Part shown: positions 1 through 57,616 of the stretch, in pieces
How positions within the stretch are numbered: position 1 is the stretch's first letter
Layout of the letters: each line of letters opens with the position of its first letter
Assembly (NCBI GenBank): GCA_030432295.1
Contig: JAUIHI010000040.1
Location: forward strand, 1-57,616
DNA: 57,616 nt
Source: Anaerolineae bacterium
GTDB lineage: Bacteria > Chloroflexota > Anaerolineae > Caldilineales > Caldilineaceae
Reading direction: 5' to 3'
Program-made: the position numbers and the translations under genes
Notes under the pieces: model-generated
What the model was told of the DNA's origin: nothing
Databases searched by the model: none
Seen by the model: the letters and a program-made list of their open reading frames with translations, nothing else

Positions 1-70
1 CAGTCTCGTACTCTCTTACAACATGCTGCTTGAAGGCCACACTATATCGCTTGAGTACCGATTTTGTCAT
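1..70 (-). CDS. IS transposase OrfA-like, N-terminal fragment (cut by window edge)
   Basis: Reading the minus strand from the ATG at 70-68 gives 23 codons, open to the window edge. They begin MTKSVLKRYSVAFKQHVV, a pattern typical of the first helix of IS3-type OrfA / HTH transposases (basic, then Y-S-x-x-F-K-x-x-V-V). A GGAG lies about 11 nt upstream (82-85). Only the start is present, so the family cannot be fixed. The flanking first ~130 bases are AT-richer than the rest of the window, as expected for an insertion sequence end. I could not locate the terminal inverted repeat. Confidence 0.6.
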   Translation of the reverse strand, partial: MTKSVLKRYSVAFKQHVVREYET

Positions 71-144
71 CTTTCCAGAGTCTCCTTCTTGGTTTTGACT
101 CTGTCAATATATATCAGGACGGTACAATAGTAATCGTATCCCTC

Positions 145-189
145 GCCCCGTTCCTGACTCCTCCCCCGAGGACAGGAACGGGGCTTTTT
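145..189 (+). terminator. Intrinsic terminator-like hairpin
   Basis: Twelve-base perfect arms at 145-156 and 173-184 are followed by TTTTTA on the plus strand. No plus-strand gene is seen upstream inside the window; it may stop transcription leaving the insertion sequence end. Confidence 0.6.
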
Positions 190-190
190 A

Positions 191-233
191 TGAAAAAAGA
201 GAAGTGCGACTTTCCTCAAAAAGTTGCACTTCT
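191..233 (-). terminator. Intrinsic terminator of the ABC-RNase-barstar operon
   Basis: Fourteen-base arms (200-213 and 220-233, one G-T wobble) with a six-base loop are followed on the minus strand by a run of six T (193-198). It lies 33 bp beyond the barstar stop codon, so it is the natural end of that operon. Confidence 0.75.
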
Positions 234-265
234 TCGGTCTGTCGTCCGCGGTCAGCGGTCCATCC

Positions 266-709
266 TCACACCCACGCCACATCCGGCGCGGACCGGCCCG
301 CCTTGCGCAGCAGCACCACAAAGCCCCGGCCCTGGGCCTGCCAGCGTTGCGCGGCCTGGGCCAGAATCGAGCGGGCCGTGGCCCAATCCCCCGGCTGGGA
401 GCGGGCAAAGGCCGCGAAATCGTCCAGCAGAAGCAGATAGCCCTGGGCTTCGGGCATGGCATCCGGGTCGTTGACGATCTCCTCAAAGGCGTCCCAGTTC
501 TGGCCGAAATAGGCCGGGAAGCGCATAGCCGACGCCGAGCGGCTGAGAAAGGCCGGTTTGTCCGGGATATCCCCGCCGTCTACCCGAAAGACCGTCCAGC
601 CCAGGGCTTCGGCCCCGGCCAGGATATCCGCCGGTTTCTCTTTGGCATCCACCCGAAAGACGCCGGTCTGCTTTCCGTCCGCCAATAATCTGCGCAGTTT
701 GCCCCTCAC
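266..709 (-). CDS. Barstar-like ribonuclease inhibitor
   Basis: 147 residues. The region after about residue 40 follows the barstar fold pattern: a D-G-x-x-(I/L)-x-x-K-x-x-F segment, then the F-P-x-Y-F-G-x-N-W-D-A-F-x-E motif (around residues 84-97) that places the inhibitory helix, and a D-D-F strand near residue 115. Barstar family proteins bind and cap the active site of barnase-type guanyl RNases in the cytoplasm. The ATG overlaps the stop of the RNase gene by 4 bp (706-709), so the two are translationally coupled. That is the expected arrangement of an immunity protein with its nuclease. The pairing is inferred from family and adjacency; binding is not shown. Confidence 0.88.
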   Translation of the reverse strand: MRGKLRRLLADGKQTGVFRVDAKEKPADILAGAEALGWTVFRVDGGDIPDKPAFLSRSASAMRFPAYFGQNWDAFEEIVNDPDAMPEAQGYLLLLDDFAAFARSQPGDWATARSILAQAAQRWQAQGRGFVVLLRKAGRSAPDVAWV

Positions 710-1449
710 CGGATCACCTCCCGGAAGCTGTCGTAGTGATCGTCTGTGTAAAAGAGCAGGCCGTCCTCGCCCTCCACAATCCGCCGTGCGCCCCGGTCCG
801 GGGAGCCGGGGGTGATGACTGTGAACTCCCGATACCAGTCGAAGGGCTCGATAGGCAGAATCCTCTCCCGGTTCTGGAAGGTAGAATCGTCCTGGCGGAA
901 GGGGAAGGGGCCGTTGTTGTCGATCAGGCGAATGGTCTCTTGGGCCTCCGGCGGCAGGTCGTTGTAGAGAATATAGGGCAAACCGCTTTGGGAGCGGATG
1001 CGGGTAGGAGCGGCTGTGGCCGTGGGTGGCGCACGGGTCGGTGGTTGAGTAGCCGTGGAGGTGACTGTCGGCTGGCGGGTCGGGACAGATGTGTCGGTGG
1101 CGGTAGCCTCCGCGGTTGGCTGCTCCGTGGCCGCCAAAATTGCCGTCGGTGTGCCGGTTGGCTCGGTTGTTGGCGCGGTTGTGGCTGATTCGGTGGCAGT
1201 CGATTCGATGACCGCTACAGGCGTCGCTGTGTCAGCCGCGGGCGCGTCTGCAATCGGAGCCTCCGTACTCGGAGCCTCTGCCGTTGTCGCAACGGTTGCC
1301 GCCGGTGTGCCCAGCACGCCTTCCAGCAGTTCGTCGGGCACAGTGCCCGTGCGTAGATAGACGAAGAGAACGACGAGCAGTAGAATGCCCGTCCCCAGCA
1401 GAGACTGCCAGCGGGGGCGTTGGGTCGGGGTCGGGGTTTTCTTTGTCAT
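706..1449 (-). CDS. Membrane-anchored or exported guanyl-specific RNase (RNase N1/T1/Sa family)
   Basis: 247 residues. A basic N-terminus precedes a membrane helix (about 14-33), a long Ala/Thr/Pro-rich spacer (about 45-150) and a C-terminal RNase domain (about 156-247). The domain closely follows RNase Sa: the L-P-P-E-A start, the G-P-F-P-x-x-Q-D block, F-Q-N-R-E (guanine site), catalytic Glu208 in W-Y-R-E-F, Arg222/Arg223 in R-G-A-R-R-I, and catalytic His238 in D-D-H-Y. All catalytic residues expected for the family are present. The spacer would display the nuclease outside the cell. The start overlaps the ABC gene stop (1446-1449) and the stop overlaps the barstar start, giving a three-gene operon. 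The role (competition, nutrient RNA scavenging or defence) is unknown. Confidence 0.88.
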   Translation of the reverse strand: MTKKTPTPTQRPRWQSLLGTGILLLVVLFVYLRTGTVPDELLEGVLGTPAATVATTAEAPSTEAPIADAPAADTATPVAVIESTATESATTAPTTEPTGTPTAILAATEQPTAEATATDTSVPTRQPTVTSTATQPPTRAPPTATAAPTRIRSQSGLPYILYNDLPPEAQETIRLIDNNGPFPFRQDDSTFQNRERILPIEPFDWYREFTVITPGSPDRGARRIVEGEDGLLFYTDDHYDSFREVIR

Positions 1450-3302
1450 TGCGAGATTTCGGCTGCTTCCACAGGTTCGTCAGCGCCGATGAACTGGCGC
1501 TCGTAGAGATTTTTGTAGACGCCGTCCAGTGCCAGTAGCTCCCCGTGCTTGCCCTTTTCCACAATCTTGCCGTCCTGAATCACGCAGATTATATCCGCAT
1601 TGCGGATGGTGCTCAGCCGGTGGGCGATGACGACAGATGTGCGGCCCTTGAGGAGATTGTCCAGAGCCTCCTGGATCAGGGCTTCGGTCACTGTATCCAC
1701 GCTGGCTGTGGCTTCGTCCATCACCAGAATGCGGGGATCGGCCAGGACGGCCCGGGCAATGCAGACCAGTTGACGCTGGCCCACCGAAAGGTTGACGCCG
1801 CCCTCCACAATCGGCGTTTCGTAGCCGTTGACCAAATCCACAATAAATTCGTGGGCGTTGGACATCCGGGCCGCAGACTCCACATCTTCCTGGCTGGCGC
1901 TGGGGCGGCCAAAGCGAATGTTGTCGGCCACTGTGCCGGGGAAGAGGAACGGCTCCTGGGAGACCAGCCCCATCTGCCTGCGCAGGGACTGCTGGGAAAC
2001 AGTGCGCACGTCGATACCGTCGATGCGCACTGTGCCGTCGGTTACGTCGTAGTAGCGCCCCACCAGATTGGCGATGGACGATTTGCCCGCGCCCGTCGGC
2101 CCTACCAGCGCCACCATCTGGCCCGGTTGAATGACGAGGGAAACGTCGTGCAGCACTTCCGTCTCCGGGTTGTAGGAAAAATATACCCGGTCCAGTTCGA
2201 TGCGCCCGTCAATCGGGGGCATTTCGGCTGGCGTCTCCGGCTCCGGCACTTCGGGAACCGTATCCAGCAGTTCGAGGACCCGTTCACCGCCGGCCATTGC
2301 CTGCTGAAATGTGGTGTAGAGTTGGCTGAGTTCCTGCACAGGCTGGAAGAAGCGAGTGACGTAGGCCAGAAAAGCGACAATAATGCCCAGGGTCAGGTCC
2401 CCAGCCGTCACAGCCCGCCCGCCAAACCAGAGCACGACTGCTGTGGAAAGGACGCCCAAAAAGTCCATTGTGGGCAGAAAGACGAAGGATAGACTCATCG
2501 CCTGCACATTGGCGTCCCGGTTGGCTTCGTTGACTGTGGCAAAGCGGCTCTGGGTCTCCTCCTCCTGGGCAAAGGCCTGGATGACCCGCATACCGGTCAG
2601 GTCTTCGGCCAGCGCGCCGATCACCGAGGCCACGCTGCGGCGGGTTTCGCGAAAGGCGCTCTTGGCGTGGCCGGAAAAGATGCGGGTGGCAATCAGCATC
2701 AGCGGGATGACGCTGAAGGTAATCAGCGCCAGGCGGGGGCTCATCGTCAGCATCACAATGACCGTGCCCACCAGAATCAGCACATCACCCACCAAGGTAA
2801 TCAGCCCCTGGGAGAGCAGTTCGTTGATCACCGCCACGTCACTGATCACCCGAGAGATGGTCACGCCGATGATATTCTTGTCGTGATAGCCCAGAGAGAG
2901 GCGCTGCAAATGCTCCACCAGGCGCAGGCGCAGGGTTGCCAGCACCCGTTGCCCCACCCAGGAGAGGAGATAGCGCTGGCCTGCGGTGGTGAGGTATAGC
3001 CCCACAAAGGCAGCCCCCATCGCCAGGCAGATCTGCCCCAAGCTCGCAGCATCTTTGGTGGCGATAGCGCCGTCGATGGCGACTTTCATCAGATAGGGTA
3101 CAGCCAGGGTCAGCCCGGTGGCGAGCAGCATCAGCACGAAAGCCCCCACCATTTTGACCGCGTGGGGGCGCAGGAAAGCCAGCAGCCGCCGGGTTACATG
3201 CGGGTCGAAGGCCCGCCCTTCTTTTTCATTTTCATTTGCCAGGGAGCGCAACGCGCGATTTGGCCCGCCACTGCGTCCGACCGATCCGATTGAGAAGCTC
3301 AT
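1446..3302 (-). CDS. ABC exporter half-transporter, consensus-site subunit
   Basis: 618 residues: an ABC transmembrane domain (about 50-340) followed by a nucleotide-binding domain. Walker A is GPTGAGKS at 401-408, the signature is LSVGQ at 505-509 (canonical LSGGQ), Walker B ends D529-E530 with the catalytic Glu present, and the switch His is H561. The altered signature with intact Glu/His is what one subunit of a heterodimeric exporter (BmrCD, TM287/288 type) shows. The partner candidate is the next gene upstream (3612-5393), which carries the complementary defects. Substrate cannot be told from sequence. It is co-transcribed with the RNase gene through a 4-bp overlap. Confidence 0.9.
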   Translation of the reverse strand: MSFSIGSVGRSGGPNRALRSLANENEKEGRAFDPHVTRRLLAFLRPHAVKMVGAFVLMLLATGLTLAVPYLMKVAIDGAIATKDAASLGQICLAMGAAFVGLYLTTAGQRYLLSWVGQRVLATLRLRLVEHLQRLSLGYHDKNIIGVTISRVISDVAVINELLSQGLITLVGDVLILVGTVIVMLTMSPRLALITFSVIPLMLIATRIFSGHAKSAFRETRRSVASVIGALAEDLTGMRVIQAFAQEEETQSRFATVNEANRDANVQAMSLSFVFLPTMDFLGVLSTAVVLWFGGRAVTAGDLTLGIIVAFLAYVTRFFQPVQELSQLYTTFQQAMAGGERVLELLDTVPEVPEPETPAEMPPIDGRIELDRVYFSYNPETEVLHDVSLVIQPGQMVALVGPTGAGKSSIANLVGRYYDVTDGTVRIDGIDVRTVSQQSLRRQMGLVSQEPFLFPGTVADNIRFGRPSASQEDVESAARMSNAHEFIVDLVNGYETPIVEGGVNLSVGQRQLVCIARAVLADPRILVMDEATASVDTVTEALIQEALDNLLKGRTSVVIAHRLSTIRNADIICVIQDGKIVEKGKHGELLALDGVYKNLYERQFIGADEPVEAAEISQ

Positions 3303-3611
3303 AGTATTTTCGACTGGTGGTTGGTGAGTTGTGAATTGTAAATGAGTGCGTCTGGCGAGTGAACAGTTATCAGTAATCGGTGATCAGTAACCAGTCTGTC
3401 GCGCTGATACTCACTGTTTACTGGCCTGGCTACCCGACAGTTTAGGACGCAGAAGGACAAATCGTGTCAATCCACTCAGGGAGCGTCGGTTGAGCTTGTC
3501 GAAACCAGCGGCTTAGACGGTAATTTCTCGTAGACCCGGTCCTTGGTTTCGACAGGCTCAACCGGCGTCGCTAGTCCACTGGTCACTGATAACTGCTTAC
3601 TGCTCGCTGGC
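3303..3611. repeat. Repeat-filled spacer between the two ABC genes
   Basis: No gene is visible. Short direct repeats of a CAGTAAxCxGTGATCAGTAACCAGT type lie around 3366-3395 and a related copy around 3580-3600. An inverted repeat with 20-base arms (3488-3507 and 3544-3563, one mismatch; core GGTTGAGCTTGTCGAAACCA) could form a hairpin in the transcript between the two half-transporters. This core is a repeat seen widely in bacterial genomes. Confidence 0.7.
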
Positions 3612-5393
3612 TTACGCCCGTTCTAGCTGTCCCTGATAAATCCGCTGGTAGAGCGACGACGTTGCCAGCAACTCCTCGTGGGTTCCCGCGCCGGTCACCC
3701 GGCCCCGCTCCAAAATGAGGATCAGATCGGCCATGCGCACGGTACTCAAGCGCTGGGCGATGATGACCGATGTGCGCCCTTCCATCAGCCGGTTCAGCGC
3801 CTTCTGGATCAGCCGCTCGGTCTCCGTGTCCACGCTGGCCGTGGCATCGTCGAGAATGAGGATGCGGGGGTCTTTGAGCAGGGCACGGGCAATCGCCATC
3901 CGTTGCCGCTGGCCGCCGGAAAGGGTCGATCCCCGCTCGCCTACCTCTGTGTTATAGCCGTCCGCCATCTCCATAATAAAGTTGTGGGCCTGGGCTGCTT
4001 TGGCCGCTTCGATCACCTCCTCGTCTGTGGCATCGGGCCGCCCAAAGGCGATATTCTCCCGAATGGTCGTGGCGAAGAGGGTAGACTCCTGCAGAACAAT
4101 GCCGATCTGGCTGCGCAGGGAGGCCTGGGTGATGTGGCGGATGTCGTGGCCGTCAATCGTCACCCGGCCCGCGCTGGGGTCGTAGAAGCGGGGGATGAGA
4201 TTGATCACCGACGATTTACCCGATCCGGTCGGGCCCAGCAGCGCCAGCACCTGCCCCGGCTTCACATCGAAGGAGACGCTGTTCAACACCCGGCGGGAGC
4301 CGCTATAGGCGAAGCTCACATCTTCAAAGCACAGGTGGCCCTGCACAGGCGGCAAGGGTTGGGCGTTCGGCTCGTCCTGCACCTGGGACTCCGCGTCCAG
4401 AATCTCGAAGACCCGCTCGGCAGACGCACCGGCCTGGGCAATGGCCGGGATAATCATCCCAAAGCGGCGCACCGGCCCGGCCATCTGCCCCAGATAGGTG
4501 GTGAAGGCGATCAGATCGCCCAGGGTAATCAGGTCATTGATGACCAGCGATCCGCCATACCAGAGGATAAAGACCGTAGATGCGTTGGCAATCAGGTCCA
4601 TCAGTGGGATATTGAGCGCCTGAAGTCGGGCTGCCTCTGCCGACAGGCCGAACCAATTGCGATTCTCAGTCTCAAAACGTTCGATTTCCTTGTCTTCCTG
4701 GGCAAAGGCTTTGACAATGCGCGCGCCCCGCAAGTTCTGTTCCAGCCGGGTGGTGAGAACAGCCATCTGCTGCTGGATTGCCAGCGAAAGGGGGCGGAAG
4801 CGAACGCCGAAGCGGGTTGCCTGATAGGCCAGAATCGGCATAGCTGCCAGGGCCAGCAGGGCCAGTTTGGGGTTCATCAGCAGCAGGGCAATGGCCGTGC
4901 CGATCAGCAGAACGACGGCGTTGACCAGTCCCAACACAGCCCGCCCGGTCAGAAAGCGGATCCGATCCACATCCTGCATGGCCCGCGACAGCAACTGGCC
5001 GGACTCTGTGCGGTCGTGATAGTCGAAGGAGAGGTGGCTGAGCCGTTCCAGCATGGAATTGCGCAGATCGTAGGCCACGCTCTGGGAGGCCATTTCTGTC
5101 CAGCGTCCCTGCAAATAGGTGAAGATGCCGCGCACGACAGTCAGCCCCAGCAGGGCCAGCACCGACCAGGTGAGCAGACGGCTGTTGCCGGCGTCAATGC
5201 CCTGATCGATAATCCAGCGGATGAATTGGGGCGTGGCCAGCGTAAGCAGCGTAATCCCTACCAGCGCCCCGTATGCGCCAGCGGTGAGTTGCCAATAGTT
5301 GCGCAGCAGAAAAAAAGCGCGCAGGAGATAGCGGCGGTGTTCGGGTGCTGGGACAGGCTTGATGAGCGGAGGAGTAGCGGTTGTGGTGGTCAT
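3612..5393 (-). CDS. ABC exporter half-transporter, degenerate-site subunit
   Basis: 593 residues with an ABC type-1 transmembrane domain (about 30-330) and a nucleotide-binding domain. Walker A is GPTGSGKS (387-394) and the signature is a canonical LSGGQ (491-495). Walker B ends D515-D516, with Asp in place of the catalytic Glu, and the switch histidine is replaced by Gln547 (I-A-Q-R-L-S). These two changes together mark the non-hydrolysing site of heterodimeric exporters. The altered LSVGQ signature in the downstream subunit would complete the same degenerate site. It lies first in the minus-strand series, with a candidate promoter at 5433-5462. Confidence 0.9.
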   Translation of the reverse strand: MTTTTATPPLIKPVPAPEHRRYLLRAFFLLRNYWQLTAGAYGALVGITLLTLATPQFIRWIIDQGIDAGNSRLLTWSVLALLGLTVVRGIFTYLQGRWTEMASQSVAYDLRNSMLERLSHLSFDYHDRTESGQLLSRAMQDVDRIRFLTGRAVLGLVNAVVLLIGTAIALLLMNPKLALLALAAMPILAYQATRFGVRFRPLSLAIQQQMAVLTTRLEQNLRGARIVKAFAQEDKEIERFETENRNWFGLSAEAARLQALNIPLMDLIANASTVFILWYGGSLVINDLITLGDLIAFTTYLGQMAGPVRRFGMIIPAIAQAGASAERVFEILDAESQVQDEPNAQPLPPVQGHLCFEDVSFAYSGSRRVLNSVSFDVKPGQVLALLGPTGSGKSSVINLIPRFYDPSAGRVTIDGHDIRHITQASLRSQIGIVLQESTLFATTIRENIAFGRPDATDEEVIEAAKAAQAHNFIMEMADGYNTEVGERGSTLSGGQRQRMAIARALLKDPRILILDDATASVDTETERLIQKALNRLMEGRTSVIIAQRLSTVRMADLILILERGRVTGAGTHEELLATSSLYQRIYQGQLERA

Positions 5394-5432
5394 GGGTACA
5401 AATCCGGTTTAGTTGGAGGATAGCCTGAACGG

Positions 5433-5462
5433 ATTGTATCACAAGCGGTGAAGTTTGTGTAA
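5433..5462 (-). promoter_or_regulatory. Candidate sigma-70 promoter for the ABC genes
   Basis: On the minus strand TTACAC (5462-5457), an 18-nt spacer and TACAAT (5438-5433) lie about 40 nt before the ATG at 5393. Match to consensus is moderate; read by eye only. Confidence 0.4.
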
Positions 5463-5573
5463 CGCGTTTTACGGAATGCTTGTATGAAATGGCAGAGAAA
5501 TAGTAGCGTAGCCGATTTTCGGGTATAGTAAACGGCTGAAATTCTCGATTCGTTCTTACAAAGGCACTGCTCT

Positions 5574-6356
5574 ATGCAAAACGGTTTAGAAAGCCCACTT
5601 CTCATCGGCCTGACCTCCAAACACGGCAACCGGGAATGGGTGGAAAAGAACACCCGCAACTATCTGGCTATGCTGGCCGAACTGGGCGCGACGCCTGTGC
5701 TGCTCTCGCCGGACGAAGCGGCCACACTGCCCGATGGCACGACGTATCTGCCCGACGATTCGGGACGCTTGCCCAGAGAAGTGCTGGCCCATTTGGACGG
5801 GCTGATCCTCTCCGGGGGCGGCGATGTCCATCCCCGCTACTTCGGCGCGGAGCTGGACGGGGCAGATCTGCAGTCAATTTCCGAAGCCAGGGACGAACTG
5901 GAAATTGCTCTCTCCCAGCAGGCCCTGGCCCTGGATATGCCTCTCTTTGGCATCTGCCGGGGTTGCCAGGTGTTGAATGTGGCCGCCGGTGGCGGAATGG
6001 TGCAGGATTTTCCCGACCACCGCTCGGACACGAACAATCCTGTGCTGCACGAAGTCTCTCTGTTGCCCGGCAGCCGTTTGGCGGAAATAATCGGCGGTAC
6101 TTCCCTGGCCGTCAACACCTATCACCACCAGGGCGTGGACATTCCCACTTTAGCGCCGGGGATGCAGGCTGCTGCACTTTCCACTGCGCCCGATGAGTGG
6201 CTGGTCGAAGCCTACGAAAGTCGGTCCCATCGCTGGGTGGTGGGTGTCCAGTGGCATCCTGAACGGATATTTGAATTGCCCGACGGTCACCGACGGCTGT
6301 GGGAGAGTTTTATTGATGCGTGTGGAGAGCGGAGGAAAATAGTGAATGGTGAATAG
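5574..6356 (+). CDS. Gamma-glutamyl-gamma-aminobutyrate hydrolase-like class I glutamine amidotransferase (peptidase C26)
   Basis: 260 residues. The fold markers are in order: G-L-I-L-S-G-G-G-D-V-H-P (about 76-87), the nucleophile elbow G-I-C128-R-G-C-Q, a Y-H-H-Q-G-V-D segment, and the C-terminal Q-W-H-P-E carrying the catalytic His and Glu. PuuD-type enzymes of this family cleave gamma-glutamyl-GABA in putrescine breakdown; others act on folate polyglutamates, so the substrate is open. ATG is preceded by AAAGG about 8 nt upstream. A TATAGT at 5524-5529 may be the -10 element. It is followed by queA with an 80-bp gap containing GTGAATGGTGAATAG-type repeats. Confidence 0.82.
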   Translation: MQNGLESPLLIGLTSKHGNREWVEKNTRNYLAMLAELGATPVLLSPDEAATLPDGTTYLPDDSGRLPREVLAHLDGLILSGGGDVHPRYFGAELDGADLQSISEARDELEIALSQQALALDMPLFGICRGCQVLNVAAGGGMVQDFPDHRSDTNNPVLHEVSLLPGSRLAEIIGGTSLAVNTYHHQGVDIPTLAPGMQAAALSTAPDEWLVEAYESRSHRWVVGVQWHPERIFELPDGHRRLWESFIDACGERRKIVNGE

Positions 6357-6436
6357 GGAGTAGTGAATTGTGAATGGGTAGTGCGACCATCGACCTGCCA
6401 TTTGCAACTTCCCGCCTATCACCTGCCACTTTCAAA

Positions 6437-7552
6437 ATGCAAACATCACTTTTCGACTATAACCTGCCCCCTACTTTCATCGCTCAGCAGCCCGCGGAGC
6501 CACGTGACAGCAGCCGTCTGCTCGTGCTGCACCGGGAGAGCGGAGCGATAGAGCATCGCTATTTCAGCGACATCGGCGATTATTTGAACGCGGGGGATCT
6601 GCTCGTGGGCAACGACAGCCGGGTGATCCCCGCCCGTCTCCACGGCCACAAACCTACCGGCGGAGCAGTGGAGATTTTTCTCCTCCGCCAACTGGACGAA
6701 TCGGGCAGCCAATGGGAGTGTCTTGTCCGCGGCCGCGGCCTGACCGAAGGCGTCGAAATCAGCCTGGACGCCGCTGCCCAATCCCCAATATCCAATACCC
6801 AATCCCTGCGTGCCACAATCGTCTCCGTCCTCCCCTCCGGCTCTCGGGTCGTCAACTTTGCCGAACCTGTCCGCCCCTATCTGGACGAGTTGGGTGAGAT
6901 TCCTCTGCCGCCCTACATCACCGAATACAGCGGCGACGCAGAGCGCTATCAGACGATCTACAGCCGACCCGAAGGCAGTGTGGCCGCGCCGACCGCGGGC
7001 CTGCACTTCACGCCGGAATTGTTGCTGGCCTTGCGGGAAAAAGGGGTGGGCTGGGAGACTGTCACTTTGCACGTGGGGCTGGACACTTTTCGCCCTGTCA
7101 CGGCGGAGGCAGTGGAGGATCACGAAATTCACACCGAATGGGCGGGACTGTCGTCGCGCACGGCCAAGCAGATCAACGAAACCACCCTGGCGGGCGGGCG
7201 GGTGGTGGCGGTGGGCACGACTTCTGTGCGCACGCTGGAGTGGGGCGGGACCGGTGCCCAGGGCATCGATCCCTACGACACAAACGCCTGTCCGTGGAAA
7301 CGGGTCGCTGCCTTTGAGGGTACGGTCAACCTTTTCATTCGCCCTGGCTACCGCTACCGGGCCGTGGACGCGCTTGTCACCAACTTTCACCTGCCCCGCT
7401 CGTCTTTGCTGATGCTGGTGAGCGCTTTTGTGGCCCAGGCCCACAGGGACGATCCCGATGCGGGGCGACGGATTCTGTTGGATGCGTACGAGATTGCCAA
7501 AGCCGACGGCTATCGCTTCTTCAGCTTTGGCGACGCGATGCTGATTCTCTGA
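6437..7552 (+). CDS. queA: S-adenosylmethionine:tRNA ribosyltransferase-isomerase
   Basis: 371 residues from ATG 6437; the frame is open further upstream, but only from here does the protein begin with the family's F-D-Y-x-L-P start. QueA motifs present: D-S-S-R-L-L-V-L, Y-F-S-D-I-x-D-Y-L, L-L-V-x-N-D-S-R-V-I-P-A-R-L, A-A-P-T-A-G-L-H-F-T, H-V-G-L-D-T-F-R-P-V, G-T-T-S-V-R-T-L-E and F-H-L-P-R-S-S-L-L-M-L-V. It converts preQ1-tRNA to epoxyqueuosine-tRNA in wobble-base modification. Odd point: residues 116-123 (S-P-I-S-N-T-Q-S) are encoded by a genomic repeat (17-mer at 6787-6803) also found near 16851, so a repeat has expanded this protein in frame. Confidence 0.95.
   Translation: MQTSLFDYNLPPTFIAQQPAEPRDSSRLLVLHRESGAIEHRYFSDIGDYLNAGDLLVGNDSRVIPARLHGHKPTGGAVEIFLLRQLDESGSQWECLVRGRGLTEGVEISLDAAAQSPISNTQSLRATIVSVLPSGSRVVNFAEPVRPYLDELGEIPLPPYITEYSGDAERYQTIYSRPEGSVAAPTAGLHFTPELLLALREKGVGWETVTLHVGLDTFRPVTAEAVEDHEIHTEWAGLSSRTAKQINETTLAGGRVVAVGTTSVRTLEWGGTGAQGIDPYDTNACPWKRVAAFEGTVNLFIRPGYRYRAVDALVTNFHLPRSSLLMLVSAFVAQAHRDDPDAGRRILLDAYEIAKADGYRFFSFGDAMLIL
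6787..6803 (+). repeat. 17-bp repeat inside queA (copy of 16851-16867)
   Basis: AATATCCAATACCCAAT is identical to the right arm of the inverted repeat at 16802-16867. It lies in frame within queA and adds no stop codon. Confidence 0.85.
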
Positions 7553-7583
7553 CGTTACCCGTTCCCCCGGTGGGGTTAAATTT

Positions 7584-7650
7584 TGTATACACGGATAAAA
7601 AGGAACACGGACAGCCTGACTGTCCGTGTTCCTTTTTATCCGTGTATACA
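7584..7650. terminator. Perfect 31-bp-arm palindrome between convergent genes (repeat family copy 1)
   Basis: The arms at 7584-7614 and 7620-7650 are perfectly complementary with a five-base loop. The core reads TGTATACACGGATAAAAAGG. It sits between queA (plus) and the subtilase (minus), where a bidirectional terminator is expected. The same palindrome recurs at 10373-10440, sharing arm sequence and the AGCCTGA loop core. Confidence 0.75.
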
Positions 7651-7697
7651 AGCCCTATCTCAGACCAGTGGATACAGGCATACCCACTGCTTACTCG

Positions 7698-9134
7698 TTA
7701 TTCTCCCAGCGAAGCCGCCGCATTGACGCGCCCATCGCCGAAGAAAGCCTTGTCACCCACATCGTCAGCGCCCTTCTTCAGCACCTTCTCCACTTTGTTC
7801 GGGTCCATCTCCCCCCCATTTTTGCCAATCACCAGAGCCGCCACCCCGGAAACGTGGGGCACCGCTGCGCTGGTTCCTGATGACCAGGTCCACAGGAAGG
7901 GGGCAGCCGTGGGGCCGATCACCAGATCGAAGTAGCCGCAGGGGATTGGGTAGCCGCCATAGTCGATAGTGCAGCTTGGATCCTGGTTGAGCAATGTTGT
8001 GTTGCCCCCTGGCGCAGCAAAGTCCACCAGTTTTTTCCCGTAGTTGGAATAGGTGGCGAAGGTGTCCAGTTCGGTGGACGGGTTGAATATCCAGCCGTTT
8101 GGACCGGTGGCAGAAACGGCAATCACTTTGTCCGATTCTGCGGGCAGAAAGTAGTTCTTGCCGTTGTGATCCGTGTCTGTGCCGTCGTTGCCCGCAGCCG
8201 CGATGATCACCGAACCCTTTTTGTGGGCATATTTGGTGGCCCGATCGAGCAGCTTCTTAAGTTCCTTCGCGTCCTTTTTGCTGACACAGCCGTCGTCGTT
8301 GCAATAGCCGTCTTTGTCCAACCAGCCGCCCAGGCTGATGTTGATGATGTCGGCGTCGATGTCCGCAGCATAGACGATACCCGCGGCCAGCCAGGCAAAC
8401 TTCCCTTCGGAACTGTATCCAATCGGCGAGTTGGCGTCAGGCAGCCAGGTCAGCACCCGCACACCCACAATCTCCGCCTCGGGCGCAACACCGATAATGC
8501 CGGTGCCGTTGTCCGCGGCCGCGGCTATCCCGGCTACGTGGCTGGAATGGCTGGGGAAATTCATCGGCGTGAAGGGATTTGTGTCGCCGGGAATGAAGGA
8601 TTTGCTGAGTCCCACATTCAGGTTTGGCTTCAGGTCTGGGTGGTAGTCGAGAGTACCGTTGCCATACACATCGCCATACAGAAGGCCGTCGTCCACAATC
8701 GCAATCCGTACACCCGCGCCCAACGCGCCCTGTGCCCAGGCTTCTGGCGCGTCGATGGCGTCCAGACCCCACTGAAAACCGTAGTAGAAGTCGTCGTCGG
8801 GCATGGGCGGGCTGACTGTGGGTGGAGCGGTGGGCTGAAAGCCGGGCAGGTAGAAGTTGATTTGAACGTCCGGCGCAACCGACTCCACATCGACCACGCC
8901 CTCCATCTCGGCCTGGAAATTCGGATTGGCCGAAGTCAACACCGCCAGGCCGATTGCTGGCACTGTATAGGCCACTGTGCCGCCTTTCTCCGCCGCAGCC
9001 TGGGCCAGATCCGCAGGCAGTTTGTCGGCCTTTCCCAGCAAAATGTAGGATCGAACTGGCTCTTGGGCGTTCGCTACCGGCGCAAATAGGGAGAGAATCA
9101 GTACAATGCCGATCAGGCGTGTGAGTCGTTGCAT
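7698..9134 (-). CDS. Secreted subtilisin-like serine protease (S8)
   Basis: 478 residues from ATG 9134, chosen because it opens directly into a signal peptide (basic M-Q-R-L-T-R, hydrophobic core, A-N-A-Q cleavage around residue 23). Next come an inhibitor-I9-like propeptide (about 25-92), a short linker and the catalytic domain. The triad is Asp148 in I-V-D-D-G, His196 in S-H-S-S-H-V-A-G, and Ser in S-G-T-S-A-A-V-P-H-V-S-G near the C-terminus; the oxyanion Asn region A-A-A-G-N-D-G is also present. The usual H-G-T-H has become H-S-S-H. It should be a secreted, self-processing endoprotease. It lacks the LPxVxR tail found on the larger exported proteins here. Confidence 0.93.
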   Translation of the reverse strand: MQRLTRLIGIVLILSLFAPVANAQEPVRSYILLGKADKLPADLAQAAAEKGGTVAYTVPAIGLAVLTSANPNFQAEMEGVVDVESVAPDVQINFYLPGFQPTAPPTVSPPMPDDDFYYGFQWGLDAIDAPEAWAQGALGAGVRIAIVDDGLLYGDVYGNGTLDYHPDLKPNLNVGLSKSFIPGDTNPFTPMNFPSHSSHVAGIAAAADNGTGIIGVAPEAEIVGVRVLTWLPDANSPIGYSSEGKFAWLAAGIVYAADIDADIINISLGGWLDKDGYCNDDGCVSKKDAKELKKLLDRATKYAHKKGSVIIAAAGNDGTDTDHNGKNYFLPAESDKVIAVSATGPNGWIFNPSTELDTFATYSNYGKKLVDFAAPGGNTTLLNQDPSCTIDYGGYPIPCGYFDLVIGPTAAPFLWTWSSGTSAAVPHVSGVAALVIGKNGGEMDPNKVEKVLKKGADDVGDKAFFGDGRVNAAASLGE

Positions 9135-9344
9135 TTTTAGCTCCTTCTGGGTAAAAAGGTTCCATCGATCTGACAATAGCGTTCAAAATAACGCACATCT
9201 ATGCTATCGCAGGCCTGATCTTGTAACTATCCCGTAAATTGCTGATACGAGCAGTATTTATTTGGCAAGCAGAGATTCCGAGAGCGATTGGATCTGCTCC
9301 CGGCTTGGGTATCTCTATTGGTTGGCGAAACAGTCGTTGGGGGA

Positions 9345-10331
9345 TTAGTGCGCGTGGGGAATGGGTGCACCGGTGGGGTTGCTTGTGTAGAGCGTTTCCC
9401 GGTGGCTGAGTCCACGAATTTCGTCAGGAGAAGGTACGTTGTGGGCTTCCATCCAGGCCAGCATTTCGTCCCGGATCAGCGAAAGGGTGTCGCCGCCCCG
9501 GTAGTAGATTGCGCTGCCCACGCCCACGGCGGTCGCACCGGCCATCAGCATTTCGATGGCATCCTGCCCGGTGGAGACGCCGCCCGTGCCGATAATCGGA
9601 ATCTCCGGGCAGGCGCGCCGGGCGTCGTAGACCGCTTTGAGGGCAATGGGTTTCAGTGCCGGGCCGCTCAGCCCGCCGCTGCGGTTGGCGAGAATTGTCT
9701 GGCCGCTTTCCGGGTCAATCAGCAGTCCCGGCATTGTGTTGACAGCGCAGAGTGCGTCCGCGCCAGCCTCTACAACAGCCCGGGCGATCCGACCGATGCT
9801 GGGCACATTCGGCGCCAGTTTGACGATGACCGGAATGGCGAATGGAGCGACCGCCTCTGCCACAAAACCGGTCACCTCGGCCGCGCTTTGGGGATTGGCG
9901 GCGAAGGGTTCGCCAAATTCGCTGCTCACATTCGGGCAGGAGATGTTGACTTCGATGTAGTCGGGCCGGGCTTCGGCCACAATCCGGGCCACATCGCCAA
10001 ACTCCGCGGCTGTGCCCGCAAAGATACTGGCGATCAGTGGCACGCCAAGCGGGGCAAGCTCCGCCTGGGCCTGACGCAGCAGACCGACCTCCTCGTCTGC
10101 GCCCGGATTGGCCAGGCCGATGGCGTTGATCAGTCCGTGTTCCCAGGCCACGCAGGAGGGGTTGACGTGACCCGCGCGCGGCACAGGCCCGCAGCTTTTG
10201 GCCGTCACCGCACCCGCTCCGGTGGAAGCAGCCCGCACCAGCAGGCTGACAGTCGTCCCCCAAATTCCGCTGGCAAGCACCAGAGGTGTGGGCAAAATGT
10301 GATTGAGGAAAGGGGTTTGCAGAATGGACAT
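9345..10331 (-). CDS. pyrD: Dihydroorotate dehydrogenase, class 1B type catalytic subunit
   Basis: 328 residues from ATG 10331; the frame continues upstream only through the 10373-10440 palindrome, so that extension is not coding. FMN-barrel markers: L-A-S-G-I-W-G at the N-terminus, K-S (residues 45-46), N-x-S-C132-P-N with the Cys base used by class 1 enzymes, V-K-L-A-P-N, a T-x-P-G-x-x-I-D segment, G-L-S-G-P-A-x-K-P-I-A-L and I-I-G-T-G-G-V. It oxidises dihydroorotate to orotate in pyrimidine synthesis. No PyrK electron-transfer subunit lies beside it, so class 1B rests on sequence alone. Confidence 0.9.
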
Positions 10332-10372
10332 TGGGAGAGAATCGCCTTTGTATTGACTGCCTGAAAATAGCT

Positions 10373-10440
10373 TGTATACACGGATAAAAAGGAACACGGA
10401 TTAGCCTGAAAATCCGTGTTCCTTTTTATCCGTGTATACA
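10373..10440. terminator. Perfect 30-bp-arm palindrome (repeat family copy 2)
   Basis: The arms at 10373-10402 and 10411-10440 are perfectly complementary with an eight-base loop. It is the same family as 7584-7650. It lies 14 bp beyond the stop of the bactofilin-like gene and upstream of pyrD, and could end the former's transcript. Confidence 0.75.
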
Positions 10441-10454
10441 TAATGAAGAACTGC

Positions 10455-11879
10455 TCAATCTTCTTCGGACAACGCCGCGGCCTGTTCCCGCAATTCGTCC
10501 CGCACCACCCGCTCCGGTGGCCAGCCGATGATGTCGGAAATTTCCTCCGGTGTCAATGCCGCCAGCGCTGCAAAGGTGGTGATGCCCGCTGCCTTCAATC
10601 GCAGATCAAAGGCGGGTCCGATGCCCTTCAGTCGGGTAAAGTCGGCGGGTTCGGCGCTGGGTATCCCCGCGCCAGCCTGGAGCGCGTTCCGCTCGGACTC
10701 GGTCAGGCCCAGATTATCCCCGCTTGCAAATGTGCCGGGTGTCGGGCTGTCAGATTCTGCTCCGTCCGCTGGCTCTACCTGCTCGACAGGCGTGTCTGCG
10801 GCAAGCAGCGCCGGTCCGTCATCTTTCCGGCGGGTGCGTCGGGCCAAATTCACCAGCACCCCGCCGACACCGGGGGCGATCAGCAACAGCCCCAGAATGA
10901 AGCCAACACAGGCTAGCAACGCCCAGAAGAAGAAGGCGATTCCCGTAAGTATCAGTGCCGTCAGTGCTACATAAACCAGGGCTGGAATGCGTGTCAGCGC
11001 ACCGTCGCCGCTGAGCGCGGCCAGCTTTTCACCGATCCACCAGGCAGTGGCTGCCCAGCCCAGCAACCCGGCAATGGCCAACAGGCTGCTCAACAGAAAA
11101 CCGGCGGGAGCCAAACAGATGGTGGCAAAAAGCCCCATTGAGAGGAAAGCGATAACCAGCGAGACGACCAGACCCACGGCAAAAGAGAGCGCCGGTTCCG
11201 CCTCGGCAGTCTCGGCCACCTGCTTGACCTGGGCCGGAGCCAGCCAGACAATCAGCACCACCAGCCCGGTGATGAGCAGTGTCCACAGCACGGCCCGAAC
11301 CAGTCGCCAGAAGAAGAGCACCAGCCAGGATCGCCCGTCTGCCTGGCCGCGCAACTGGGGCGCACTGTTGGTGTCTGTCCCGCTGTCGCCCTCAAACTGT
11401 CCCTCCCAACCCCGGTTGGTTCCGCCTATGAAATTGCCCCCCACGTGCGCGCCGTCGGCCCGGCTCACTGCGCCGCCCACAATGCTCACGTCGCCTTCGA
11501 TGCGGGCGGTGGCGGCCAGAGAAGCGTCCCCCTGCACGACTGCCAGATCGCCCCGAATCTGCCCGGCCACATCCACATCACCCCGCACCACCGACAGATC
11601 ACCATTGATGACCCCCCCGGTGCGGATGGTCACATCCCCGTTGAGAACGGCCACATTGTCGTTGATCACCTGGCCGTCGCTCACCAGAAAGTCTTCGTTG
11701 AAGATGCGTTGGTCCGGGCTGAAACCAACCGGGCTGAAATCAGCCTGGGAGAAACCCCAGTCGGGGGTGTCTGCCCTGTCTTCTGCCTGGGCCGCGGGGG
11801 CAAAGAGAAGGCCGAGGGTGGCAAGGGTGATGAGTGTGGCTGCGAGCAGCCAACGGGTATTGTGGGTCAATTTGTTCAT
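10455..11879 (-). CDS. Exported polymer-forming (bactofilin-like) membrane protein with C-terminal helix-hairpin-helix domain
   Basis: 474 residues. A signal-like helix (about 10-32, A-Q-A cleavage) is followed by short G-D-V/G-D-L repeats (about 70-155) of the beta-helix kind seen in bactofilin/polymer-forming domains. Several membrane helices follow (about 185-345). The cytoplasmic tail ends in F-T-R-L-K-G-I-G-P-A-F (about 410-470), a helix-hairpin-helix of the kind often annotated as 'DNA nuclease-like' but also used in protein contacts. It is third in the operon with the ECF sigma factor and anti-sigma factor, suggesting an envelope role under that sigma factor. Exact function unknown. 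Confidence 0.75.
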   Translation of the reverse strand: MNKLTHNTRWLLAATLITLATLGLLFAPAAQAEDRADTPDWGFSQADFSPVGFSPDQRIFNEDFLVSDGQVINDNVAVLNGDVTIRTGGVINGDLSVVRGDVDVAGQIRGDLAVVQGDASLAATARIEGDVSIVGGAVSRADGAHVGGNFIGGTNRGWEGQFEGDSGTDTNSAPQLRGQADGRSWLVLFFWRLVRAVLWTLLITGLVVLIVWLAPAQVKQVAETAEAEPALSFAVGLVVSLVIAFLSMGLFATICLAPAGFLLSSLLAIAGLLGWAATAWWIGEKLAALSGDGALTRIPALVYVALTALILTGIAFFFWALLACVGFILGLLLIAPGVGGVLVNLARRTRRKDDGPALLAADTPVEQVEPADGAESDSPTPGTFASGDNLGLTESERNALQAGAGIPSAEPADFTRLKGIGPAFDLRLKAAGITTFAALAALTPEEISDIIGWPPERVVRDELREQAAALSEED

Positions 11880-11967
11880 TACACACCTTCACAAAGAACG
11901 ACTCAATGGGTATCGAATCAATGGGTATCAAACGGAATCCCGGAAGCACAGGCGCATCCGGGATGGT

Positions 11968-12573
11968 TTAGGACGAATAGACATCGACCATCTGCAACGA
12001 CCGGCGCAGATAGCGGGACCACATAACCAGCACGCCGCCTGCCAGCACTACATAACCGGCCAACAGACCGACAGCCGATGGTTGCTCTGTCACCCCACCC
12101 AGCAGGGCAAGGAGGGAATTGCCGACGACTGTCACGGCTGTCCAGACATAGGCCAGCCAGTGCAGGCTGTCGGTGAACCAGCTCACCTGATTGTAGAGCA
12201 GCCCACCGATGACCAGTGCCACACCGGCCACGCCGATCAGCCACATCACCAGTGTCAGCGCGCCGAGCAGAATGCCCATACGCACCTGCCGTCGCCGGTC
12301 CTGGGCTGCCAGCCGCAGGCCGAAATTCTGTGCAAAGGCAGGGGAAGGCGCCGTCATCGGCGCGGCGTGCAGTGCCGCGTCGAGAGATTGCCACAGATTC
12401 CACTGGGCGCGGCAGCGGTTGCAGTCGGCCAAATGGGCGTCCAACTGGGCCTGTTCTCCGCTTTCCAGCAGATTGTCCAGGGCCAGGGACATCAGCATCC
12501 CGTATTCGTCGTGGTTGTTCATTTCGGCTTCGTCCTCCATCGGAACGAGCGGCTGGGGTTGTAGAACTGTCAT
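11968..12573 (-). CDS. Zinc-finger anti-sigma factor, membrane bound
   Basis: 201 residues from ATG 12573. An anti-sigma zinc-binding motif H47-x3-C51-x2-C54 lies in the first 60 residues, followed by two to four hydrophobic helices (about 105-195). ZAS-domain proteins hold an ECF sigma factor at the membrane until a signal releases it. The gene lies 73 bp downstream of the sigma gene on the same strand. The gap carries a GCAAGTCGAAAGTGGCAGGTGGCAAG-like genomic repeat, so the normal tight coupling has been loosened. Confidence 0.85.
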   Translation of the reverse strand: MTVLQPQPLVPMEDEAEMNNHDEYGMLMSLALDNLLESGEQAQLDAHLADCNRCRAQWNLWQSLDAALHAAPMTAPSPAFAQNFGLRLAAQDRRRQVRMGILLGALTLVMWLIGVAGVALVIGGLLYNQVSWFTDSLHWLAYVWTAVTVVGNSLLALLGGVTEQPSAVGLLAGYVVLAGGVLVMWSRYLRRSLQMVDVYSS

Positions 12574-12646
12574 TGTGTCACCGTTCAGGTTGCAAGTCGA
12601 AAGTGGCAGGTGGCAAGTCTGATTTCCCACCGATTACTGTTTACTG

Positions 12647-13321
12647 CTAACTGGCCGCACCTGTAAGTGAGGCCCGCAGGGGAGCGCCGAGGCTCTGGCC
12701 CAATGCGGGTCGGGTACGGGCAGGTTCCTTCGCATAGGCAGGCTGCGCGGGCTGCATTTTCCCCCGAATGGCGGCCTGGGAGCGTTCGTACTCTTCGGCC
12801 AGCTTTTGCCGGGCACGGAAGAGACGGCTCTTGACAGCGGGCAAGCTCAAGTCCATAATTTCCCCGATTTCCTGATAGCTGCATTCCTGCCAGTAGCGCA
12901 GAACCAGCGGCGTGCGGTAGTCGGAGGGCAGCAGTTCCACCAACGCCTGCATCTCCTCGGCGCTCTCGGCGCTGAGGAGGGACTCTTCCGGTTTGTCCTC
13001 GTCGCCTTGCAAGGAAAAGACAACCGGTGAATCGTCCAGCGGTACAACCGTCACCCGCCGTTTGCGCAGGCGGTCGATGCAGTGGTGGTTGGCGATGGAA
13101 AAGACCCACGTGCTGAATTTGTGATCCGGGTTGTATTGATGCAGCCGGGACCAGGCGCGCAAAAATGTCTCCTGCGCGGCGTCCTCGGCTTCTTCCAGAT
13201 CGCCCAGCATTCGATAGGTCAGACTCATCACTGGCCGCTGGTAGGCTTCGACCAGACGGCAAAAGGCTTGCTGGTCGCCCTTGCGGGCCAGTTCCAACCA
13301 GCGCTGTTCCTGTTCATTCAT
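12647..13321 (-). CDS. ECF-type RNA polymerase sigma factor (SigW/RpoE-like)
   Basis: 224 residues from ATG 13321. Region 2 is clear: F-x-x-L-V-E-A-Y-Q-R-P-V, A-E-D-A-A-Q-E-T-F-L-R-A-W, and F-S-T-W-V-F-S-I-A-N-H-H-C-I-D-x-L-R-K-R. After a linker comes region 4: Y-Q-E-I-G-E-I-M-D-L-S-L-P-A-V-K-S-R-L-F-R-A-R-Q-K-L. There is no region 1 or 3. It would direct polymerase to a small regulon. The anti-sigma factor is the next gene. A candidate self-recognised promoter lies at 13361-13386 (minus). Confidence 0.93.
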   Translation of the reverse strand: MNEQEQRWLELARKGDQQAFCRLVEAYQRPVMSLTYRMLGDLEEAEDAAQETFLRAWSRLHQYNPDHKFSTWVFSIANHHCIDRLRKRRVTVVPLDDSPVVFSLQGDEDKPEESLLSAESAEEMQALVELLPSDYRTPLVLRYWQECSYQEIGEIMDLSLPAVKSRLFRARQKLAEEYERSQAAIRGKMQPAQPAYAKEPARTRPALGQSLGAPLRASLTGAAS

Positions 13322-13360
13322 CGGGAGTGCCTCATTCGTTACGACTACTCTATTGTGCAA

Positions 13361-13386
13361 TACGCAGCCAAAATCGGAAAGTTTCG
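13361..13386 (-). promoter_or_regulatory. Candidate ECF autoregulatory promoter
   Basis: On the minus strand CGAAAC (13386-13381), exactly 16 nt, then CGTA (13364-13361) match the SigW-class pattern TGAAAC-N16-CGTA except at the first base. The ATG follows 39 nt after the -10. Location before the ECF sigma gene is where autoregulation is usual. Confidence 0.5.
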
Positions 13387-13458
13387 TCAACAGGCGACCA
13401 GAACTGCCCAGTTTTCCGAAACCCGGCAAGTCTTACGCTGCCACAAAGCCGCTTTGGT

Positions 13459-13488
13459 TTGATTTTGCCTTTGGCTGTCGGGTATAAT
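13459..13488 (+). promoter_or_regulatory. Candidate sigma-70 promoter for the chelatase gene
   Basis: TTGATT (13459-13464), an 18-nt spacer and a perfect TATAAT (13483-13488). It gives a leader of about 170 nt before ATG 13664. The 342-bp divergent gap 13322-13663 otherwise shows only the ECF promoter candidate and AT-rich stretches. Confidence 0.55.
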
Positions 13489-13663
13489 AAAAAGATGCTC
13501 CGCCCACAAGTGTGCTTTTTCGACAAATATCGCTTTTTGTTGAAAACATAGATTCGAGTATAACCAGCTTTTGACAACAATACCTGCCCGGACTCTGACT
13601 CTACTTTGACCGGGCGCTGACAATTCTCCCGACTCTTTGCCTCAAGCCCCAAAGGAAACGACT

Positions 13664-14791
13664 ATGCGAGTAACCTATCCATTCACCGCCATCGTCGGCC
13701 AGGAAAAAATGAAGCGGGCACTCCTGCTTAACGCCGTCAACCCGCTGATCGGTGGCGTCCTCATCAGGGGGGAACGAGGCACAGCCAAATCGACCGCTGC
13801 CCGTGGTCTGGCCGCCCTGCTCCCTGCCATCCAGGCCGTGGACGGCTGCCCCTTTGCCTGCCGACCCGACCAGACCGCGGGCCTCTGCTCTTCCTGCCGT
13901 CTGGCCGCCGAGACCGGCGAAATGCCCGTGAGTATGCGGGACACCCCTTTTATAGACTTGCCCGTCTCTGCCACCGAAGACCGGGTGGTGGGTACACTGG
14001 ACATTGAAAAGGCCATCCAAAAGGGTGAGCGCCACTTTGAACCGGGCATTCTGGCCGCGGCCAACCGGGGCGTTCTCTATGTGGACGAAGTAAATCTCCT
14101 CGACGATCACGTGGTGGACCTGTTGCTGGACAGCGCAGCGATGGGTGTCAACGTCGTCGAGCGGGAAGGTATCAGCGTCCAACACCCCTCCCGTTTTGTG
14201 CTGGTCGGCTCGATGAACCCGGAAGAGGGCGACCTGCGCCCCCAACTGTTGGACCGCTTCGCCCATTCGGTGGATGTGGTGGGTATCCACACGCCGAAGG
14301 AACGGGTGGAGATTCTGCGCCGCCGCACCCGCTTCGAGCAGGACGCGGCCCGTTTCGGCGCCGACTTCGCCGGTGATGCCAGCACATTGGGCGAGCGTAT
14401 TATCGCGGCTCGCCGTCTCTACGAGAGCGTGACCTATACGGACAAAGACCTCTACACAATCGCCGCTCTCACCTCCAGCTTCCACGTGGATGGCCACCGG
14501 GCGGACATTGTGATTCTGAAAACGGCCCGTGCCCAGGCTGCCTTTGAGGGCCGGACGGCCATCACCGACCGGGACATTCTCGTGGCCGCGGAGCTGGCCC
14601 TGCCCCACCGGATGAAGAAGCAGCCCTTCCAGGATGCGGCCCTGCGCCCGGAGCAGTTGGAGTCCAATATGCGCCAGGCTCGGGCCGAGGCCGAGGAAGC
14701 CTTTGACGAAGACGAGGCTATGGAAGAAGCCGACGCCAGCGGGGCATCATCGGAAAAAAAAGCACAGAGGGTGATGAATCCGACGAACTAG
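13664..14791 (+). CDS. chlD: Mg/Co-chelatase AAA+ subunit (zero-frame product of a frameshift gene)
   Basis: 375 residues from ATG 13664 (the preceding AAAGGAAAC supplies a Shine-Dalgarno). This is a ChlI/BchI-type AAA+ ATPase: [10 protein letters not shown] start, Walker A G-E-R-G-T-A-K42-S, a Cys-rich insert (C-P-F-A-C ... C-S-S-C), Walker [12 protein letters not shown], and sensor [18 protein letters not shown]. After the lid domain comes an acidic tail, then stop at 14789-14791. AAA+ rings of this family power metal insertion into tetrapyrroles. Eight A residues near the end place this frame next to the VWA frame; see the fused entry. Confidence 0.9.
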
Positions 14792-15729
14792 ACGGTTCGC
14801 CGGAGGGGGGCGAAGGGGGTGTTGCTGAACCCAACGCTGCCCCTCAGCAGAGTTCATCACCCGGAGACGACAAGGGCGCACGCAAACCTATCAATGTGGG
14901 CGACGTCTTCGAGGCGCGCAAGTTTGACACGCCCCTGGACAAAGTGACCCGTGAACAGACGGGCAAGCGTTCGTATAGTCAAACGGATCGCAAGCGAGGG
15001 CGCTACATCAAAGCCCGGCCTGCCGGCGACAAGACCGACGACATCGCCTTCGATGCGACGTTGCGGGCGGCTTCTATACATCAGAAAGAGCGGGCGAAGA
15101 CCAGCGACAACGATCTGGCCCTGAAGCTGCGTATGTCTGACCTGCAACGCAAAGTGCGGGTGCGGCGCACGGGCAATCTGATTCTCTTTGTGGTGGATGC
15201 GAGTTGGTCGATGGCAGCCAGCGAGCGGATGGAAGCCACCAAAGGAGCTATCTTCAGCCTGCTCGTTGATGCTTACCAGCGCCGGGATCAGGTGGGTCTG
15301 GTCGTCTTCCAGCGGGACAAAGCCCGTGTGGTGCTGCCTCCCACCAGCAGTGTGGACCTGGCCGAGAAAGCGCTCAAAGATCTGCCCGTGGGTGGCAAGA
15401 CGCCCTTGAGCAGCGGTCTGCTGGCGGCCTGGCAGGTGGTGGAAGCGGCCAAGCGCAAGGACGCGGAGATGCGTCCGCTGGTGATTCTGCTCACCGACGG
15501 CGCGGGCAATGTGAGTATGACCGGTATGCCCGCCCAGGAGGAGGCCATGCGTATGGCCGAACTCTTCGACCAGGGGGATGTGCGTTCGATTGTGATCAAT
15601 ATGGAACACATGGCCTTTGATCGGGGGCTGGCCCAGGCGTTGGCCGACCACATGGGTGGCGTCTGCCACAATCTGCCCGATCTGCGGGCGGATACGCTGC
15701 TCAATACAGTCAAACGCGAAATTAAGTGA
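13664..15729 (+). CDS. chlD: ChlD-like AAA+/VWA chelatase subunit made by -1 frameshift
   Basis: Predicted 688-residue product if ribosomes slip -1 at A8 (14754-14761): 366 residues in frame 0, then 322 in frame -1. The second part starts with an acidic Ser/Glu/Gly/Pro linker, standard between the AAA+ and VWA halves of ChlD/BchD. It then has the I-G-x-N-integrin-binding-like region and a VWA domain with an intact MIDAS, D512-A-S-W-S516. The VWA frame has no ATG before 15133; the only earlier start is a GTG at 14896 with no Shine-Dalgarno, inside the linker. Independent initiation is therefore unlikely. Programmed frameshifting in chlD genes, giving small and medium cobaltochelatase subunits from one gene, is described in the literature. 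A homopolymer sequencing error is the alternative. Confidence 0.75.
14754..14803 (+). promoter_or_regulatory. Candidate -1 programmed ribosomal frameshift signal
   Basis: Zero-frame codons GAA-AAA-AAA-GCA (14753-14764) present the slippery heptamer A-AAA-AAA followed by G. Eighteen nt downstream is a hairpin (14780-14788 with 14795-14803, eight pairs and one A-C mismatch, six-base loop). The zero-frame stop TAG (14789-14791) sits in its loop. The two frames overlap from 14707 to 14791. The spacer is longer than the usual 5-9 nt, so the hairpin's role is less sure than the slip site. Confidence 0.65.
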
Positions 15730-15737
15730 TAGATACG

Positions 15738-15800
15738 AAACCACGAAGGCACAAAGTCACAAAGAATAGTTTCCTTTGTGTCTTTGTGCCTTCGTGGTTT
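15738..15800. repeat. Inverted repeat after chlD (ACCACGAAGGCACAAAG family)
   Basis: The 27-base arms 15738-15764 and 15774-15800 differ at one position, with a nine-base loop. It may act as the chlD terminator. A single-arm relative lies inside the next gene at 16040-16066. Confidence 0.8.
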
Positions 15801-15845
15801 TATTGTACGGCGGACTGTTAGTCCGTCCAGCGTAGGTGGGTGGGA

Positions 15846-16799
15846 ATGGTTCACCGACAGCTTATCGCCGATTTGACGCTCCTGCTGGTGGTGATCGTGT
15901 GGGGCGCAACTTTTGTGATGGTGCAGGATGCGATCCAGGAATGGCCGGTCTTTGCGTTCCTGGCGTTGCGTTTTGCCATCGCCACGGCAGCTTTCGCTCC
16001 GATCTTTCTTTGGCGGCGGATGCGCTCCGGTTCAACAGCAAACCACGAAGACACAAAGGCACAAAGTAGGATTTTGATTCCAGCGATTGTCATCGGCCTT
16101 GTGCTGGGGGCCAGCTACGCCTTTCAGACCGTTGGCCTGCTCTACACCACCCCGGCCAAAACCGGCTTTATTACAGGGCTGAATGTGATTCTTGTGCCGG
16201 TGGGGGCCGCGCTCTTCTTGCGCCAGCGGGCCGGTGCGCCGGTGATTTTGGGGGTGCTGCTGGCGACGATTGGGCTGGCCCTCCTCAGCCTGAACGACGA
16301 TTTATCCATCGGGTTCGGTGATTTTCTCGTCTTCATCTGTGCCATTGCCGTGGCTGCCCAGATTCTGCTGGTCGCCCGCTACGCGCCCCAGGTTTCCCCT
16401 TTTCGCCTGGCGGCCATTCAGATTGCTACAATGGCCGTGGCCTGTGCGATTATTTCGCTGATCTTTGAGGTTCCCGCGGGTCTGCCGCCTCTGTCGGGCA
16501 ATGTTCTCTTTGCGGCTGTCTTCACGGGTCTGCTGGCGACGACCTTCGCCTTCACTGCCCAGGCCTGGGCACAACGCTTCACCAGCGCCAGCCACATTGC
16601 CCTGCTTTATACTTTGGAGCCGGTCACAGCCGCCCTCTTCAGCTATCTGCTCATCGGCGAAATACTGACCCTGCGTGCCCTGATCGGCTGCGCCCTCATT
16701 CTAGTGGGGATGCTGGCCGCGGAACTGGGCAGCCTCTGGTTGGCTGCCCGGCGCAAACGGGTGGTGTTCAACGAGGCACTGCCTGTTTTAAGTGAATAG
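15846..16799 (+). CDS. EamA/DMT-family transporter with repeat insertion
   Basis: 317 residues from ATG 15846. Ten hydrophobic helices in two EamA halves: the first half has V-I-V-W-G-A-T-F-V, A-L-R-F-A-I-A and A-x-K-T-G-F-I-T-G; the second half has Y-T-L-E-P-V-T-A-A-L-F-S-Y-L-L-I-G-E, a hallmark of the family. It is a drug/metabolite exporter or permease of unknown substrate. Odd feature: codons 66-74 (N-H-E-D-T-K-A-Q-S) come from the genomic repeat 16041-16066, placed in the loop between helices 2 and 3. The frame stays open, so the protein is probably still functional. Confidence 0.88.
   Translation: MVHRQLIADLTLLLVVIVWGATFVMVQDAIQEWPVFAFLALRFAIATAAFAPIFLWRRMRSGSTANHEDTKAQSRILIPAIVIGLVLGASYAFQTVGLLYTTPAKTGFITGLNVILVPVGAALFLRQRAGAPVILGVLLATIGLALLSLNDDLSIGFGDFLVFICAIAVAAQILLVARYAPQVSPFRLAAIQIATMAVACAIISLIFEVPAGLPPLSGNVLFAAVFTGLLATTFAFTAQAWAQRFTSASHIALLYTLEPVTAALFSYLLIGEILTLRALIGCALILVGMLAAELGSLWLAARRKRVVFNEALPVLSE
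16041..16066 (+). repeat. Repeat copy embedded in the EamA coding frame
   Basis: The 26 bases match the 15739-15764 arm at 24 positions, allowing in-frame insertion of about nine codons in a cytoplasmic/extracellular loop. Confidence 0.8.
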
Positions 16800-16801
16800 C
16801 T

Positions 16802-16867
16802 ATTGGGTATTGGATATTTCGTCTGGCAGATCGAGTGGCGACCACTAACAAATATCCAATACCCAAT
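16802..16867. repeat. Inverted repeat with perfect 17-bp arms
   Basis: The arms at 16802-16818 and 16851-16867 are ATTGGGTATTGGATATT and its complement. The right arm is identical to the copy inside queA. A looser copy is inside the gene at 29596 (near 30294-30352). Confidence 0.85.
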
Positions 16868-16900
16868 ACTCCAATATCCAGTCTTTTGAAAGGACCCTAC

Positions 16901-18097
16901 GTGACTACCCAAACACCCAATCGACAATCCGCCCCGCCCGTGCGCGGCTCGTGGGAGGAGATGCTGGCCGAGGCGCGCCAGTTGGCCGTCCGCGACGACG
17001 AGCGGGCCGGCGAGAAATACGAACTGCTCATCAGCCGTCTGGTCAAACTTCCCCTGGAACGGCTGGCCGCCAACGAATTTCGCATGCAGCGGATGCTGGA
17101 AGAGTGTATGTTCACCTATCAGTCCTTCCTGGCCCGGCGCAACCGGCTGCAAGAGGCTATCGACTTGCAGGCCGATCAGCTTGTCTACATCTTTGATTCA
17201 GATGCAATGGCCGTCTGGAACGAACGGCAGGCCTATATGCTGGGCTGGCTGGAGCGTCACGACGAGAGTCTGGATTTGATGGCGAAGGTGCAGGCCGAGA
17301 CCCCCTGGGATATCTCCCTGCGCTGGCAACTCTTTGAGATGTATCGCAAGCAGGGGCGCAAGGAGGAGATGGCCGAACTGATTGTGGATTTGGAGGGGCT
17401 GCTCGACGCGCTGGAACGTCACAGCCTGGCCCCGCCGGATGAGGCTATTTCGGTGGAGACCCTGCAAGGGCTGGTGCGCTATCTGAAGATGATGAGTGCG
17501 ATTGAGGCAGGCGAGTGGCAGGCGGCCTACGATTTCTTTGTAGAGGCGGCCAACATCAGCGAGGCTTACAAAGAGAACTGGCATCAACTCTTCCGGCTGC
17601 TGGTGCTGAACGGCGAGCCAAAACTGGCCAACCGGGCGCTGAACCGGGAAAAATCGCCTGCATCCCAGGGCTTCTGGCGGGGACTGAACGGCTACTATCA
17701 GGGCGACAAAGAGGGGTCGAAGGTGGAGTGGGAGCAGGTGACCCGCATCCCCATCGACGATCTTCTCATGCGCTCGGCTGCCGACTGGATTCTCGCCCAA
17801 TACTATCTGGGCGATGCCAAACGGGTGGGGCTACAACTGGCCCTGCGTCTGATCGAAAATATGCGCCAGAACCGGGACCCGCTGATTATTGCCATCGCCG
17901 GGCTGGGCTGGGCTGTGCAGGGCGAGTATTCCCATCTGCGCACAAATCTCGAATTCGCGATCAGCCAATTGCGGGGTAGCTTCAACGGCAACAAACTACC
18001 AGAATTCAACTGGTACTTCTTCCGGGACCTGATTCCTGTTGATGAGTTTGCCAAGATCGAACACTACTTTGAAGTGCCCCGCGGACGGGCCGCGTAG
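16901..18097 (+). CDS. Helical-repeat (TPR-like) protein of unknown function
   Basis: 398 residues from GTG 16901, preferred because AAAGGA lies six nt upstream (16889-16894); the longer ATG-started frame would translate the 16802-16880 repeat. The protein is soluble, acidic/basic mixed and almost entirely amphipathic helices. It has pairs resembling tetratricopeptide repeats (for example around M-L-G-W-L-E-R-H-D-E-S-L-D-L-M and Q-L-F-E-M-Y-R-K-Q-G-R-K-E-E-M). No catalytic motif, signal or membrane segment was seen. It probably acts as a scaffold. Its stop codon lies in the arm of the 18094-18163 palindrome. Confidence 0.65.
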   Translation: MTTQTPNRQSAPPVRGSWEEMLAEARQLAVRDDERAGEKYELLISRLVKLPLERLAANEFRMQRMLEECMFTYQSFLARRNRLQEAIDLQADQLVYIFDSDAMAVWNERQAYMLGWLERHDESLDLMAKVQAETPWDISLRWQLFEMYRKQGRKEEMAELIVDLEGLLDALERHSLAPPDEAISVETLQGLVRYLKMMSAIEAGEWQAAYDFFVEAANISEAYKENWHQLFRLLVLNGEPKLANRALNREKSPASQGFWRGLNGYYQGDKEGSKVEWEQVTRIPIDDLLMRSAADWILAQYYLGDAKRVGLQLALRLIENMRQNRDPLIIAIAGLGWAVQGEYSHLRTNLEFAISQLRGSFNGNKLPEFNWYFFRDLIPVDEFAKIEHYFEVPRGRAA

Positions 18098-18163
18098 GTT
18101 GGGTAAAAACGAAAAAGGGGCCGGGCACTTGCCCGGCCCCTTTTTCGTTTTTACCCAACCTAC
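18094..18163. terminator. Perfect 34-bp-arm bidirectional terminator
   Basis: The arms 18094-18127 and 18130-18163 are fully complementary with a two-base loop. They hold a GGGGCCGGGCA stem flanked by A5 and T5 runs in both directions. It overlaps the stop codon of the gene to the left and touches that of the aminotransferase to the right, so the two convergent genes share one terminator. Confidence 0.9.
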
Positions 18164-19509
18164 TAAAGCACAGAATCCATCGCACTGCCCAGCAGTTCAA
18201 TAATTGTGTCCACTTCGTCGGCGGTGATGGCCAGGGAGGGCGAAAAGGCCAGCGTCCCCGCGCCGATGGGCCGGGTGCGCAGACCCCGCTGCATGGCCGC
18301 GTTGGCAATGGCAGTAGCCTTTGGTTTGTCAGCCGTCCGGCTCTCCCGGTCGGTCACAATCTCCACACCCCAGAGCAGACCCGCGCCCCGCACGTTGTCC
18401 ACAAAGGCGAATTCGTCCCGCAGCCGGTTGAACCCCGCACCCAGCCGCTTGCCCATCTCCGCGGCGTTCTCTACCAGCTTCTGCTCCTGCATAATTTCGA
18501 TATTGCGGATGGCGACCGCACAGGCCGCGGCGTGGCCCGAATAGGTGATGCCGTGCATCCAGGATTCGTCCGCGGGCGCGCTGACGATCACTTCCCGGAT
18601 GGCGTCGGAAATCTGGATACCGCCCAGGGGCAGGTAGCCGCTGGTCACGCCCTTGGCGAAGGCCATAATGTCCGGGCGCAGATTCCAGAGATGCTGGCCG
18701 AACCACTTGCCTGTGCGGCCAAAGCCGGTGATCACCTCGTCGGCGATGAGCAGGACGTCGTATTTGTCGCAGATGGCCCGCACCAGATCGAAGTAACCGT
18801 CGCCGGGCATGACCAGCCCTCCCGCGCCCTGAATCGGTTCGGCAATGAAGCCGCCGACAGTCTCCGGCCCTTCTCGCAGAATTGCTTCTTCCAACGCACG
18901 GGCCGCGGCCTGGGCCACTGTCTCGCCCTCTTTCACGTCGCCCGCATAGCGATAGGCGTTGGGATCGGGGATGTGCAGGAAATCGGCGATGGGGAGGCCG
19001 AACATCTTCCAGTAGCCGGTGACGCCGGTGGCGCTGGCCGCGGCAATCGTAATGCCGTGATAGGCGTTCATCCGGGAGATGATCTTGCGCTTTTCCGGCT
19101 TGCCCAGCCGCCGCCAGTAGTAGTAGACGGTCTTGAATGCGGTCTCGTTGGACTCGGAGCCGCCAGAGGTGAAATAGGTGGTGTTGAGGGTGGGGTGGGC
19201 GAAACCGGCCAGCTTCTCGGCCAGTTGGATAGAAGCCGGGTTGGACATGCCCACAAAGCCGCTGGTGTACGCCAACTTCTGCATCTGGTCCCGGGCCACA
19301 TCGGGCAATTCCTGGTTGCCGTAGCCGATGTTCACATTCCACAGACCGGCCATGCCGTCCAGCACTTTACGCCCGTCCGTGCCGTAGAGCCATACGCCGT
19401 CGGCCCGCTCCACAATCAGCGGATCGCTGTGGGCGCTGGGGTGATGCAGTCCGTGGAGTTGGTGGCTGTCCTGTTGGAGAAGGGTTGCGTGATCGAGAGT
19501 TGTCGTCAT
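18163..19509 (-). CDS. Class III (omega) aminotransferase, PLP-dependent
   Basis: 448 residues, usual length for the family. Residue order fits: W-L-Y-G-T-D-G-R-K-V-L-D near the N-terminus, S-G-G-S-E-S-N-E-T (PLP phosphate), N-A-Y-H-G, the cofactor Asp257 in L-L-I-A-D-E-V-I-T-G-F-G-R-T-G, and Schiff-base Lys286 in F-A-K-G-V-T-S-G-Y-L-P-L-G-G. Such enzymes move an amino group from omega-amino acids, putrescine or similar to pyruvate or 2-oxoglutarate. The exact donor cannot be read. AGAGG lies about 10 nt before the ATG. Confidence 0.9.
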   Translation of the reverse strand: MTTTLDHATLLQQDSHQLHGLHHPSAHSDPLIVERADGVWLYGTDGRKVLDGMAGLWNVNIGYGNQELPDVARDQMQKLAYTSGFVGMSNPASIQLAEKLAGFAHPTLNTTYFTSGGSESNETAFKTVYYYWRRLGKPEKRKIISRMNAYHGITIAAASATGVTGYWKMFGLPIADFLHIPDPNAYRYAGDVKEGETVAQAAARALEEAILREGPETVGGFIAEPIQGAGGLVMPGDGYFDLVRAICDKYDVLLIADEVITGFGRTGKWFGQHLWNLRPDIMAFAKGVTSGYLPLGGIQISDAIREVIVSAPADESWMHGITYSGHAAACAVAIRNIEIMQEQKLVENAAEMGKRLGAGFNRLRDEFAFVDNVRGAGLLWGVEIVTDRESRTADKPKATAIANAAMQRGLRTRPIGAGTLAFSPSLAITADEVDTIIELLGSAMDSVL

Positions 19510-19598
19510 AGGTTTGTGCCTCTTTGATGAAAATTGGAGAGAAAAAACTTTCTCTCAGTATACCCTATTCGAATCAATTCGCCTGCTTTTTCTCCATT

Positions 19599-20825
19599 TC
19601 AACTCTCCCGTTCCCTCTCCATTCGCTTACCCCGCAGCAGCAGAGGCAGAATCGGCGACATCAGCAGGGCGGACGCTGTCAGCGCGGCGGGCAGGGAGAC
19701 GACAGTGCCGATCCAACCCACAGCCGGGCCGCCCACCACCTGGCCGATGGCGTTGAGTTGGCTGGAAAAGGAGATGGCCGTGGCCCGTGCGCTGCCTGAC
19801 GTGTGGCGCACAATCCAGGCGCTGTCCAGGGGTTCGAGGCTGCTGCGGGCTGTGCTGAAAACCCACAGCGCGATCAGCGCCACCCAGAAATTGCCTGCCC
19901 AGGCCAATGCCAACAGCGCGAACACCATCGCTCCATCCAGCAGCATCATCAAACTGACCAGCCGCCCACCGCTTTCGGTGATGCGTTTGCGTCGGGCGAT
20001 CTCCGTGGCCGCAATGGAAAAAAGAGTGCTGCCTGCCCGAATGACCCCAAACCAGACAATCGGCTGTAGCCCGAATAGAATGGGAAAAGTGAAATTGTCC
20101 AGCAGATGGGGCGTCCACAGCCGGTCGTAGCCTTCGCTGTAGAGACCCACCACCAGACTGACAGCCAGAATCACCCGCAGGAGGGGGCGGCTGCGCACCA
20201 TCTGTACGCCGGCCTGGGCTGTCTCCACCATCTGCCGCCAGGAGGTACGCTCGTCGTCCGGGGTAGGGGTGAAGCCCGTCTCTGGCATACTCAGCCAGAG
20301 GAAGAGCGCGAGGCCGAGAAAGAGCAGTCCGCCTAGCACAATCGGCAGTTGGATGGCAATGGTTGCCAGCGCCACACTCAGGGGAATCGCCAGCAAACTG
20401 GCAATCTGGCCGACCTGTGAGCCGCGCAGAAAGACTGGCCCCGCGGCCTCTTCTCCGATTTCATCGGCCAGCCAGGCTTCGGTGGCCCCGCTGGTGAAGG
20501 TGTAGCCCAGTCCCCACAACACCTGATTGAGCAGCACCGCGGCGAAGAAGGGGAACGAGCCTTCGATGACAAAGCCGATTCCCATCAGGGCCACACCGAT
20601 AATCACCGACAGGCGGCGGCTGTAGACATCGGCCAGAATGCCTGTCGGCGCTTCAAAGAGAAAGGCCGACATCTCCAGCGTCGTGCCTACCAGCACCAGT
20701 TGCAATGGCGAAAGGGCGACGGTTTCCGCCTGGTAGACCAGATTGACGGTGAAAATGAGGGTATGGAAAAAGGCGCTGCCCCCGCGCAGGATGAGAAAAA
20801 TACGGGTGGGGTCGAGACGGCGCAT
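19599..20825 (-). CDS. Major facilitator superfamily transporter
   Basis: 408 residues from ATG 20825, with AAAGGA seven nt upstream on the minus strand; a TTG at 20843 is the alternative. About twelve hydrophobic helices in two halves. An MFS-like loop follows helix 2 (E-A-P-T-G-I-L-A-D-V-Y-S-R-R), matching the G-x-x-x-D-(R/K)-x-G-R-(R/K) motif in altered form. The substrate is unknown; tetracycline/macrolide-type or sugar efflux are possible. Confidence 0.85.
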   Translation of the reverse strand: MRRLDPTRIFLILRGGSAFFHTLIFTVNLVYQAETVALSPLQLVLVGTTLEMSAFLFEAPTGILADVYSRRLSVIIGVALMGIGFVIEGSFPFFAAVLLNQVLWGLGYTFTSGATEAWLADEIGEEAAGPVFLRGSQVGQIASLLAIPLSVALATIAIQLPIVLGGLLFLGLALFLWLSMPETGFTPTPDDERTSWRQMVETAQAGVQMVRSRPLLRVILAVSLVVGLYSEGYDRLWTPHLLDNFTFPILFGLQPIVWFGVIRAGSTLFSIAATEIARRKRITESGGRLVSLMMLLDGAMVFALLALAWAGNFWVALIALWVFSTARSSLEPLDSAWIVRHTSGSARATAISFSSQLNAIGQVVGGPAVGWIGTVVSLPAALTASALLMSPILPLLLRGKRMERERES

Positions 20826-20881
20826 GGGCCATTCCTTTGTCAAGAGGGGCTATTGCACGTAGGGTGCTCAAAAAGGTAAAA

Positions 20882-20923
20882 CGAAGGGTGTAGCGTTTCG
20901 GGGGAGAGACGCTACACCCTTCG
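20882..20923 (-). terminator. Hairpin in the gap before the MFS gene
   Basis: Fifteen-base perfect arms (20882-20896 and 20909-20923). On the minus strand it is followed by TTTTACCTTTTT, so it can stop transcripts coming from the SRP RNA side. The rest of 20826-21253 holds no gene that I can support. Confidence 0.5.
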
Positions 20924-20965
20924 GTACTGCCAGAGGCAATGTCCTGAAAGGTGTGCTCAGGACAA

Positions 20966-20992
20966 TAAAAAAACCCACACGTTTGCGACGTG
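20966..20992 (-). terminator. Weak terminator-like hairpin
   Basis: A five-base stem (20978-20982 and 20988-20992) is followed on the minus strand by GGG and seven T. It is short, so confidence is low. Confidence 0.35.
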
Positions 20993-21253
20993 CAGGCCGG
21001 GACAGCAGGACAAAAACAACCAACTCCACCTAATTTCAGGCGGCGCAAGTTAATGCTGTCTATCCGGCTTCGTCGTCAAACGCAATATACGCCAAGAAGT
21101 GATAGCGTCTTTGCAGCAGAGTTCAGTACAATCCATCAACAGGCCAGTCTCGAATCAACGATGATGAGAAAAAATTGAAATTTCGATTTTTGAACAGTCA
21201 AATTTCTACTATTATAGCCTACTAAACCGGAAAAGTCAAATAAAAAAGAGAAA

Positions 21254-21406
21254 AGTCGTGTGCTTTCACCGCTTCGCCAGCTGCCAGGCAGCCCCGTGGC
21301 ACCCAGAACAGCCCGCTTACCGCTGCTGCCTTCCGACCCTGACGGAGTTCACGGCGTCCTGCCGCACAGGACCCAACCGCTGACGAAGCGATGAAAGCAC
21401 ACGACT
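21254..21406 (-). ncRNA. ffs: Signal recognition particle RNA (small bacterial type)
   Basis: The minus strand contains the SRP RNA domain IV core, reading GGTCGGAAGGCAGCAGCGGT (around 21318-21340), between strands that fold into the long hairpin. The outer strands (21254-21281 against about 21380-21106+300, i.e. 21380-21406) pair over almost 27 bases, and the 3' side runs into TTTTCTCTTTTTT, an apparent intrinsic terminator. Ends are set by the outer helix and are approximate; the mature RNA could be nearer 100 nt. It scaffolds Ffh for co-translational targeting, relevant to the many exported proteins nearby. It begins only 7-8 nt after tRNA-Ser. Confidence 0.88.
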
Positions 21407-21412
21407 TTCAGG

Positions 21413-21499
21413 CGGAGAGGGAGGGATTTGAACCCTCGAAACCTTTCGGTTTACGAGCTTTCCAGGCCCGCGCACTAGGCCAGACTATGCGACCTCTCC
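21413..21499 (-). tRNA. tRNA-Ser (anticodon GGA)
   Basis: 87 nt on the minus strand. The acceptor stem GGAGAGG (21499-21493) pairs with CCTCTCC (21420-21414), with discriminator G. The anticodon loop CTGGAAA gives GGA (reads UCC/UCU). A long variable arm and GGTTCAAAT T-loop complete a class II serine tRNA. CCA is not encoded. Confidence 0.95.
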
Positions 21500-21574
21500 A
21501 TACCGACCCGAAGTATAGCATACCCCAATAGATTTGAGCAAATTCTGGTCGAAATTGAGGATTGCGGTTTTATG

Positions 21575-22390
21575 TCAATGGGCACGAACTTTTGGAGTCT
21601 GCTCCTGAAAATGTTCGACAAGTGCCTGGACCAGACCCGGGACTGTGAACTCATCCGTTTCCAGGGGGCGGGGCAGGTCGTGGCTGACCGCGGCTGCGGC
21701 TGTCTGGGGGCCGATGCAGGCCACGGCCACATCCACCAGCATACTGGCGTTGCCTCCCTCGGCTTTCAATCGTTTGAGAAAATTGTGGACGGTTGACGGG
21801 CTGGTGAAAGTTACCGCGTCGATGCGCCCTTCCCAAAATAGCTGGGGGACCGGGTCCCCGCCCTGACCGGTCAGTGTGCGATAGGCGACCACTTGGACGA
21901 CATCGGCCCCGGATGCCTGAAAAGCCTCGGCCAGAAAGGGCCGGGCGATCTCAGATTGGGGCAGGAGCACTCGTTCGCCCGGTTGCACGGCGAGTGCCGA
22001 GGCCAGGGATTCCGCCACAAACTTTTCGGGTATCAGCGCTGTCTGAACACCCAATCTTTGGGCCGCGGCTTCTGCGGTGGCAGGGCCGATGGATGCCACC
22101 CGCACCGCCGTAGCCGCAAGATTATCTGTCGTTCCCACCTTTGCCAGCCGTTGGGCCAGGCTCTCCACTGTGTTTGTGCTGGTCAGAATCAGCCAGTCGA
22201 ATTCGTCCTGCAAAAGGGCCGCCAAAGCGCTGTCCATCGGCGCAAAATCGGCTGGCGGTCCAATGCGGATGGCCGGGTATTGGAGGACAGTGGCTCCCTG
22301 GGCCGTCAATTCGGCTGTCAGCGGTTCGGCCTGATGGCTGGCTCGTGTATTTACAATCGATAGCCCGGACAGGGAGCGTTTCTTTTGCAT
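21575..22390 (-). CDS. hemD: Uroporphyrinogen-III synthase
   Basis: 271 residues from ATG 22390 (M-Q-K-K-R-S; the frame is open to 22441). The fold is recognisable from G-L-S-I-V-N-T-R-A near the N-terminus, the P-A-I-R-I strand, D-W-L-I-L-T-S-T-N-T-V, A-S-I-G-P-A-T-A-E-A, the V-V-A-Y-R-T hinge, the V-T-F-T-S-P-S-T-V-H-N-F motif and C-I-G-P-Q-T-A-A-A-A. HemD closes and inverts ring D of hydroxymethylbilane, feeding haem and corrin synthesis. It stands alone here, without hemC or hemB. Confidence 0.88.
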   Translation of the reverse strand: MQKKRSLSGLSIVNTRASHQAEPLTAELTAQGATVLQYPAIRIGPPADFAPMDSALAALLQDEFDWLILTSTNTVESLAQRLAKVGTTDNLAATAVRVASIGPATAEAAAQRLGVQTALIPEKFVAESLASALAVQPGERVLLPQSEIARPFLAEAFQASGADVVQVVAYRTLTGQGGDPVPQLFWEGRIDAVTFTSPSTVHNFLKRLKAEGGNASMLVDVAVACIGPQTAAAAVSHDLPRPLETDEFTVPGLVQALVEHFQEQTPKVRAH

Positions 22391-22540
22391 TTTGAAACCC
22401 CTATTGGTAGTGATTCGCCGGAAATCGGAGGTTATTGGCAAACATTCGTTTGCTGAGTATAGCCTACTTTTTGTGGCTGGCAGAGTTTCTGTGCGAGTGG
22501 CTTTTGCACACAGAATGCCCTACAGTCCTATTTTGTGCTA

Positions 22541-22569
22541 TGGACAGAGTTGGGCAAGTATGCTAATAA
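22541..22569 (+). promoter_or_regulatory. Candidate promoter for the giant metalloprotease gene
   Basis: TGGACA (22541-22546), a 17-nt spacer and TAATAA (22564-22569), about 115 nt before the upstream ORF. Moderate consensus match. The 352-bp gap 22391-22742 holds otherwise only the short ORF. Confidence 0.4.
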
Positions 22570-22686
22570 TAGATGCGATCCACGACACAGTTACAGCGGT
22601 TTTAGCGCATAGAAGTCTCCCAGGGCTTCGTCTATGCTGCTGCTACCGTGCCTTTCTATCCCCCTATAATCTGTGAGGAGATGTAT

Positions 22687-22746
22687 ATGGATTATCACTT
22701 CGTGCCATCGATGTTATTTCTTGATCCGAGGAGGCTGAACATATGA
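22687..22746 (+). CDS. 19-codon upstream ORF coupled to the metalloprotease gene
   Basis: It starts at ATG 22687 with AGGAG six nt upstream (22676-22680) and encodes M-D-Y-H-F-V-P-S-M-L-F-L-D-P-R-R-L-N-I. Its TGA (22744-22746) overlaps the ATG of the next gene (22743-22745). The downstream gene's own GAGGAGG lies in the Arg-Arg codons. This geometry is that of a translation-coupling leader. No known peptide family; it could also be chance. Confidence 0.45.
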   Translation: MDYHFVPSMLFLDPRRLNI

Positions 22747-25700
22747 AATCACGCGTGGACAGTCGCAAACGAATCTCTCTGCTGCTCGTCTTTTGTGGGT
22801 TACTGGCAGTTGGCTTGACCGCTTTGGCAGGTGGCGGGGCTACTGCCCTGGCTGCTTTGCCCCAATGGGAGCCAGTTGCCCAGGCCTTGGGTTTGGGACA
22901 GGCCAGCGATACGGCTGCCGAGCCGGCAATGACAGCCCAGCAGGAAGTCCCGACGATTGTGGACTTTGGCGGCGCTCCCAATGCGCCGGTGGCTGGGCTG
23001 GACCAGTGGGTGGCCCGGCAGAATGGCGATATGCAGGCCGCGTCTTTGAATGCAGCGCCCATCACCGGTCCCAAGACGGTTGTGGTGTTGCGGGTCTATT
23101 TCAACGACTACGCCAACGCCAGTCTTTTGACTCAGGCCGATGTGCAGGCCCGTTTTGATGACTTGGACAAGCTGTGGCAGAACACTTCCTACAGCAAAAT
23201 CAGTATTGTGCATCGGGTCTCAGAACTCTACCAACTGCCCAGCAACCGCAGCGCCTATATCGACGACGGCGACGGCTGGACAGACAACAACGGCAACGGA
23301 ACCTACGAGCCAGGCACCGACAACTCGGACGGTGACGGCAACGGTTCGGAGGGAACTCCCTGTGATGTGACCTCCGGCGGTGATCTCTCCTGTGATGGAA
23401 AATACCAGAAGGTGCTGGACGACGCCGTGGCAAACGCCCCCAATACGGTGGATTTCAGCGGCGCTGATGCGGTCTTTGTGCTGATGGCCGAGACAGGCAA
23501 TCAGTTTCACCGGGGCCAGGCCAACAAATGTACACTGCCCATCGGGGCAAGCGGGGCCAACCGCACAGTTGGCTGCGCTATCTTCAGCGAGAACCCGACC
23601 GAAGGGGCCACGGCCCGTTGGGGTCGTTGGGCGCACGAGATGGGCCACGCCTTTCAGGTGGCAGGCCCGGCTCATCCCAGCAACTACAACAACGCCTTTG
23701 AGCTGATGGATGCCAGCTATCCTGGCCAGACGGGTGTTTTTGAGAAGCTGGACGATATGGCTTTCCCCGGTTGGTTGCCGCCTGGAAAGTATGTGGAAAT
23801 TTCGTCGGCCAACGGCGGCGAACAGATTTGTCTCTGGGCCGAGGAGTATGACCCGAAGGGTCAACCCAATCCTCAGGCCATCAAAGCCTCCATCACCGGC
23901 AGCCTCTACTATATGATCAGTGTGCGCCGGGCCGTGTTGGGCGATGATCTGCGGCCCATACCCGACGAGGGTGTGCTGATTGAGCGGGTGAGCGAAGGCG
24001 CGGCGCAATGGGTGACTGTACAGGGCAAGGGGGGCAACCGCAACGTTCTTTGGAAAGCGGGCGACACCTTTGACAGCGGCGATGATGGGATTCAAGTGTT
24101 GATCCAACAACAAACTTCGCCGAACCCGGACGAATACTGCATCACTGTACGCTATGACAAGCGTGCCATCCAGCCGGATGTGATGATCGCTCCCTGGACA
24201 TCGGCCCCTGGCAACACTTGGGAGACGACGGACATCTGGGTGGACAGCCCGGTCAATGGCTATGACACCTATCGCTATGGGATGTGGGACGATCTGCGGG
24301 GCAGCACTGTGCCCCGGGGCAACGGCGACAACCCGGCTGTGGGGCTGGTCAACCGGCTCTATGCCCGTGTGCGCAATGTGGGAACCCAGACCGCCACAGA
24401 TATTGTGGTGCGTTTCCAGATTACGGATCCGCCGGGTCTTGGCATTGCCGGTTCCAACGGATGGGCCAACCTGGGCAATGTGGACAAGAATAGTTTCCCC
24501 GCCCTGGCGAATCTGGCCCCCGGCGCGACGACGGATGTCTACATCGAGTGGACGCCCAACTTCGCCTTGACCGACGAGCAGATCGCAGAGGGCAACTTCT
24601 ACTTCCACACCTGCGTGCGGGTGCTGATCGATGCGGTGGCAGGCGAGACTGTGCTGGGCAACCAGAACGGCGACCGGGAGCAGGAGAACATCAACTACTT
24701 CCAGGCCGTCAACGATCCAGGCGGTCCCCGAGTCTTCGACAGCTTCATCACCCTGCGCAACGACGATCTGGTCAACCCCAAGTGGTTCTCTCTGAGCTAT
24801 AGCAGTACCCTGCCCGCTGCTTGGGTGCTGGATGTGAACGGGGGCAAGCAGGGCGTGATGCTCAACCCAAATGAGACGCGCAAAATTCCAATTGTCATCA
24901 AACCCCAGGGACCGGCTGCTGTGGGTAGCATCTTTGGGGTGGATGTGCGTGCATCCTATCTGGAGGTCCTCGTCAATGATCTGGACCCGAAGGATACCCA
25001 TACCGCAGATGCGGAACTGGGCGGCGCGCGGGTGGAAGCCCGTGTCCTGCTCCCAGCGCGCGTGGAATGTGAAGCCAACGACGCCGGCGAGATTGTAGTC
25101 AATGGCTTCCTGAAAGAAGTGGACAAGTATCTGGGCGGCCGTGTGCCCCTGCGGGTGATGATTCAGGGCGTGGATGGCAAGCGCCGATTTATCCCCGAAG
25201 CAGGCCAGACGGTCGATGTGCAGAAGGATGGCAGCTTTGAGGGCGCTATCTATTCCAGCAAAGAACGCATTGAGGAAGTAGTCTGCCTCTTTGCCGGTAC
25301 GGACGAATTGGCCAGCGCGGGCAGCGGCTATGTGCGTGTGAAGTCTAACAGCGAAAGCCCGTTGCCTTCGCCAACCCGCACACCGTTGCCGACCCGAACG
25401 CCGACTGCCACGCCGACCGCGATTCCCAGTGTAACGGCTACATCGACGGCTACCCCAAGGCCACAGTACTCGTTCTATCCAGTCCAGCCTGTTCTCGAGA
25501 TCGTGCAGCCGGTCATTCTCAACTCGGACCTGGGCCTCTTCGGTATCGAGATTACCCAGGGCATTCAGTGTTTCGACACGAGCAAGGGGCTGGCGAACTG
25601 CCCGGACAACTCCTTGCCTGTAGCCCTGGGCAAACTGACCGCGGCCCGGGTCTATCTGAGCTACTCCAGCATCTTCGGTGGCTCTCGCTCCAATACGCCT

Positions 25701-27716
25701 GTGCGCCTCTATCTGAGCGTGAACAATGGCCCCTGGCAGCAGGCGAACACCCTGGCGACGGCTCGTCCCACGCTGGATCAGTCCCAGGCCGGTAATAGCG
25801 CCAACTTTATCTTCACCATCCCTGGCAGCAGCACAGCCGTTGTGCGTTTCTATGCGGTGGCGGATCCAAACGGCGTTGTGACTGAGACGAATGAAAACAA
25901 CAATCGCTATCCCAGCAGTGGCTATGTGACGATGACCTTCCGCCAGCGGGAGAATCTGAAGATCATCAGCCAGCCTCTGGACTATCACCCGCCAGCCTAT
26001 GCAGGCACACGGCTGGCCCAGGGCTGGGCGGTGAACGGTGGCGCGGCCACCTGGTTCAATCAAATGTTGCCCATCCGCAACGGTGGCATCAACCACAGCA
26101 TCGCCAGCGGCAATCTGGACTGGACCACCACACTGGGCAGCGGTGCAGGCCAACACGCGTTGATCGAGCACTTGAACGGGAACTACGCATTGTTGGTCAT
26201 CTTCGGGATTCTCTTCGGACAGCCGCAGGTTATCCCGGACCACATCTACGGCTGGGCACCCAACAGCGGCTATAGCGGCGGCCACGCCGATATGCCCGTC
26301 TATCCCCACGCGGGTGGGTTGGGTGTGGTTGGCATCGGTACGGATCGGGTGGGTGCAAGCCCCAGCACGGACAATCCGGGCGGCGGCGCACTCATCTTCG
26401 GCCACGAGCTGGTGCATGACTACGACGAAAAGCATACCAACACCGCGGATAGCTGTGGATCGTCGGATGGCTCCACCGCATTCCCCTATGGCTCGTCCAG
26501 CATCCAGGAATTCGGTTTCAACCCGGCCACCCAGAAAGTCTACAATCCGGCAACCACCCACGACCTGATGAGTTACTGTCCGGCAGGTGGATCGAAGGAA
26601 GGCTGGATTTCGCCCTACACCTGGACGCAGATGTTCAACAAGCTGGCGACCACCAATGCCGAGGCTGCCGAAGCCAACGGCGCACAGGGCGATGTGATTG
26701 CCGCCAATCCCGGCTTCTTCACCCTTATGCGCACAGGCCACAGCCAGTCTGTGATTGTCAATCTGACGGTTGACAACCCGGATGTTGTGGGCAAAGAAAG
26801 TGGGCATCTGGGCAATCTCTATCAGGTGGATTCAGGCTTCTTCCTGACCCTGCCGGAAGGGGCGTATGCCGTCGAGCTACGCAACGGCAAGCAGGTTCTG
26901 GCATCCCATCCATTCGTAGCCAACTTCGAGAGCGAGTATCACACCGGCGGTGAGGGGCATACCCACGCCGCGGGCGGCAGCGAAGACGTCTTCGACCCCA
27001 ACCCGACCGCGAAGGTGGACATCACACTGGTAGCGCCCTGGGTGGATGGCACGACTTCGATTGCCCTGACCTACAAAGGCGAGACGCTTCTGGATGAGCG
27101 CGTTGTCAGTGGCAACCCACCGACGGTAGAGATCGTCGAGCCGGTGGAGCCAGCCTTTTGGAAAGCAGGCGAAACCCGCAAACTTGCCTGGAAGGGTGAC
27201 GACCCGGACCCGGACACCACCCTGCACTATGCGGTCTTCTACAGCCACAATGCCGGCCAGAACTGGCAGTTGCTTGCCAGCGAACTGAGCGATACAAGTC
27301 TGGAAGTGGCTGTGGACACCCTGGCCGGCGGCATCGATACCCGCTTCCGGGTGGTGGCGACCGATGGGGTGAATACAGGCATGGCCGAGACGCCCAATGT
27401 CATTGACGTGCCGAACAAAGCACCGATGGCTGTGCTGTTGGAACCCTCGGCCTACCTCTTCGCACCGGAGACTGTCGTGCTCCTGCGGGGCAGCGCTACG
27501 GACCTGGAAGATGGCTCCATCCCAGAGGACAAACTGGTCTGGAGCAGCGATGTCCAGGGCGAATTGGGCAAGGGCTATGAGATTGCCACCAACACTCTCA
27601 CGCCTGGCCCCCACACCCTGACGCTTACGGCGACCGACAGCGACGGCAGCAGCGGCAGTGTCAGCGCCGATGTCTTTGTCGGCTATGGCAACTACCTGCC
27701 AGCAGTGCAACGCTAG
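22743..27716 (+). CDS. Giant exported protein with two metalloprotease sites, CARDB/Ig domains and C-terminal LPAVQR tail
   Basis: 1657 residues. Signal peptide about 1-35. The N-terminal M6-like domain (about 110-400) has H298-E-M-G-H302 and a later E-L-M-D turn, plus an Asp/Gly-rich calcium-like loop (about 175-205). CARDB/alpha-sandwich domains follow (about 490-860), then a Thr/Pro spacer (about 875-908). A second half has another CARDB-like domain (about 930-1080) and a metzincin-like zinc site H1221-E-L-V-H1225-x5-H1231 with a candidate Met-turn L-M1276-S-Y-C. Ig-like modules fill about 1450-1640. It ends N-Y-L-P-A-V-Q-R. It looks like two secreted proteases joined by the spacer. Targets unknown. 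Confidence 0.85.
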   Translation: MKSRVDSRKRISLLLVFCGLLAVGLTALAGGGATALAALPQWEPVAQALGLGQASDTAAEPAMTAQQEVPTIVDFGGAPNAPVAGLDQWVARQNGDMQAASLNAAPITGPKTVVVLRVYFNDYANASLLTQADVQARFDDLDKLWQNTSYSKISIVHRVSELYQLPSNRSAYIDDGDGWTDNNGNGTYEPGTDNSDGDGNGSEGTPCDVTSGGDLSCDGKYQKVLDDAVANAPNTVDFSGADAVFVLMAETGNQFHRGQANKCTLPIGASGANRTVGCAIFSENPTEGATARWGRWAHEMGHAFQVAGPAHPSNYNNAFELMDASYPGQTGVFEKLDDMAFPGWLPPGKYVEISSANGGEQICLWAEEYDPKGQPNPQAIKASITGSLYYMISVRRAVLGDDLRPIPDEGVLIERVSEGAAQWVTVQGKGGNRNVLWKAGDTFDSGDDGIQVLIQQQTSPNPDEYCITVRYDKRAIQPDVMIAPWTSAPGNTWETTDIWVDSPVNGYDTYRYGMWDDLRGSTVPRGNGDNPAVGLVNRLYARVRNVGTQTATDIVVRFQITDPPGLGIAGSNGWANLGNVDKNSFPALANLAPGATTDVYIEWTPNFALTDEQIAEGNFYFHTCVRVLIDAVAGETVLGNQNGDREQENINYFQAVNDPGGPRVFDSFITLRNDDLVNPKWFSLSYSSTLPAAWVLDVNGGKQGVMLNPNETRKIPIVIKPQGPAAVGSIFGVDVRASYLEVLVNDLDPKDTHTADAELGGARVEARVLLPARVECEANDAGEIVVNGFLKEVDKYLGGRVPLRVMIQGVDGKRRFIPEAGQTVDVQKDGSFEGAIYSSKERIEEVVCLFAGTDELASAGSGYVRVKSNSESPLPSPTRTPLPTRTPTATPTAIPSVTATSTATPRPQYSFYPVQPVLEIVQPVILNSDLGLFGIEITQGIQCFDTSKGLANCPDNSLPVALGKLTAARVYLSYSSIFGGSRSNTPVRLYLSVNNGPWQQANTLATARPTLDQSQAGNSANFIFTIPGSSTAVVRFYAVADPNGVVTETNENNNRYPSSGYVTMTFRQRENLKIISQPLDYHPPAYAGTRLAQGWAVNGGAATWFNQMLPIRNGGINHSIASGNLDWTTTLGSGAGQHALIEHLNGNYALLVIFGILFGQPQVIPDHIYGWAPNSGYSGGHADMPVYPHAGGLGVVGIGTDRVGASPSTDNPGGGALIFGHELVHDYDEKHTNTADSCGSSDGSTAFPYGSSSIQEFGFNPATQKVYNPATTHDLMSYCPAGGSKEGWISPYTWTQMFNKLATTNAEAAEANGAQGDVIAANPGFFTLMRTGHSQSVIVNLTVDNPDVVGKESGHLGNLYQVDSGFFLTLPEGAYAVELRNGKQVLASHPFVANFESEYHTGGEGHTHAAGGSEDVFDPNPTAKVDITLVAPWVDGTTSIALTYKGETLLDERVVSGNPPTVEIVEPVEPAFWKAGETRKLAWKGDDPDPDTTLHYAVFYSHNAGQNWQLLASELSDTSLEVAVDTLAGGIDTRFRVVATDGVNTGMAETPNVIDVPNKAPMAVLLEPSAYLFAPETVVLLRGSATDLEDGSIPEDKLVWSSDVQGELGKGYEIATNTLTPGPHTLTLTATDSDGSSGSVSADVFVGYGNYLPAVQR

Positions 27717-27771
27717 ACAAAGCAGCCGGGAAATAGCCACAAATTTTCCGGCTGCTCGATAATTCTCTACA

Positions 27772-27810
27772 GACCTGCCCGGTTTCATCAAGCCGGGCAG
27801 GTCTTCTTTT
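27772..27810 (+). terminator. Intrinsic terminator after the giant protein
   Basis: Eleven-base arms (27772-27782 and 27793-27803) are followed by TTCTTTTT. A weaker hairpin (27721-27729 with 27748-27756) precedes it. Confidence 0.8.
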
Positions 27811-27933
27811 TGACCGAAAATCTGGGCGATCCCGCGGTCGGTGGTATACTTATCCGTACAGAAAAATCGTAGAGGGGGTTGTTGCTTCCATTCTACGTTT
27901 TCCACTCTCCATCCCGCACACAGGAGGTTTCCC

Positions 27934-28575
27934 GTGGCAAAAATCAGCGACAATACACTCCAGGGCTTTCTCGATGCCCTGGCTTCCGGTGAATCGACCC
28001 CCGGCGGTGGCGGCGCGGCTGCGCTCACAGGCAGCCAGGCCGCGGCCCTGCTCAGTATGGTTCTTAACTTTACGGTCGGGCGCAAGAAATATGCGGCTGT
28101 AGAAGAGGAGTTGCAGGCGATTCTGACCCGCACAGAAGAACTGCGGGCCGAGTTGCTGGCTCTGATAGACGCGGACGCGGAGGCATTCGGCGTAGTCGTC
28201 GCCACCTATTCCATGCCCAAAGCCACCGACGAGGAAAAGGCGGCGCGCACGGCAGCTATGCAAGCCGGGATGAAAGGTGCAACCAAAGTGCCCTTTGCCG
28301 TGGCCGAAAAATGTCTGGAACTGCTCAAACTGGCCGAGTCGGTGGGCGCAAAGGGCAACCCAACGGTTGTCAGCGACGCAGCCACCAGCCTCTATCTGGC
28401 CCAGGCCGGTCTGGACAGCGGGCTGATCAATGTGGAAATCAATCTGAAATATATCAAAGACGACGCATTTAATGCCGAATGGGCCGCGAAAGCCGCTGAC
28501 CTGCGGGCCGCGGCCGCCGATGCCTACACCACCGCCGCGGCTGCCTGTTCTGCCACCCTGGGGGTGAACGTATGA
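27934..28575 (+). CDS. fchA: Methenyltetrahydrofolate cyclohydrolase (FTCD_C / FchA family)
   Basis: 213 residues from GTG 27934, chosen for AGGAGG six nt upstream (27922-27927). All-helical cyclodeaminase/cyclohydrolase domain with the family start L[10 protein letters not shown] and the [10 protein letters not shown] glycine-rich segment, then N-F-T-V-G-R-K-K-Y. Known members convert 5,10-methenyl-THF to 10-formyl-THF or remove ammonia from formimino-THF. It overlaps folD by 4 bp (28572-28575). Because that FolD lacks cyclohydrolase residues, hydrolysis of methenyl-THF is the likely role. Confidence 0.85.
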
Positions 28576-29426
28576 GCGCGCAACTCCTCGACGGCAAAGC
28601 GCTCTCTAAGCGCATTCGGGCCGACCTGAAAACCCAATTTGCGGCCCTGGCCGAATCTTCGGGCATTGCACCCACTCTGGCTGTCCTGCGTGTGGGAGAC
28701 GACGCCTCGGCGGCTGGCTATGGCCGGGCTATCGAGCGCACCTGCGCGGGGGTCGGTGTCACTTTTGCCAGCCATGTCCTGCCCGCCGATGCCACCCAGG
28801 AAAGTGTGGAAGCGGAGATCGCCCAGCTCAACAGCGACCCCGGCGTCCACGGCATTATGATTCTGGAACCCCTGCCCGATCAGATCGACGGCCATCGACT
28901 TATCGACCACCTGAATCCGGCCAAAGATGTGGACGGGGTACACCCGCTCAACGCGGGCCGTCTGTCCGCACAGAAAGCCCCTTACTTCGTGCCTGCCACC
29001 CCAGCCGGGGCCATCCGCCTGCTGGAAGAGGCGGGTGTGGAGTTCAAAGGCAAACAGGCGGTCATCATCGGGCGCAGCGATATTGTGGGCAAGCCGATGG
29101 CGCTGCTTCTGCTCCACCGCCACTGCACAGTGACCATCGCCCACAGTCGCACAGTCGATCTACCCGCGGTGGCCCGCAGCGCCGACATCCTCTGTCTGGC
29201 GATTGGCCGCGCCGAAATGGTGCGGGGGGATTGGATCAAACCGGGCGCGGTCGTCGTGGATTTTGGCACCACTTATACCGACGACGGGCTGAAAGGCGAC
29301 TGCGTGCAAGCGGAGGCGGCAGAAGTGGCCGGGATGCTGACACCGGTTCCCGGCGGCACTGGGCCAGTGACTAACGCGATGCTGATGAGCAATCTGCTCG
29401 ATGCGTATCGAACGAGCATCGAATAG
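28572..29426 (+). CDS. folD: FolD-type methylene-THF dehydrogenase with altered cyclohydrolase site
   Basis: 284 residues, normal FolD length. The overall pattern is clear: [29 protein letters not shown], the NADP-binding [17 protein letters not shown], and [10 protein letters not shown]. Tyr50 is kept, but the catalytic Lys of the Y-x3-K motif (E. coli K54) is Ile54. The Gln of V-Q-L-P-L-P (E. coli Q98) is Leu in M-I-L-E-P-L-P. Those residues serve the cyclohydrolase step, so this protein is probably a dehydrogenase only and works with the coupled FchA. Positions were aligned by eye. Confidence 0.88.
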
Positions 29427-29441
29427 TCAGGTGTGCATCTG

Positions 29442-29538
29442 CATGACGACAGACGACTGAAGGTAGACGAAGGACGAACCGATAGTATCTTTCAGGTACA
29501 CTCCGTTCATCTATCGTCTATCGTCTATCGTCTGCCGT
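29442..29538. repeat. GACGA / ATCGTCT short repeats
   Basis: A left block of GACGACAGACGACTGAAGGTAGACGAAGG type (29444-29475) faces a right block with three tandem ATCGTCT units (about 29514-29534). The blocks are roughly complementary, giving a possible imperfect hairpin after folD. Confidence 0.6.
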
Positions 29539-29587
29539 CAATGGTCAAACCGACTGTGTCGACTTTCTCTTAATTTTTTGTGCGAGG

Positions 29588-29640
29588 CGTGAAACGTGAA
29601 ACGTGAAATCAATCCTTCCTCTCACGTTTCACGTTTCGCG
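29588..29640. repeat. GTGAAACGTGAAACGTGA inverted repeat over the start of the next gene
   Basis: The arms 29588-29606 and 29622-29640 differ at one base. The GTG start (29596) of the downstream gene lies inside the left arm, so the repeat supplies or replaced that gene's 5' end. Confidence 0.75.
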
Positions 29641-31827
29641 TTGCATGTGGCCGTACTTTTTCTGTACACCCTCCTCACCGCGGTGATGACCTGGCCCCTG
29701 GCCCTGAACCTCACTTCCGCCATCCCCGGCGACAGCTTCGACGGCTGGCAGAATTTCTGGAATCTCTGGTGGGTGAAGCTGGCCCTGGTGGACCGGCAGA
29801 TGACGCCCTTCGTCACGGATCTGCTCTATGCGCCCACGGGTGTCGGTCTCTACTTTCACACCCTTAACCCTTTCAACGGTCTGGCAACCCTGCCCGTGCA
29901 ACTGGCCGGGGGACTCTACGCCGCCTATAACGCTGTCGTCTTTCTCTCCTGGGTGCTGGGCGGCTACGGGGTTTTTCTGCTCACTCTGTGGGTGTTGCGA
30001 TCTACAAAAACCTGGCAGGTTTCAGAAAACCTGCCAGGTTTGGCTGCCTTTGTCGCTGGTCTCATTTTCACCTTCGCCCCCTTTCACATGGCCCACCTCC
30101 TCGGCCATATGCAGGTGATGAGCCTGGAGTGGATGCCCTTCTACATCCTCTATCTCCTGCGCGCCACCCGACGCCAGCGTACTGGCAAGCCCTGGCTGCG
30201 CGACGCGCTCCTGGCCGGATTCTTCCTCGTCCTCGTCGGCCTCTGCGACTGGTATTTTGTGTTGTATCTATTTCTCTTTACCGGACTGTTTTTGGTATTG
30301 GAGATTGGGTATTGGGTATTTCGTCGGCGCACACTGCCGAACATCCAATACCTGCTGCCCGCTGCCTCGGCTGGGTTGGTCTTTGTAATTCTTCTTTCAC
30401 CGGTCCTCATCCCGATGATTTCGGAGGCCCTGCGTTTCAGTTTTATGCAGCGGCCCACCAGCGATCTGTACATTCTGAGCGCGGCGGTGGCGGACTTCTT
30501 TGTGCCCAATCGGCTGCACACCCTCTTCCGCCCGGATAGTTTCGCCTGGCCGGGCAATCAGATCGCGCCGGTCAGTGAACGCACAATTGCCATTGGCTAT
30601 ACGGCTCTGGTTTTGACAGGGATGGGTGCGGTCTGGGCCTGGCGACGCAGCCGATTCTGGCTGGCCGTCGCTGGCTTCTTCTTCCTGCTGGCTCTGGGAC
30701 CGGCCCTGCATTTCACAAACATCACCGCCGCCGACATCCCGGCTGGCGACCCCGGCCCCACTTGGACCCTCTACGGCCTGCTGGTGGAAGCGGTCCCCTT
30801 TATGCGCATCAGCCGCAGCGTCAGCCGTTTTGCAGTGATGGTGCAATTGGCGCTGTCCGTGGCTGCTGGCGTAGGTCTGGCGGCTCTGGTGACCCGTCTT
30901 TTCCCCAACCAGTCCACGCACCACGCGCCACACAACACAACGGCCCGTCCTTACCTGCTCACCGGACTCGTCTCCCTGCTCGTCCTGGCCGAATTTTGGG
31001 TGGCCCCTTTCCCCATCTCGCCGCCGGACACGCCCGAATTTTACGACCAATTGGCCGGGGATCCCGGGCCGAGCGCAGTGCTGAATCTGCCTATGAACTA
31101 CGACCGGCCTGGCTATCTGCTCTACCAGACTGTGCATGGCAAGCCTCTGACTGTGGCCTATATCAGCCGGGACGACCCGCGCACCCTGACCGAACGCTCG
31201 CCGGTGCTGCAACACTTCCGCCATCTGGGGCCGGATATTCTGGATGTGGACCCGGTGGCTCTGGGGCCGACTGTCCTGGCCGATTTGGGTGTGGGCTGGG
31301 TGGTGGCGGACCGCTATAAAATGCCCGGTGGGTTGGAGAGGGAGTATACGAGCGCGCTGGCCGAGGCGATCTTTGCCGGCCAGTCGCCCCTGTATGCGGA
31401 CGAGCGCATCACAGCCTGGCGGGTGATGCCGGTGGATGCGCCCCAGCCCTACCTGCTTCTGGGCGAGTTGGGGTGGGGGGCACTGGTGGAAGAGGCGGGT
31501 GTGTCTGGGCGCTGGCTGGGCGAGGAGCCAGCGGGCCTGGTTTTTCGCCACACGCCCGGCGTGAATGACCGGGTGACTATCCGTTACCGCAGCCTGCCGG
31601 GCGCGACGGTCACTGTGCGTCTCCCCGGATTGGCAGAGGCCCAGATAACTTCCCTGCCCCCTGCGCCTGAAGGCAGGAAAGTTGTGCTGGACTTTGCGGC
31701 GCTGCTGGCTGGGCTGGGTGTCTCTACGCCTGTCGAAGCGATTGGCGAGATTGCCCTTTCTGCTTCCGCACCTCAGAGCGTCTTTGTCGAGTCGATTCGG
31801 CTGGACTCACTTCCCGCGGCACAATAG
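29596..31827 (+). CDS. Polytopic GT-C-like membrane protein with in-frame repeats
   Basis: 743 residues if started at GTG 29596; later starts (for example GTG 29647) are possible because the first codons lie in a repeat. About 11-12 hydrophobic helices come first, with a luminal-type loop after helix 1 holding [11 protein letters not shown] (acidic residue placement as in GT-C glycosyltransferases). A soluble C-terminal domain follows (about 490-743). Two genomic repeats are translated within it: residues 138-149 from the palindrome 30008-30041, and about 234-254 from the 30294-30352 repeat. A lipid-linked-sugar transferase role is an inference; no family motif is decisive. Confidence 0.65.
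30008..30041. repeat. Perfect 15-bp-arm palindrome inside a coding frame
   Basis: AAACCTGGCAGGTTT (30008-30022) and its complement (30027-30041), with loop CAGA, are read as [12 protein letters not shown]. Confidence 0.9.
30294..30352. repeat. GGTATTGGGTATTT ... ATCCAATACC repeat inside a coding frame
   Basis: It is a degraded relative of the 16802-16867 inverted repeat, including the TATTTCGTC segment after the left arm. It is read in frame as E-I-G-Y-W-V-F-R ... P-N-I-Q-Y-L. Confidence 0.7.
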
Positions 31828-31841
31828 CTGATCCCGACCCC

Positions 31842-32912
31842 CTATTTCCACGTCTGGCGCAGGACCCGCTGCCAGTTGCCGTTGGCGATCTTCGCCAGTT
31901 CCTCTGGCCCGTAGCCCGCGTCTTGCAGCGCTGCCATCAGTTTGGGCAGCCCCGCGGCGTTGACCAGATCCGTTGGCATTGTGGCTCCGTCGAAGTCCGA
32001 CCCCAGGGCCACGTGATCGATCCCCACCCGCTCCACCATATAATCCACGTGGCGCACGATTTCGGTCAGCGGAGTCTCCTCTTTATGGCGTCCATCCTCG
32101 CGCAGGAAACCCGTGTGAAAGTTGACACCGGCCACCCCACCGCTGGCGGCGATGGCGTCCAATTGCTTGTCGGTCAGATTGCGCGGGCTGGCGCAGAGCG
32201 CGTGGGCGCCGGAGTGGGTGGCGACCAGCGGCGCATCGCTCAGAGATTCCACATCCCAGAAGCCCTTTTCGTTGAGGTGGGAAAGGTCGAGCAGAATTCC
32301 CAGGCTGTTGCATTCCCGCACCAGCCGCTTGCCCGCGTCGGTCAGGCCGGGGCCGATGTCCGGGCTGGCGGGAAAGTGGAAGGGGACGCCGTGGGCGAAG
32401 ATTGTCGGGCGGCTCCACACCGGCCCCAGAGAGCGCAGGCCAGCCGCGTAAAAAAGGTGGAGCGCGTTCAGGTCCCGGTCGATGGCCTCGGCTCCTTCGA
32501 AGTGTAGTATCATCGCCAGCACGCCGCTGTCCAACGCCGCGGCCAACTCATCCGCATCGCGTACAATTTTCGTCTGCCCGTTGGATTCGGCTTCCAGACG
32601 CAGGAGCCGGGCCACCATTCCTGTGGCAAAGTTCATGGCATAGGTGCGGTTGAGCGCTTTGGGCAGGGGAAAAGCGTAGCTGTTGCCGCCGTCGGTTGTG
32701 CCGGGAAAGCTGCCCATCGGCTCCCGGTTGGGGGTGAAAATCGCAAAGAAGCCGCCGCCTAGCCCGCCTGCTTTGGCTTTGGGCAGGTCGATGTGCAGTC
32801 TGTCGTCGCCTTCAAAAAAGGGAGTGTTGCTGGCTGGCTTCGCCATATGCAGGCGCAGGATCGTATCGTTGTGGCCGTCGAAAACGGGTGGAAAGGGGGA
32901 TTGGGTCGCCAT
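31842..32912 (-). CDS. Membrane dipeptidase-like metallopeptidase (M19)
   Basis: 356 residues. TIM-barrel amidohydrolase markers of renal dipeptidases: the F-D-G-H14-N-D16 zinc motif near the N-terminus, H-F-E-G-A-E (bridging Glu), L-D-L-S-H-L-N, A-T-H-S-G-A-H-A, R-N-L-T-D and V-A-L-G-S-D-F-D-G. The family cleaves dipeptides including D-amino-acid dipeptides. No signal peptide is visible, so it is cytoplasmic. GGAGAA lies seven nt before the ATG. It is the second gene after the sulfatase on the minus strand, 35 bp apart. Confidence 0.9.
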   Translation of the reverse strand: MATQSPFPPVFDGHNDTILRLHMAKPASNTPFFEGDDRLHIDLPKAKAGGLGGGFFAIFTPNREPMGSFPGTTDGGNSYAFPLPKALNRTYAMNFATGMVARLLRLEAESNGQTKIVRDADELAAALDSGVLAMILHFEGAEAIDRDLNALHLFYAAGLRSLGPVWSRPTIFAHGVPFHFPASPDIGPGLTDAGKRLVRECNSLGILLDLSHLNEKGFWDVESLSDAPLVATHSGAHALCASPRNLTDKQLDAIAASGGVAGVNFHTGFLREDGRHKEETPLTEIVRHVDYMVERVGIDHVALGSDFDGATMPTDLVNAAGLPKLMAALQDAGYGPEELAKIANGNWQRVLRQTWK

Positions 32913-32947
32913 TGGGTTCTCCGCTAGTGGGTGGGGCGTAAGAGTGA

Positions 32948-34417
32948 TTATTGTAGTCCGAGTCGCTCGTATTGTTCCGCTGGGGCCTCGCTGGCTTGCA
33001 TCAGGCCAATCATCAGATCGATCATCCGCTGTTCGGTTGCCGGATCGCTCAATGGATTCTCCTGGGCCGAGTCGGATTGCAGATCGTAGAGCAGGTGGCC
33101 CATCGCGTGGGCGGTGGGGGCCACGTGGGATGCCCGGCCTGGAATCTTCATTACCGGGCAGTTTTTGGTAAAGGCAAAGGGTTCCGCTTTGTCCCAGACT
33201 GGTAGCTCGCTTGCCTCAAAGAGTTTGTTCATGTGGGTGGGCATAACCGTATATTCGTAGAGCGGCGTATTGTCACCGGCCGCGGCCCGCATATAGACGT
33301 AGCGTCCGTCGGTGACATTCACCGGCCCGCCGTGATAGCCAAAGAGCAGGGCCTCCCGGGTGGGCGCGTTGTCGGCGATGGCCGCCCCCAGGGGAATCCC
33401 CTGCACCTCCGCCGGAAGCTCTACACCGAAGAAGTCCAGTAGTGTGGCAGGGAAGTCGATCATTTGGGTCAACTGATCCCGTCGTTCCCCGGCCACCCGG
33501 CTGCGCGGATCCCAGATGAAGAGGGGGGTGTGGGCCACTTCGCTCCACAGGGGCATATTGTTCTTGGCCCACCAGTCGTGCTCGCCCAGAAAGAAGCCAT
33601 GATCCGTACAGACGATCAGCATTGTGTCATCCCACAGTTTCAGGTCGTCAAACAGATTGATAATCTGCCCCATATAGTGATCGCACATACTCAGCAGCGC
33701 GGCGTATTCCAGACGCCCGTGCGCCACCTCCTCGTCGTTCTCCTCCACTTTGCGATAGGCTGGCCAGTCGAAGTGTTTGCCGCTGTATTCGTGGGGGTAG
33801 AGGTCTTTGTAGTGTTGCAGGCTGAAGAATGGCTCGTGGGGGTCGAAGGTCTCGATTTGCAAAAACCAGTCCTGCTGGTCTGCATTGCGGCGGATGAAAT
33901 CGATGCCCGCGCCAAAGGTCTGGGGCTGGGGCTGCTCTTCTTCCCGGCGCATAAAAGGCCGGTTGACCCAATCCTGCCGCCAGCGGGGGCTTTCGCCGCG
34001 AGAGACGACGGTTTCCGGAATATCCGGGTGCTTCACCTGACCGATCCAGGGATCGCCCTCCTGGCCCCGGTGAAAATCCCAGGTGGTGTAGCGGTTGTGA
34101 TAGGTGGCCCCGCCATCCTCGAAGTAGTGGTAGTGGTCTGTGCTGAGATGGGTGTAGACGCCGTTCTCGCGCAGAATCTGGGGCATGGAATTGTCGAAGG
34201 GTTCGATGGGTCCCCAACTGCGATGCAGGAAGTTATAGCGCCCGGTGTGGAGTTCCCGGCGGGCGGGCATACAGGGCATACTGCCCACATAGCAGTTGTC
34301 GAAGGTGACAGTGCGCTCGGCCAGTCGGGCAAAGTTGGGGGCGTGGGTCCAGTCGCAGCCATAGGGGGGCAGCATCCGGCGGTTGAGAGAATCAAACATA
34401 ACCATAACGGCGCGCAT
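32948..34417 (-). CDS. Type I sulfatase
   Basis: 489 residues, usual length. The formylglycine site is C49-M-P-A-R53 followed by R-E-L-H-T-G-R, within the alkaline-phosphatase-fold start V-M-F-D-S-L-N. Later come V-C-T-D-H-G-F-F-L-G-E-H-D-W-W (metal ligands) and the H-T-P-L-F-I-W-D strand. The Cys would have to be converted by a formylglycine-generating enzyme, not seen here. No signal peptide; cytoplasmic. The substrate is unknown. GGAGA precedes the ATG. Confidence 0.9.
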   Translation of the reverse strand: MRAVMVMFDSLNRRMLPPYGCDWTHAPNFARLAERTVTFDNCYVGSMPCMPARRELHTGRYNFLHRSWGPIEPFDNSMPQILRENGVYTHLSTDHYHYFEDGGATYHNRYTTWDFHRGQEGDPWIGQVKHPDIPETVVSRGESPRWRQDWVNRPFMRREEEQPQPQTFGAGIDFIRRNADQQDWFLQIETFDPHEPFFSLQHYKDLYPHEYSGKHFDWPAYRKVEENDEEVAHGRLEYAALLSMCDHYMGQIINLFDDLKLWDDTMLIVCTDHGFFLGEHDWWAKNNMPLWSEVAHTPLFIWDPRSRVAGERRDQLTQMIDFPATLLDFFGVELPAEVQGIPLGAAIADNAPTREALLFGYHGGPVNVTDGRYVYMRAAAGDNTPLYEYTVMPTHMNKLFEASELPVWDKAEPFAFTKNCPVMKIPGRASHVAPTAHAMGHLLYDLQSDSAQENPLSDPATEQRMIDLMIGLMQASEAPAEQYERLGLQ

Positions 34418-34555
34418 GGGGGCGTCTCCTTTGGGTGGATGGGTCGTAGAATGTCCTTCTTAGAAATCGTACACCCGACAGGAAGAATCGGCAACTGATG
34501 AAACCTGGAACGCGAGCCGCTGCAGGACCAATAAAAAATCTAACACAAATTTAAC

Positions 34556-34584
34556 TTGACATCTGATGCGGGGTGTAGTATAGT
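34556..34584 (+). promoter_or_regulatory. Strong sigma-70 promoter for the cold-shock gene
   Basis: TTGACA (34556-34561), a 17-nt spacer and TATAGT (34579-34584). Transcription would start near 34591, leaving a leader of about 150 nt, typical for cold-shock mRNAs. Confidence 0.8.
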
Positions 34585-34629
34585 TGTGTTCAGCAAGATG
34601 TTGTAAGTTCTGAATCACGTTCGTAAGAC

Positions 34630-34665
34630 CGCCACTCAGACAACAAGTCCGAGCGGCGTTTTTTT
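34630..34665 (+). promoter_or_regulatory. Terminator-like hairpin in the cold-shock leader
   Basis: Stem 34630-34637 with 34651-34658 (seven pairs, one A-C mismatch), then seven T (34659-34665). It lies between the promoter and the coding region on the same strand, so it may attenuate transcription conditionally or end a ~75-nt leader RNA. Confidence 0.6.
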
Positions 34666-34738
34666 ATGCCTGTTGGGAACTTCTAACGTTTTGTAACAAC
34701 TTTTATGTAGTACGTAGAAAACGAAAGGTTTTCCAACA

Positions 34739-34954
34739 ATGGCTGAGACAGTAACTGGAACCGTCAAGTGGTTCAACGATCAAAAAGGCTTTGGCTTCAT
34801 CGAGCACGCCGGTGGCAAGGACGTTTTCGTCCACCACTCCGCAATCGTGGCCGAAGGCTTCCGTAGCCTGACCGAGGGCGACAAGGTTGAGTTCACGATT
34901 GAACAAGGCCCCAAAGGCCCCAACGCCGCAGGTGTTCGCCTGGCCAGTGCGTAG
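34739..34954 (+). CDS. csp: Cold-shock domain protein
   Basis: 71 residues, a single OB-fold. RNP1 is K-G-F-G-F-I and RNP2 is V-F-V-H-H-S; the start T-G-T-V-K-W-F-N is canonical. It binds single-stranded nucleic acids as an RNA chaperone. AAAGG lies about nine nt before the ATG. It is monocistronic between its own promoter and a strong terminator. Confidence 0.97.
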
Positions 34955-34971
34955 TCAGTAGCGTAGAACGC

Positions 34972-35019
34972 TAACAAAAAAGCCCCGCACACATTAATGT
35001 ATGCGGGGCTTTTTTGTTA
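34972..35019. terminator. Bidirectional terminator after csp
   Basis: Eighteen-base perfect arms (34972-34989 and 35002-35019) with GCCCCGCA stem and A6/T6 flanks. Confidence 0.92.
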
Positions 35020-35037
35020 TATGCCTGAGTCTACTGC

Positions 35038-35106
35038 AAAAACCGAGTTTTTTGTGCAGATTGCCCGGAATTCCAGGAGCAATTCGGTCTCAAAAACTCG
35101 GTTTTT
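35038..35106. repeat. AAAAACCGAGTTTTT inverted repeat
   Basis: Perfect 15-base arms 35038-35052 and 35092-35106. It is a further member of the short palindromic repeat population, between convergent csp and epimerase genes. Confidence 0.8.
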
Positions 35107-35169
35107 AGCCTGTTTTGCAATGGAGCCATGCCTGCTGTGGAGTTCCCCGATCTGCTTCGCTCCCCTTTT

Positions 35170-36213
35170 CTAGAAAAACATTTTTGCCACTTTCAAAATT
35201 CCCTGGCTCCAGGGAACCCGGTGGGAGACACCGGACTGCTTCTCAAAGGCGTGCAGGTTTTCGATGTACCAGACGTAATTGCGTACCAGCGCCTCTTTGT
35301 TGCTGAACTTCGGCTGCCAACCCAACACCCGCTGGGCCTTTTCCACAGAGACAAACGAATCCTTCGAGGCTGTCTCATAGACCCATTTGTAGAGGGGCGA
35401 AAGATTGAGCTTTTCCAGCAGGCGCAGGGTCCAGATGGCCGGGGCCGCGGGCAGGGGGACGATGCGCTTGCCGTGGCCCGCGTAGTCCAGCACGGCCTGA
35501 TAGTCCTCGCGCATCGTTGTGAAATCGGTTGCGCCGATGTTGAAAGTGTCGTTGACTATTTCTCTGTCCAGTGTGGCCGCCAGATAGATAGACTCGCACA
35601 GGTCCTCCACATCCAACAACTGATAGCGATTCTTGCCGCTGCCCAGCATCGGAAAACCTTTGCCATCCTTCGCCCAGTCGTAGAGCAGGGCAAAGACGCC
35701 CAGCCGCTCCGGGCCAATGAAGGATTTGGGGCGAATGATCGGCACGCACAGCCCCTGCTCCCGAAAGCCCTGGCAGATCGCTTCTGCCTCCACTTTCGCT
35801 TCGCCATATGGCCCCACACCGTCCAGCCGATCCTCCTCCCGCAATGGGTGGTGATCCGGGATGCCGTAGACGGCCGTGGACGAAATGTGGATGCAGCGCT
35901 CGACGCTGTGGTCGAAGGATGCCTGGAGCACATTGCGCAGCCCGTCGATGTCGGTGGTGTAGATGTCTTCGGCGCTGTAGAGGGGCAGCGCGGCCGCGGT
36001 ATGCACGACCAAATCTATTCCAGCCATCGCCCGCTCCACCGCGGCTTTGTCCCGGATGTCGCCCGTGACAATCGTCACCTGCTCCTTTTCCGGGTAATCA
36101 AAGGGGGCGATGTCCAGGGTGGTTACTACATAGCCTCTGGCCAGCAAATAGCGCACCAGATTGATGCCCAAAAAGCCAGCCCCACCGGTGATCAGAACTC
36201 GTTTTCCAGTCAC
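35170..36213 (-). CDS. NAD-dependent epimerase/dehydratase (extended SDR)
   Basis: 347 residues. Rossmann start [13 protein letters not shown]-x-D near residue 60, [14 protein letters not shown] and the active-site Y-G-E-A-K. The C-terminal part ([23 protein letters not shown]) follows sugar-nucleotide epimerases and 3-beta-HSD-like enzymes. The substrate is not readable. It is adjacent to the NUDIX gene (12 bp), on the same strand. Confidence 0.88.
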
Positions 36214-36225
36214 TTTTTACTCCGT

Positions 36226-36738
36226 CTATCTTTCGTTGCGCGCCCACTCTGCAATGAGCGTTTGGGTTGAATCAAATGCCAGATCGGGTGGAATCTGGCT
36301 TGGGCCAAACCAGCCCGCTTCGCTTACGTCGTCCTGGGCGCATACTTCCACATCCGTCCCCGCTGGTTTCGCCTGAAAAGCCAGCACAATGCCTACCCGT
36401 TCACCCGCGCCATTCTCCATGGGAAAGATGGCGCTCATCTTGCCCACATCGATTGCCAGCCCCGTTTCTTCGGCCACCTCGCGATGCAGTGCATCGGTTG
36501 GCATCTCCCCCGCGTCCATATAACCGCCGGGAAGGGACCACAGCCCTTTGCCCGGATCGACGGCCCGCCGCACCAGCAGCACTGCTCCGTTGGCAATCAC
36601 AAGCGCAATGACCGCCACCTTCGGGTCGGAGAAATGGACAAAGCCACAGGCCGGGCAGCTTGGACGCACCCGGTCGTAGCGGTAGATCGATTGCAGCGGC
36701 GTAGCGCAGTTTGGGCAGAAACGATATTCGGTAGCCAT
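36226..36738 (-). CDS. NUDIX hydrolase with N-terminal zinc ribbon
   Basis: 170 residues from ATG 36738. The zinc ribbon is C8-x2-C11 ... C28-x2-C31, then a NUDIX box G-x5-E-x7-R-E-V-A-E-E-T-G-L inside the fold. This pairing resembles NudC-type or ADP-ribose-type pyrophosphatases; the exact nucleotide is unknown. AAGGG touches the start codon, and a TATACT ends seven nt upstream, so the mRNA may be leaderless. Confidence 0.9.
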   Translation of the reverse strand: MATEYRFCPNCATPLQSIYRYDRVRPSCPACGFVHFSDPKVAVIALVIANGAVLLVRRAVDPGKGLWSLPGGYMDAGEMPTDALHREVAEETGLAIDVGKMSAIFPMENGAGERVGIVLAFQAKPAGTDVEVCAQDDVSEAGWFGPSQIPPDLAFDSTQTLIAEWARNER

Positions 36739-36745
36739 CCCTTTT

Positions 36746-36751
36746 AGTATA
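36746..36751 (-). promoter_or_regulatory. -10 element placed for a leaderless NUDIX mRNA
   Basis: TATACT (36751-36746, minus) lies seven nt before the ATG, which puts the transcription start at or next to the start codon. No clear -35. Confidence 0.45.
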
Positions 36752-36802
36752 GCCAAAAGTGATGCACTGGCCTATTTTCGTGCGTCCTACTGCGGGCAAT
36801 GG

Positions 36803-36808
36803 TATACT
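36803..36808 (+). promoter_or_regulatory. -10 element placed for a leaderless radical SAM mRNA
   Basis: TATACT (36803-36808) lies seven nt before ATG 36816, mirroring the divergent NUDIX gene. There is no Shine-Dalgarno before this ATG. Confidence 0.45.
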
Positions 36809-36815
36809 ACTGGCT

Positions 36816-37697
36816 ATGACGACTTCTGCCCAAAGCAGCCACGCGCCTCGCCCGGCCCGCACCGCGCTCAACCCGACCGGCGGCTTTTTGAAGGGCTTTA
36901 CCCACAGCCTGCAACCCTACATCGGCTGTCGTTTTGGCTGCGCCTATTGCTATGTGCAAGAGTCGAATGTCCATCGTTTTTTCAACGGGGGCTTTGCCTG
37001 GGGTGACTACGCCTTTCCCCGGCAGGGGGTGGCCGAGCGGCTGGCTGTGGAGTTGGCCCGCGACCGGCGCAAGGGCCGTTTGGATTCCCTGGCGATTTTC
37101 TGCTCGTCCTCAACCGATCCCTATCAGGGCGCGGAACGGGAGTGGGCGCTGACCCGCGGCTGTCTCGAAGCGTTTGTGGCGGCTCCGCCTGGCCTGCTGG
37201 TGATGCAGACCCGTTCACCGCTGGTCGAGCGGGACTTCGATCTGCTGGCCGGGCTGGGGGAGCGCTGCTGGCTGAGTATGACGCTGGAGACGGATCGGGA
37301 GGATGTGCGCCAGGCATTGACACCCCATTGCCCGTCGATTGCCCGGCGGCTGGCGACGATCCGTGCGGCTCGCTCTGCCGGGCTGAATGTGCAGGTGGCG
37401 GTCAGCCCCTGCCTACCCTATACCGCACTGGACGATTTTGGCGGACTGCTTGTGGAACTGGGCCAGCGGGTGGTGGTGGACAGCTACGCCAGCGGCGACG
37501 GGCAGGGGGGCAAGCGCACCGCACGCACGTCTATCCCCGATGAGTATACCCGGCTGGGCTGGGGCGACTGGCGGGCAGAGGAAGCGGCCCGTTCGCTCTA
37601 TGGCTGGCTGCACGAACGAATGGGCGCACGCGTCGGCTGGTCACAGGCGGGGTTCACTCACTTGGCCCATCGGGTCACAACTGAGACGACTGACTGA
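36816..37697 (+). CDS. Radical SAM protein, SplB/Rv2578c-like
   Basis: 293 residues from ATG 36816. The [4Fe-4S] motif is C38-x3-C42-x2-C45 in G-C-R-F-G-C-A-Y-C-Y-V. It is preceded by N-P-T-G-G-F-L-x-G-F-T-H-S-L-Q-P-Y, as in the spore-photoproduct-lyase-related family of uncharacterised radical SAM proteins. S-T-D-P-Y-Q and S-M-T-L-E-T-D follow. The lesion-repair activity of true SplB cannot be assumed. No neighbour suggests a pathway. Confidence 0.85.
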   Translation: MTTSAQSSHAPRPARTALNPTGGFLKGFTHSLQPYIGCRFGCAYCYVQESNVHRFFNGGFAWGDYAFPRQGVAERLAVELARDRRKGRLDSLAIFCSSSTDPYQGAEREWALTRGCLEAFVAAPPGLLVMQTRSPLVERDFDLLAGLGERCWLSMTLETDREDVRQALTPHCPSIARRLATIRAARSAGLNVQVAVSPCLPYTALDDFGGLLVELGQRVVVDSYASGDGQGGKRTARTSIPDEYTRLGWGDWRAEEAARSLYGWLHERMGARVGWSQAGFTHLAHRVTTETTD

Positions 37698-37736
37698 AAA
37701 GCATCACCCAATCAACTAATCAACAAAGAGGTCTGT

Positions 37737-38642
<906 letters not shown>

Positions 38643-38675
38643 ATTCACCACTACTCGTTGTCCGGGCACAAACCA

Positions 38676-39749
38676 ATGACCCAATCCTCTGCTCATCCGT
38701 TCACCCAATTCGACCCGACCGAACATCCCCACCGTCGCCGCAACCTGCTCAACGGCGATTGGGTGCTCGTCTCCCCCCATCGCACCAAACGGCCCTGGCA
38801 GGGACAGGTGGAACGCCCGCCCCAGGACAATCTGCCCAGCTACGATCCGAAGTGCTATCTCTGTCCCGGCAACGAGCGGATGGGGGGGCACATCAATCCG
38901 GCCTACGACTCCACTTTCGTCTTCACGAATGACTTTGCTGCGCTTCTGGGCGATTCCCCCTCTCACGACATCAGTCAGGGCCATTTCTTTCAGGCCGAAG
39001 CCGAGACCGGAACCTGTCGGGTGATCTGCTTCAGTCCCCGCCACGACCTGACCCTGGCCCAGATGGATGTGCCAGACATTCGCCAGGTGGTCGATGTCTG
39101 GGCGGCTCAGGTGACAGAGTTGGGGAGTCAGCCTGAGATTAGCTACGTCCAATTGTTTGAGAACCGGGGCGCAATGATGGGCAGTTCCAACCCCCATCCC
39201 CACGGCCAGGTCTGGGCCAACCGCCGGGTTCCCACCGAACCGGCTCTGGAGGATCGGGAACAGCGCCTCTATTTTGAGCGCACCAACCGCCCGCTGCTGC
39301 TCGACTATTTGGAGGCCGAGTTGGAGGCTGGGGAGCGGGTGGTGGTGAAGAGCAAGGAATGGGTGGTAGTGGTTCCCTATTGGGCGGTCTGGCCCTTCGA
39401 GACGCTTGTGCTGCCCCGTCGCCCGGTCCTGGATATGCCGGGTTTGACCGCTCCCCAGCGGGACGATCTGGCGGGGATTCTCAAGCAGCTACTCGTGCGC
39501 TACGACAATCTTTTCGAGACCAGTTTCCCCTATTCGATGGGCTGGCACGGCCAACCGACCGACGGCGGGCGCTATCCCCACTGGCAGTTGCACGCCCACT
39601 TCTATCCGCCCCTGCTGCGCTCGGCTACTGTGCGCAAATTTATGGTCGGCTACGAACTCCTCGCCACACCCCAGCGGGATATTACCGCGGAGCAGGCCGC
39701 GGAACGGCTGCGCCAGCAAAGTGGGATTCATTATCTCTCGGACAAATAG
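38676..39749 (+). CDS. galT: Galactose-1-phosphate uridylyltransferase
   Basis: 357 residues from ATG 38676. Family markers: [16 protein letters not shown]-x-x-R-P-W-Q-G, zinc Cys pair C-Y-L-C-P-G-N, the active-site [24 protein letters not shown] and [15 protein letters not shown]. It swaps UMP between UDP-glucose and galactose-1-phosphate in the Leloir pathway. galK and galE are not adjacent, but an epimerase of unknown specificity lies at 35170. Confidence 0.95.
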
Positions 39750-39777
39750 CCGCGTGGGCAGGTAACAAAAAAGAGAG

Positions 39778-39810
39778 GCAGAAGCTGTATCCGCTTCTGC
39801 CCCTATTTTT
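39778..39810. terminator. Hairpin between convergent galT and the Ig-domain gene
   Basis: Nine-base arms 39778-39786 and 39793-39801; T-runs occur on both sides (CTATTTTT on plus, CTCTTTTTTG on minus). A further thirteen-base-arm palindrome lies at 39840-39852/39864-39876. No gene in 39750-39946. Confidence 0.7.
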
Positions 39811-39946
39811 GTCCGTTCAAAATGAGTTGGAGGAGTGGACACGCCCACGTGCCGGTTCAGGCCGCACGTGGGCGTGCTCACTCCTCAGTACAACCAAAAA
39901 TGAGCATACACTATAGACTGGACGGGGTCTCTCTGCCGGGATTTCC

Positions 39947-41659
39947 CTAGCGAGAGATTGCCGGGAGGAAGACCGATGTGTTCGCCCCCGCGCTGCTGAC
40001 TTCCTGCAGTGCAACACTGATGAAGCTTATGAACTGCTTGATGGTTTCGGGCGATGCTTCCGTGCCCACCGGCACATCCTCGACCGGAACAGACGGGTCT
40101 TGGCGGAGTTCTTTCGCCGTTGGCGACACAGGCAGGCTGGCCCGCTGGGTGGGGCAACTGGTCAAAACTTCGATGGACTGGGTATAGGTGGCGTCGGTGA
40201 ACCCGACAATCTCCACCTGATAGATGCCTGCCTGGGTGGGCTGGATGATCACCTCGTCCACTTCGCCCGCTCCCAAAATGCTATAGCCAGCCGGACCGTT
40301 GCCCGGTGTATGATTGGGGGGCCAGACATACAGGTCCGGGTCCATTGTGGCGCTGGCAGGCTCTACCCGCACACGCAGGCATTGATCCGCCAGGGTTGCC
40401 GGTCGATAGACCCGAATCTCACCTTCCAGCAGGGTGTCTGTAGCCGGGATGTAATTGACCCGCTGAATAGCCGGCTTGGCCGAGATATTGCCCGCCGCGT
40501 CGGCCACCCACCCCTGCAAATAGCGCACGCCGCTGTTGGGCATCATTTCGTAGTCGTGGGGCTGATTCGCATAGCTATTCCAATTGGTCCATTTTACCGG
40601 AAGCCAGGCCCCGCCATTGCCAACACCCCCAGCCCACTGAAGTTCGACGTAGTAGCTCTTATTGACGCCAGTGGGGTTCGGGTCTGGATCGACGGCTTCG
40701 ATGCTGAGGGTGACATTCGGATCAGAGACCTGATTTGCACCCCCGTTCACCGACAGGCTCTGTGCCAGCGGGGGCGTCGTGTCCTCCGGCTGGCTGTAGT
40801 GTACATTGACTCTGCGCCGGACGGTATTGTTGCCTTCGTTGCTCTCGTCCACCTGCCCATCCGGATCGATCACCGCAATCAGTCTGATTTCGCCGTATGT
40901 GTCAGGCGTCCAGGTTACAGCTGATGTGGTTGCGCTGCTGTCTGGGCTGATGCCAGCCACGATGCCGCGCCCGATAAGGTGTTCCGCATCGATTTCGTCT
41001 GCATAGAAGTCCACGGCAAAGGGCGCAAGTCCTCCAACCCCGCCCACCCGGTAGACCGTCAACCCAATCGACGCCGATTCACCGGCTGTCAGTGTATTGG
41101 GGGTGGCCCATAGATTTTCGGCACGGGCGTTGAGATCGTCGGTTTCCTGGGGATCGGCGCTGGCGGCTTCATAGGCCGAGGGCAATGTGTCCGACGTCTG
41201 GTCGTCTGGATTGACTACTTTGACCCCATATATCCCTGTGGCAATGTTGGCCGGAACCTTTCCGGTCAACTGTTGGCTGCTGATGAATGTGGTATGCAAT
41301 TCAATCGTATCGCCTGTGTTTCCCCCATCATTTGATCGACTGTTGCTTTCCCAGGCAATCTGTACGACTGCTTTGCTCTGGAAATTCTTTCCATAGATAT
41401 TCACTTGGCGGGGTCTGTCCACAACACCCGTGCTTGGGCTGATGCTCTCAACGATTGGTGCCGGGATGGGCAATGGGGATTCGATGGGAGAGGGGGATGG
41501 TGAATCGAAGACCGTCGCCTGCCCAACAGCCGCAGTGCCTGTCTCGGCAAACGCAAAGACAATTCCCACCGCGGCCAAAAAGAGGGCAACAAATGTCCAC
41601 CCAGAATAGGCACTCCTCTTGAGTGGCCGTTCTCGTTTTTCCCGCTTGGATTCAATCAT
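39947..41659 (-). CDS. Exported Ig/IPT/CARDB-domain protein with C-terminal FLPAISR tail
   Basis: 570 residues. Basic N-terminus (K-R-E-K-R-E-R-P) and a signal/anchor helix (about 22-42), a short Pro/Ser spacer, an IPT/TIG-like domain (about 70-150), a CARDB-like module with N-E-G-N-N-T-V (about 175-285), an Ig-like module (about 300-400) and a bacterial PPC-type domain (about 420-515). It ends V-F-L-P-A-I-S-R. No enzyme motif was seen; it is probably a surface binding or structural protein. AGGAAGAAAG precedes the ATG. Confidence 0.75.
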   Translation of the reverse strand: MIESKREKRERPLKRSAYSGWTFVALFLAAVGIVFAFAETGTAAVGQATVFDSPSPSPIESPLPIPAPIVESISPSTGVVDRPRQVNIYGKNFQSKAVVQIAWESNSRSNDGGNTGDTIELHTTFISSQQLTGKVPANIATGIYGVKVVNPDDQTSDTLPSAYEAASADPQETDDLNARAENLWATPNTLTAGESASIGLTVYRVGGVGGLAPFAVDFYADEIDAEHLIGRGIVAGISPDSSATTSAVTWTPDTYGEIRLIAVIDPDGQVDESNEGNNTVRRRVNVHYSQPEDTTPPLAQSLSVNGGANQVSDPNVTLSIEAVDPDPNPTGVNKSYYVELQWAGGVGNGGAWLPVKWTNWNSYANQPHDYEMMPNSGVRYLQGWVADAAGNISAKPAIQRVNYIPATDTLLEGEIRVYRPATLADQCLRVRVEPASATMDPDLYVWPPNHTPGNGPAGYSILGAGEVDEVIIQPTQAGIYQVEIVGFTDATYTQSIEVLTSCPTQRASLPVSPTAKELRQDPSVPVEDVPVGTEASPETIKQFISFISVALQEVSSAGANTSVFLPAISR

Positions 41660-42102
41660 CTTTCTTCCTTTCTGCTTTCGGATTCGCTAATTCGTAGGCC
41701 CTGTATCCATCCAAGCCGCCTGTGCAACCAGGGGGCAAAAGGTGTGCGGGTAGTCTGTTGTTCTATTGTAAAACCAGATGTGGAGAAATGGTGTGTGTCT
41801 TTATGCCCATTTTATGAGCGTAGCGGGCAAGTTTCAGCGTTGGGTGGTTCAATATATCCAGGAGGCTCCCCTTTGCCGTCTATCTTTACGAACCTCGCAG
41901 ATTCTATTGTTACCTGAAGTTACTCCGATGTCAAGCGAAAAACGCCCGTCGGAACGGTTGGACGTGCTGAAAGTGGATGTTCCCGTACAGCAATCGGGCA
42001 TATACGCGCATAGGATGCGGCGGGTGCCGTCGAAAGCCCAACCGGAAAATCAACGACGAATCAGCTTCGCCTCCAAATGGGGAGGCTGGGCAGGAGGAAA
42101 AT
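41660..42102. other. 443-bp divergent gap with possible structured leader
   Basis: No gene supported. The last ~100 bases before ATG 42103 can fold: GCCTCC (about 42067-42072) pairs with GGAGGC (about 42081-42086), and AGCCCA (about 42034) could pair with TGGGC (about 42087). It could be a regulatory leader, but it fits no riboswitch consensus I know. Confidence 0.3.
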
Positions 42103-43407
42103 ATGACCCACAAATTCTACACGGCACTCGCACTACCGCTGGCACTGCTCATCGTTCTTATGACTGCGGCCATCACAACTGCCCAAACCGCCCAATCCAT
42201 TGACTGCGCGCTGACCGTTCAGGTCCAATCCGGCGATACGCTTTCTTTGCTGGCGGGTCGGCATCTGGGCAGCTTCGCGGCCTATCCGGCGATTGTGGAA
42301 GCGACGAACGCGGCCGCGGTGCTGGACAGTAGCTTTACCGCCATCGACAACCCGGCGCTGATCCGGGTGGGCCAGAAGCTCTGCATTCCGGCCACAGACG
42401 CGGTTGTAGCCCAGCCTGTCGTGGGTCCGGCGACAATCACTGCCACAGCCGCACCGACGCCCGCGGCCAGAACAGTCGTCACGCCCACCGCAATTGCCAC
42501 ACCGATTCCCGCTGCGGATCATCCACTGGTCATCGAGAATATGCGTGCCCGTTCCTATCCGGGCAGCGAAATCGTCATTGAGCAAACACTCGCCGCCGGG
42601 GTCAACTACCAGCGTTATGTGGCCTCCCATCTTTCGGACGGCTTCAAAATCTACGGCCTGCTGACTGTTCCCAACGGCACGCCGCCGCCAACGGGCTGGC
42701 CGATTATTCTTTTCAACCACGGCCACATCACCCCGGAACTCTACCGCACCACCGAGCGCTATGTGGCCTATCAGGACGGCTTCGCCCGCAACGGCTACAT
42801 CACTTTTAAGTCCGACTACCGGGGCCACGGCAATTCAGAAGGAGAGGCCCGCAGCGGCCACGCCAACCCGGACTACACGACGGACGTGCTCAACGCGCTC
42901 ACTTCCTTGCAGCGCTATCCCAATGCAGACCCGGAGCGCATCGGGATGTGGGGACACTCGATGGGCGGTTCGATTATCCTGCGTTCGATGGTCATCACCG
43001 ATACGGTCAAAGTAGGGGTGATTTGGGCTGGGGTGGTGGCGTCCTATCCTGACCTGCTCAACCGCTTCGAACTACAGGGCGTGCCTGTACCCGAATGGTT
43101 TGCCGAATGGCGGGACAAGTTCATCGCTGCCTACGGCACACCGAATGAAAACCCGGACTTCTGGGAGTCGATTTCGCCCAATAGCTATCTGACCGATCTT
43201 TCCGGGCCGATCCAACTGCATCACACAACCGGGGATAAAAGCGTGCCCGTCCAATACTCAGATGTGCTGGCGGCTCAGATTGAGGATGTGGGCGGTGTGG
43301 TCGAATACTTCCGCTATCCCGGCGACAACCACAACATTTCCGCCAACTTTGGCACGGCGATGGTTCGGTCGATAGCCTTCTTTGACAAATATCTGAAAGA
43401 TGAATGA
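42103..43407 (+). CDS. Exported LysM-alpha/beta hydrolase
   Basis: 434 residues from ATG 42103, with AGGAGG five to ten nt upstream. Signal peptide about 1-28 (A-Q-T-A-Q). A LysM-like domain (V-Q-S-G-D-T-L-S-L-L-A, to about residue 100) would bind peptidoglycan or similar glycans. A Thr/Pro/Ala spacer (about 105-140) follows, then an alpha/beta-hydrolase with G-H-S286-M-G-G as nucleophile elbow and a late G-D-N-H-N His. The hydrolase resembles prolyl-oligopeptidase-like/acyl esterases; substrate unknown. The wall-binding plus esterase layout suggests action on the cell's own or another's envelope. Confidence 0.82.
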   Translation: MTHKFYTALALPLALLIVLMTAAITTAQTAQSIDCALTVQVQSGDTLSLLAGRHLGSFAAYPAIVEATNAAAVLDSSFTAIDNPALIRVGQKLCIPATDAVVAQPVVGPATITATAAPTPAARTVVTPTAIATPIPAADHPLVIENMRARSYPGSEIVIEQTLAAGVNYQRYVASHLSDGFKIYGLLTVPNGTPPPTGWPIILFNHGHITPELYRTTERYVAYQDGFARNGYITFKSDYRGHGNSEGEARSGHANPDYTTDVLNALTSLQRYPNADPERIGMWGHSMGGSIILRSMVITDTVKVGVIWAGVVASYPDLLNRFELQGVPVPEWFAEWRDKFIAAYGTPNENPDFWESISPNSYLTDLSGPIQLHHTTGDKSVPVQYSDVLAAQIEDVGGVVEYFRYPGDNHNISANFGTAMVRSIAFFDKYLKDE

Positions 43408-43408
43408 C

Positions 43409-43445
43409 GATGAGATGCTGGGCTGTACAACCCCAGCATCTCATC
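43409..43445. terminator. Bidirectional hairpin between convergent genes
   Basis: Fourteen-base arms (43409-43422 and 43432-43445), nine-base loop. It lies between the LysM hydrolase and the glycosidase-like gene, whose stop is at 43451. Confidence 0.75.
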
Positions 43446-43450
43446 ATTTC

Positions 43451-46351
43451 TTACCTCATTACTCCTGGCAAAAAGAGGAAGTTCGTGGGGGCGAACTCCA
43501 CAGGTGGTGTGCGGGAGACATCGCTGAGTACAATCCCGTCCACCAGTGCGCTGGTGCGCCGGTTGGGCGATGTCTCGTAGACGTTTAGAATCAGCGTCGC
43601 CGTCTGCCCGGCATAGGCTGAAAGATCAAAGAAGCGGTATTGCCAGGGGCTGCCTGCGGGTTGGACGATCAGATAATCGGGGGAGCGATTTTCGGCCGCG
43701 AGTATCACCTCGAATTTGTCCTGATCCGCGCTGCTCTCCTGGCTTTCTACCCGGTAGGCCAGGGCCAGGAAGGGACGGCCCGCGGGAACCTGCACCTGCT
43801 GGCTCCACGTACTGTTGCCGCCGTCGCTGCCCTCTGCGCCGGGCACGCCGAGATTGGCCACGAAAGCCGTCGCCAGTCGCAGCGCGTGATCGTTGGTTCC
43901 CGGCTGCTGCTCCACGGCAGAGGGCGAACTGCCCCCAATCGTCCACCCGGCCTGGCCATTCTCAAAATCCCCATTGACAACTGCGTTCCCCCCCGGTGCG
44001 TGGACGAGCAGCAATAGGCTGTCCTCGGCAAAGCTGCGCGCCCGGTTGACCACCCGCCCCTCCACCGCCACATCCCACACGCCAAAGGGAACGGCCAGTT
44101 GAAAATCGCCGCTGGCATCCGTCGTCGCTGAAACCGCACCGATGGAGACAGTGACGCTGTAGACGCCCTGGCCGGACGGATCGATGACTTTGCCCGCCAC
44201 CTGGGCCTGGGTGGGCGGCTCACTGATCGTCGTCCAGGCCTGGGCTGTCAGCTTGCGGCTGACCAGGCCCAGTTTGTCGATCCCCACCGCGGCAAAGGCC
44301 ACCTGCTGGCCCAGCTCGCCGGCATAGGTCAGCGAGCCACTGTCAGCCAGACCCTCCCGCCACAGGGACCACTCGCCGTCGTCGATCTGCGTCCACAGTT
44401 CCACACTCTCCACACCAGCGCCCCAATCCACTGCCCACCACTCCACAGGAAATTCTGGCGGTGACGCGTCGGGCAATTCAACCACCCCGGCCAGGGCAGG
44501 CAGTGTGTCCTCCTCGATCAGCAGATAGGGCGAGCCGTAGATGCCCATATCGTAGCCGCCGTTGGCATTGGGCCAGTTGTGATTGGTCGCGCCGGGCAGG
44601 TCGATGGCGTAGTAGCCGTTTGTGGGCGTGATGACCGTCTCGCTGCCGTCCAGACTGATGCGCCGGGCCTGTGTTCCCGCAGCGGGAATCTGCGCGACCG
44701 CAGGCTGGTCGGTGATGGCAAAGGTAAGCAGACGGCGTTCGTGGCTTTCCGGGTGATAGAAGGCCACGCGCCGGGCTTTCTGCTCCTGAATATTGGCCCA
44801 GACCAATTCTGTGCCGGGGAAGTATTGGTTCGCCAACCGAAAAGCAGTGGCCCCGATCCGTCCCTCGCCGTTGGCCGGGGAACAGTAGCTGCTGTTCTCG
44901 TTTTTGTGGATGCCGAAACCGTCGGGGGAATCCACCGCCACCACATTGCCGCAGTCGTCGTGGAGCATAAAGTGGAAGATCGGCCCGCCGCCTGCCAGCC
45001 GAGTGTAGACGATATTTTGCCAGATGTAGGCGGCCTGCTCCTCGGCAGTGGCTCGCCAGGGGCTGGGGCAGTTGGGGCCTGGGAAGTCGTCGCAGACCGG
45101 CACGCCGCTTTCGGTGATCCAGACCGCTTTGTCGTTCCAGCCCGCCGCGGCCAGGGCTGCCCGGATGCGGGCCGTATACTGCAAGCCGTGATAGCTGAGG
45201 GAATATTGGTGGCTGGATGCCGCGTCAAAGAAGCCGCCAAACTCGTCGGCCATAGGGTCGGCTTGCAGCGCGGCCATCATCCGGGTCAAAAATTCTGGAT
45301 TGGCGAAGTGGGCCAGCCCGCCCCAAATGATTGTCGCGTCGGGATCGGCCTGTTTGGCAGCCAGGTAGGCCACTTTGAGCAGCCGGGCGTACTCTTCCGG
45401 TGTGCCCGACCAGAAATGGCAGAGGTCTGGCTCATTCCAGATTTCCCAGACGCTCACATTTGCGCCGACTGAACCGCCGGGCCGGTAGCGCTCGACAGTT
45501 AGCCCCACGAAGCGCGCCCAGGGGTTGTCCGGGTTGATGGGTTTGCCCGGCGCTGGCATATCGGAACCGTCGCTGAAAATGGGATTCCACAGACCGTTGG
45601 GCGCTGGCGGCCCGTCCCAGGCATTGCAGCCGCCCGCCGCCTCCAGGGCGTCCGCCCCGCGCACGAAACTGCCGCCGATGGGCAACGCCTGCCATTCGTC
45701 CTGCCCGTCGTTGGCATTGCCCGCTCGGCTGCCGTTCCGGTATTGTCCCGGCGTGCCCAGCAGAATTGCCAGCGTGCCCAGCCCGTTGGCTTCGTTGGCG
45801 GCCACAACCGCATCCTGGCTGGACCAATCAAAAATCCCATAGCCGGTTTCGATGCGATCCCAGTAGAAGGGGAAGCGATCCAGGCGCGCACCCGTGGCCG
45901 CGCCCCGCTGGATGCGCGTCAGGTCCGCGGGGTTCTCTGCCGAATTGACAAAGGCCAGCCCGAATTCAGAGGGATCAATGGAACCGATCCCCCGGGTGGG
46001 TGTTGGGATAGGTGTCGGTGTGTCGGTGGGTGTCGCTGTCGCTGTCGCAGTCGCTGTGCTGGTTGGGGTAGGACTGGGCGTGTCTGTCCCTGTGGCTGTG
46101 GCCGTGCTCGTCGGGGTTGGGCTTGCCGTCGCTATCTGCGTCGCTGTCGATGTGGCCGTCTCTGTCGCAGTCGCGGTGCTGGTTGAGGACGGGCTGGGGG
46201 TGTCCGTCCCTGTGGGTGTGGCTGTGGTTACGGTAGTGACCGGTGGACTGTCGTCTGCCAGCGCGGGCGGAGACGAATGGAAGAGCACCAAAATGCTAAG
46301 GCAGAACAGCGCGCTGGTGGTGAGTGCAAGGGCAAGTGGTTTGGGAGTCAT
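43451..46351 (-). CDS. Exported glycoside hydrolase-like protein with C-terminal FLPGVMR tail
   Basis: 966 residues. Signal peptide about 1-31, then a Thr/Pro/Ser/Ala spacer (about 40-122). A TIM-barrel domain (about 125-560) resembles clan GH-A glycosidases: acid/base Glu307 in E-I-W-N-E-P-D-L and candidate nucleophile Glu414 in W-I-T-E-S-G-V, 107 residues apart. After it come Ig-like/carboxypeptidase-regulatory domains (about 720-790) and a jelly-roll-like module (about 795-945). It ends F-L-F-L-P-G-V-M-R. It most likely cleaves an extracellular polysaccharide; GH39/GH5-type families are candidates, not settled. Confidence 0.8.
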   Translation of the reverse strand: MTPKPLALALTTSALFCLSILVLFHSSPPALADDSPPVTTVTTATPTGTDTPSPSSTSTATATETATSTATQIATASPTPTSTATATGTDTPSPTPTSTATATATATPTDTPTPIPTPTRGIGSIDPSEFGLAFVNSAENPADLTRIQRGAATGARLDRFPFYWDRIETGYGIFDWSSQDAVVAANEANGLGTLAILLGTPGQYRNGSRAGNANDGQDEWQALPIGGSFVRGADALEAAGGCNAWDGPPAPNGLWNPIFSDGSDMPAPGKPINPDNPWARFVGLTVERYRPGGSVGANVSVWEIWNEPDLCHFWSGTPEEYARLLKVAYLAAKQADPDATIIWGGLAHFANPEFLTRMMAALQADPMADEFGGFFDAASSHQYSLSYHGLQYTARIRAALAAAGWNDKAVWITESGVPVCDDFPGPNCPSPWRATAEEQAAYIWQNIVYTRLAGGGPIFHFMLHDDCGNVVAVDSPDGFGIHKNENSSYCSPANGEGRIGATAFRLANQYFPGTELVWANIQEQKARRVAFYHPESHERRLLTFAITDQPAVAQIPAAGTQARRISLDGSETVITPTNGYYAIDLPGATNHNWPNANGGYDMGIYGSPYLLIEEDTLPALAGVVELPDASPPEFPVEWWAVDWGAGVESVELWTQIDDGEWSLWREGLADSGSLTYAGELGQQVAFAAVGIDKLGLVSRKLTAQAWTTISEPPTQAQVAGKVIDPSGQGVYSVTVSIGAVSATTDASGDFQLAVPFGVWDVAVEGRVVNRARSFAEDSLLLLVHAPGGNAVVNGDFENGQAGWTIGGSSPSAVEQQPGTNDHALRLATAFVANLGVPGAEGSDGGNSTWSQQVQVPAGRPFLALAYRVESQESSADQDKFEVILAAENRSPDYLIVQPAGSPWQYRFFDLSAYAGQTATLILNVYETSPNRRTSALVDGIVLSDVSRTPPVEFAPTNFLFLPGVMR

Positions 46352-46454
46352 ACGCAGCTTCCGGTTAGTCGAATGTTGGATGGATTGTCAGTCCGTCCTA
46401 CAAACGTACCAGTACCGGTTGCTGGATAAAATCCCGAAAATGTATGGAATGTGG

Positions 46455-47480
46455 TTAGGAAAGGGTGACTTCGTCCAGGCGGACAGGGCGCTGCTCGCGA
46501 TAGGACTTCCAGCACGCCAGGCCCATCACCACCGGAATACGCCCGTCGTTGCCGCTGACCGCAGTGGGCTGATCGTTGAGAATCGCTTCGCAGAAGGCCC
46601 GCATCTCGGCCACGTAGGATTCCATATAGCGTTCGAGGAAAAAGTGGAGGGGTTTGGCCTGGCTCACACCGCCGCGGGTGCTGGCTGTGACCCGGTGGGG
46701 GGTATTGTTTTCGGCAGAAAGTGTGCCCCCGCTGCCGAAAACTTCCACCCGCTGGTCGTAGCCGTAGACGGCCTGTCGGCTGTTGTCGATGACGCCCAGC
46801 GCGCCGTTGCAGAAGCGCAGTGTGATGACGGCGGTGTCAATGTCCCCCGCCTCGCCGATGGCCGGGTCGATCATCACTCCGCCCTGGGCGTAGACCTCTT
46901 CCACCTCATCCGCCAGCAGAAAACGGGCCATATCGAAGTCGTGGATAGTCATATCCAGAAAGATGCCGCCCGACGCTTTGATATAGTCGATGGGTGGCGG
47001 CGCAGGGTCTCGGCTGGTGATGCGCAGGATGTGGGGGCTGCCGATTTCGCCGTCAGCAATGCCCTGGCGGATGCGCTGAAAGTTGCTGTCGAAGCGCCGG
47101 TTGAAGCCGATTTGCAGCTTCACGCCAGCCGCATCCACAGCGGCCAGGGCTTCGTCGATCCGGCCCAAATCCAGGGCAATTGGCTTTTCGCAGAAGATGT
47201 GTTTGCCCGCCTTCGCCGCGGCCATCATCAGCGGCGCGTGGGTGGGGGTGCTGGAACAGATGGCGATGGCGTCGATGGCCGGGTTGTCCAGCAATTCCGT
47301 CGGGTCGTCGGTGGCGTGGGGGATATGGAAGCGCTCGGCAGCCGCGCGGGCCGCGTCGCCGAAGATGTCGGCGATGGCGAGCACATTGGCCTGGGGCAAC
47401 CGATAGCAGAGGCTCTCCGCGTGGACCTGGCCGATGCGACCGGCCCCGATGATGCCGAAGTTTAGCGATTGGGTTGGCAT
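46455..47480 (-). CDS. Gfo/Idh/MocA oxidoreductase, inositol 2-dehydrogenase-like
   Basis: 341 residues. Rossmann start G-I-I-G-A-G-R-I-G-x-V-H-A, the E-K-P-I-A-L-D-L motif with catalytic Lys, G-F-N-R-R-F-D-S-N-F and the D-M-x-I-H-D-F-D-M-A-R-F-L helix of IolG enzymes. It oxidises a polyol such as myo-inositol with NAD. An IolE-like gene lies upstream on the same strand. GGAGA seven nt before the ATG. Confidence 0.88.
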   Translation of the reverse strand: MPTQSLNFGIIGAGRIGQVHAESLCYRLPQANVLAIADIFGDAARAAAERFHIPHATDDPTELLDNPAIDAIAICSSTPTHAPLMMAAAKAGKHIFCEKPIALDLGRIDEALAAVDAAGVKLQIGFNRRFDSNFQRIRQGIADGEIGSPHILRITSRDPAPPPIDYIKASGGIFLDMTIHDFDMARFLLADEVEEVYAQGGVMIDPAIGEAGDIDTAVITLRFCNGALGVIDNSRQAVYGYDQRVEVFGSGGTLSAENNTPHRVTASTRGGVSQAKPLHFFLERYMESYVAEMRAFCEAILNDQPTAVSGNDGRIPVVMGLACWKSYREQRPVRLDEVTLS

Positions 47481-47781
47481 TTTGTCTCCAAAAGCGGGTG
47501 TGTTGTGTGGATAGGAACAGGACGATAGATCAGACGTCGCCGGTTGAGTAGCCGCCCGGACAACAAACGGATTGGCGTTCAGTTGGCGGCGGCGTATCGA
47601 AACTAAGACGGCGGGTTGACGGTAGAAGCCCGTATTTACGGGTAGACCCGCTCGGTTTCACTTCGATACGCTTCGCTACTCAGTACAAGCGATACGGCGG
47701 GAAACAGCCCCCGCATTCTTATGCGACGCCTACTCAACCAGCACTAGTCTTGAACCTTCCCGGAAGGTCGAAATCCAATCG
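47481..47781. repeat. Repeat-rich gap between the inositol-type genes
   Basis: No gene seen. Inverted pairs: GTTGAGTAG (about 47543) with CTACTCAAC (about 47729), CGTATCGAAA (about 47591) with TTCGATACG (about 47664), and a small hairpin CCCGTATTTACGGG (about 47628-47641). They look like nested genomic repeats. Confidence 0.6.
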
Positions 47782-48711
47782 TCACAAACCAATCGACCGT
47801 AGGTACTCGCGATTCCGCGCCGCACTCTCCCTCGGCGCGCCCATCCCCGGCAGAACGTCCTGCTCGACGGTGATGAAGCCGCGGTAGTTGCGCCTTTGCA
47901 GCCAGGCCAATACCGCGAGAAAGTCTACGCAGCCCTGGCCCAGTTCACAGAAGACGCCTGCACCCACCGCCTGGAAGTAGTCCATTTCTTCCGCTTTCAC
48001 CCGTTGGCCCACAGCTGGGTGGAAGTCTTTGAAGTGGATGTAATCAATGCGTTCCGACAGCCGGTCCAGCGCGGGGAGAATGCCATCGCAGCCGCCCGCG
48101 CCAAAAGCAAAGTGGCCTGTGTCAAAGACCAGCCCCAGCAGCGCCGGGTCGGTCAGCTCCATCAGCCGGTCGATTTCGTCAGGCGTCTCGATGAAACCGG
48201 CGCAGTGGGCGTGAAAGACTGTACGCAGTCCCGTCTCATCCCGCACCGCGCGCGCGACGGCCTCTGCACCGCTGGCAAAGATGGCCCATTCGTCGTCGGA
48301 CAGCCCCATCTCCGGACCGATGCGGCCCGCGTTCAGCGTGCGTGTGGGGTCGCTGCCGTTGTCCGCGGCCAGGACGAGAAAGGGGCGTACATTGCTGCCG
48401 AGAAGGTCGGCGGTCTGGGCCAGCAGGCGAGCGGTCTTCACAGCCGTCTCTGCGCCGGGTGCGTGGGCGTCAGCGTCCTCCAACTTCATCCCCACAAACG
48501 CGCCGGTGAGGGTCAGCCCCCGGCTGCGAAAGGCGTTTGCCAGCGCGTCTGGCTGGGTGGGCATAAAGCCCCAATCTCCCAGTTCGCTGCCGGTATAGCC
48601 GCTCTCTGTCAGTTCGTCCAGCATGGATTCGTAAATCGTGCGGTCGTTTTGGGTGCTGCCGAATTCGAGGGTTCCCCAGGAACAGGGCGCGTTGCCCACG
48701 TGGATAGCCAT
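47782..48711 (-). CDS. Sugar phosphate isomerase/epimerase, IolE/IolH-like
   Basis: 309 residues from ATG 48711, with GGAGG seven nt upstream; the TTG at 48717 is too close to that site. AP-endonuclease-2-type TIM barrel. The start [11 protein letters not shown] is typical of IolE/IolH. Metal ligands fit F-H-A-H-C, V-F-D-T-G-H, H-F-K-D-F-H and T-V-E-Q-D. IolE dehydrates 2-keto-myo-inositol, the product of the neighbouring dehydrogenase type, so the two may act in sequence; no other iol gene is in view. Confidence 0.82.
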
Positions 48712-48753
48712 TGCCAAACCTCCGTAGCGGAGAGATAAGGGGACACAATAGAC

Positions 48754-48782
48754 TTGACGCCAAGTCCATTTTCAATTATTGT
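48754..48782 (+). promoter_or_regulatory. Candidate promoter for the MttB-THUMP operon
   Basis: TTGACG (48754-48759), a 17-nt spacer and TATTGT (48777-48782). A leader of about 180 nt would follow; no ORF is supported within it. Confidence 0.5.
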
Positions 48783-48969
48783 AGCCCTACTTCAACAAAA
48801 ATCCAACTGATCGTAGACTGGTCCACTTTTCATCCCCCAGAGACTGCTGAGCAAGGCCGAAGAGATTCTTGGATACGGATTTTCAAGATTGGCACGGCGC
48901 AATCTGTGAACAAAATCCTTCATCTGCCTCACTGCTTTTATTGGTTCCAATGCCACCGGAGCAAATTCT

Positions 48970-50502
48970 ATGCCTGAACGTACTTCACGCCAGGATGAGC
49001 GTCGCCAGCAGCGACGGGGACGGGCCAGTCAGGCAGGGCAGATGCGCCCAATTGAGAACCGCTTGCCGCCCCTGAATCTGTTGGACCCGGCGGGCGAGCA
49101 GAAGATTCACGACGCGTCTATGCGGCTGCTGCGGGAGCGGGGCGTGCTGATTGTGGACTATCCCCCCGCGCTGGAAACCTTTCGGGCCAACGGCGCGCGG
49201 GTGGAGGGGCTTACCGTCCACATCGACGAAGAGACACTGCTCCATTTCATCGGAATGGCCCCCTCCACTTTTACACTCCTGGCCCGCAACCCGGCCAACA
49301 ATCTGCCCATCGGCGGCAAGAGCAGCGTCTTTGCCCCAGTCTACGGCCCACCTTTTGTCAGCGATCTGGACCGGGGGCGGCGTCAGGCCACCCTGGAAGA
49401 CTTCCAGAATTTTGTGCGGCTGGCCTATATGGCCGAGGAAATTCACCACTCCGGCGGCACAGTTGTGGAACCCAACGACATCCCCCAGGCCCAGCGCCAT
49501 CTGGATATGCTGATGGCCCACATCACCCTCAGCGACAAAGCTTTTATGGGCAGTGTGACCCACGCGAACAACGCCGCCGATACGGTGGCGATGAGCGAAA
49601 TCCTCTTTGGGGCCGAGGCCATCCGCCGTAACCCGGCCACAATTTCTCTCATAAACGCTTCCAGTCCTATGCGCTACGACGACCGGATGTTCGGCGCACT
49701 GGAAGTCTACGCACGAGCTAATCAGGCGCTGATCGTCACCCCATTTATCATCGCCGGCGCGATGTCGCCCAGCACACTGGCTGCCACTTTAGCCCAGCAG
49801 AACGCAGAGGCCCTCTTTGGAATCTGCTACGCCCAGATGCTCAACCCCGGGACGCCCTGTGTCTACGGCTCGTTCCTGGCCAATATCGATATGAAGAGCG
49901 GCGCGCCCTGCTTTGGCACGCCGGAAGATGCGCTGGCCATCTACGGCGGTGCCCAGATGGCCCGTCGCTATCACCTGCCCTATCGCTCTGGCGGCAACTT
50001 CACCGCTTCGACAGTGGCCGACGCCCAGGCGGGCTACGAGTCCGCGGGGACGATGTGGCCGACGATCCACGCGGGGACGAATTTTGTCCTCCACGCCGCG
50101 GGTTGGCTGGAAGGCGGGCTGATTGCGGGCTACGAGAAGTTCATCCTCGATTTGGAGGTCTGCGGGCAGATGCAACGGTTGGCGGGCGGCATCGCTCTGG
50201 ACGAGGAGCAGTTCGCCTGGGACGCCTACGTCGAAGTCGAACCGGGCGGTCACTTTCTGGCCAGCCAACATACCCTGCGCCACTATAAAACCGCCTTCTA
50301 TCAACACAAAATCTTCTCAATGGACAACTACGAAAAGTGGGAGGCCGAGGGCAGCCGGGACAGTCTGATCCGGGCCAACGCCCGCTGGAAGGAGATGCTG
50401 GCCAAGTACGAAGCACCCGTGCTCGACGACGCTATCCGGGCCGAACTTGACGATTACGTGGCCCGCCGTCGCCGGGAAATTCAGTCGGGACGAAACAGAT
50501 GA
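48970..50502 (+). CDS. Trimethylamine methyltransferase (MttB) superfamily protein without pyrrolysine
   Basis: 510 residues, about family length, in one continuous frame with no internal amber codon. The N-terminus is basic; then L-D-P-A-G-E-Q-K-I-H-D-A-S-M-x-L-L-R-E-R-G-V is the MttB opening helix. Blocks such as L-A-R-N-P-A-N-N, A-P-V-Y-G-P-P-F-V-S-D and Y-R-S-G-G-N-F-T-A-S follow. Without pyrrolysine, homologues such as MtgB demethylate glycine betaine or related quaternary amines. No cognate corrinoid protein or MtaA/MtbA-type gene lies next to it. GGAG about ten nt before ATG. Confidence 0.85.
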   Translation: MPERTSRQDERRQQRRGRASQAGQMRPIENRLPPLNLLDPAGEQKIHDASMRLLRERGVLIVDYPPALETFRANGARVEGLTVHIDEETLLHFIGMAPSTFTLLARNPANNLPIGGKSSVFAPVYGPPFVSDLDRGRRQATLEDFQNFVRLAYMAEEIHHSGGTVVEPNDIPQAQRHLDMLMAHITLSDKAFMGSVTHANNAADTVAMSEILFGAEAIRRNPATISLINASSPMRYDDRMFGALEVYARANQALIVTPFIIAGAMSPSTLAATLAQQNAEALFGICYAQMLNPGTPCVYGSFLANIDMKSGAPCFGTPEDALAIYGGAQMARRYHLPYRSGGNFTASTVADAQAGYESAGTMWPTIHAGTNFVLHAAGWLEGGLIAGYEKFILDLEVCGQMQRLAGGIALDEEQFAWDAYVEVEPGGHFLASQHTLRHYKTAFYQHKIFSMDNYEKWEAEGSRDSLIRANARWKEMLAKYEAPVLDDAIRAELDDYVARRRREIQSGRNR

Positions 50503-51563
50503 CGACCCTATCAGCAACAGCCCTTTTTGCCGTCACCAGCCGGGGATTGGAGGAAATCTGTGCCCGGGAGATGGCGCGCTTTGGGCTGACGGTTGGGGAA
50601 ATCGCCTACCGCCGGGTCCACGCCCAGGCCAGTGGCGAACTGCGCCCGCAGCATCTGCGCCCGTTGCTGGCCCTCTCCACCGCCGACGATCTCTTTCTGG
50701 AAGTCAGCCGCTGGTCGGGCATCAGCCACACCCGCGCCGCACTGGAAACTTTGCGGGAGTTGGCCGAGCAGTTGGCCCTGCGTCCTGCCCTGGCGGTCTG
50801 TACTCAACTGCGCCCCATCGACCGGCGGCCTCTCTTTTCGGTGACGGCTAACTTTGTGGGGCGGCGTAACTACAGCAGCGAGGATATCAAAACCGCCCTG
50901 GCCGTAGGGATCGAAGCCAGCACCGGCTGGGTCTATACGCCGGACGACCGCGAAGCGGGGCTGAATGTGCGGCTCTTTATTGAACACGAAAACGCGCTGG
51001 TCGGCGTGCGTCTGGCCGCCACGCCCCTGCACAGGCGCAGCTATAAAGAGGAGCAGCGGCCCGGCTCCCTCAAACCGCCGGTCGCCGCGGCCCTCCTGGA
51101 AATGCTGGCGCTGCAAGTGGGCGAAAGACTTTTGGACCCCTGCTGCGGCGCGGGTACAATCCTGGCCGAGGCGGCCCGCCGGGGGGCGTCGGCCCAGGGC
51201 GGTGACATCGACGCCGAAGCCGTAGCGGCTTCCCGTTCCAACACCGAGAACGCGGGCGTTTCTGTCCCAATCGAACTGTGGGACGCCCGTTCCCTGCCCC
51301 TGGCCGACGGATCGGTGGACTGCATCGCCTGCAATCTGCCCTGGGATCGGCAGGTGGCCATCGACGGTGACGAAGCCGAGTTCTACGCCCAACTCTGCGC
51401 CGAAATGGAGCGGGTGCTGGTCCCCGGCGGGCGGGTCGCACTGCTGACCAGCAAGCCGGAATTGTTGACATTTGAGGGGCTGGTCTGTCAGGAGCAGGTA
51501 GAGATCAGTCTTTTTGGGCAAAGGCCATTGATAACCCTCTACGGGTCAAAAGGAGATTGTTGA
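50499..51563 (+). CDS. THUMP/Trm14-RlmL-like SAM-dependent RNA methyltransferase
   Basis: 354 residues; ATG overlaps the MttB stop by 4 bp (50499-50502). The N-terminal half has the start A-V-T-S-R-G-L-E-E-I-C-A-R-E and THUMP-like V-G-x-x-N-Y-S-S-E-D-I. The C-terminal half has the SAM motif D-P-C-C-G-A-G-T-I-L and the catalytic C-N-L-P-W-D, like N-P-P-Y/W of N2-guanine methyltransferases. It probably modifies tRNA or rRNA guanines. The pairing with MttB is translational, not obviously functional. Confidence 0.88.
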   Translation: MTTLSATALFAVTSRGLEEICAREMARFGLTVGEIAYRRVHAQASGELRPQHLRPLLALSTADDLFLEVSRWSGISHTRAALETLRELAEQLALRPALAVCTQLRPIDRRPLFSVTANFVGRRNYSSEDIKTALAVGIEASTGWVYTPDDREAGLNVRLFIEHENALVGVRLAATPLHRRSYKEEQRPGSLKPPVAAALLEMLALQVGERLLDPCCGAGTILAEAARRGASAQGGDIDAEAVAASRSNTENAGVSVPIELWDARSLPLADGSVDCIACNLPWDRQVAIDGDEAEFYAQLCAEMERVLVPGGRVALLTSKPELLTFEGLVCQEQVEISLFGQRPLITLYGSKGDC

Positions 51564-51631
51564 TCGCATATTCAGCAGCAGGACGAATATGCAATTCGAC
51601 AAAATACAACAAACGGAGCAACTAACCTACA

Positions 51632-54600
51632 ATGAATTCCCCCTACAAGCGCATTCTGCTGCCCCTGTTTCTCTGCCTGAGCCTGCTGCTGGCTCTGCCT
51701 CCAGCCCACTTGTCTGCCCAGGAGACAACACCCACAGGTGCAGATGCGCCCACTGTCGGGTCGGCAACACCGAAAGAGTGTATCGTCCCCTTGCAGATCG
51801 CCCACATCGCGGCCAGTATCGCCTCATTACTCCCCGTACCTATTCCCGGTTTCAAGACAGCAGCGGATATGGCCGAATACGGCGCCAATCTGGCGTTGAA
51901 GGGCTGCCCGCCCCATCTGCTCCCCCCGAAGGATGTGGTCAAGCCGCCGCCGCCGGAGTGCGTCTATGAGATGAACTTGCCCCTGAATGCTACCTGGAAC
52001 GAGCTGCATCTGATGGACGACAAACTCTTCTCGCTGCTGCTGGAACGCTATCAGGTGCCCAATGCCCTGCGTCCCGTTCTGCAGGAACTGATCGACAGCG
52101 AGTATGGACGCTTTGAGAACGAAGTCTACGGCGGCTACTCCAATATATACGGCATTGTCCTGCCTCTGGAATTGTCTGAATGGGCACCCGGTGACTGGGG
52201 TGATGTAGGCAGCCCGGATGTCTTCCACTACAACTCGGATGTCTTCATTACCCTGCGCCATCCGGGGGAGCGGGTGAGCGACCAGACGGTCGCTTTCCGC
52301 CCCGGCAGCTACAGCCTCAACTGGCAGGCAGATACACTGATTTCTGCCTTCGACTGGTTCCCCATCTTTCTCCTGAGTGTCGCCAGCGACACCCCCGCCG
52401 CGCACAAAGCCCGCAAGGAAGCGGCTGTCAAAGCAGCCGAGGAGCAGCTTAAAAAGGCGGGCAAAGAGGTCACCCAGGAGGCGGTTGAGGAGATCACCCA
52501 AAATGCCTTCTTCAAAGAGTTGGCGAAAAACCTTGCCAAGAAAGCTGCCAAAAACACGGCGAAAGCAACCAACAAACTGCGCCAGCCCTATTTTGTCAAG
52601 GGCGAACCGAACGCCACCTCCACTGCCACCCAGGGATTGATTATCCAGGACCACACCCCACCCACCATCAGCGGTGTGGAGGATGTGGTCACTGTGGAGG
52701 CATTTCTGCCTGGGGGTGCATCGGCAGGAGCCACCCTGCCCGGATTGCTGGCGATTATTCGTGCCAACGACGACTGCGCGCAGAATCCCCGCTTGAATTA
52801 CAACACACCCTCCTTTTGGCCTCTGCAATTGGACGCGGATGGCAACCCACTGCCCTCGGCCATTATTGAATGGAGAGCCAGCGACAACGGCGCGGCCACG
52901 CCAACCGGCGGTGTGAACACGACGACAGTCACCCAAACCGTTGTTGTGCAGGACACTCTGCCGCCCATTCTGCTGCCCCCGCCGCCAGTAATTATGGAAT
53001 CCACCGGGGGGGTGGAGGTGGCGCTGGGCACGCCCCAGGTTTTCGATGTGGCCGATCTGCGCCCGACTATCACCTATACAGCCAGCGGCACAACCCAGGG
53101 CAGCCAATGGCCGATCTTTGGGCCAGGCATCCACTACGTGGACTGGTCTGCCACAGACCGCTCCCGCAATAGCTCGGAAGTGAAGCAGCAGTTGGTCAAT
53201 ATCAAAGAACCGGGCACGAATCTGCCCGCAATGGCCCACGCCATCGGTGGCAGCGACACGATTCAGGCCATTGCCGACGAACCGATCAAAATCACTGTGC
53301 GGGGGACGGACGGCAACAATCCGCCGGACCCGCTTTGGTTTACAGTGGAGCAGCAGCCGGACAACGGTTTCTTCATCGCGCCCCTCTACCCCTATTTCAT
53401 CAACGACTACCGTATGACCGCCCGCTACAGTCCAGAGATTGCCGCCAAAGAGGGCGAAGAGTTTGCCTGGCAGTTGGCGGCTGACCCCGACGCGATGCGG
53501 GAATACATCAAAACAGTGTGTGCCGAGGACATCAACCGCACGGACTTGCCCAAAGATTTTGTGAGCTGGAACGGGGGAAGCCAAAAGTACATCTCTGTGG
53601 ATGACAACGGCTATACGTACATCTACGATTGGGCCTATCGCAAATGTCACCACGGCGGCGGAACCCTGGCCCCCAACGGCAGCGAGCGCATCTCTGTGTG
53701 GGACCAGAACGGCATTTATGTGGGAGAGATAGAGCGAAGCAGCGACAGCCGTCCCCTGCGGGATATCAACTTTAATGTGGGCCAAGGGACAATTCTGGCT
53801 ACCAACAGCGACGGCAGCAGTACGGGCAACAGTCTGGTCGATGTCTACACCACCCAACCGGAAAATCCGTCCGAGCCGATCGTGCAACTGCGCACCTACA
53901 CGCTGTGGAACGAAATCAACGACATCTTTGTGGGGTCGTCCAATACACGCCGGGGGCCAGAGTACAAGAACGCTCGCTCCGCGGCCTGGGACACCAAAAA
54001 CAATGTGCTGTATGTGATCGGAACCCACAACCTGACCGGTATGGCCGCCTTCCGCCCGGCAGAGTGCAACAACACTACTGGGAAAGGTCCCTTGGACTGT
54101 CTCGATCTGCTGGGCACGCCGGTCTACTCCAGCCCTATTGTCCAGTCCACCAAAGTGGGCGACTATCCCGGCTTTGGCGCGGATGCCATGCGCCTGTGGG
54201 GGATCAAAGACATCGCCGTGGACAGTACGGGCGCGGTCTACATTGCCGCCGATCCCACCACCTCCGCCACCCGCTACCACCGCATCTACAAATTCGCTCC
54301 CGCAATTGCCCGTGACGACGGCAGTGTCGTTCTGGGCGATCTGATCGGCTGGATGGGCAAATGCAGCAGCGGCCCCAACTGCAATTACATCGACGGCCAC
54401 AGCATCGGCTTCCGCTGCACAGACGATACCTGTGGGGTGGAGGGCGATCTCTCCGGCAGCGCGGCGGGCCAGTTCAACGGTATCGCCGCCATCGCCATCG
54501 ATCCCAAAGATGTGCTCTACGTAGCGGACAGCGGCAACGAGCGGGTGCAGCGCTTCAACAGCGACGGCATCTTCGCCGGGGAAGCCCGCTCCCAGTCCAC

Positions 54601-56986
54601 CTGCCCCGGTTGCAGCGGCTTTGTCCTGGGAGATTTCGGCAGCCCCGGCAACATCGCTGTCAACTCCAACAACTTCTACATTCTGGACACTGACTCGGAA
54701 CTGGTCCACGTCTTCGAGGCCAGCGTCATCCACAGCATCGACGACACCTCGGCCTGGGTGGAGTATCAGTCTGACACCAATTATGTGGGGCCGGACAGCT
54801 TCAGCTTCCGGGCTACAGACGGCTTCCGCACAGCCGAGGGGGAACTGATCGAAAGCGCGTCGGCCACAGTGGCGGTCAATGTCAGCCGCAATTTCCGCCC
54901 ACCCCAGGCTGTGGCCGGGCTGTCTGTGACCACCACCGAAGACATCGCCGTGCCCGTCACCCTGGGCGGCTACGATTTGGACGGCAGCCTGGACACTCTG
55001 ACCTATCGGGTGACGGCCCAACCGGTCTACGGCTCGATCAGCGAAGGCAGCGGGGCCGAACGCATCTTCATACCGGAAGCCGATTTCTTCGGCGAAGATA
55101 GCTTTGCCTTCGTCGTCAACGATGGCCGGGAGGACTCTGCGCCACAGACTGTGCCCATCAGCGTGACCGCAGTCAACGACGAGCCGTCGGTGATTATCCG
55201 TACCGATCCGCTGGAAGCGGGCGTCGGTTTCCCCTTCAGTCTGGATGCGCTGATTGTGGACCCGGATATGGAAGATACCCACTGGCTGCTGCTGGAATGG
55301 GGCGACGGCGAATCCGCTGTCAAAGGCGAAATCCAGGAGGACGGTACATTGAGCGGACCGGTGATTCTGGCCGACAGCACTGTCACCAGCACGCTGATTG
55401 GCTTTCACAACTACACTTCCCCTGGCGACAAATCCCTGGAAATCTGCGCGGTGGATCAGGGCGGGATGCAGGGCTGCACCACCCAGACTGTCTCGGTGCA
55501 GAACCGGGTGGACCTGGCTGTCAAGCGGGACGGTGCGGCAGTTGTCCCCGCGGATCGGCGCACGTTGACCTATGCCCTGACCGTTGAAAATCGCGCCCCC
55601 AGCACAGGTGGGATTGCCGCGGCGGATGTTGTGCTGACCGAAACTCTGGCCGCGGGCGGGTCCTACCAGCAGGTGCAGGTGAATGGGGGCAGCTTCTCCT
55701 GCAATGCGGGGGGGCAAAGTCTGCGCTGCCCCATCGGCGGCATGGCCGCGGGCAGTTCGGCCCAGGTCATCCTGACGGTGGCCCTGGACGCCAGCCTGCA
55801 AGCGGGCGACGAAGTGGCGGTGGAAAGCCGGGTGGAAAGTAGCACACCCGACGCCATCCCCGACAACAACGGGCTGCTGGTTGATCTGGCCCTGCTGCCC
55901 GCGGCGGATTTCATTGTCACCAGTCTGGAGGAGGGCAGCGACACCGACCCCGGCGACGGCGTTTGTGCTTCCGGCAGTGGCTGCACCCTGCGCGCTGCGG
56001 TGGAAGAGGCCAATGCCCTGGCAGGTCCCCAGACAATCGGGTTGGGCTATGGCGTGCATCAACTCAATATTCAAGAGGAGAAGGGGCGTCTGACTGGGGC
56101 CAGCATTCCCCTACTGGTGACCGATGACCTCACAATTACCGGTCTCAGCCCGGATCGCACGATTGTCAACGCCAACGGCCAGAGCCGGGTGATTCAGGTC
56201 AACAATGCCAGCTTGACTCTGGACAATCTGATGCTCTCCGGGGGGGCAATCGCCAATGACGACGGCGGCGCGCTGCTGGTTGTCGACGGCGAACTCGAAC
56301 TGGCCCGGGTGGCCCTGGCTGGCAACAGCGCACGCAACGGCGGTGGTCTGATGGCCCACGCCAGCACCGTCACCATCCGCCAGAGCGCGATTACCGACAA
56401 TCGGGCAGAGCCGGATAACAATACAGAAGGCAGCGGTGGCGGCATCCATCTGCGTAACAGCAGCCTGACAACCCAGAACAGCACCTTCAGTGGCAACCGG
56501 GCAGAGCGGGGTGGGGCCATCTTCAGCGACAACGGCACGGCCTCCCTGCAAAACGCCACGCTTGTCGGCAATGGGGCCAACGCCGAGGGCGGCGGCATCC
56601 ACGCCACCGGTGACGGTATCGAACTGGTCAACACAATCCTGGCAAACAACGGTGCATCCCTGGGGGCCAACTGTCTGGGGCGGATTTCTTCCGGCGGCCA
56701 CAATCTGCTGGGCAATCTGGACAGTTGCACCGTCCTCGGCCAGACGGGCAGCAACCTGCTTTCCCAGAAGAGCGAATGGGAGAGCCTAGCGCGTACGAGT
56801 GCTGACACCTACGCCTATCCGCTCTCTGGGAACAGTCGAGCAGTGGGCGCGGGAAGTTGCCTGTTGCCCATCGACCAGCGTGGCGCAGATCGGCCCTACG
56901 GCGCTGGGTGCGACATCGGCGCAATGGAATACAACCCGTTGGCCGGGGCAGCAGGCGTGCTCTATCTGCCATCGGTGAACCGGTAG
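51632..56986 (+). CDS. Giant exported surface protein (NHL, DUF11, CSLREA, beta-helix) with C-terminal LPSVNR tail
   Basis: 1784 residues. Signal peptide about 1-30, then a helical, Ala/Lys-rich segment (about 255-320). HYR/Ig-like modules (about 340-530), beta-propeller/NHL-type repeats with A-D-S-G-N-E-R-V-Q-R-F (about 640-1035), a cadherin-like tandem module with D-L-D-G-S-L-D-T-L-T-Y (about 1095-1185), a PKD-like module (about 1190-1290) and DUF11 (about 1291-1420) follow. A CSLREA-type segment with G-D-G-V-C and C-T-L-R-A-A-V-E-E-A-N (about 1427-1465) leads into a right-handed beta-helix (about 1470-1770). It ends V-L-Y-L-P-S-V-N-R. It is probably an adhesin or matrix protein; no enzyme site was seen. 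Confidence 0.82.
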   Translation: MNSPYKRILLPLFLCLSLLLALPPAHLSAQETTPTGADAPTVGSATPKECIVPLQIAHIAASIASLLPVPIPGFKTAADMAEYGANLALKGCPPHLLPPKDVVKPPPPECVYEMNLPLNATWNELHLMDDKLFSLLLERYQVPNALRPVLQELIDSEYGRFENEVYGGYSNIYGIVLPLELSEWAPGDWGDVGSPDVFHYNSDVFITLRHPGERVSDQTVAFRPGSYSLNWQADTLISAFDWFPIFLLSVASDTPAAHKARKEAAVKAAEEQLKKAGKEVTQEAVEEITQNAFFKELAKNLAKKAAKNTAKATNKLRQPYFVKGEPNATSTATQGLIIQDHTPPTISGVEDVVTVEAFLPGGASAGATLPGLLAIIRANDDCAQNPRLNYNTPSFWPLQLDADGNPLPSAIIEWRASDNGAATPTGGVNTTTVTQTVVVQDTLPPILLPPPPVIMESTGGVEVALGTPQVFDVADLRPTITYTASGTTQGSQWPIFGPGIHYVDWSATDRSRNSSEVKQQLVNIKEPGTNLPAMAHAIGGSDTIQAIADEPIKITVRGTDGNNPPDPLWFTVEQQPDNGFFIAPLYPYFINDYRMTARYSPEIAAKEGEEFAWQLAADPDAMREYIKTVCAEDINRTDLPKDFVSWNGGSQKYISVDDNGYTYIYDWAYRKCHHGGGTLAPNGSERISVWDQNGIYVGEIERSSDSRPLRDINFNVGQGTILATNSDGSSTGNSLVDVYTTQPENPSEPIVQLRTYTLWNEINDIFVGSSNTRRGPEYKNARSAAWDTKNNVLYVIGTHNLTGMAAFRPAECNNTTGKGPLDCLDLLGTPVYSSPIVQSTKVGDYPGFGADAMRLWGIKDIAVDSTGAVYIAADPTTSATRYHRIYKFAPAIARDDGSVVLGDLIGWMGKCSSGPNCNYIDGHSIGFRCTDDTCGVEGDLSGSAAGQFNGIAAIAIDPKDVLYVADSGNERVQRFNSDGIFAGEARSQSTCPGCSGFVLGDFGSPGNIAVNSNNFYILDTDSELVHVFEASVIHSIDDTSAWVEYQSDTNYVGPDSFSFRATDGFRTAEGELIESASATVAVNVSRNFRPPQAVAGLSVTTTEDIAVPVTLGGYDLDGSLDTLTYRVTAQPVYGSISEGSGAERIFIPEADFFGEDSFAFVVNDGREDSAPQTVPISVTAVNDEPSVIIRTDPLEAGVGFPFSLDALIVDPDMEDTHWLLLEWGDGESAVKGEIQEDGTLSGPVILADSTVTSTLIGFHNYTSPGDKSLEICAVDQGGMQGCTTQTVSVQNRVDLAVKRDGAAVVPADRRTLTYALTVENRAPSTGGIAAADVVLTETLAAGGSYQQVQVNGGSFSCNAGGQSLRCPIGGMAAGSSAQVILTVALDASLQAGDEVAVESRVESSTPDAIPDNNGLLVDLALLPAADFIVTSLEEGSDTDPGDGVCASGSGCTLRAAVEEANALAGPQTIGLGYGVHQLNIQEEKGRLTGASIPLLVTDDLTITGLSPDRTIVNANGQSRVIQVNNASLTLDNLMLSGGAIANDDGGALLVVDGELELARVALAGNSARNGGGLMAHASTVTIRQSAITDNRAEPDNNTEGSGGGIHLRNSSLTTQNSTFSGNRAERGGAIFSDNGTASLQNATLVGNGANAEGGGIHATGDGIELVNTILANNGASLGANCLGRISSGGHNLLGNLDSCTVLGQTGSNLLSQKSEWESLARTSADTYAYPLSGNSRAVGAGSCLLPIDQRGADRPYGAGCDIGAMEYNPLAGAAGVLYLPSVNR

Positions 56987-57234
56987 CGCCTCTCTTCCTC
57001 TGGCAGTCGGGTGATAGAGTCGGTTGTGTCCCAAATTCGGGAAACCAGGTCTCCCCATGTCGTAGATGTGGCCGTGCAGACTATTTGAGTTGCGGCGAAA
57101 CAGCCTCGGTGCTATAGTGAGCCGCGTAAGCATCCCTCTTTTGCCCTTCGAAATGTGGGCCAATCCCAACCGTCCACTCGCTTTGGGCAGAGAAAAATAA
57201 ATTTGGCCTACGGAGTGATGGATCGGAGTGCTCG

Positions 57235-57504
57235 ATGACACTTGCCACAAAACGAACTTATACCCCAGAAGAATATCTTGCGCTGGAACGCAAGGCCGAG
57301 ACGAAAAGTGAATACGTCAACGGCGAAATCTACGCGATGGCTGGCGCAAGCCGGGAACACAATTACATTGCAGGGGATCTGTTTGGCGAACTTCGCACCC
57401 AATTGCAGGGACGAGGCTGCGCGCTTTTCATGAGCGATATGCGTGTTTGTGTCAGTGCGACGGGACTGTATACTTATCCGGATGTGGTTAGTAAAACCAA
57501 CTAA
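57235..57504 (+). pseudogene. Uma2-family (PD-(D/E)XK-like) nuclease, 3' truncated
   Basis: The 89 codons start with the Uma2 pattern (Y-T-P-E-E-Y-L-A-L-E, K-S-E-Y-V-N-G-E-I-Y-A-M-A-G-A-S-R-E-H). It matches normally as far as Y-T-Y-P-D-V-V, where the family's conserved core normally continues to V-V-V and the catalytic E-x-K. Here the match stops at about 57488 and a stop follows shortly. About half the expected ~190 residues is missing, so the nuclease is dead. The joining sequence is AT-richer, suggesting a mobile-element junction. Confidence 0.8.
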
Positions 57505-57616
57505 GTTTTTAGAAATAGAAATCGGTCATCAGAAAGCAAATTGTTTTGGTTGTGAAGGCAGTTGGTGGCCGAAGCAAGTAGGTCCAAGACGGAAGCGAAA
57601 AGTTTGTTGGCACAGG
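57489..57616. other. Foreign sequence at the right edge
   Basis: From about 57489 the sequence no longer matches Uma2. A 45-codon frame starting at 57482 (plus), rich in Cys, Trp and basic residues, stays open to the window end; I do not recognise it. Base composition is lower in GC than neighbours, consistent with an insertion sequence edge or an assembly joint. Confidence 0.4.

Follow-up and report, generated by a model that had tools for sequence, protein, structure and literature searches.

A FolD without its cyclohydrolase residues is predicted to act as a dehydrogenase beside a separate FchA in Chloroflexota

Introduction

FolD is routinely annotated as a bifunctional enzyme. In the closest described system, that of Clostridium perfringens, Aluri et al. 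are said to have found in 2016 that FolD is a monofunctional dehydrogenase with FchA supplying the cyclohydrolase, that both proteins are needed to replace the folD gene of E. coli, and that Fhs (formate-THF ligase) is present. The existence of a separate cyclohydrolase FchA is established in some microbes (PMC7219735), and the genes of Clostridium autoethanogenum are ordered fhs-fchA-folD (PMC9618320).

In Pseudomonas FolD the active-site lysine has been described as general acid/base for cyclohydrolysis, with a glutamine that positions the lysine and an aspartate that holds the pterin (PMC3338484). The E. coli FolD mutant K54N keeps ~19% of the dehydrogenase activity with cyclohydrolase activity undetectable, and Q98H keeps ~8% and ~1%, respectively (PMC5688156). 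The E. coli K54N strain is viable with very slow growth, and hydrolysis of methenyl-THF also occurs spontaneously (PMC5688156), so that a cyclohydrolase enzyme is not strictly needed for survival. The locus described here is an fchA-folD pair within a 57,616-nucleotide stretch of DNA from an Anaerolineae bacterium (Chloroflexota), the whole of which is termed the window.

Results

The arrangement of the locus (Table 1) places fchA ahead of folD, and the overlap of the two genes given in the preliminary description is present as an ATGA common to both, an arrangement likely to couple their translation. The gene directly upstream of fchA (22743-27716) encodes a 1657-amino acid protein in which two motifs, HEMGH and HELVH, resemble those of metalloproteases. 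The spacer after folD is repeat-rich, with a repeated CTATCGT at 29511-29533 and, at 29584-29644, an inverted repeat GTGAAACGTGAAA...TCACGTTTCACGTTTC that spans the point where the next gene probably starts. A large membrane protein of 743 amino acids follows (29596-31827), which has no Pfam match and resembles the product of the gene following fchA in G032, a genome of the same family.

Table 1. Positions of the fchA-folD genes and of selected FolD codons in the window
Feature	Position	Strand	Basis
Shine-Dalgarno AGGAGG of fchA	~27922..27927 (approximate)	+	read from sequence
fchA, methenyl-THF cyclohydrolase (FTCD_C family)	27934..28575	+	GTG start, 213 aa; Pfam FTCD_C
ATGA overlap, fchA stop / folD start	28572..28575	+	read from sequence
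folD, methylene-THF dehydrogenase without cyclohydrolase residues (predicted)	28572..29426	+	ATG start, 284 aa; PF00763 + PF02882
FolD codon 47, Ala replaces the Ser invariant in Lys54 FolDs	28710..28712	+	alignment
FolD codon 50, Tyr50 kept	28719..28721	+	alignment
FolD codon 54, Ile replaces catalytic Lys	28731..28733	+	alignment
FolD codon 98, Leu replaces Gln	28863..28865	+	alignment
FolD codon 121, Asp121 kept, second Asp of KDVDG	28932..28934	+	alignment

The window FolD is full length with both FolD Pfam domains, THF_DHG_CYH (PF00763, residues 6-121, 112 bits) and THF_DHG_CYH_C (PF02882, residues 124-281, 194 bits). The best NCBIfam FolD model scores 304 bits, short of its cut-off of 396, and every model listed falls below its own cut-off. 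Residues are numbered after E. coli FolD, with the sequence checked against NC_000913, and relative to this the window protein carries K54I, Q98L, and S47A with Y50, P100, and D121 kept. The preliminary description had given Ile in place of the catalytic Lys54 and Leu in place of Gln98, and the NADP motif and KDVDG as retained, and all of these readings hold; independent alignments with the PDB entries from Thermus (6v6y) and Acinetobacter (4b4u) place Lys and Gln at columns 54 and 98 in the same register, and the catalytic position in the window FolD is Ile, not Lys. On alignment, S47A is one further lost residue beyond the two described earlier, Ser47 being the counterpart of human Ser49. 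The hallmark of a bifunctional FolD, the YxxxK catalytic Lys54 together with Gln98, is thus replaced by Ile54 and Leu98, and the NADP-binding motifs and PVPGG are kept. The combination of retained Tyr50, Asp121, and NADP motif with loss of Lys54 and an FchA in the genome is that expected of a monofunctional FolD of the C. perfringens type.

Ile54 and Leu98 are identical in five congeners of the window genome, so the substitutions are neither chance nor assembly error, and the folD dN/dS of 0.07-0.11 against these congeners indicates purifying selection. The loss of Lys54 and Gln98 is an old clade-wide state and is not peculiar to this genome. One alternative is that folD is decaying and that 10-formyl-THF is supplied by Fhs, as the presence of Fhs and the change of several active-site residues might suggest, but the low dN/dS, the retained NADP motif, Tyr50, and Asp121, the single-copy status of folD, and its presence in every well-completed genome of the order leave this a negligible probability. 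Recent decay in particular is ruled out by the dN/dS and the clade-wide conservation of Ile54 and Leu98.

FolD, the FTCD_C protein, and Fhs are each encoded once in the window genome (6.7 Mb, completeness 100), Fhs on a different contig from fchA-folD. The second, intact FolD that the preliminary description had suggested looking for is absent from the whole genome, and with a single FolD there is no intact copy hidden elsewhere. The genome also encodes a standalone glutamate formiminotransferase (FTCD_N + FTCD; PF07837 + PF02971) on contig C9 (L301, 8600-9511, minus strand), flanked by glycosyltransferase and ABC-transporter genes and adjoined by neither hut genes nor fchA.

The order of the window is represented by 46 genomes, with one FolD in 43 and FTCD_C in 44. 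In nearly all relatives fchA lies directly upstream of folD. Position 98 is always Leu in the FolDs of the order that adjoin fchA, and position 54 is occupied by Ile, Leu, or Gln. In the phylum-wide sample Lys54 is missing from every FolD whose fetched stretch includes fchA (86/86) and present in 19 of the 20 whose stretch does not, the sole exception being G187, whose fchA sits elsewhere in the genome. A directed search in the phylum added 48 further genomes or re-checks. The fchA gene lies elsewhere than beside folD in 17 genomes of the phylum, all 17 without Lys54, and phylum genomes lacking FTCD_C all keep Lys54. Counted per genome, FTCD_C is present in 114/114 with a Lys54-less FolD, usually directly upstream, and in 11/36 with a Lys54 FolD (none in the other 25); the Fisher p values of 3e-20 for the phylum and 3e-16 for Clostridia are uncorrected for shared ancestry. 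Among the 11 Lys54 genomes with FTCD_C, the domain occurs in long frames of 531-634 amino acids in G093, G165, and G320, with fusion to formiminotransferase confirmed for G165, and the matches in G058, G140, G228, and G270 are weaker; G181 and G032 are also among the 11. A Lys54 FolD occurs together with an intact-looking standalone FchA in G221 and G417 (lineage f9).

Unusual active sites were observed in several genomes. G174 has two Lys54-less FolDs (L242 and L263), one with Gln54 and Glu121 (KDVEG) and the other with Ile54/Leu98. In G001-G004 (L047-L050) a FolD with Gln54, Leu98, and Glu121 (KDLEG), and thus with the pterin-binding Asp changed too, stands beside a very divergent FchA. The FolD of G165 (L272, L243) has Lys54 with Glu98 and an unstable position in the FolD tree, and the fused protein is the only FTCD_C of that genome.

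A scan of named genomes with an FchA alignment yielded 80 loci, mostly from Clostridia (Bacillota), and none of the 66 FolDs adjoining fchA has Lys54, the usual residues being Ala54 with Phe98 or Leu98. These include the FolDs of Acetobacterium bakii, Blautia hansenii, and a Clostridioides strain. Nineteen named genomes were checked for FolD copies, giving a single FolD in 18 and none in one (Methylobacter). An even sample of 118 clostridial genomes allowed the residues of 70 FolDs to be read. All 26 Lys54-less FolDs are in genomes with FTCD_C, 14 of them not adjacent to it in the fetched stretch, and 41 of the 44 Lys54 FolDs are in genomes without FTCD_C; the other three are in genomes with FTCD_C, and in one of these, G466, a Lys54-less FolD is encoded next to fchA as well. 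The relationship follows a one-way rule, in which a Lys54-less FolD requires FchA while FchA can coexist with Lys54, since no Lys54-less FolD is found without the FchA family, yet 11 Lys54 genomes of the phylum carry FTCD_C. FchA matches on plasmid-labeled records have no fchA-folD neighbors in the two loci read.

The coexistence of FchA with a Lys54 FolD in G221 and G417 would fit a second alternative, in which the window FolD keeps its cyclohydrolase through another residue replacing Lys54 and FchA is redundant or belongs to another pathway. No conserved basic residue that could be a replacement catalytic base occurs near the Lys54 helix or the folate site in the FolD family of the window, where the only family-specific basic columns are 13, 181, and 183, far in sequence from the Lys54 helix. 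With K54N abolishing cyclohydrolase activity in E. coli (PMC5688156) and Lys54-less FolDs never occurring without the FchA family in the phylum or Clostridia samples, this alternative is scarcely credible.

The window FchA consists of a sole Pfam FTCD_C domain (219 bits) with no formiminotransferase domains. Its single NCBIfam match is MthfCyhylaseFchA (NF045657) at 211 bits, under the curated equivalog cut-off of 275, and the functional assignment therefore rests on the tree and the genome context. The closest PDB match is Methylobacterium FchA (7vg4), and in a quick tree of FTCD_C domains a clade with an SH-aLRT of 89 joins the window FchA to the clostridial Wood-Ljungdahl FchA and to Fch of M. 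extorquens (7vg4). Outside this clade are the FTCD-fused domains, a hut-operon cyclodeaminase, and also a few folD-linked FchAs of other families. The tree and context support methenyl-THF cyclohydrolase as the probable main role of the window FchA.

Given the standalone formiminotransferase, 5-formimino-THF might be an additional or alternative substrate of FchA. The genome has no cyclodeaminase domain other than the FTCD_C of FchA, which may be the cyclodeaminase partner of the formiminotransferase, and an added cyclodeaminase role is possible. A third alternative takes this further and makes the protein the formimino-THF cyclodeaminase of histidine breakdown, with methenyl-THF hydrolysis left to the spontaneous reaction (PMC5688156). 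This reading is highly unlikely and is favored by neither tree nor gene context, because fchA immediately precedes folD in almost every relative, the formiminotransferase gene adjoins neither hut genes nor fchA, the window FchA groups with methenyl-THF cyclohydrolases and not with the FTCD-fused or hut-operon domains, and the genomes with long or formiminotransferase-fused FTCD_C frames (G093, G165, and G320) keep Lys54 in FolD.

A careful tree of 86 FolDs, built with columns 54 and 98 masked and the root not inferred, needs a minimum of three changes between Lys54 and other residues (bootstrap range 3-4). The Lys54-less rows are distributed over two clostridial groups, one with Ala/Ile54 and one with Gln54, and over groups from the window phylum with Ile54 (including the window) or Gln54. 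These are state changes and not proven losses because the tree has no inferred root, and midpoint-rooted trees, in which likewise the root is not inferred, put Lys54 FolDs inside Lys54-less ones, a monofunctional ancestral state being one possible reading of that placement. An apparent regain of Lys54 in G165 (L243) came from a quick tree and was dropped, as L243 lies outside the Lys54-less clades in both careful trees.

The genome G032 has a Lys54 FolD on another contig from fchA. At the apparent old locus folD is absent, and the orphan FchA (L275, 2876-3538, minus strand) directly precedes a membrane-protein gene like that after the window folD, providing a natural reciprocal experiment. The G032 FchA has motif changes (PGGG to PAGG and SD to GD) and a branch of 1.09 compared with 0.33-0.43 in its sisters, about three times longer; decay is only suggested by this, because several conserved positions vary in some folD-linked FchAs too. 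We lean toward a history in which Lys54 of FolD was lost through replacement (by Ile/Leu/Val, Ala, or Gln) at least three times, in an FchA-dependent manner and only in lineages already holding FchA, with the loss undone at least once, in G032, through replacement by a Lys54 FolD, after which the orphaned FchA diverged.

Discussion

The window FolD is very probably a methylene-THF dehydrogenase without the methenyl-THF cyclohydrolase step, which FchA would perform, the catalytic activities being read from sequence and genome context. The division of labor proposed in the preliminary description is supported by the absence of any Lys54-less FolD without the FchA family in either group, the lack of a second FolD, purifying selection, the grouping of FchA with cyclohydrolases, and the E. 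coli mutants, in which the residues are needed for cyclohydrolase activity and their replacement only reduces the dehydrogenase (PMC5688156). FolD would carry out only the oxidation of methylene-THF to methenyl-THF, and FchA, which is encoded by the overlapping upstream gene and is probably made from one mRNA with FolD, would carry out the cyclohydrolase step. FolD, FchA, and the single Fhs would together form a formate / 10-formyl-THF / methenyl-THF / methylene-THF route, and any handing-over of the intermediate between FolD and FchA is conjectural.

The repeated and FchA-restricted loss of Lys54 is more interesting than the single pair. In the literature searched the FolD/FchA pairing is seemingly undescribed in Chloroflexota, and no description was found of Lys54 loss being tied strictly and repeatedly to FchA. 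A large share of FolDs in the window phylum and Clostridia are probably dehydrogenase only, and residue 54 together with the presence of fchA tells which these are likely to be, with consequences for metabolic models of one-carbon flux and for antifolate target choice. General models name most Lys54-less folD genes as ordinary FolD; if the proposed history is true, position 54 predicts mono- or bifunctional bacterial FolD from sequence alone. Lys54-less FolDs are also predicted to be naturally insensitive to carolacton, because carolacton contacts Lys54 of FolD and the K54N protein no longer binds it (PMC5688156). The system would be a clean case of an enzyme repeatedly shedding one of two activities once a specialist takes over that activity.

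The pairing of a monofunctional FolD with FchA is as such already known biochemically from C. perfringens, and the dehydrogenase-only FolD, separate FchA, and Fhs of that organism are as proposed for the window. The clostridial FolDs sampled mostly combine Ala54 with Phe98 or Leu98 and form branches separate from the Ile54/Leu98 clade of the window. The FolD of the acetogen A. bakii (L149) resembles the window protein in having lost Lys54 and Gln98 (Ile54/Phe98) with a separate adjoining fchA; however, acetogen FolDs serve the Wood-Ljungdahl pathway, whereas in the window fchA and folD stand by themselves, the Fhs gene being on a different contig. Yeast MTD1 (PDB code 1edz) has the same fold as the window FolD and is also dehydrogenase only, but it is a very distant match (E 8e-9), eukaryotic, and NAD-dependent. 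To our knowledge MTD1 is not paired with FchA. In Methylobacterium the dehydrogenase and cyclohydrolase are likewise separate, as MtdA and Fch, and among solved structures that of Fch (7vg4) is closest to the window FchA. MtdA belongs to a different dehydrogenase family from FolD, whereas the window uses FolD itself as the dehydrogenase.
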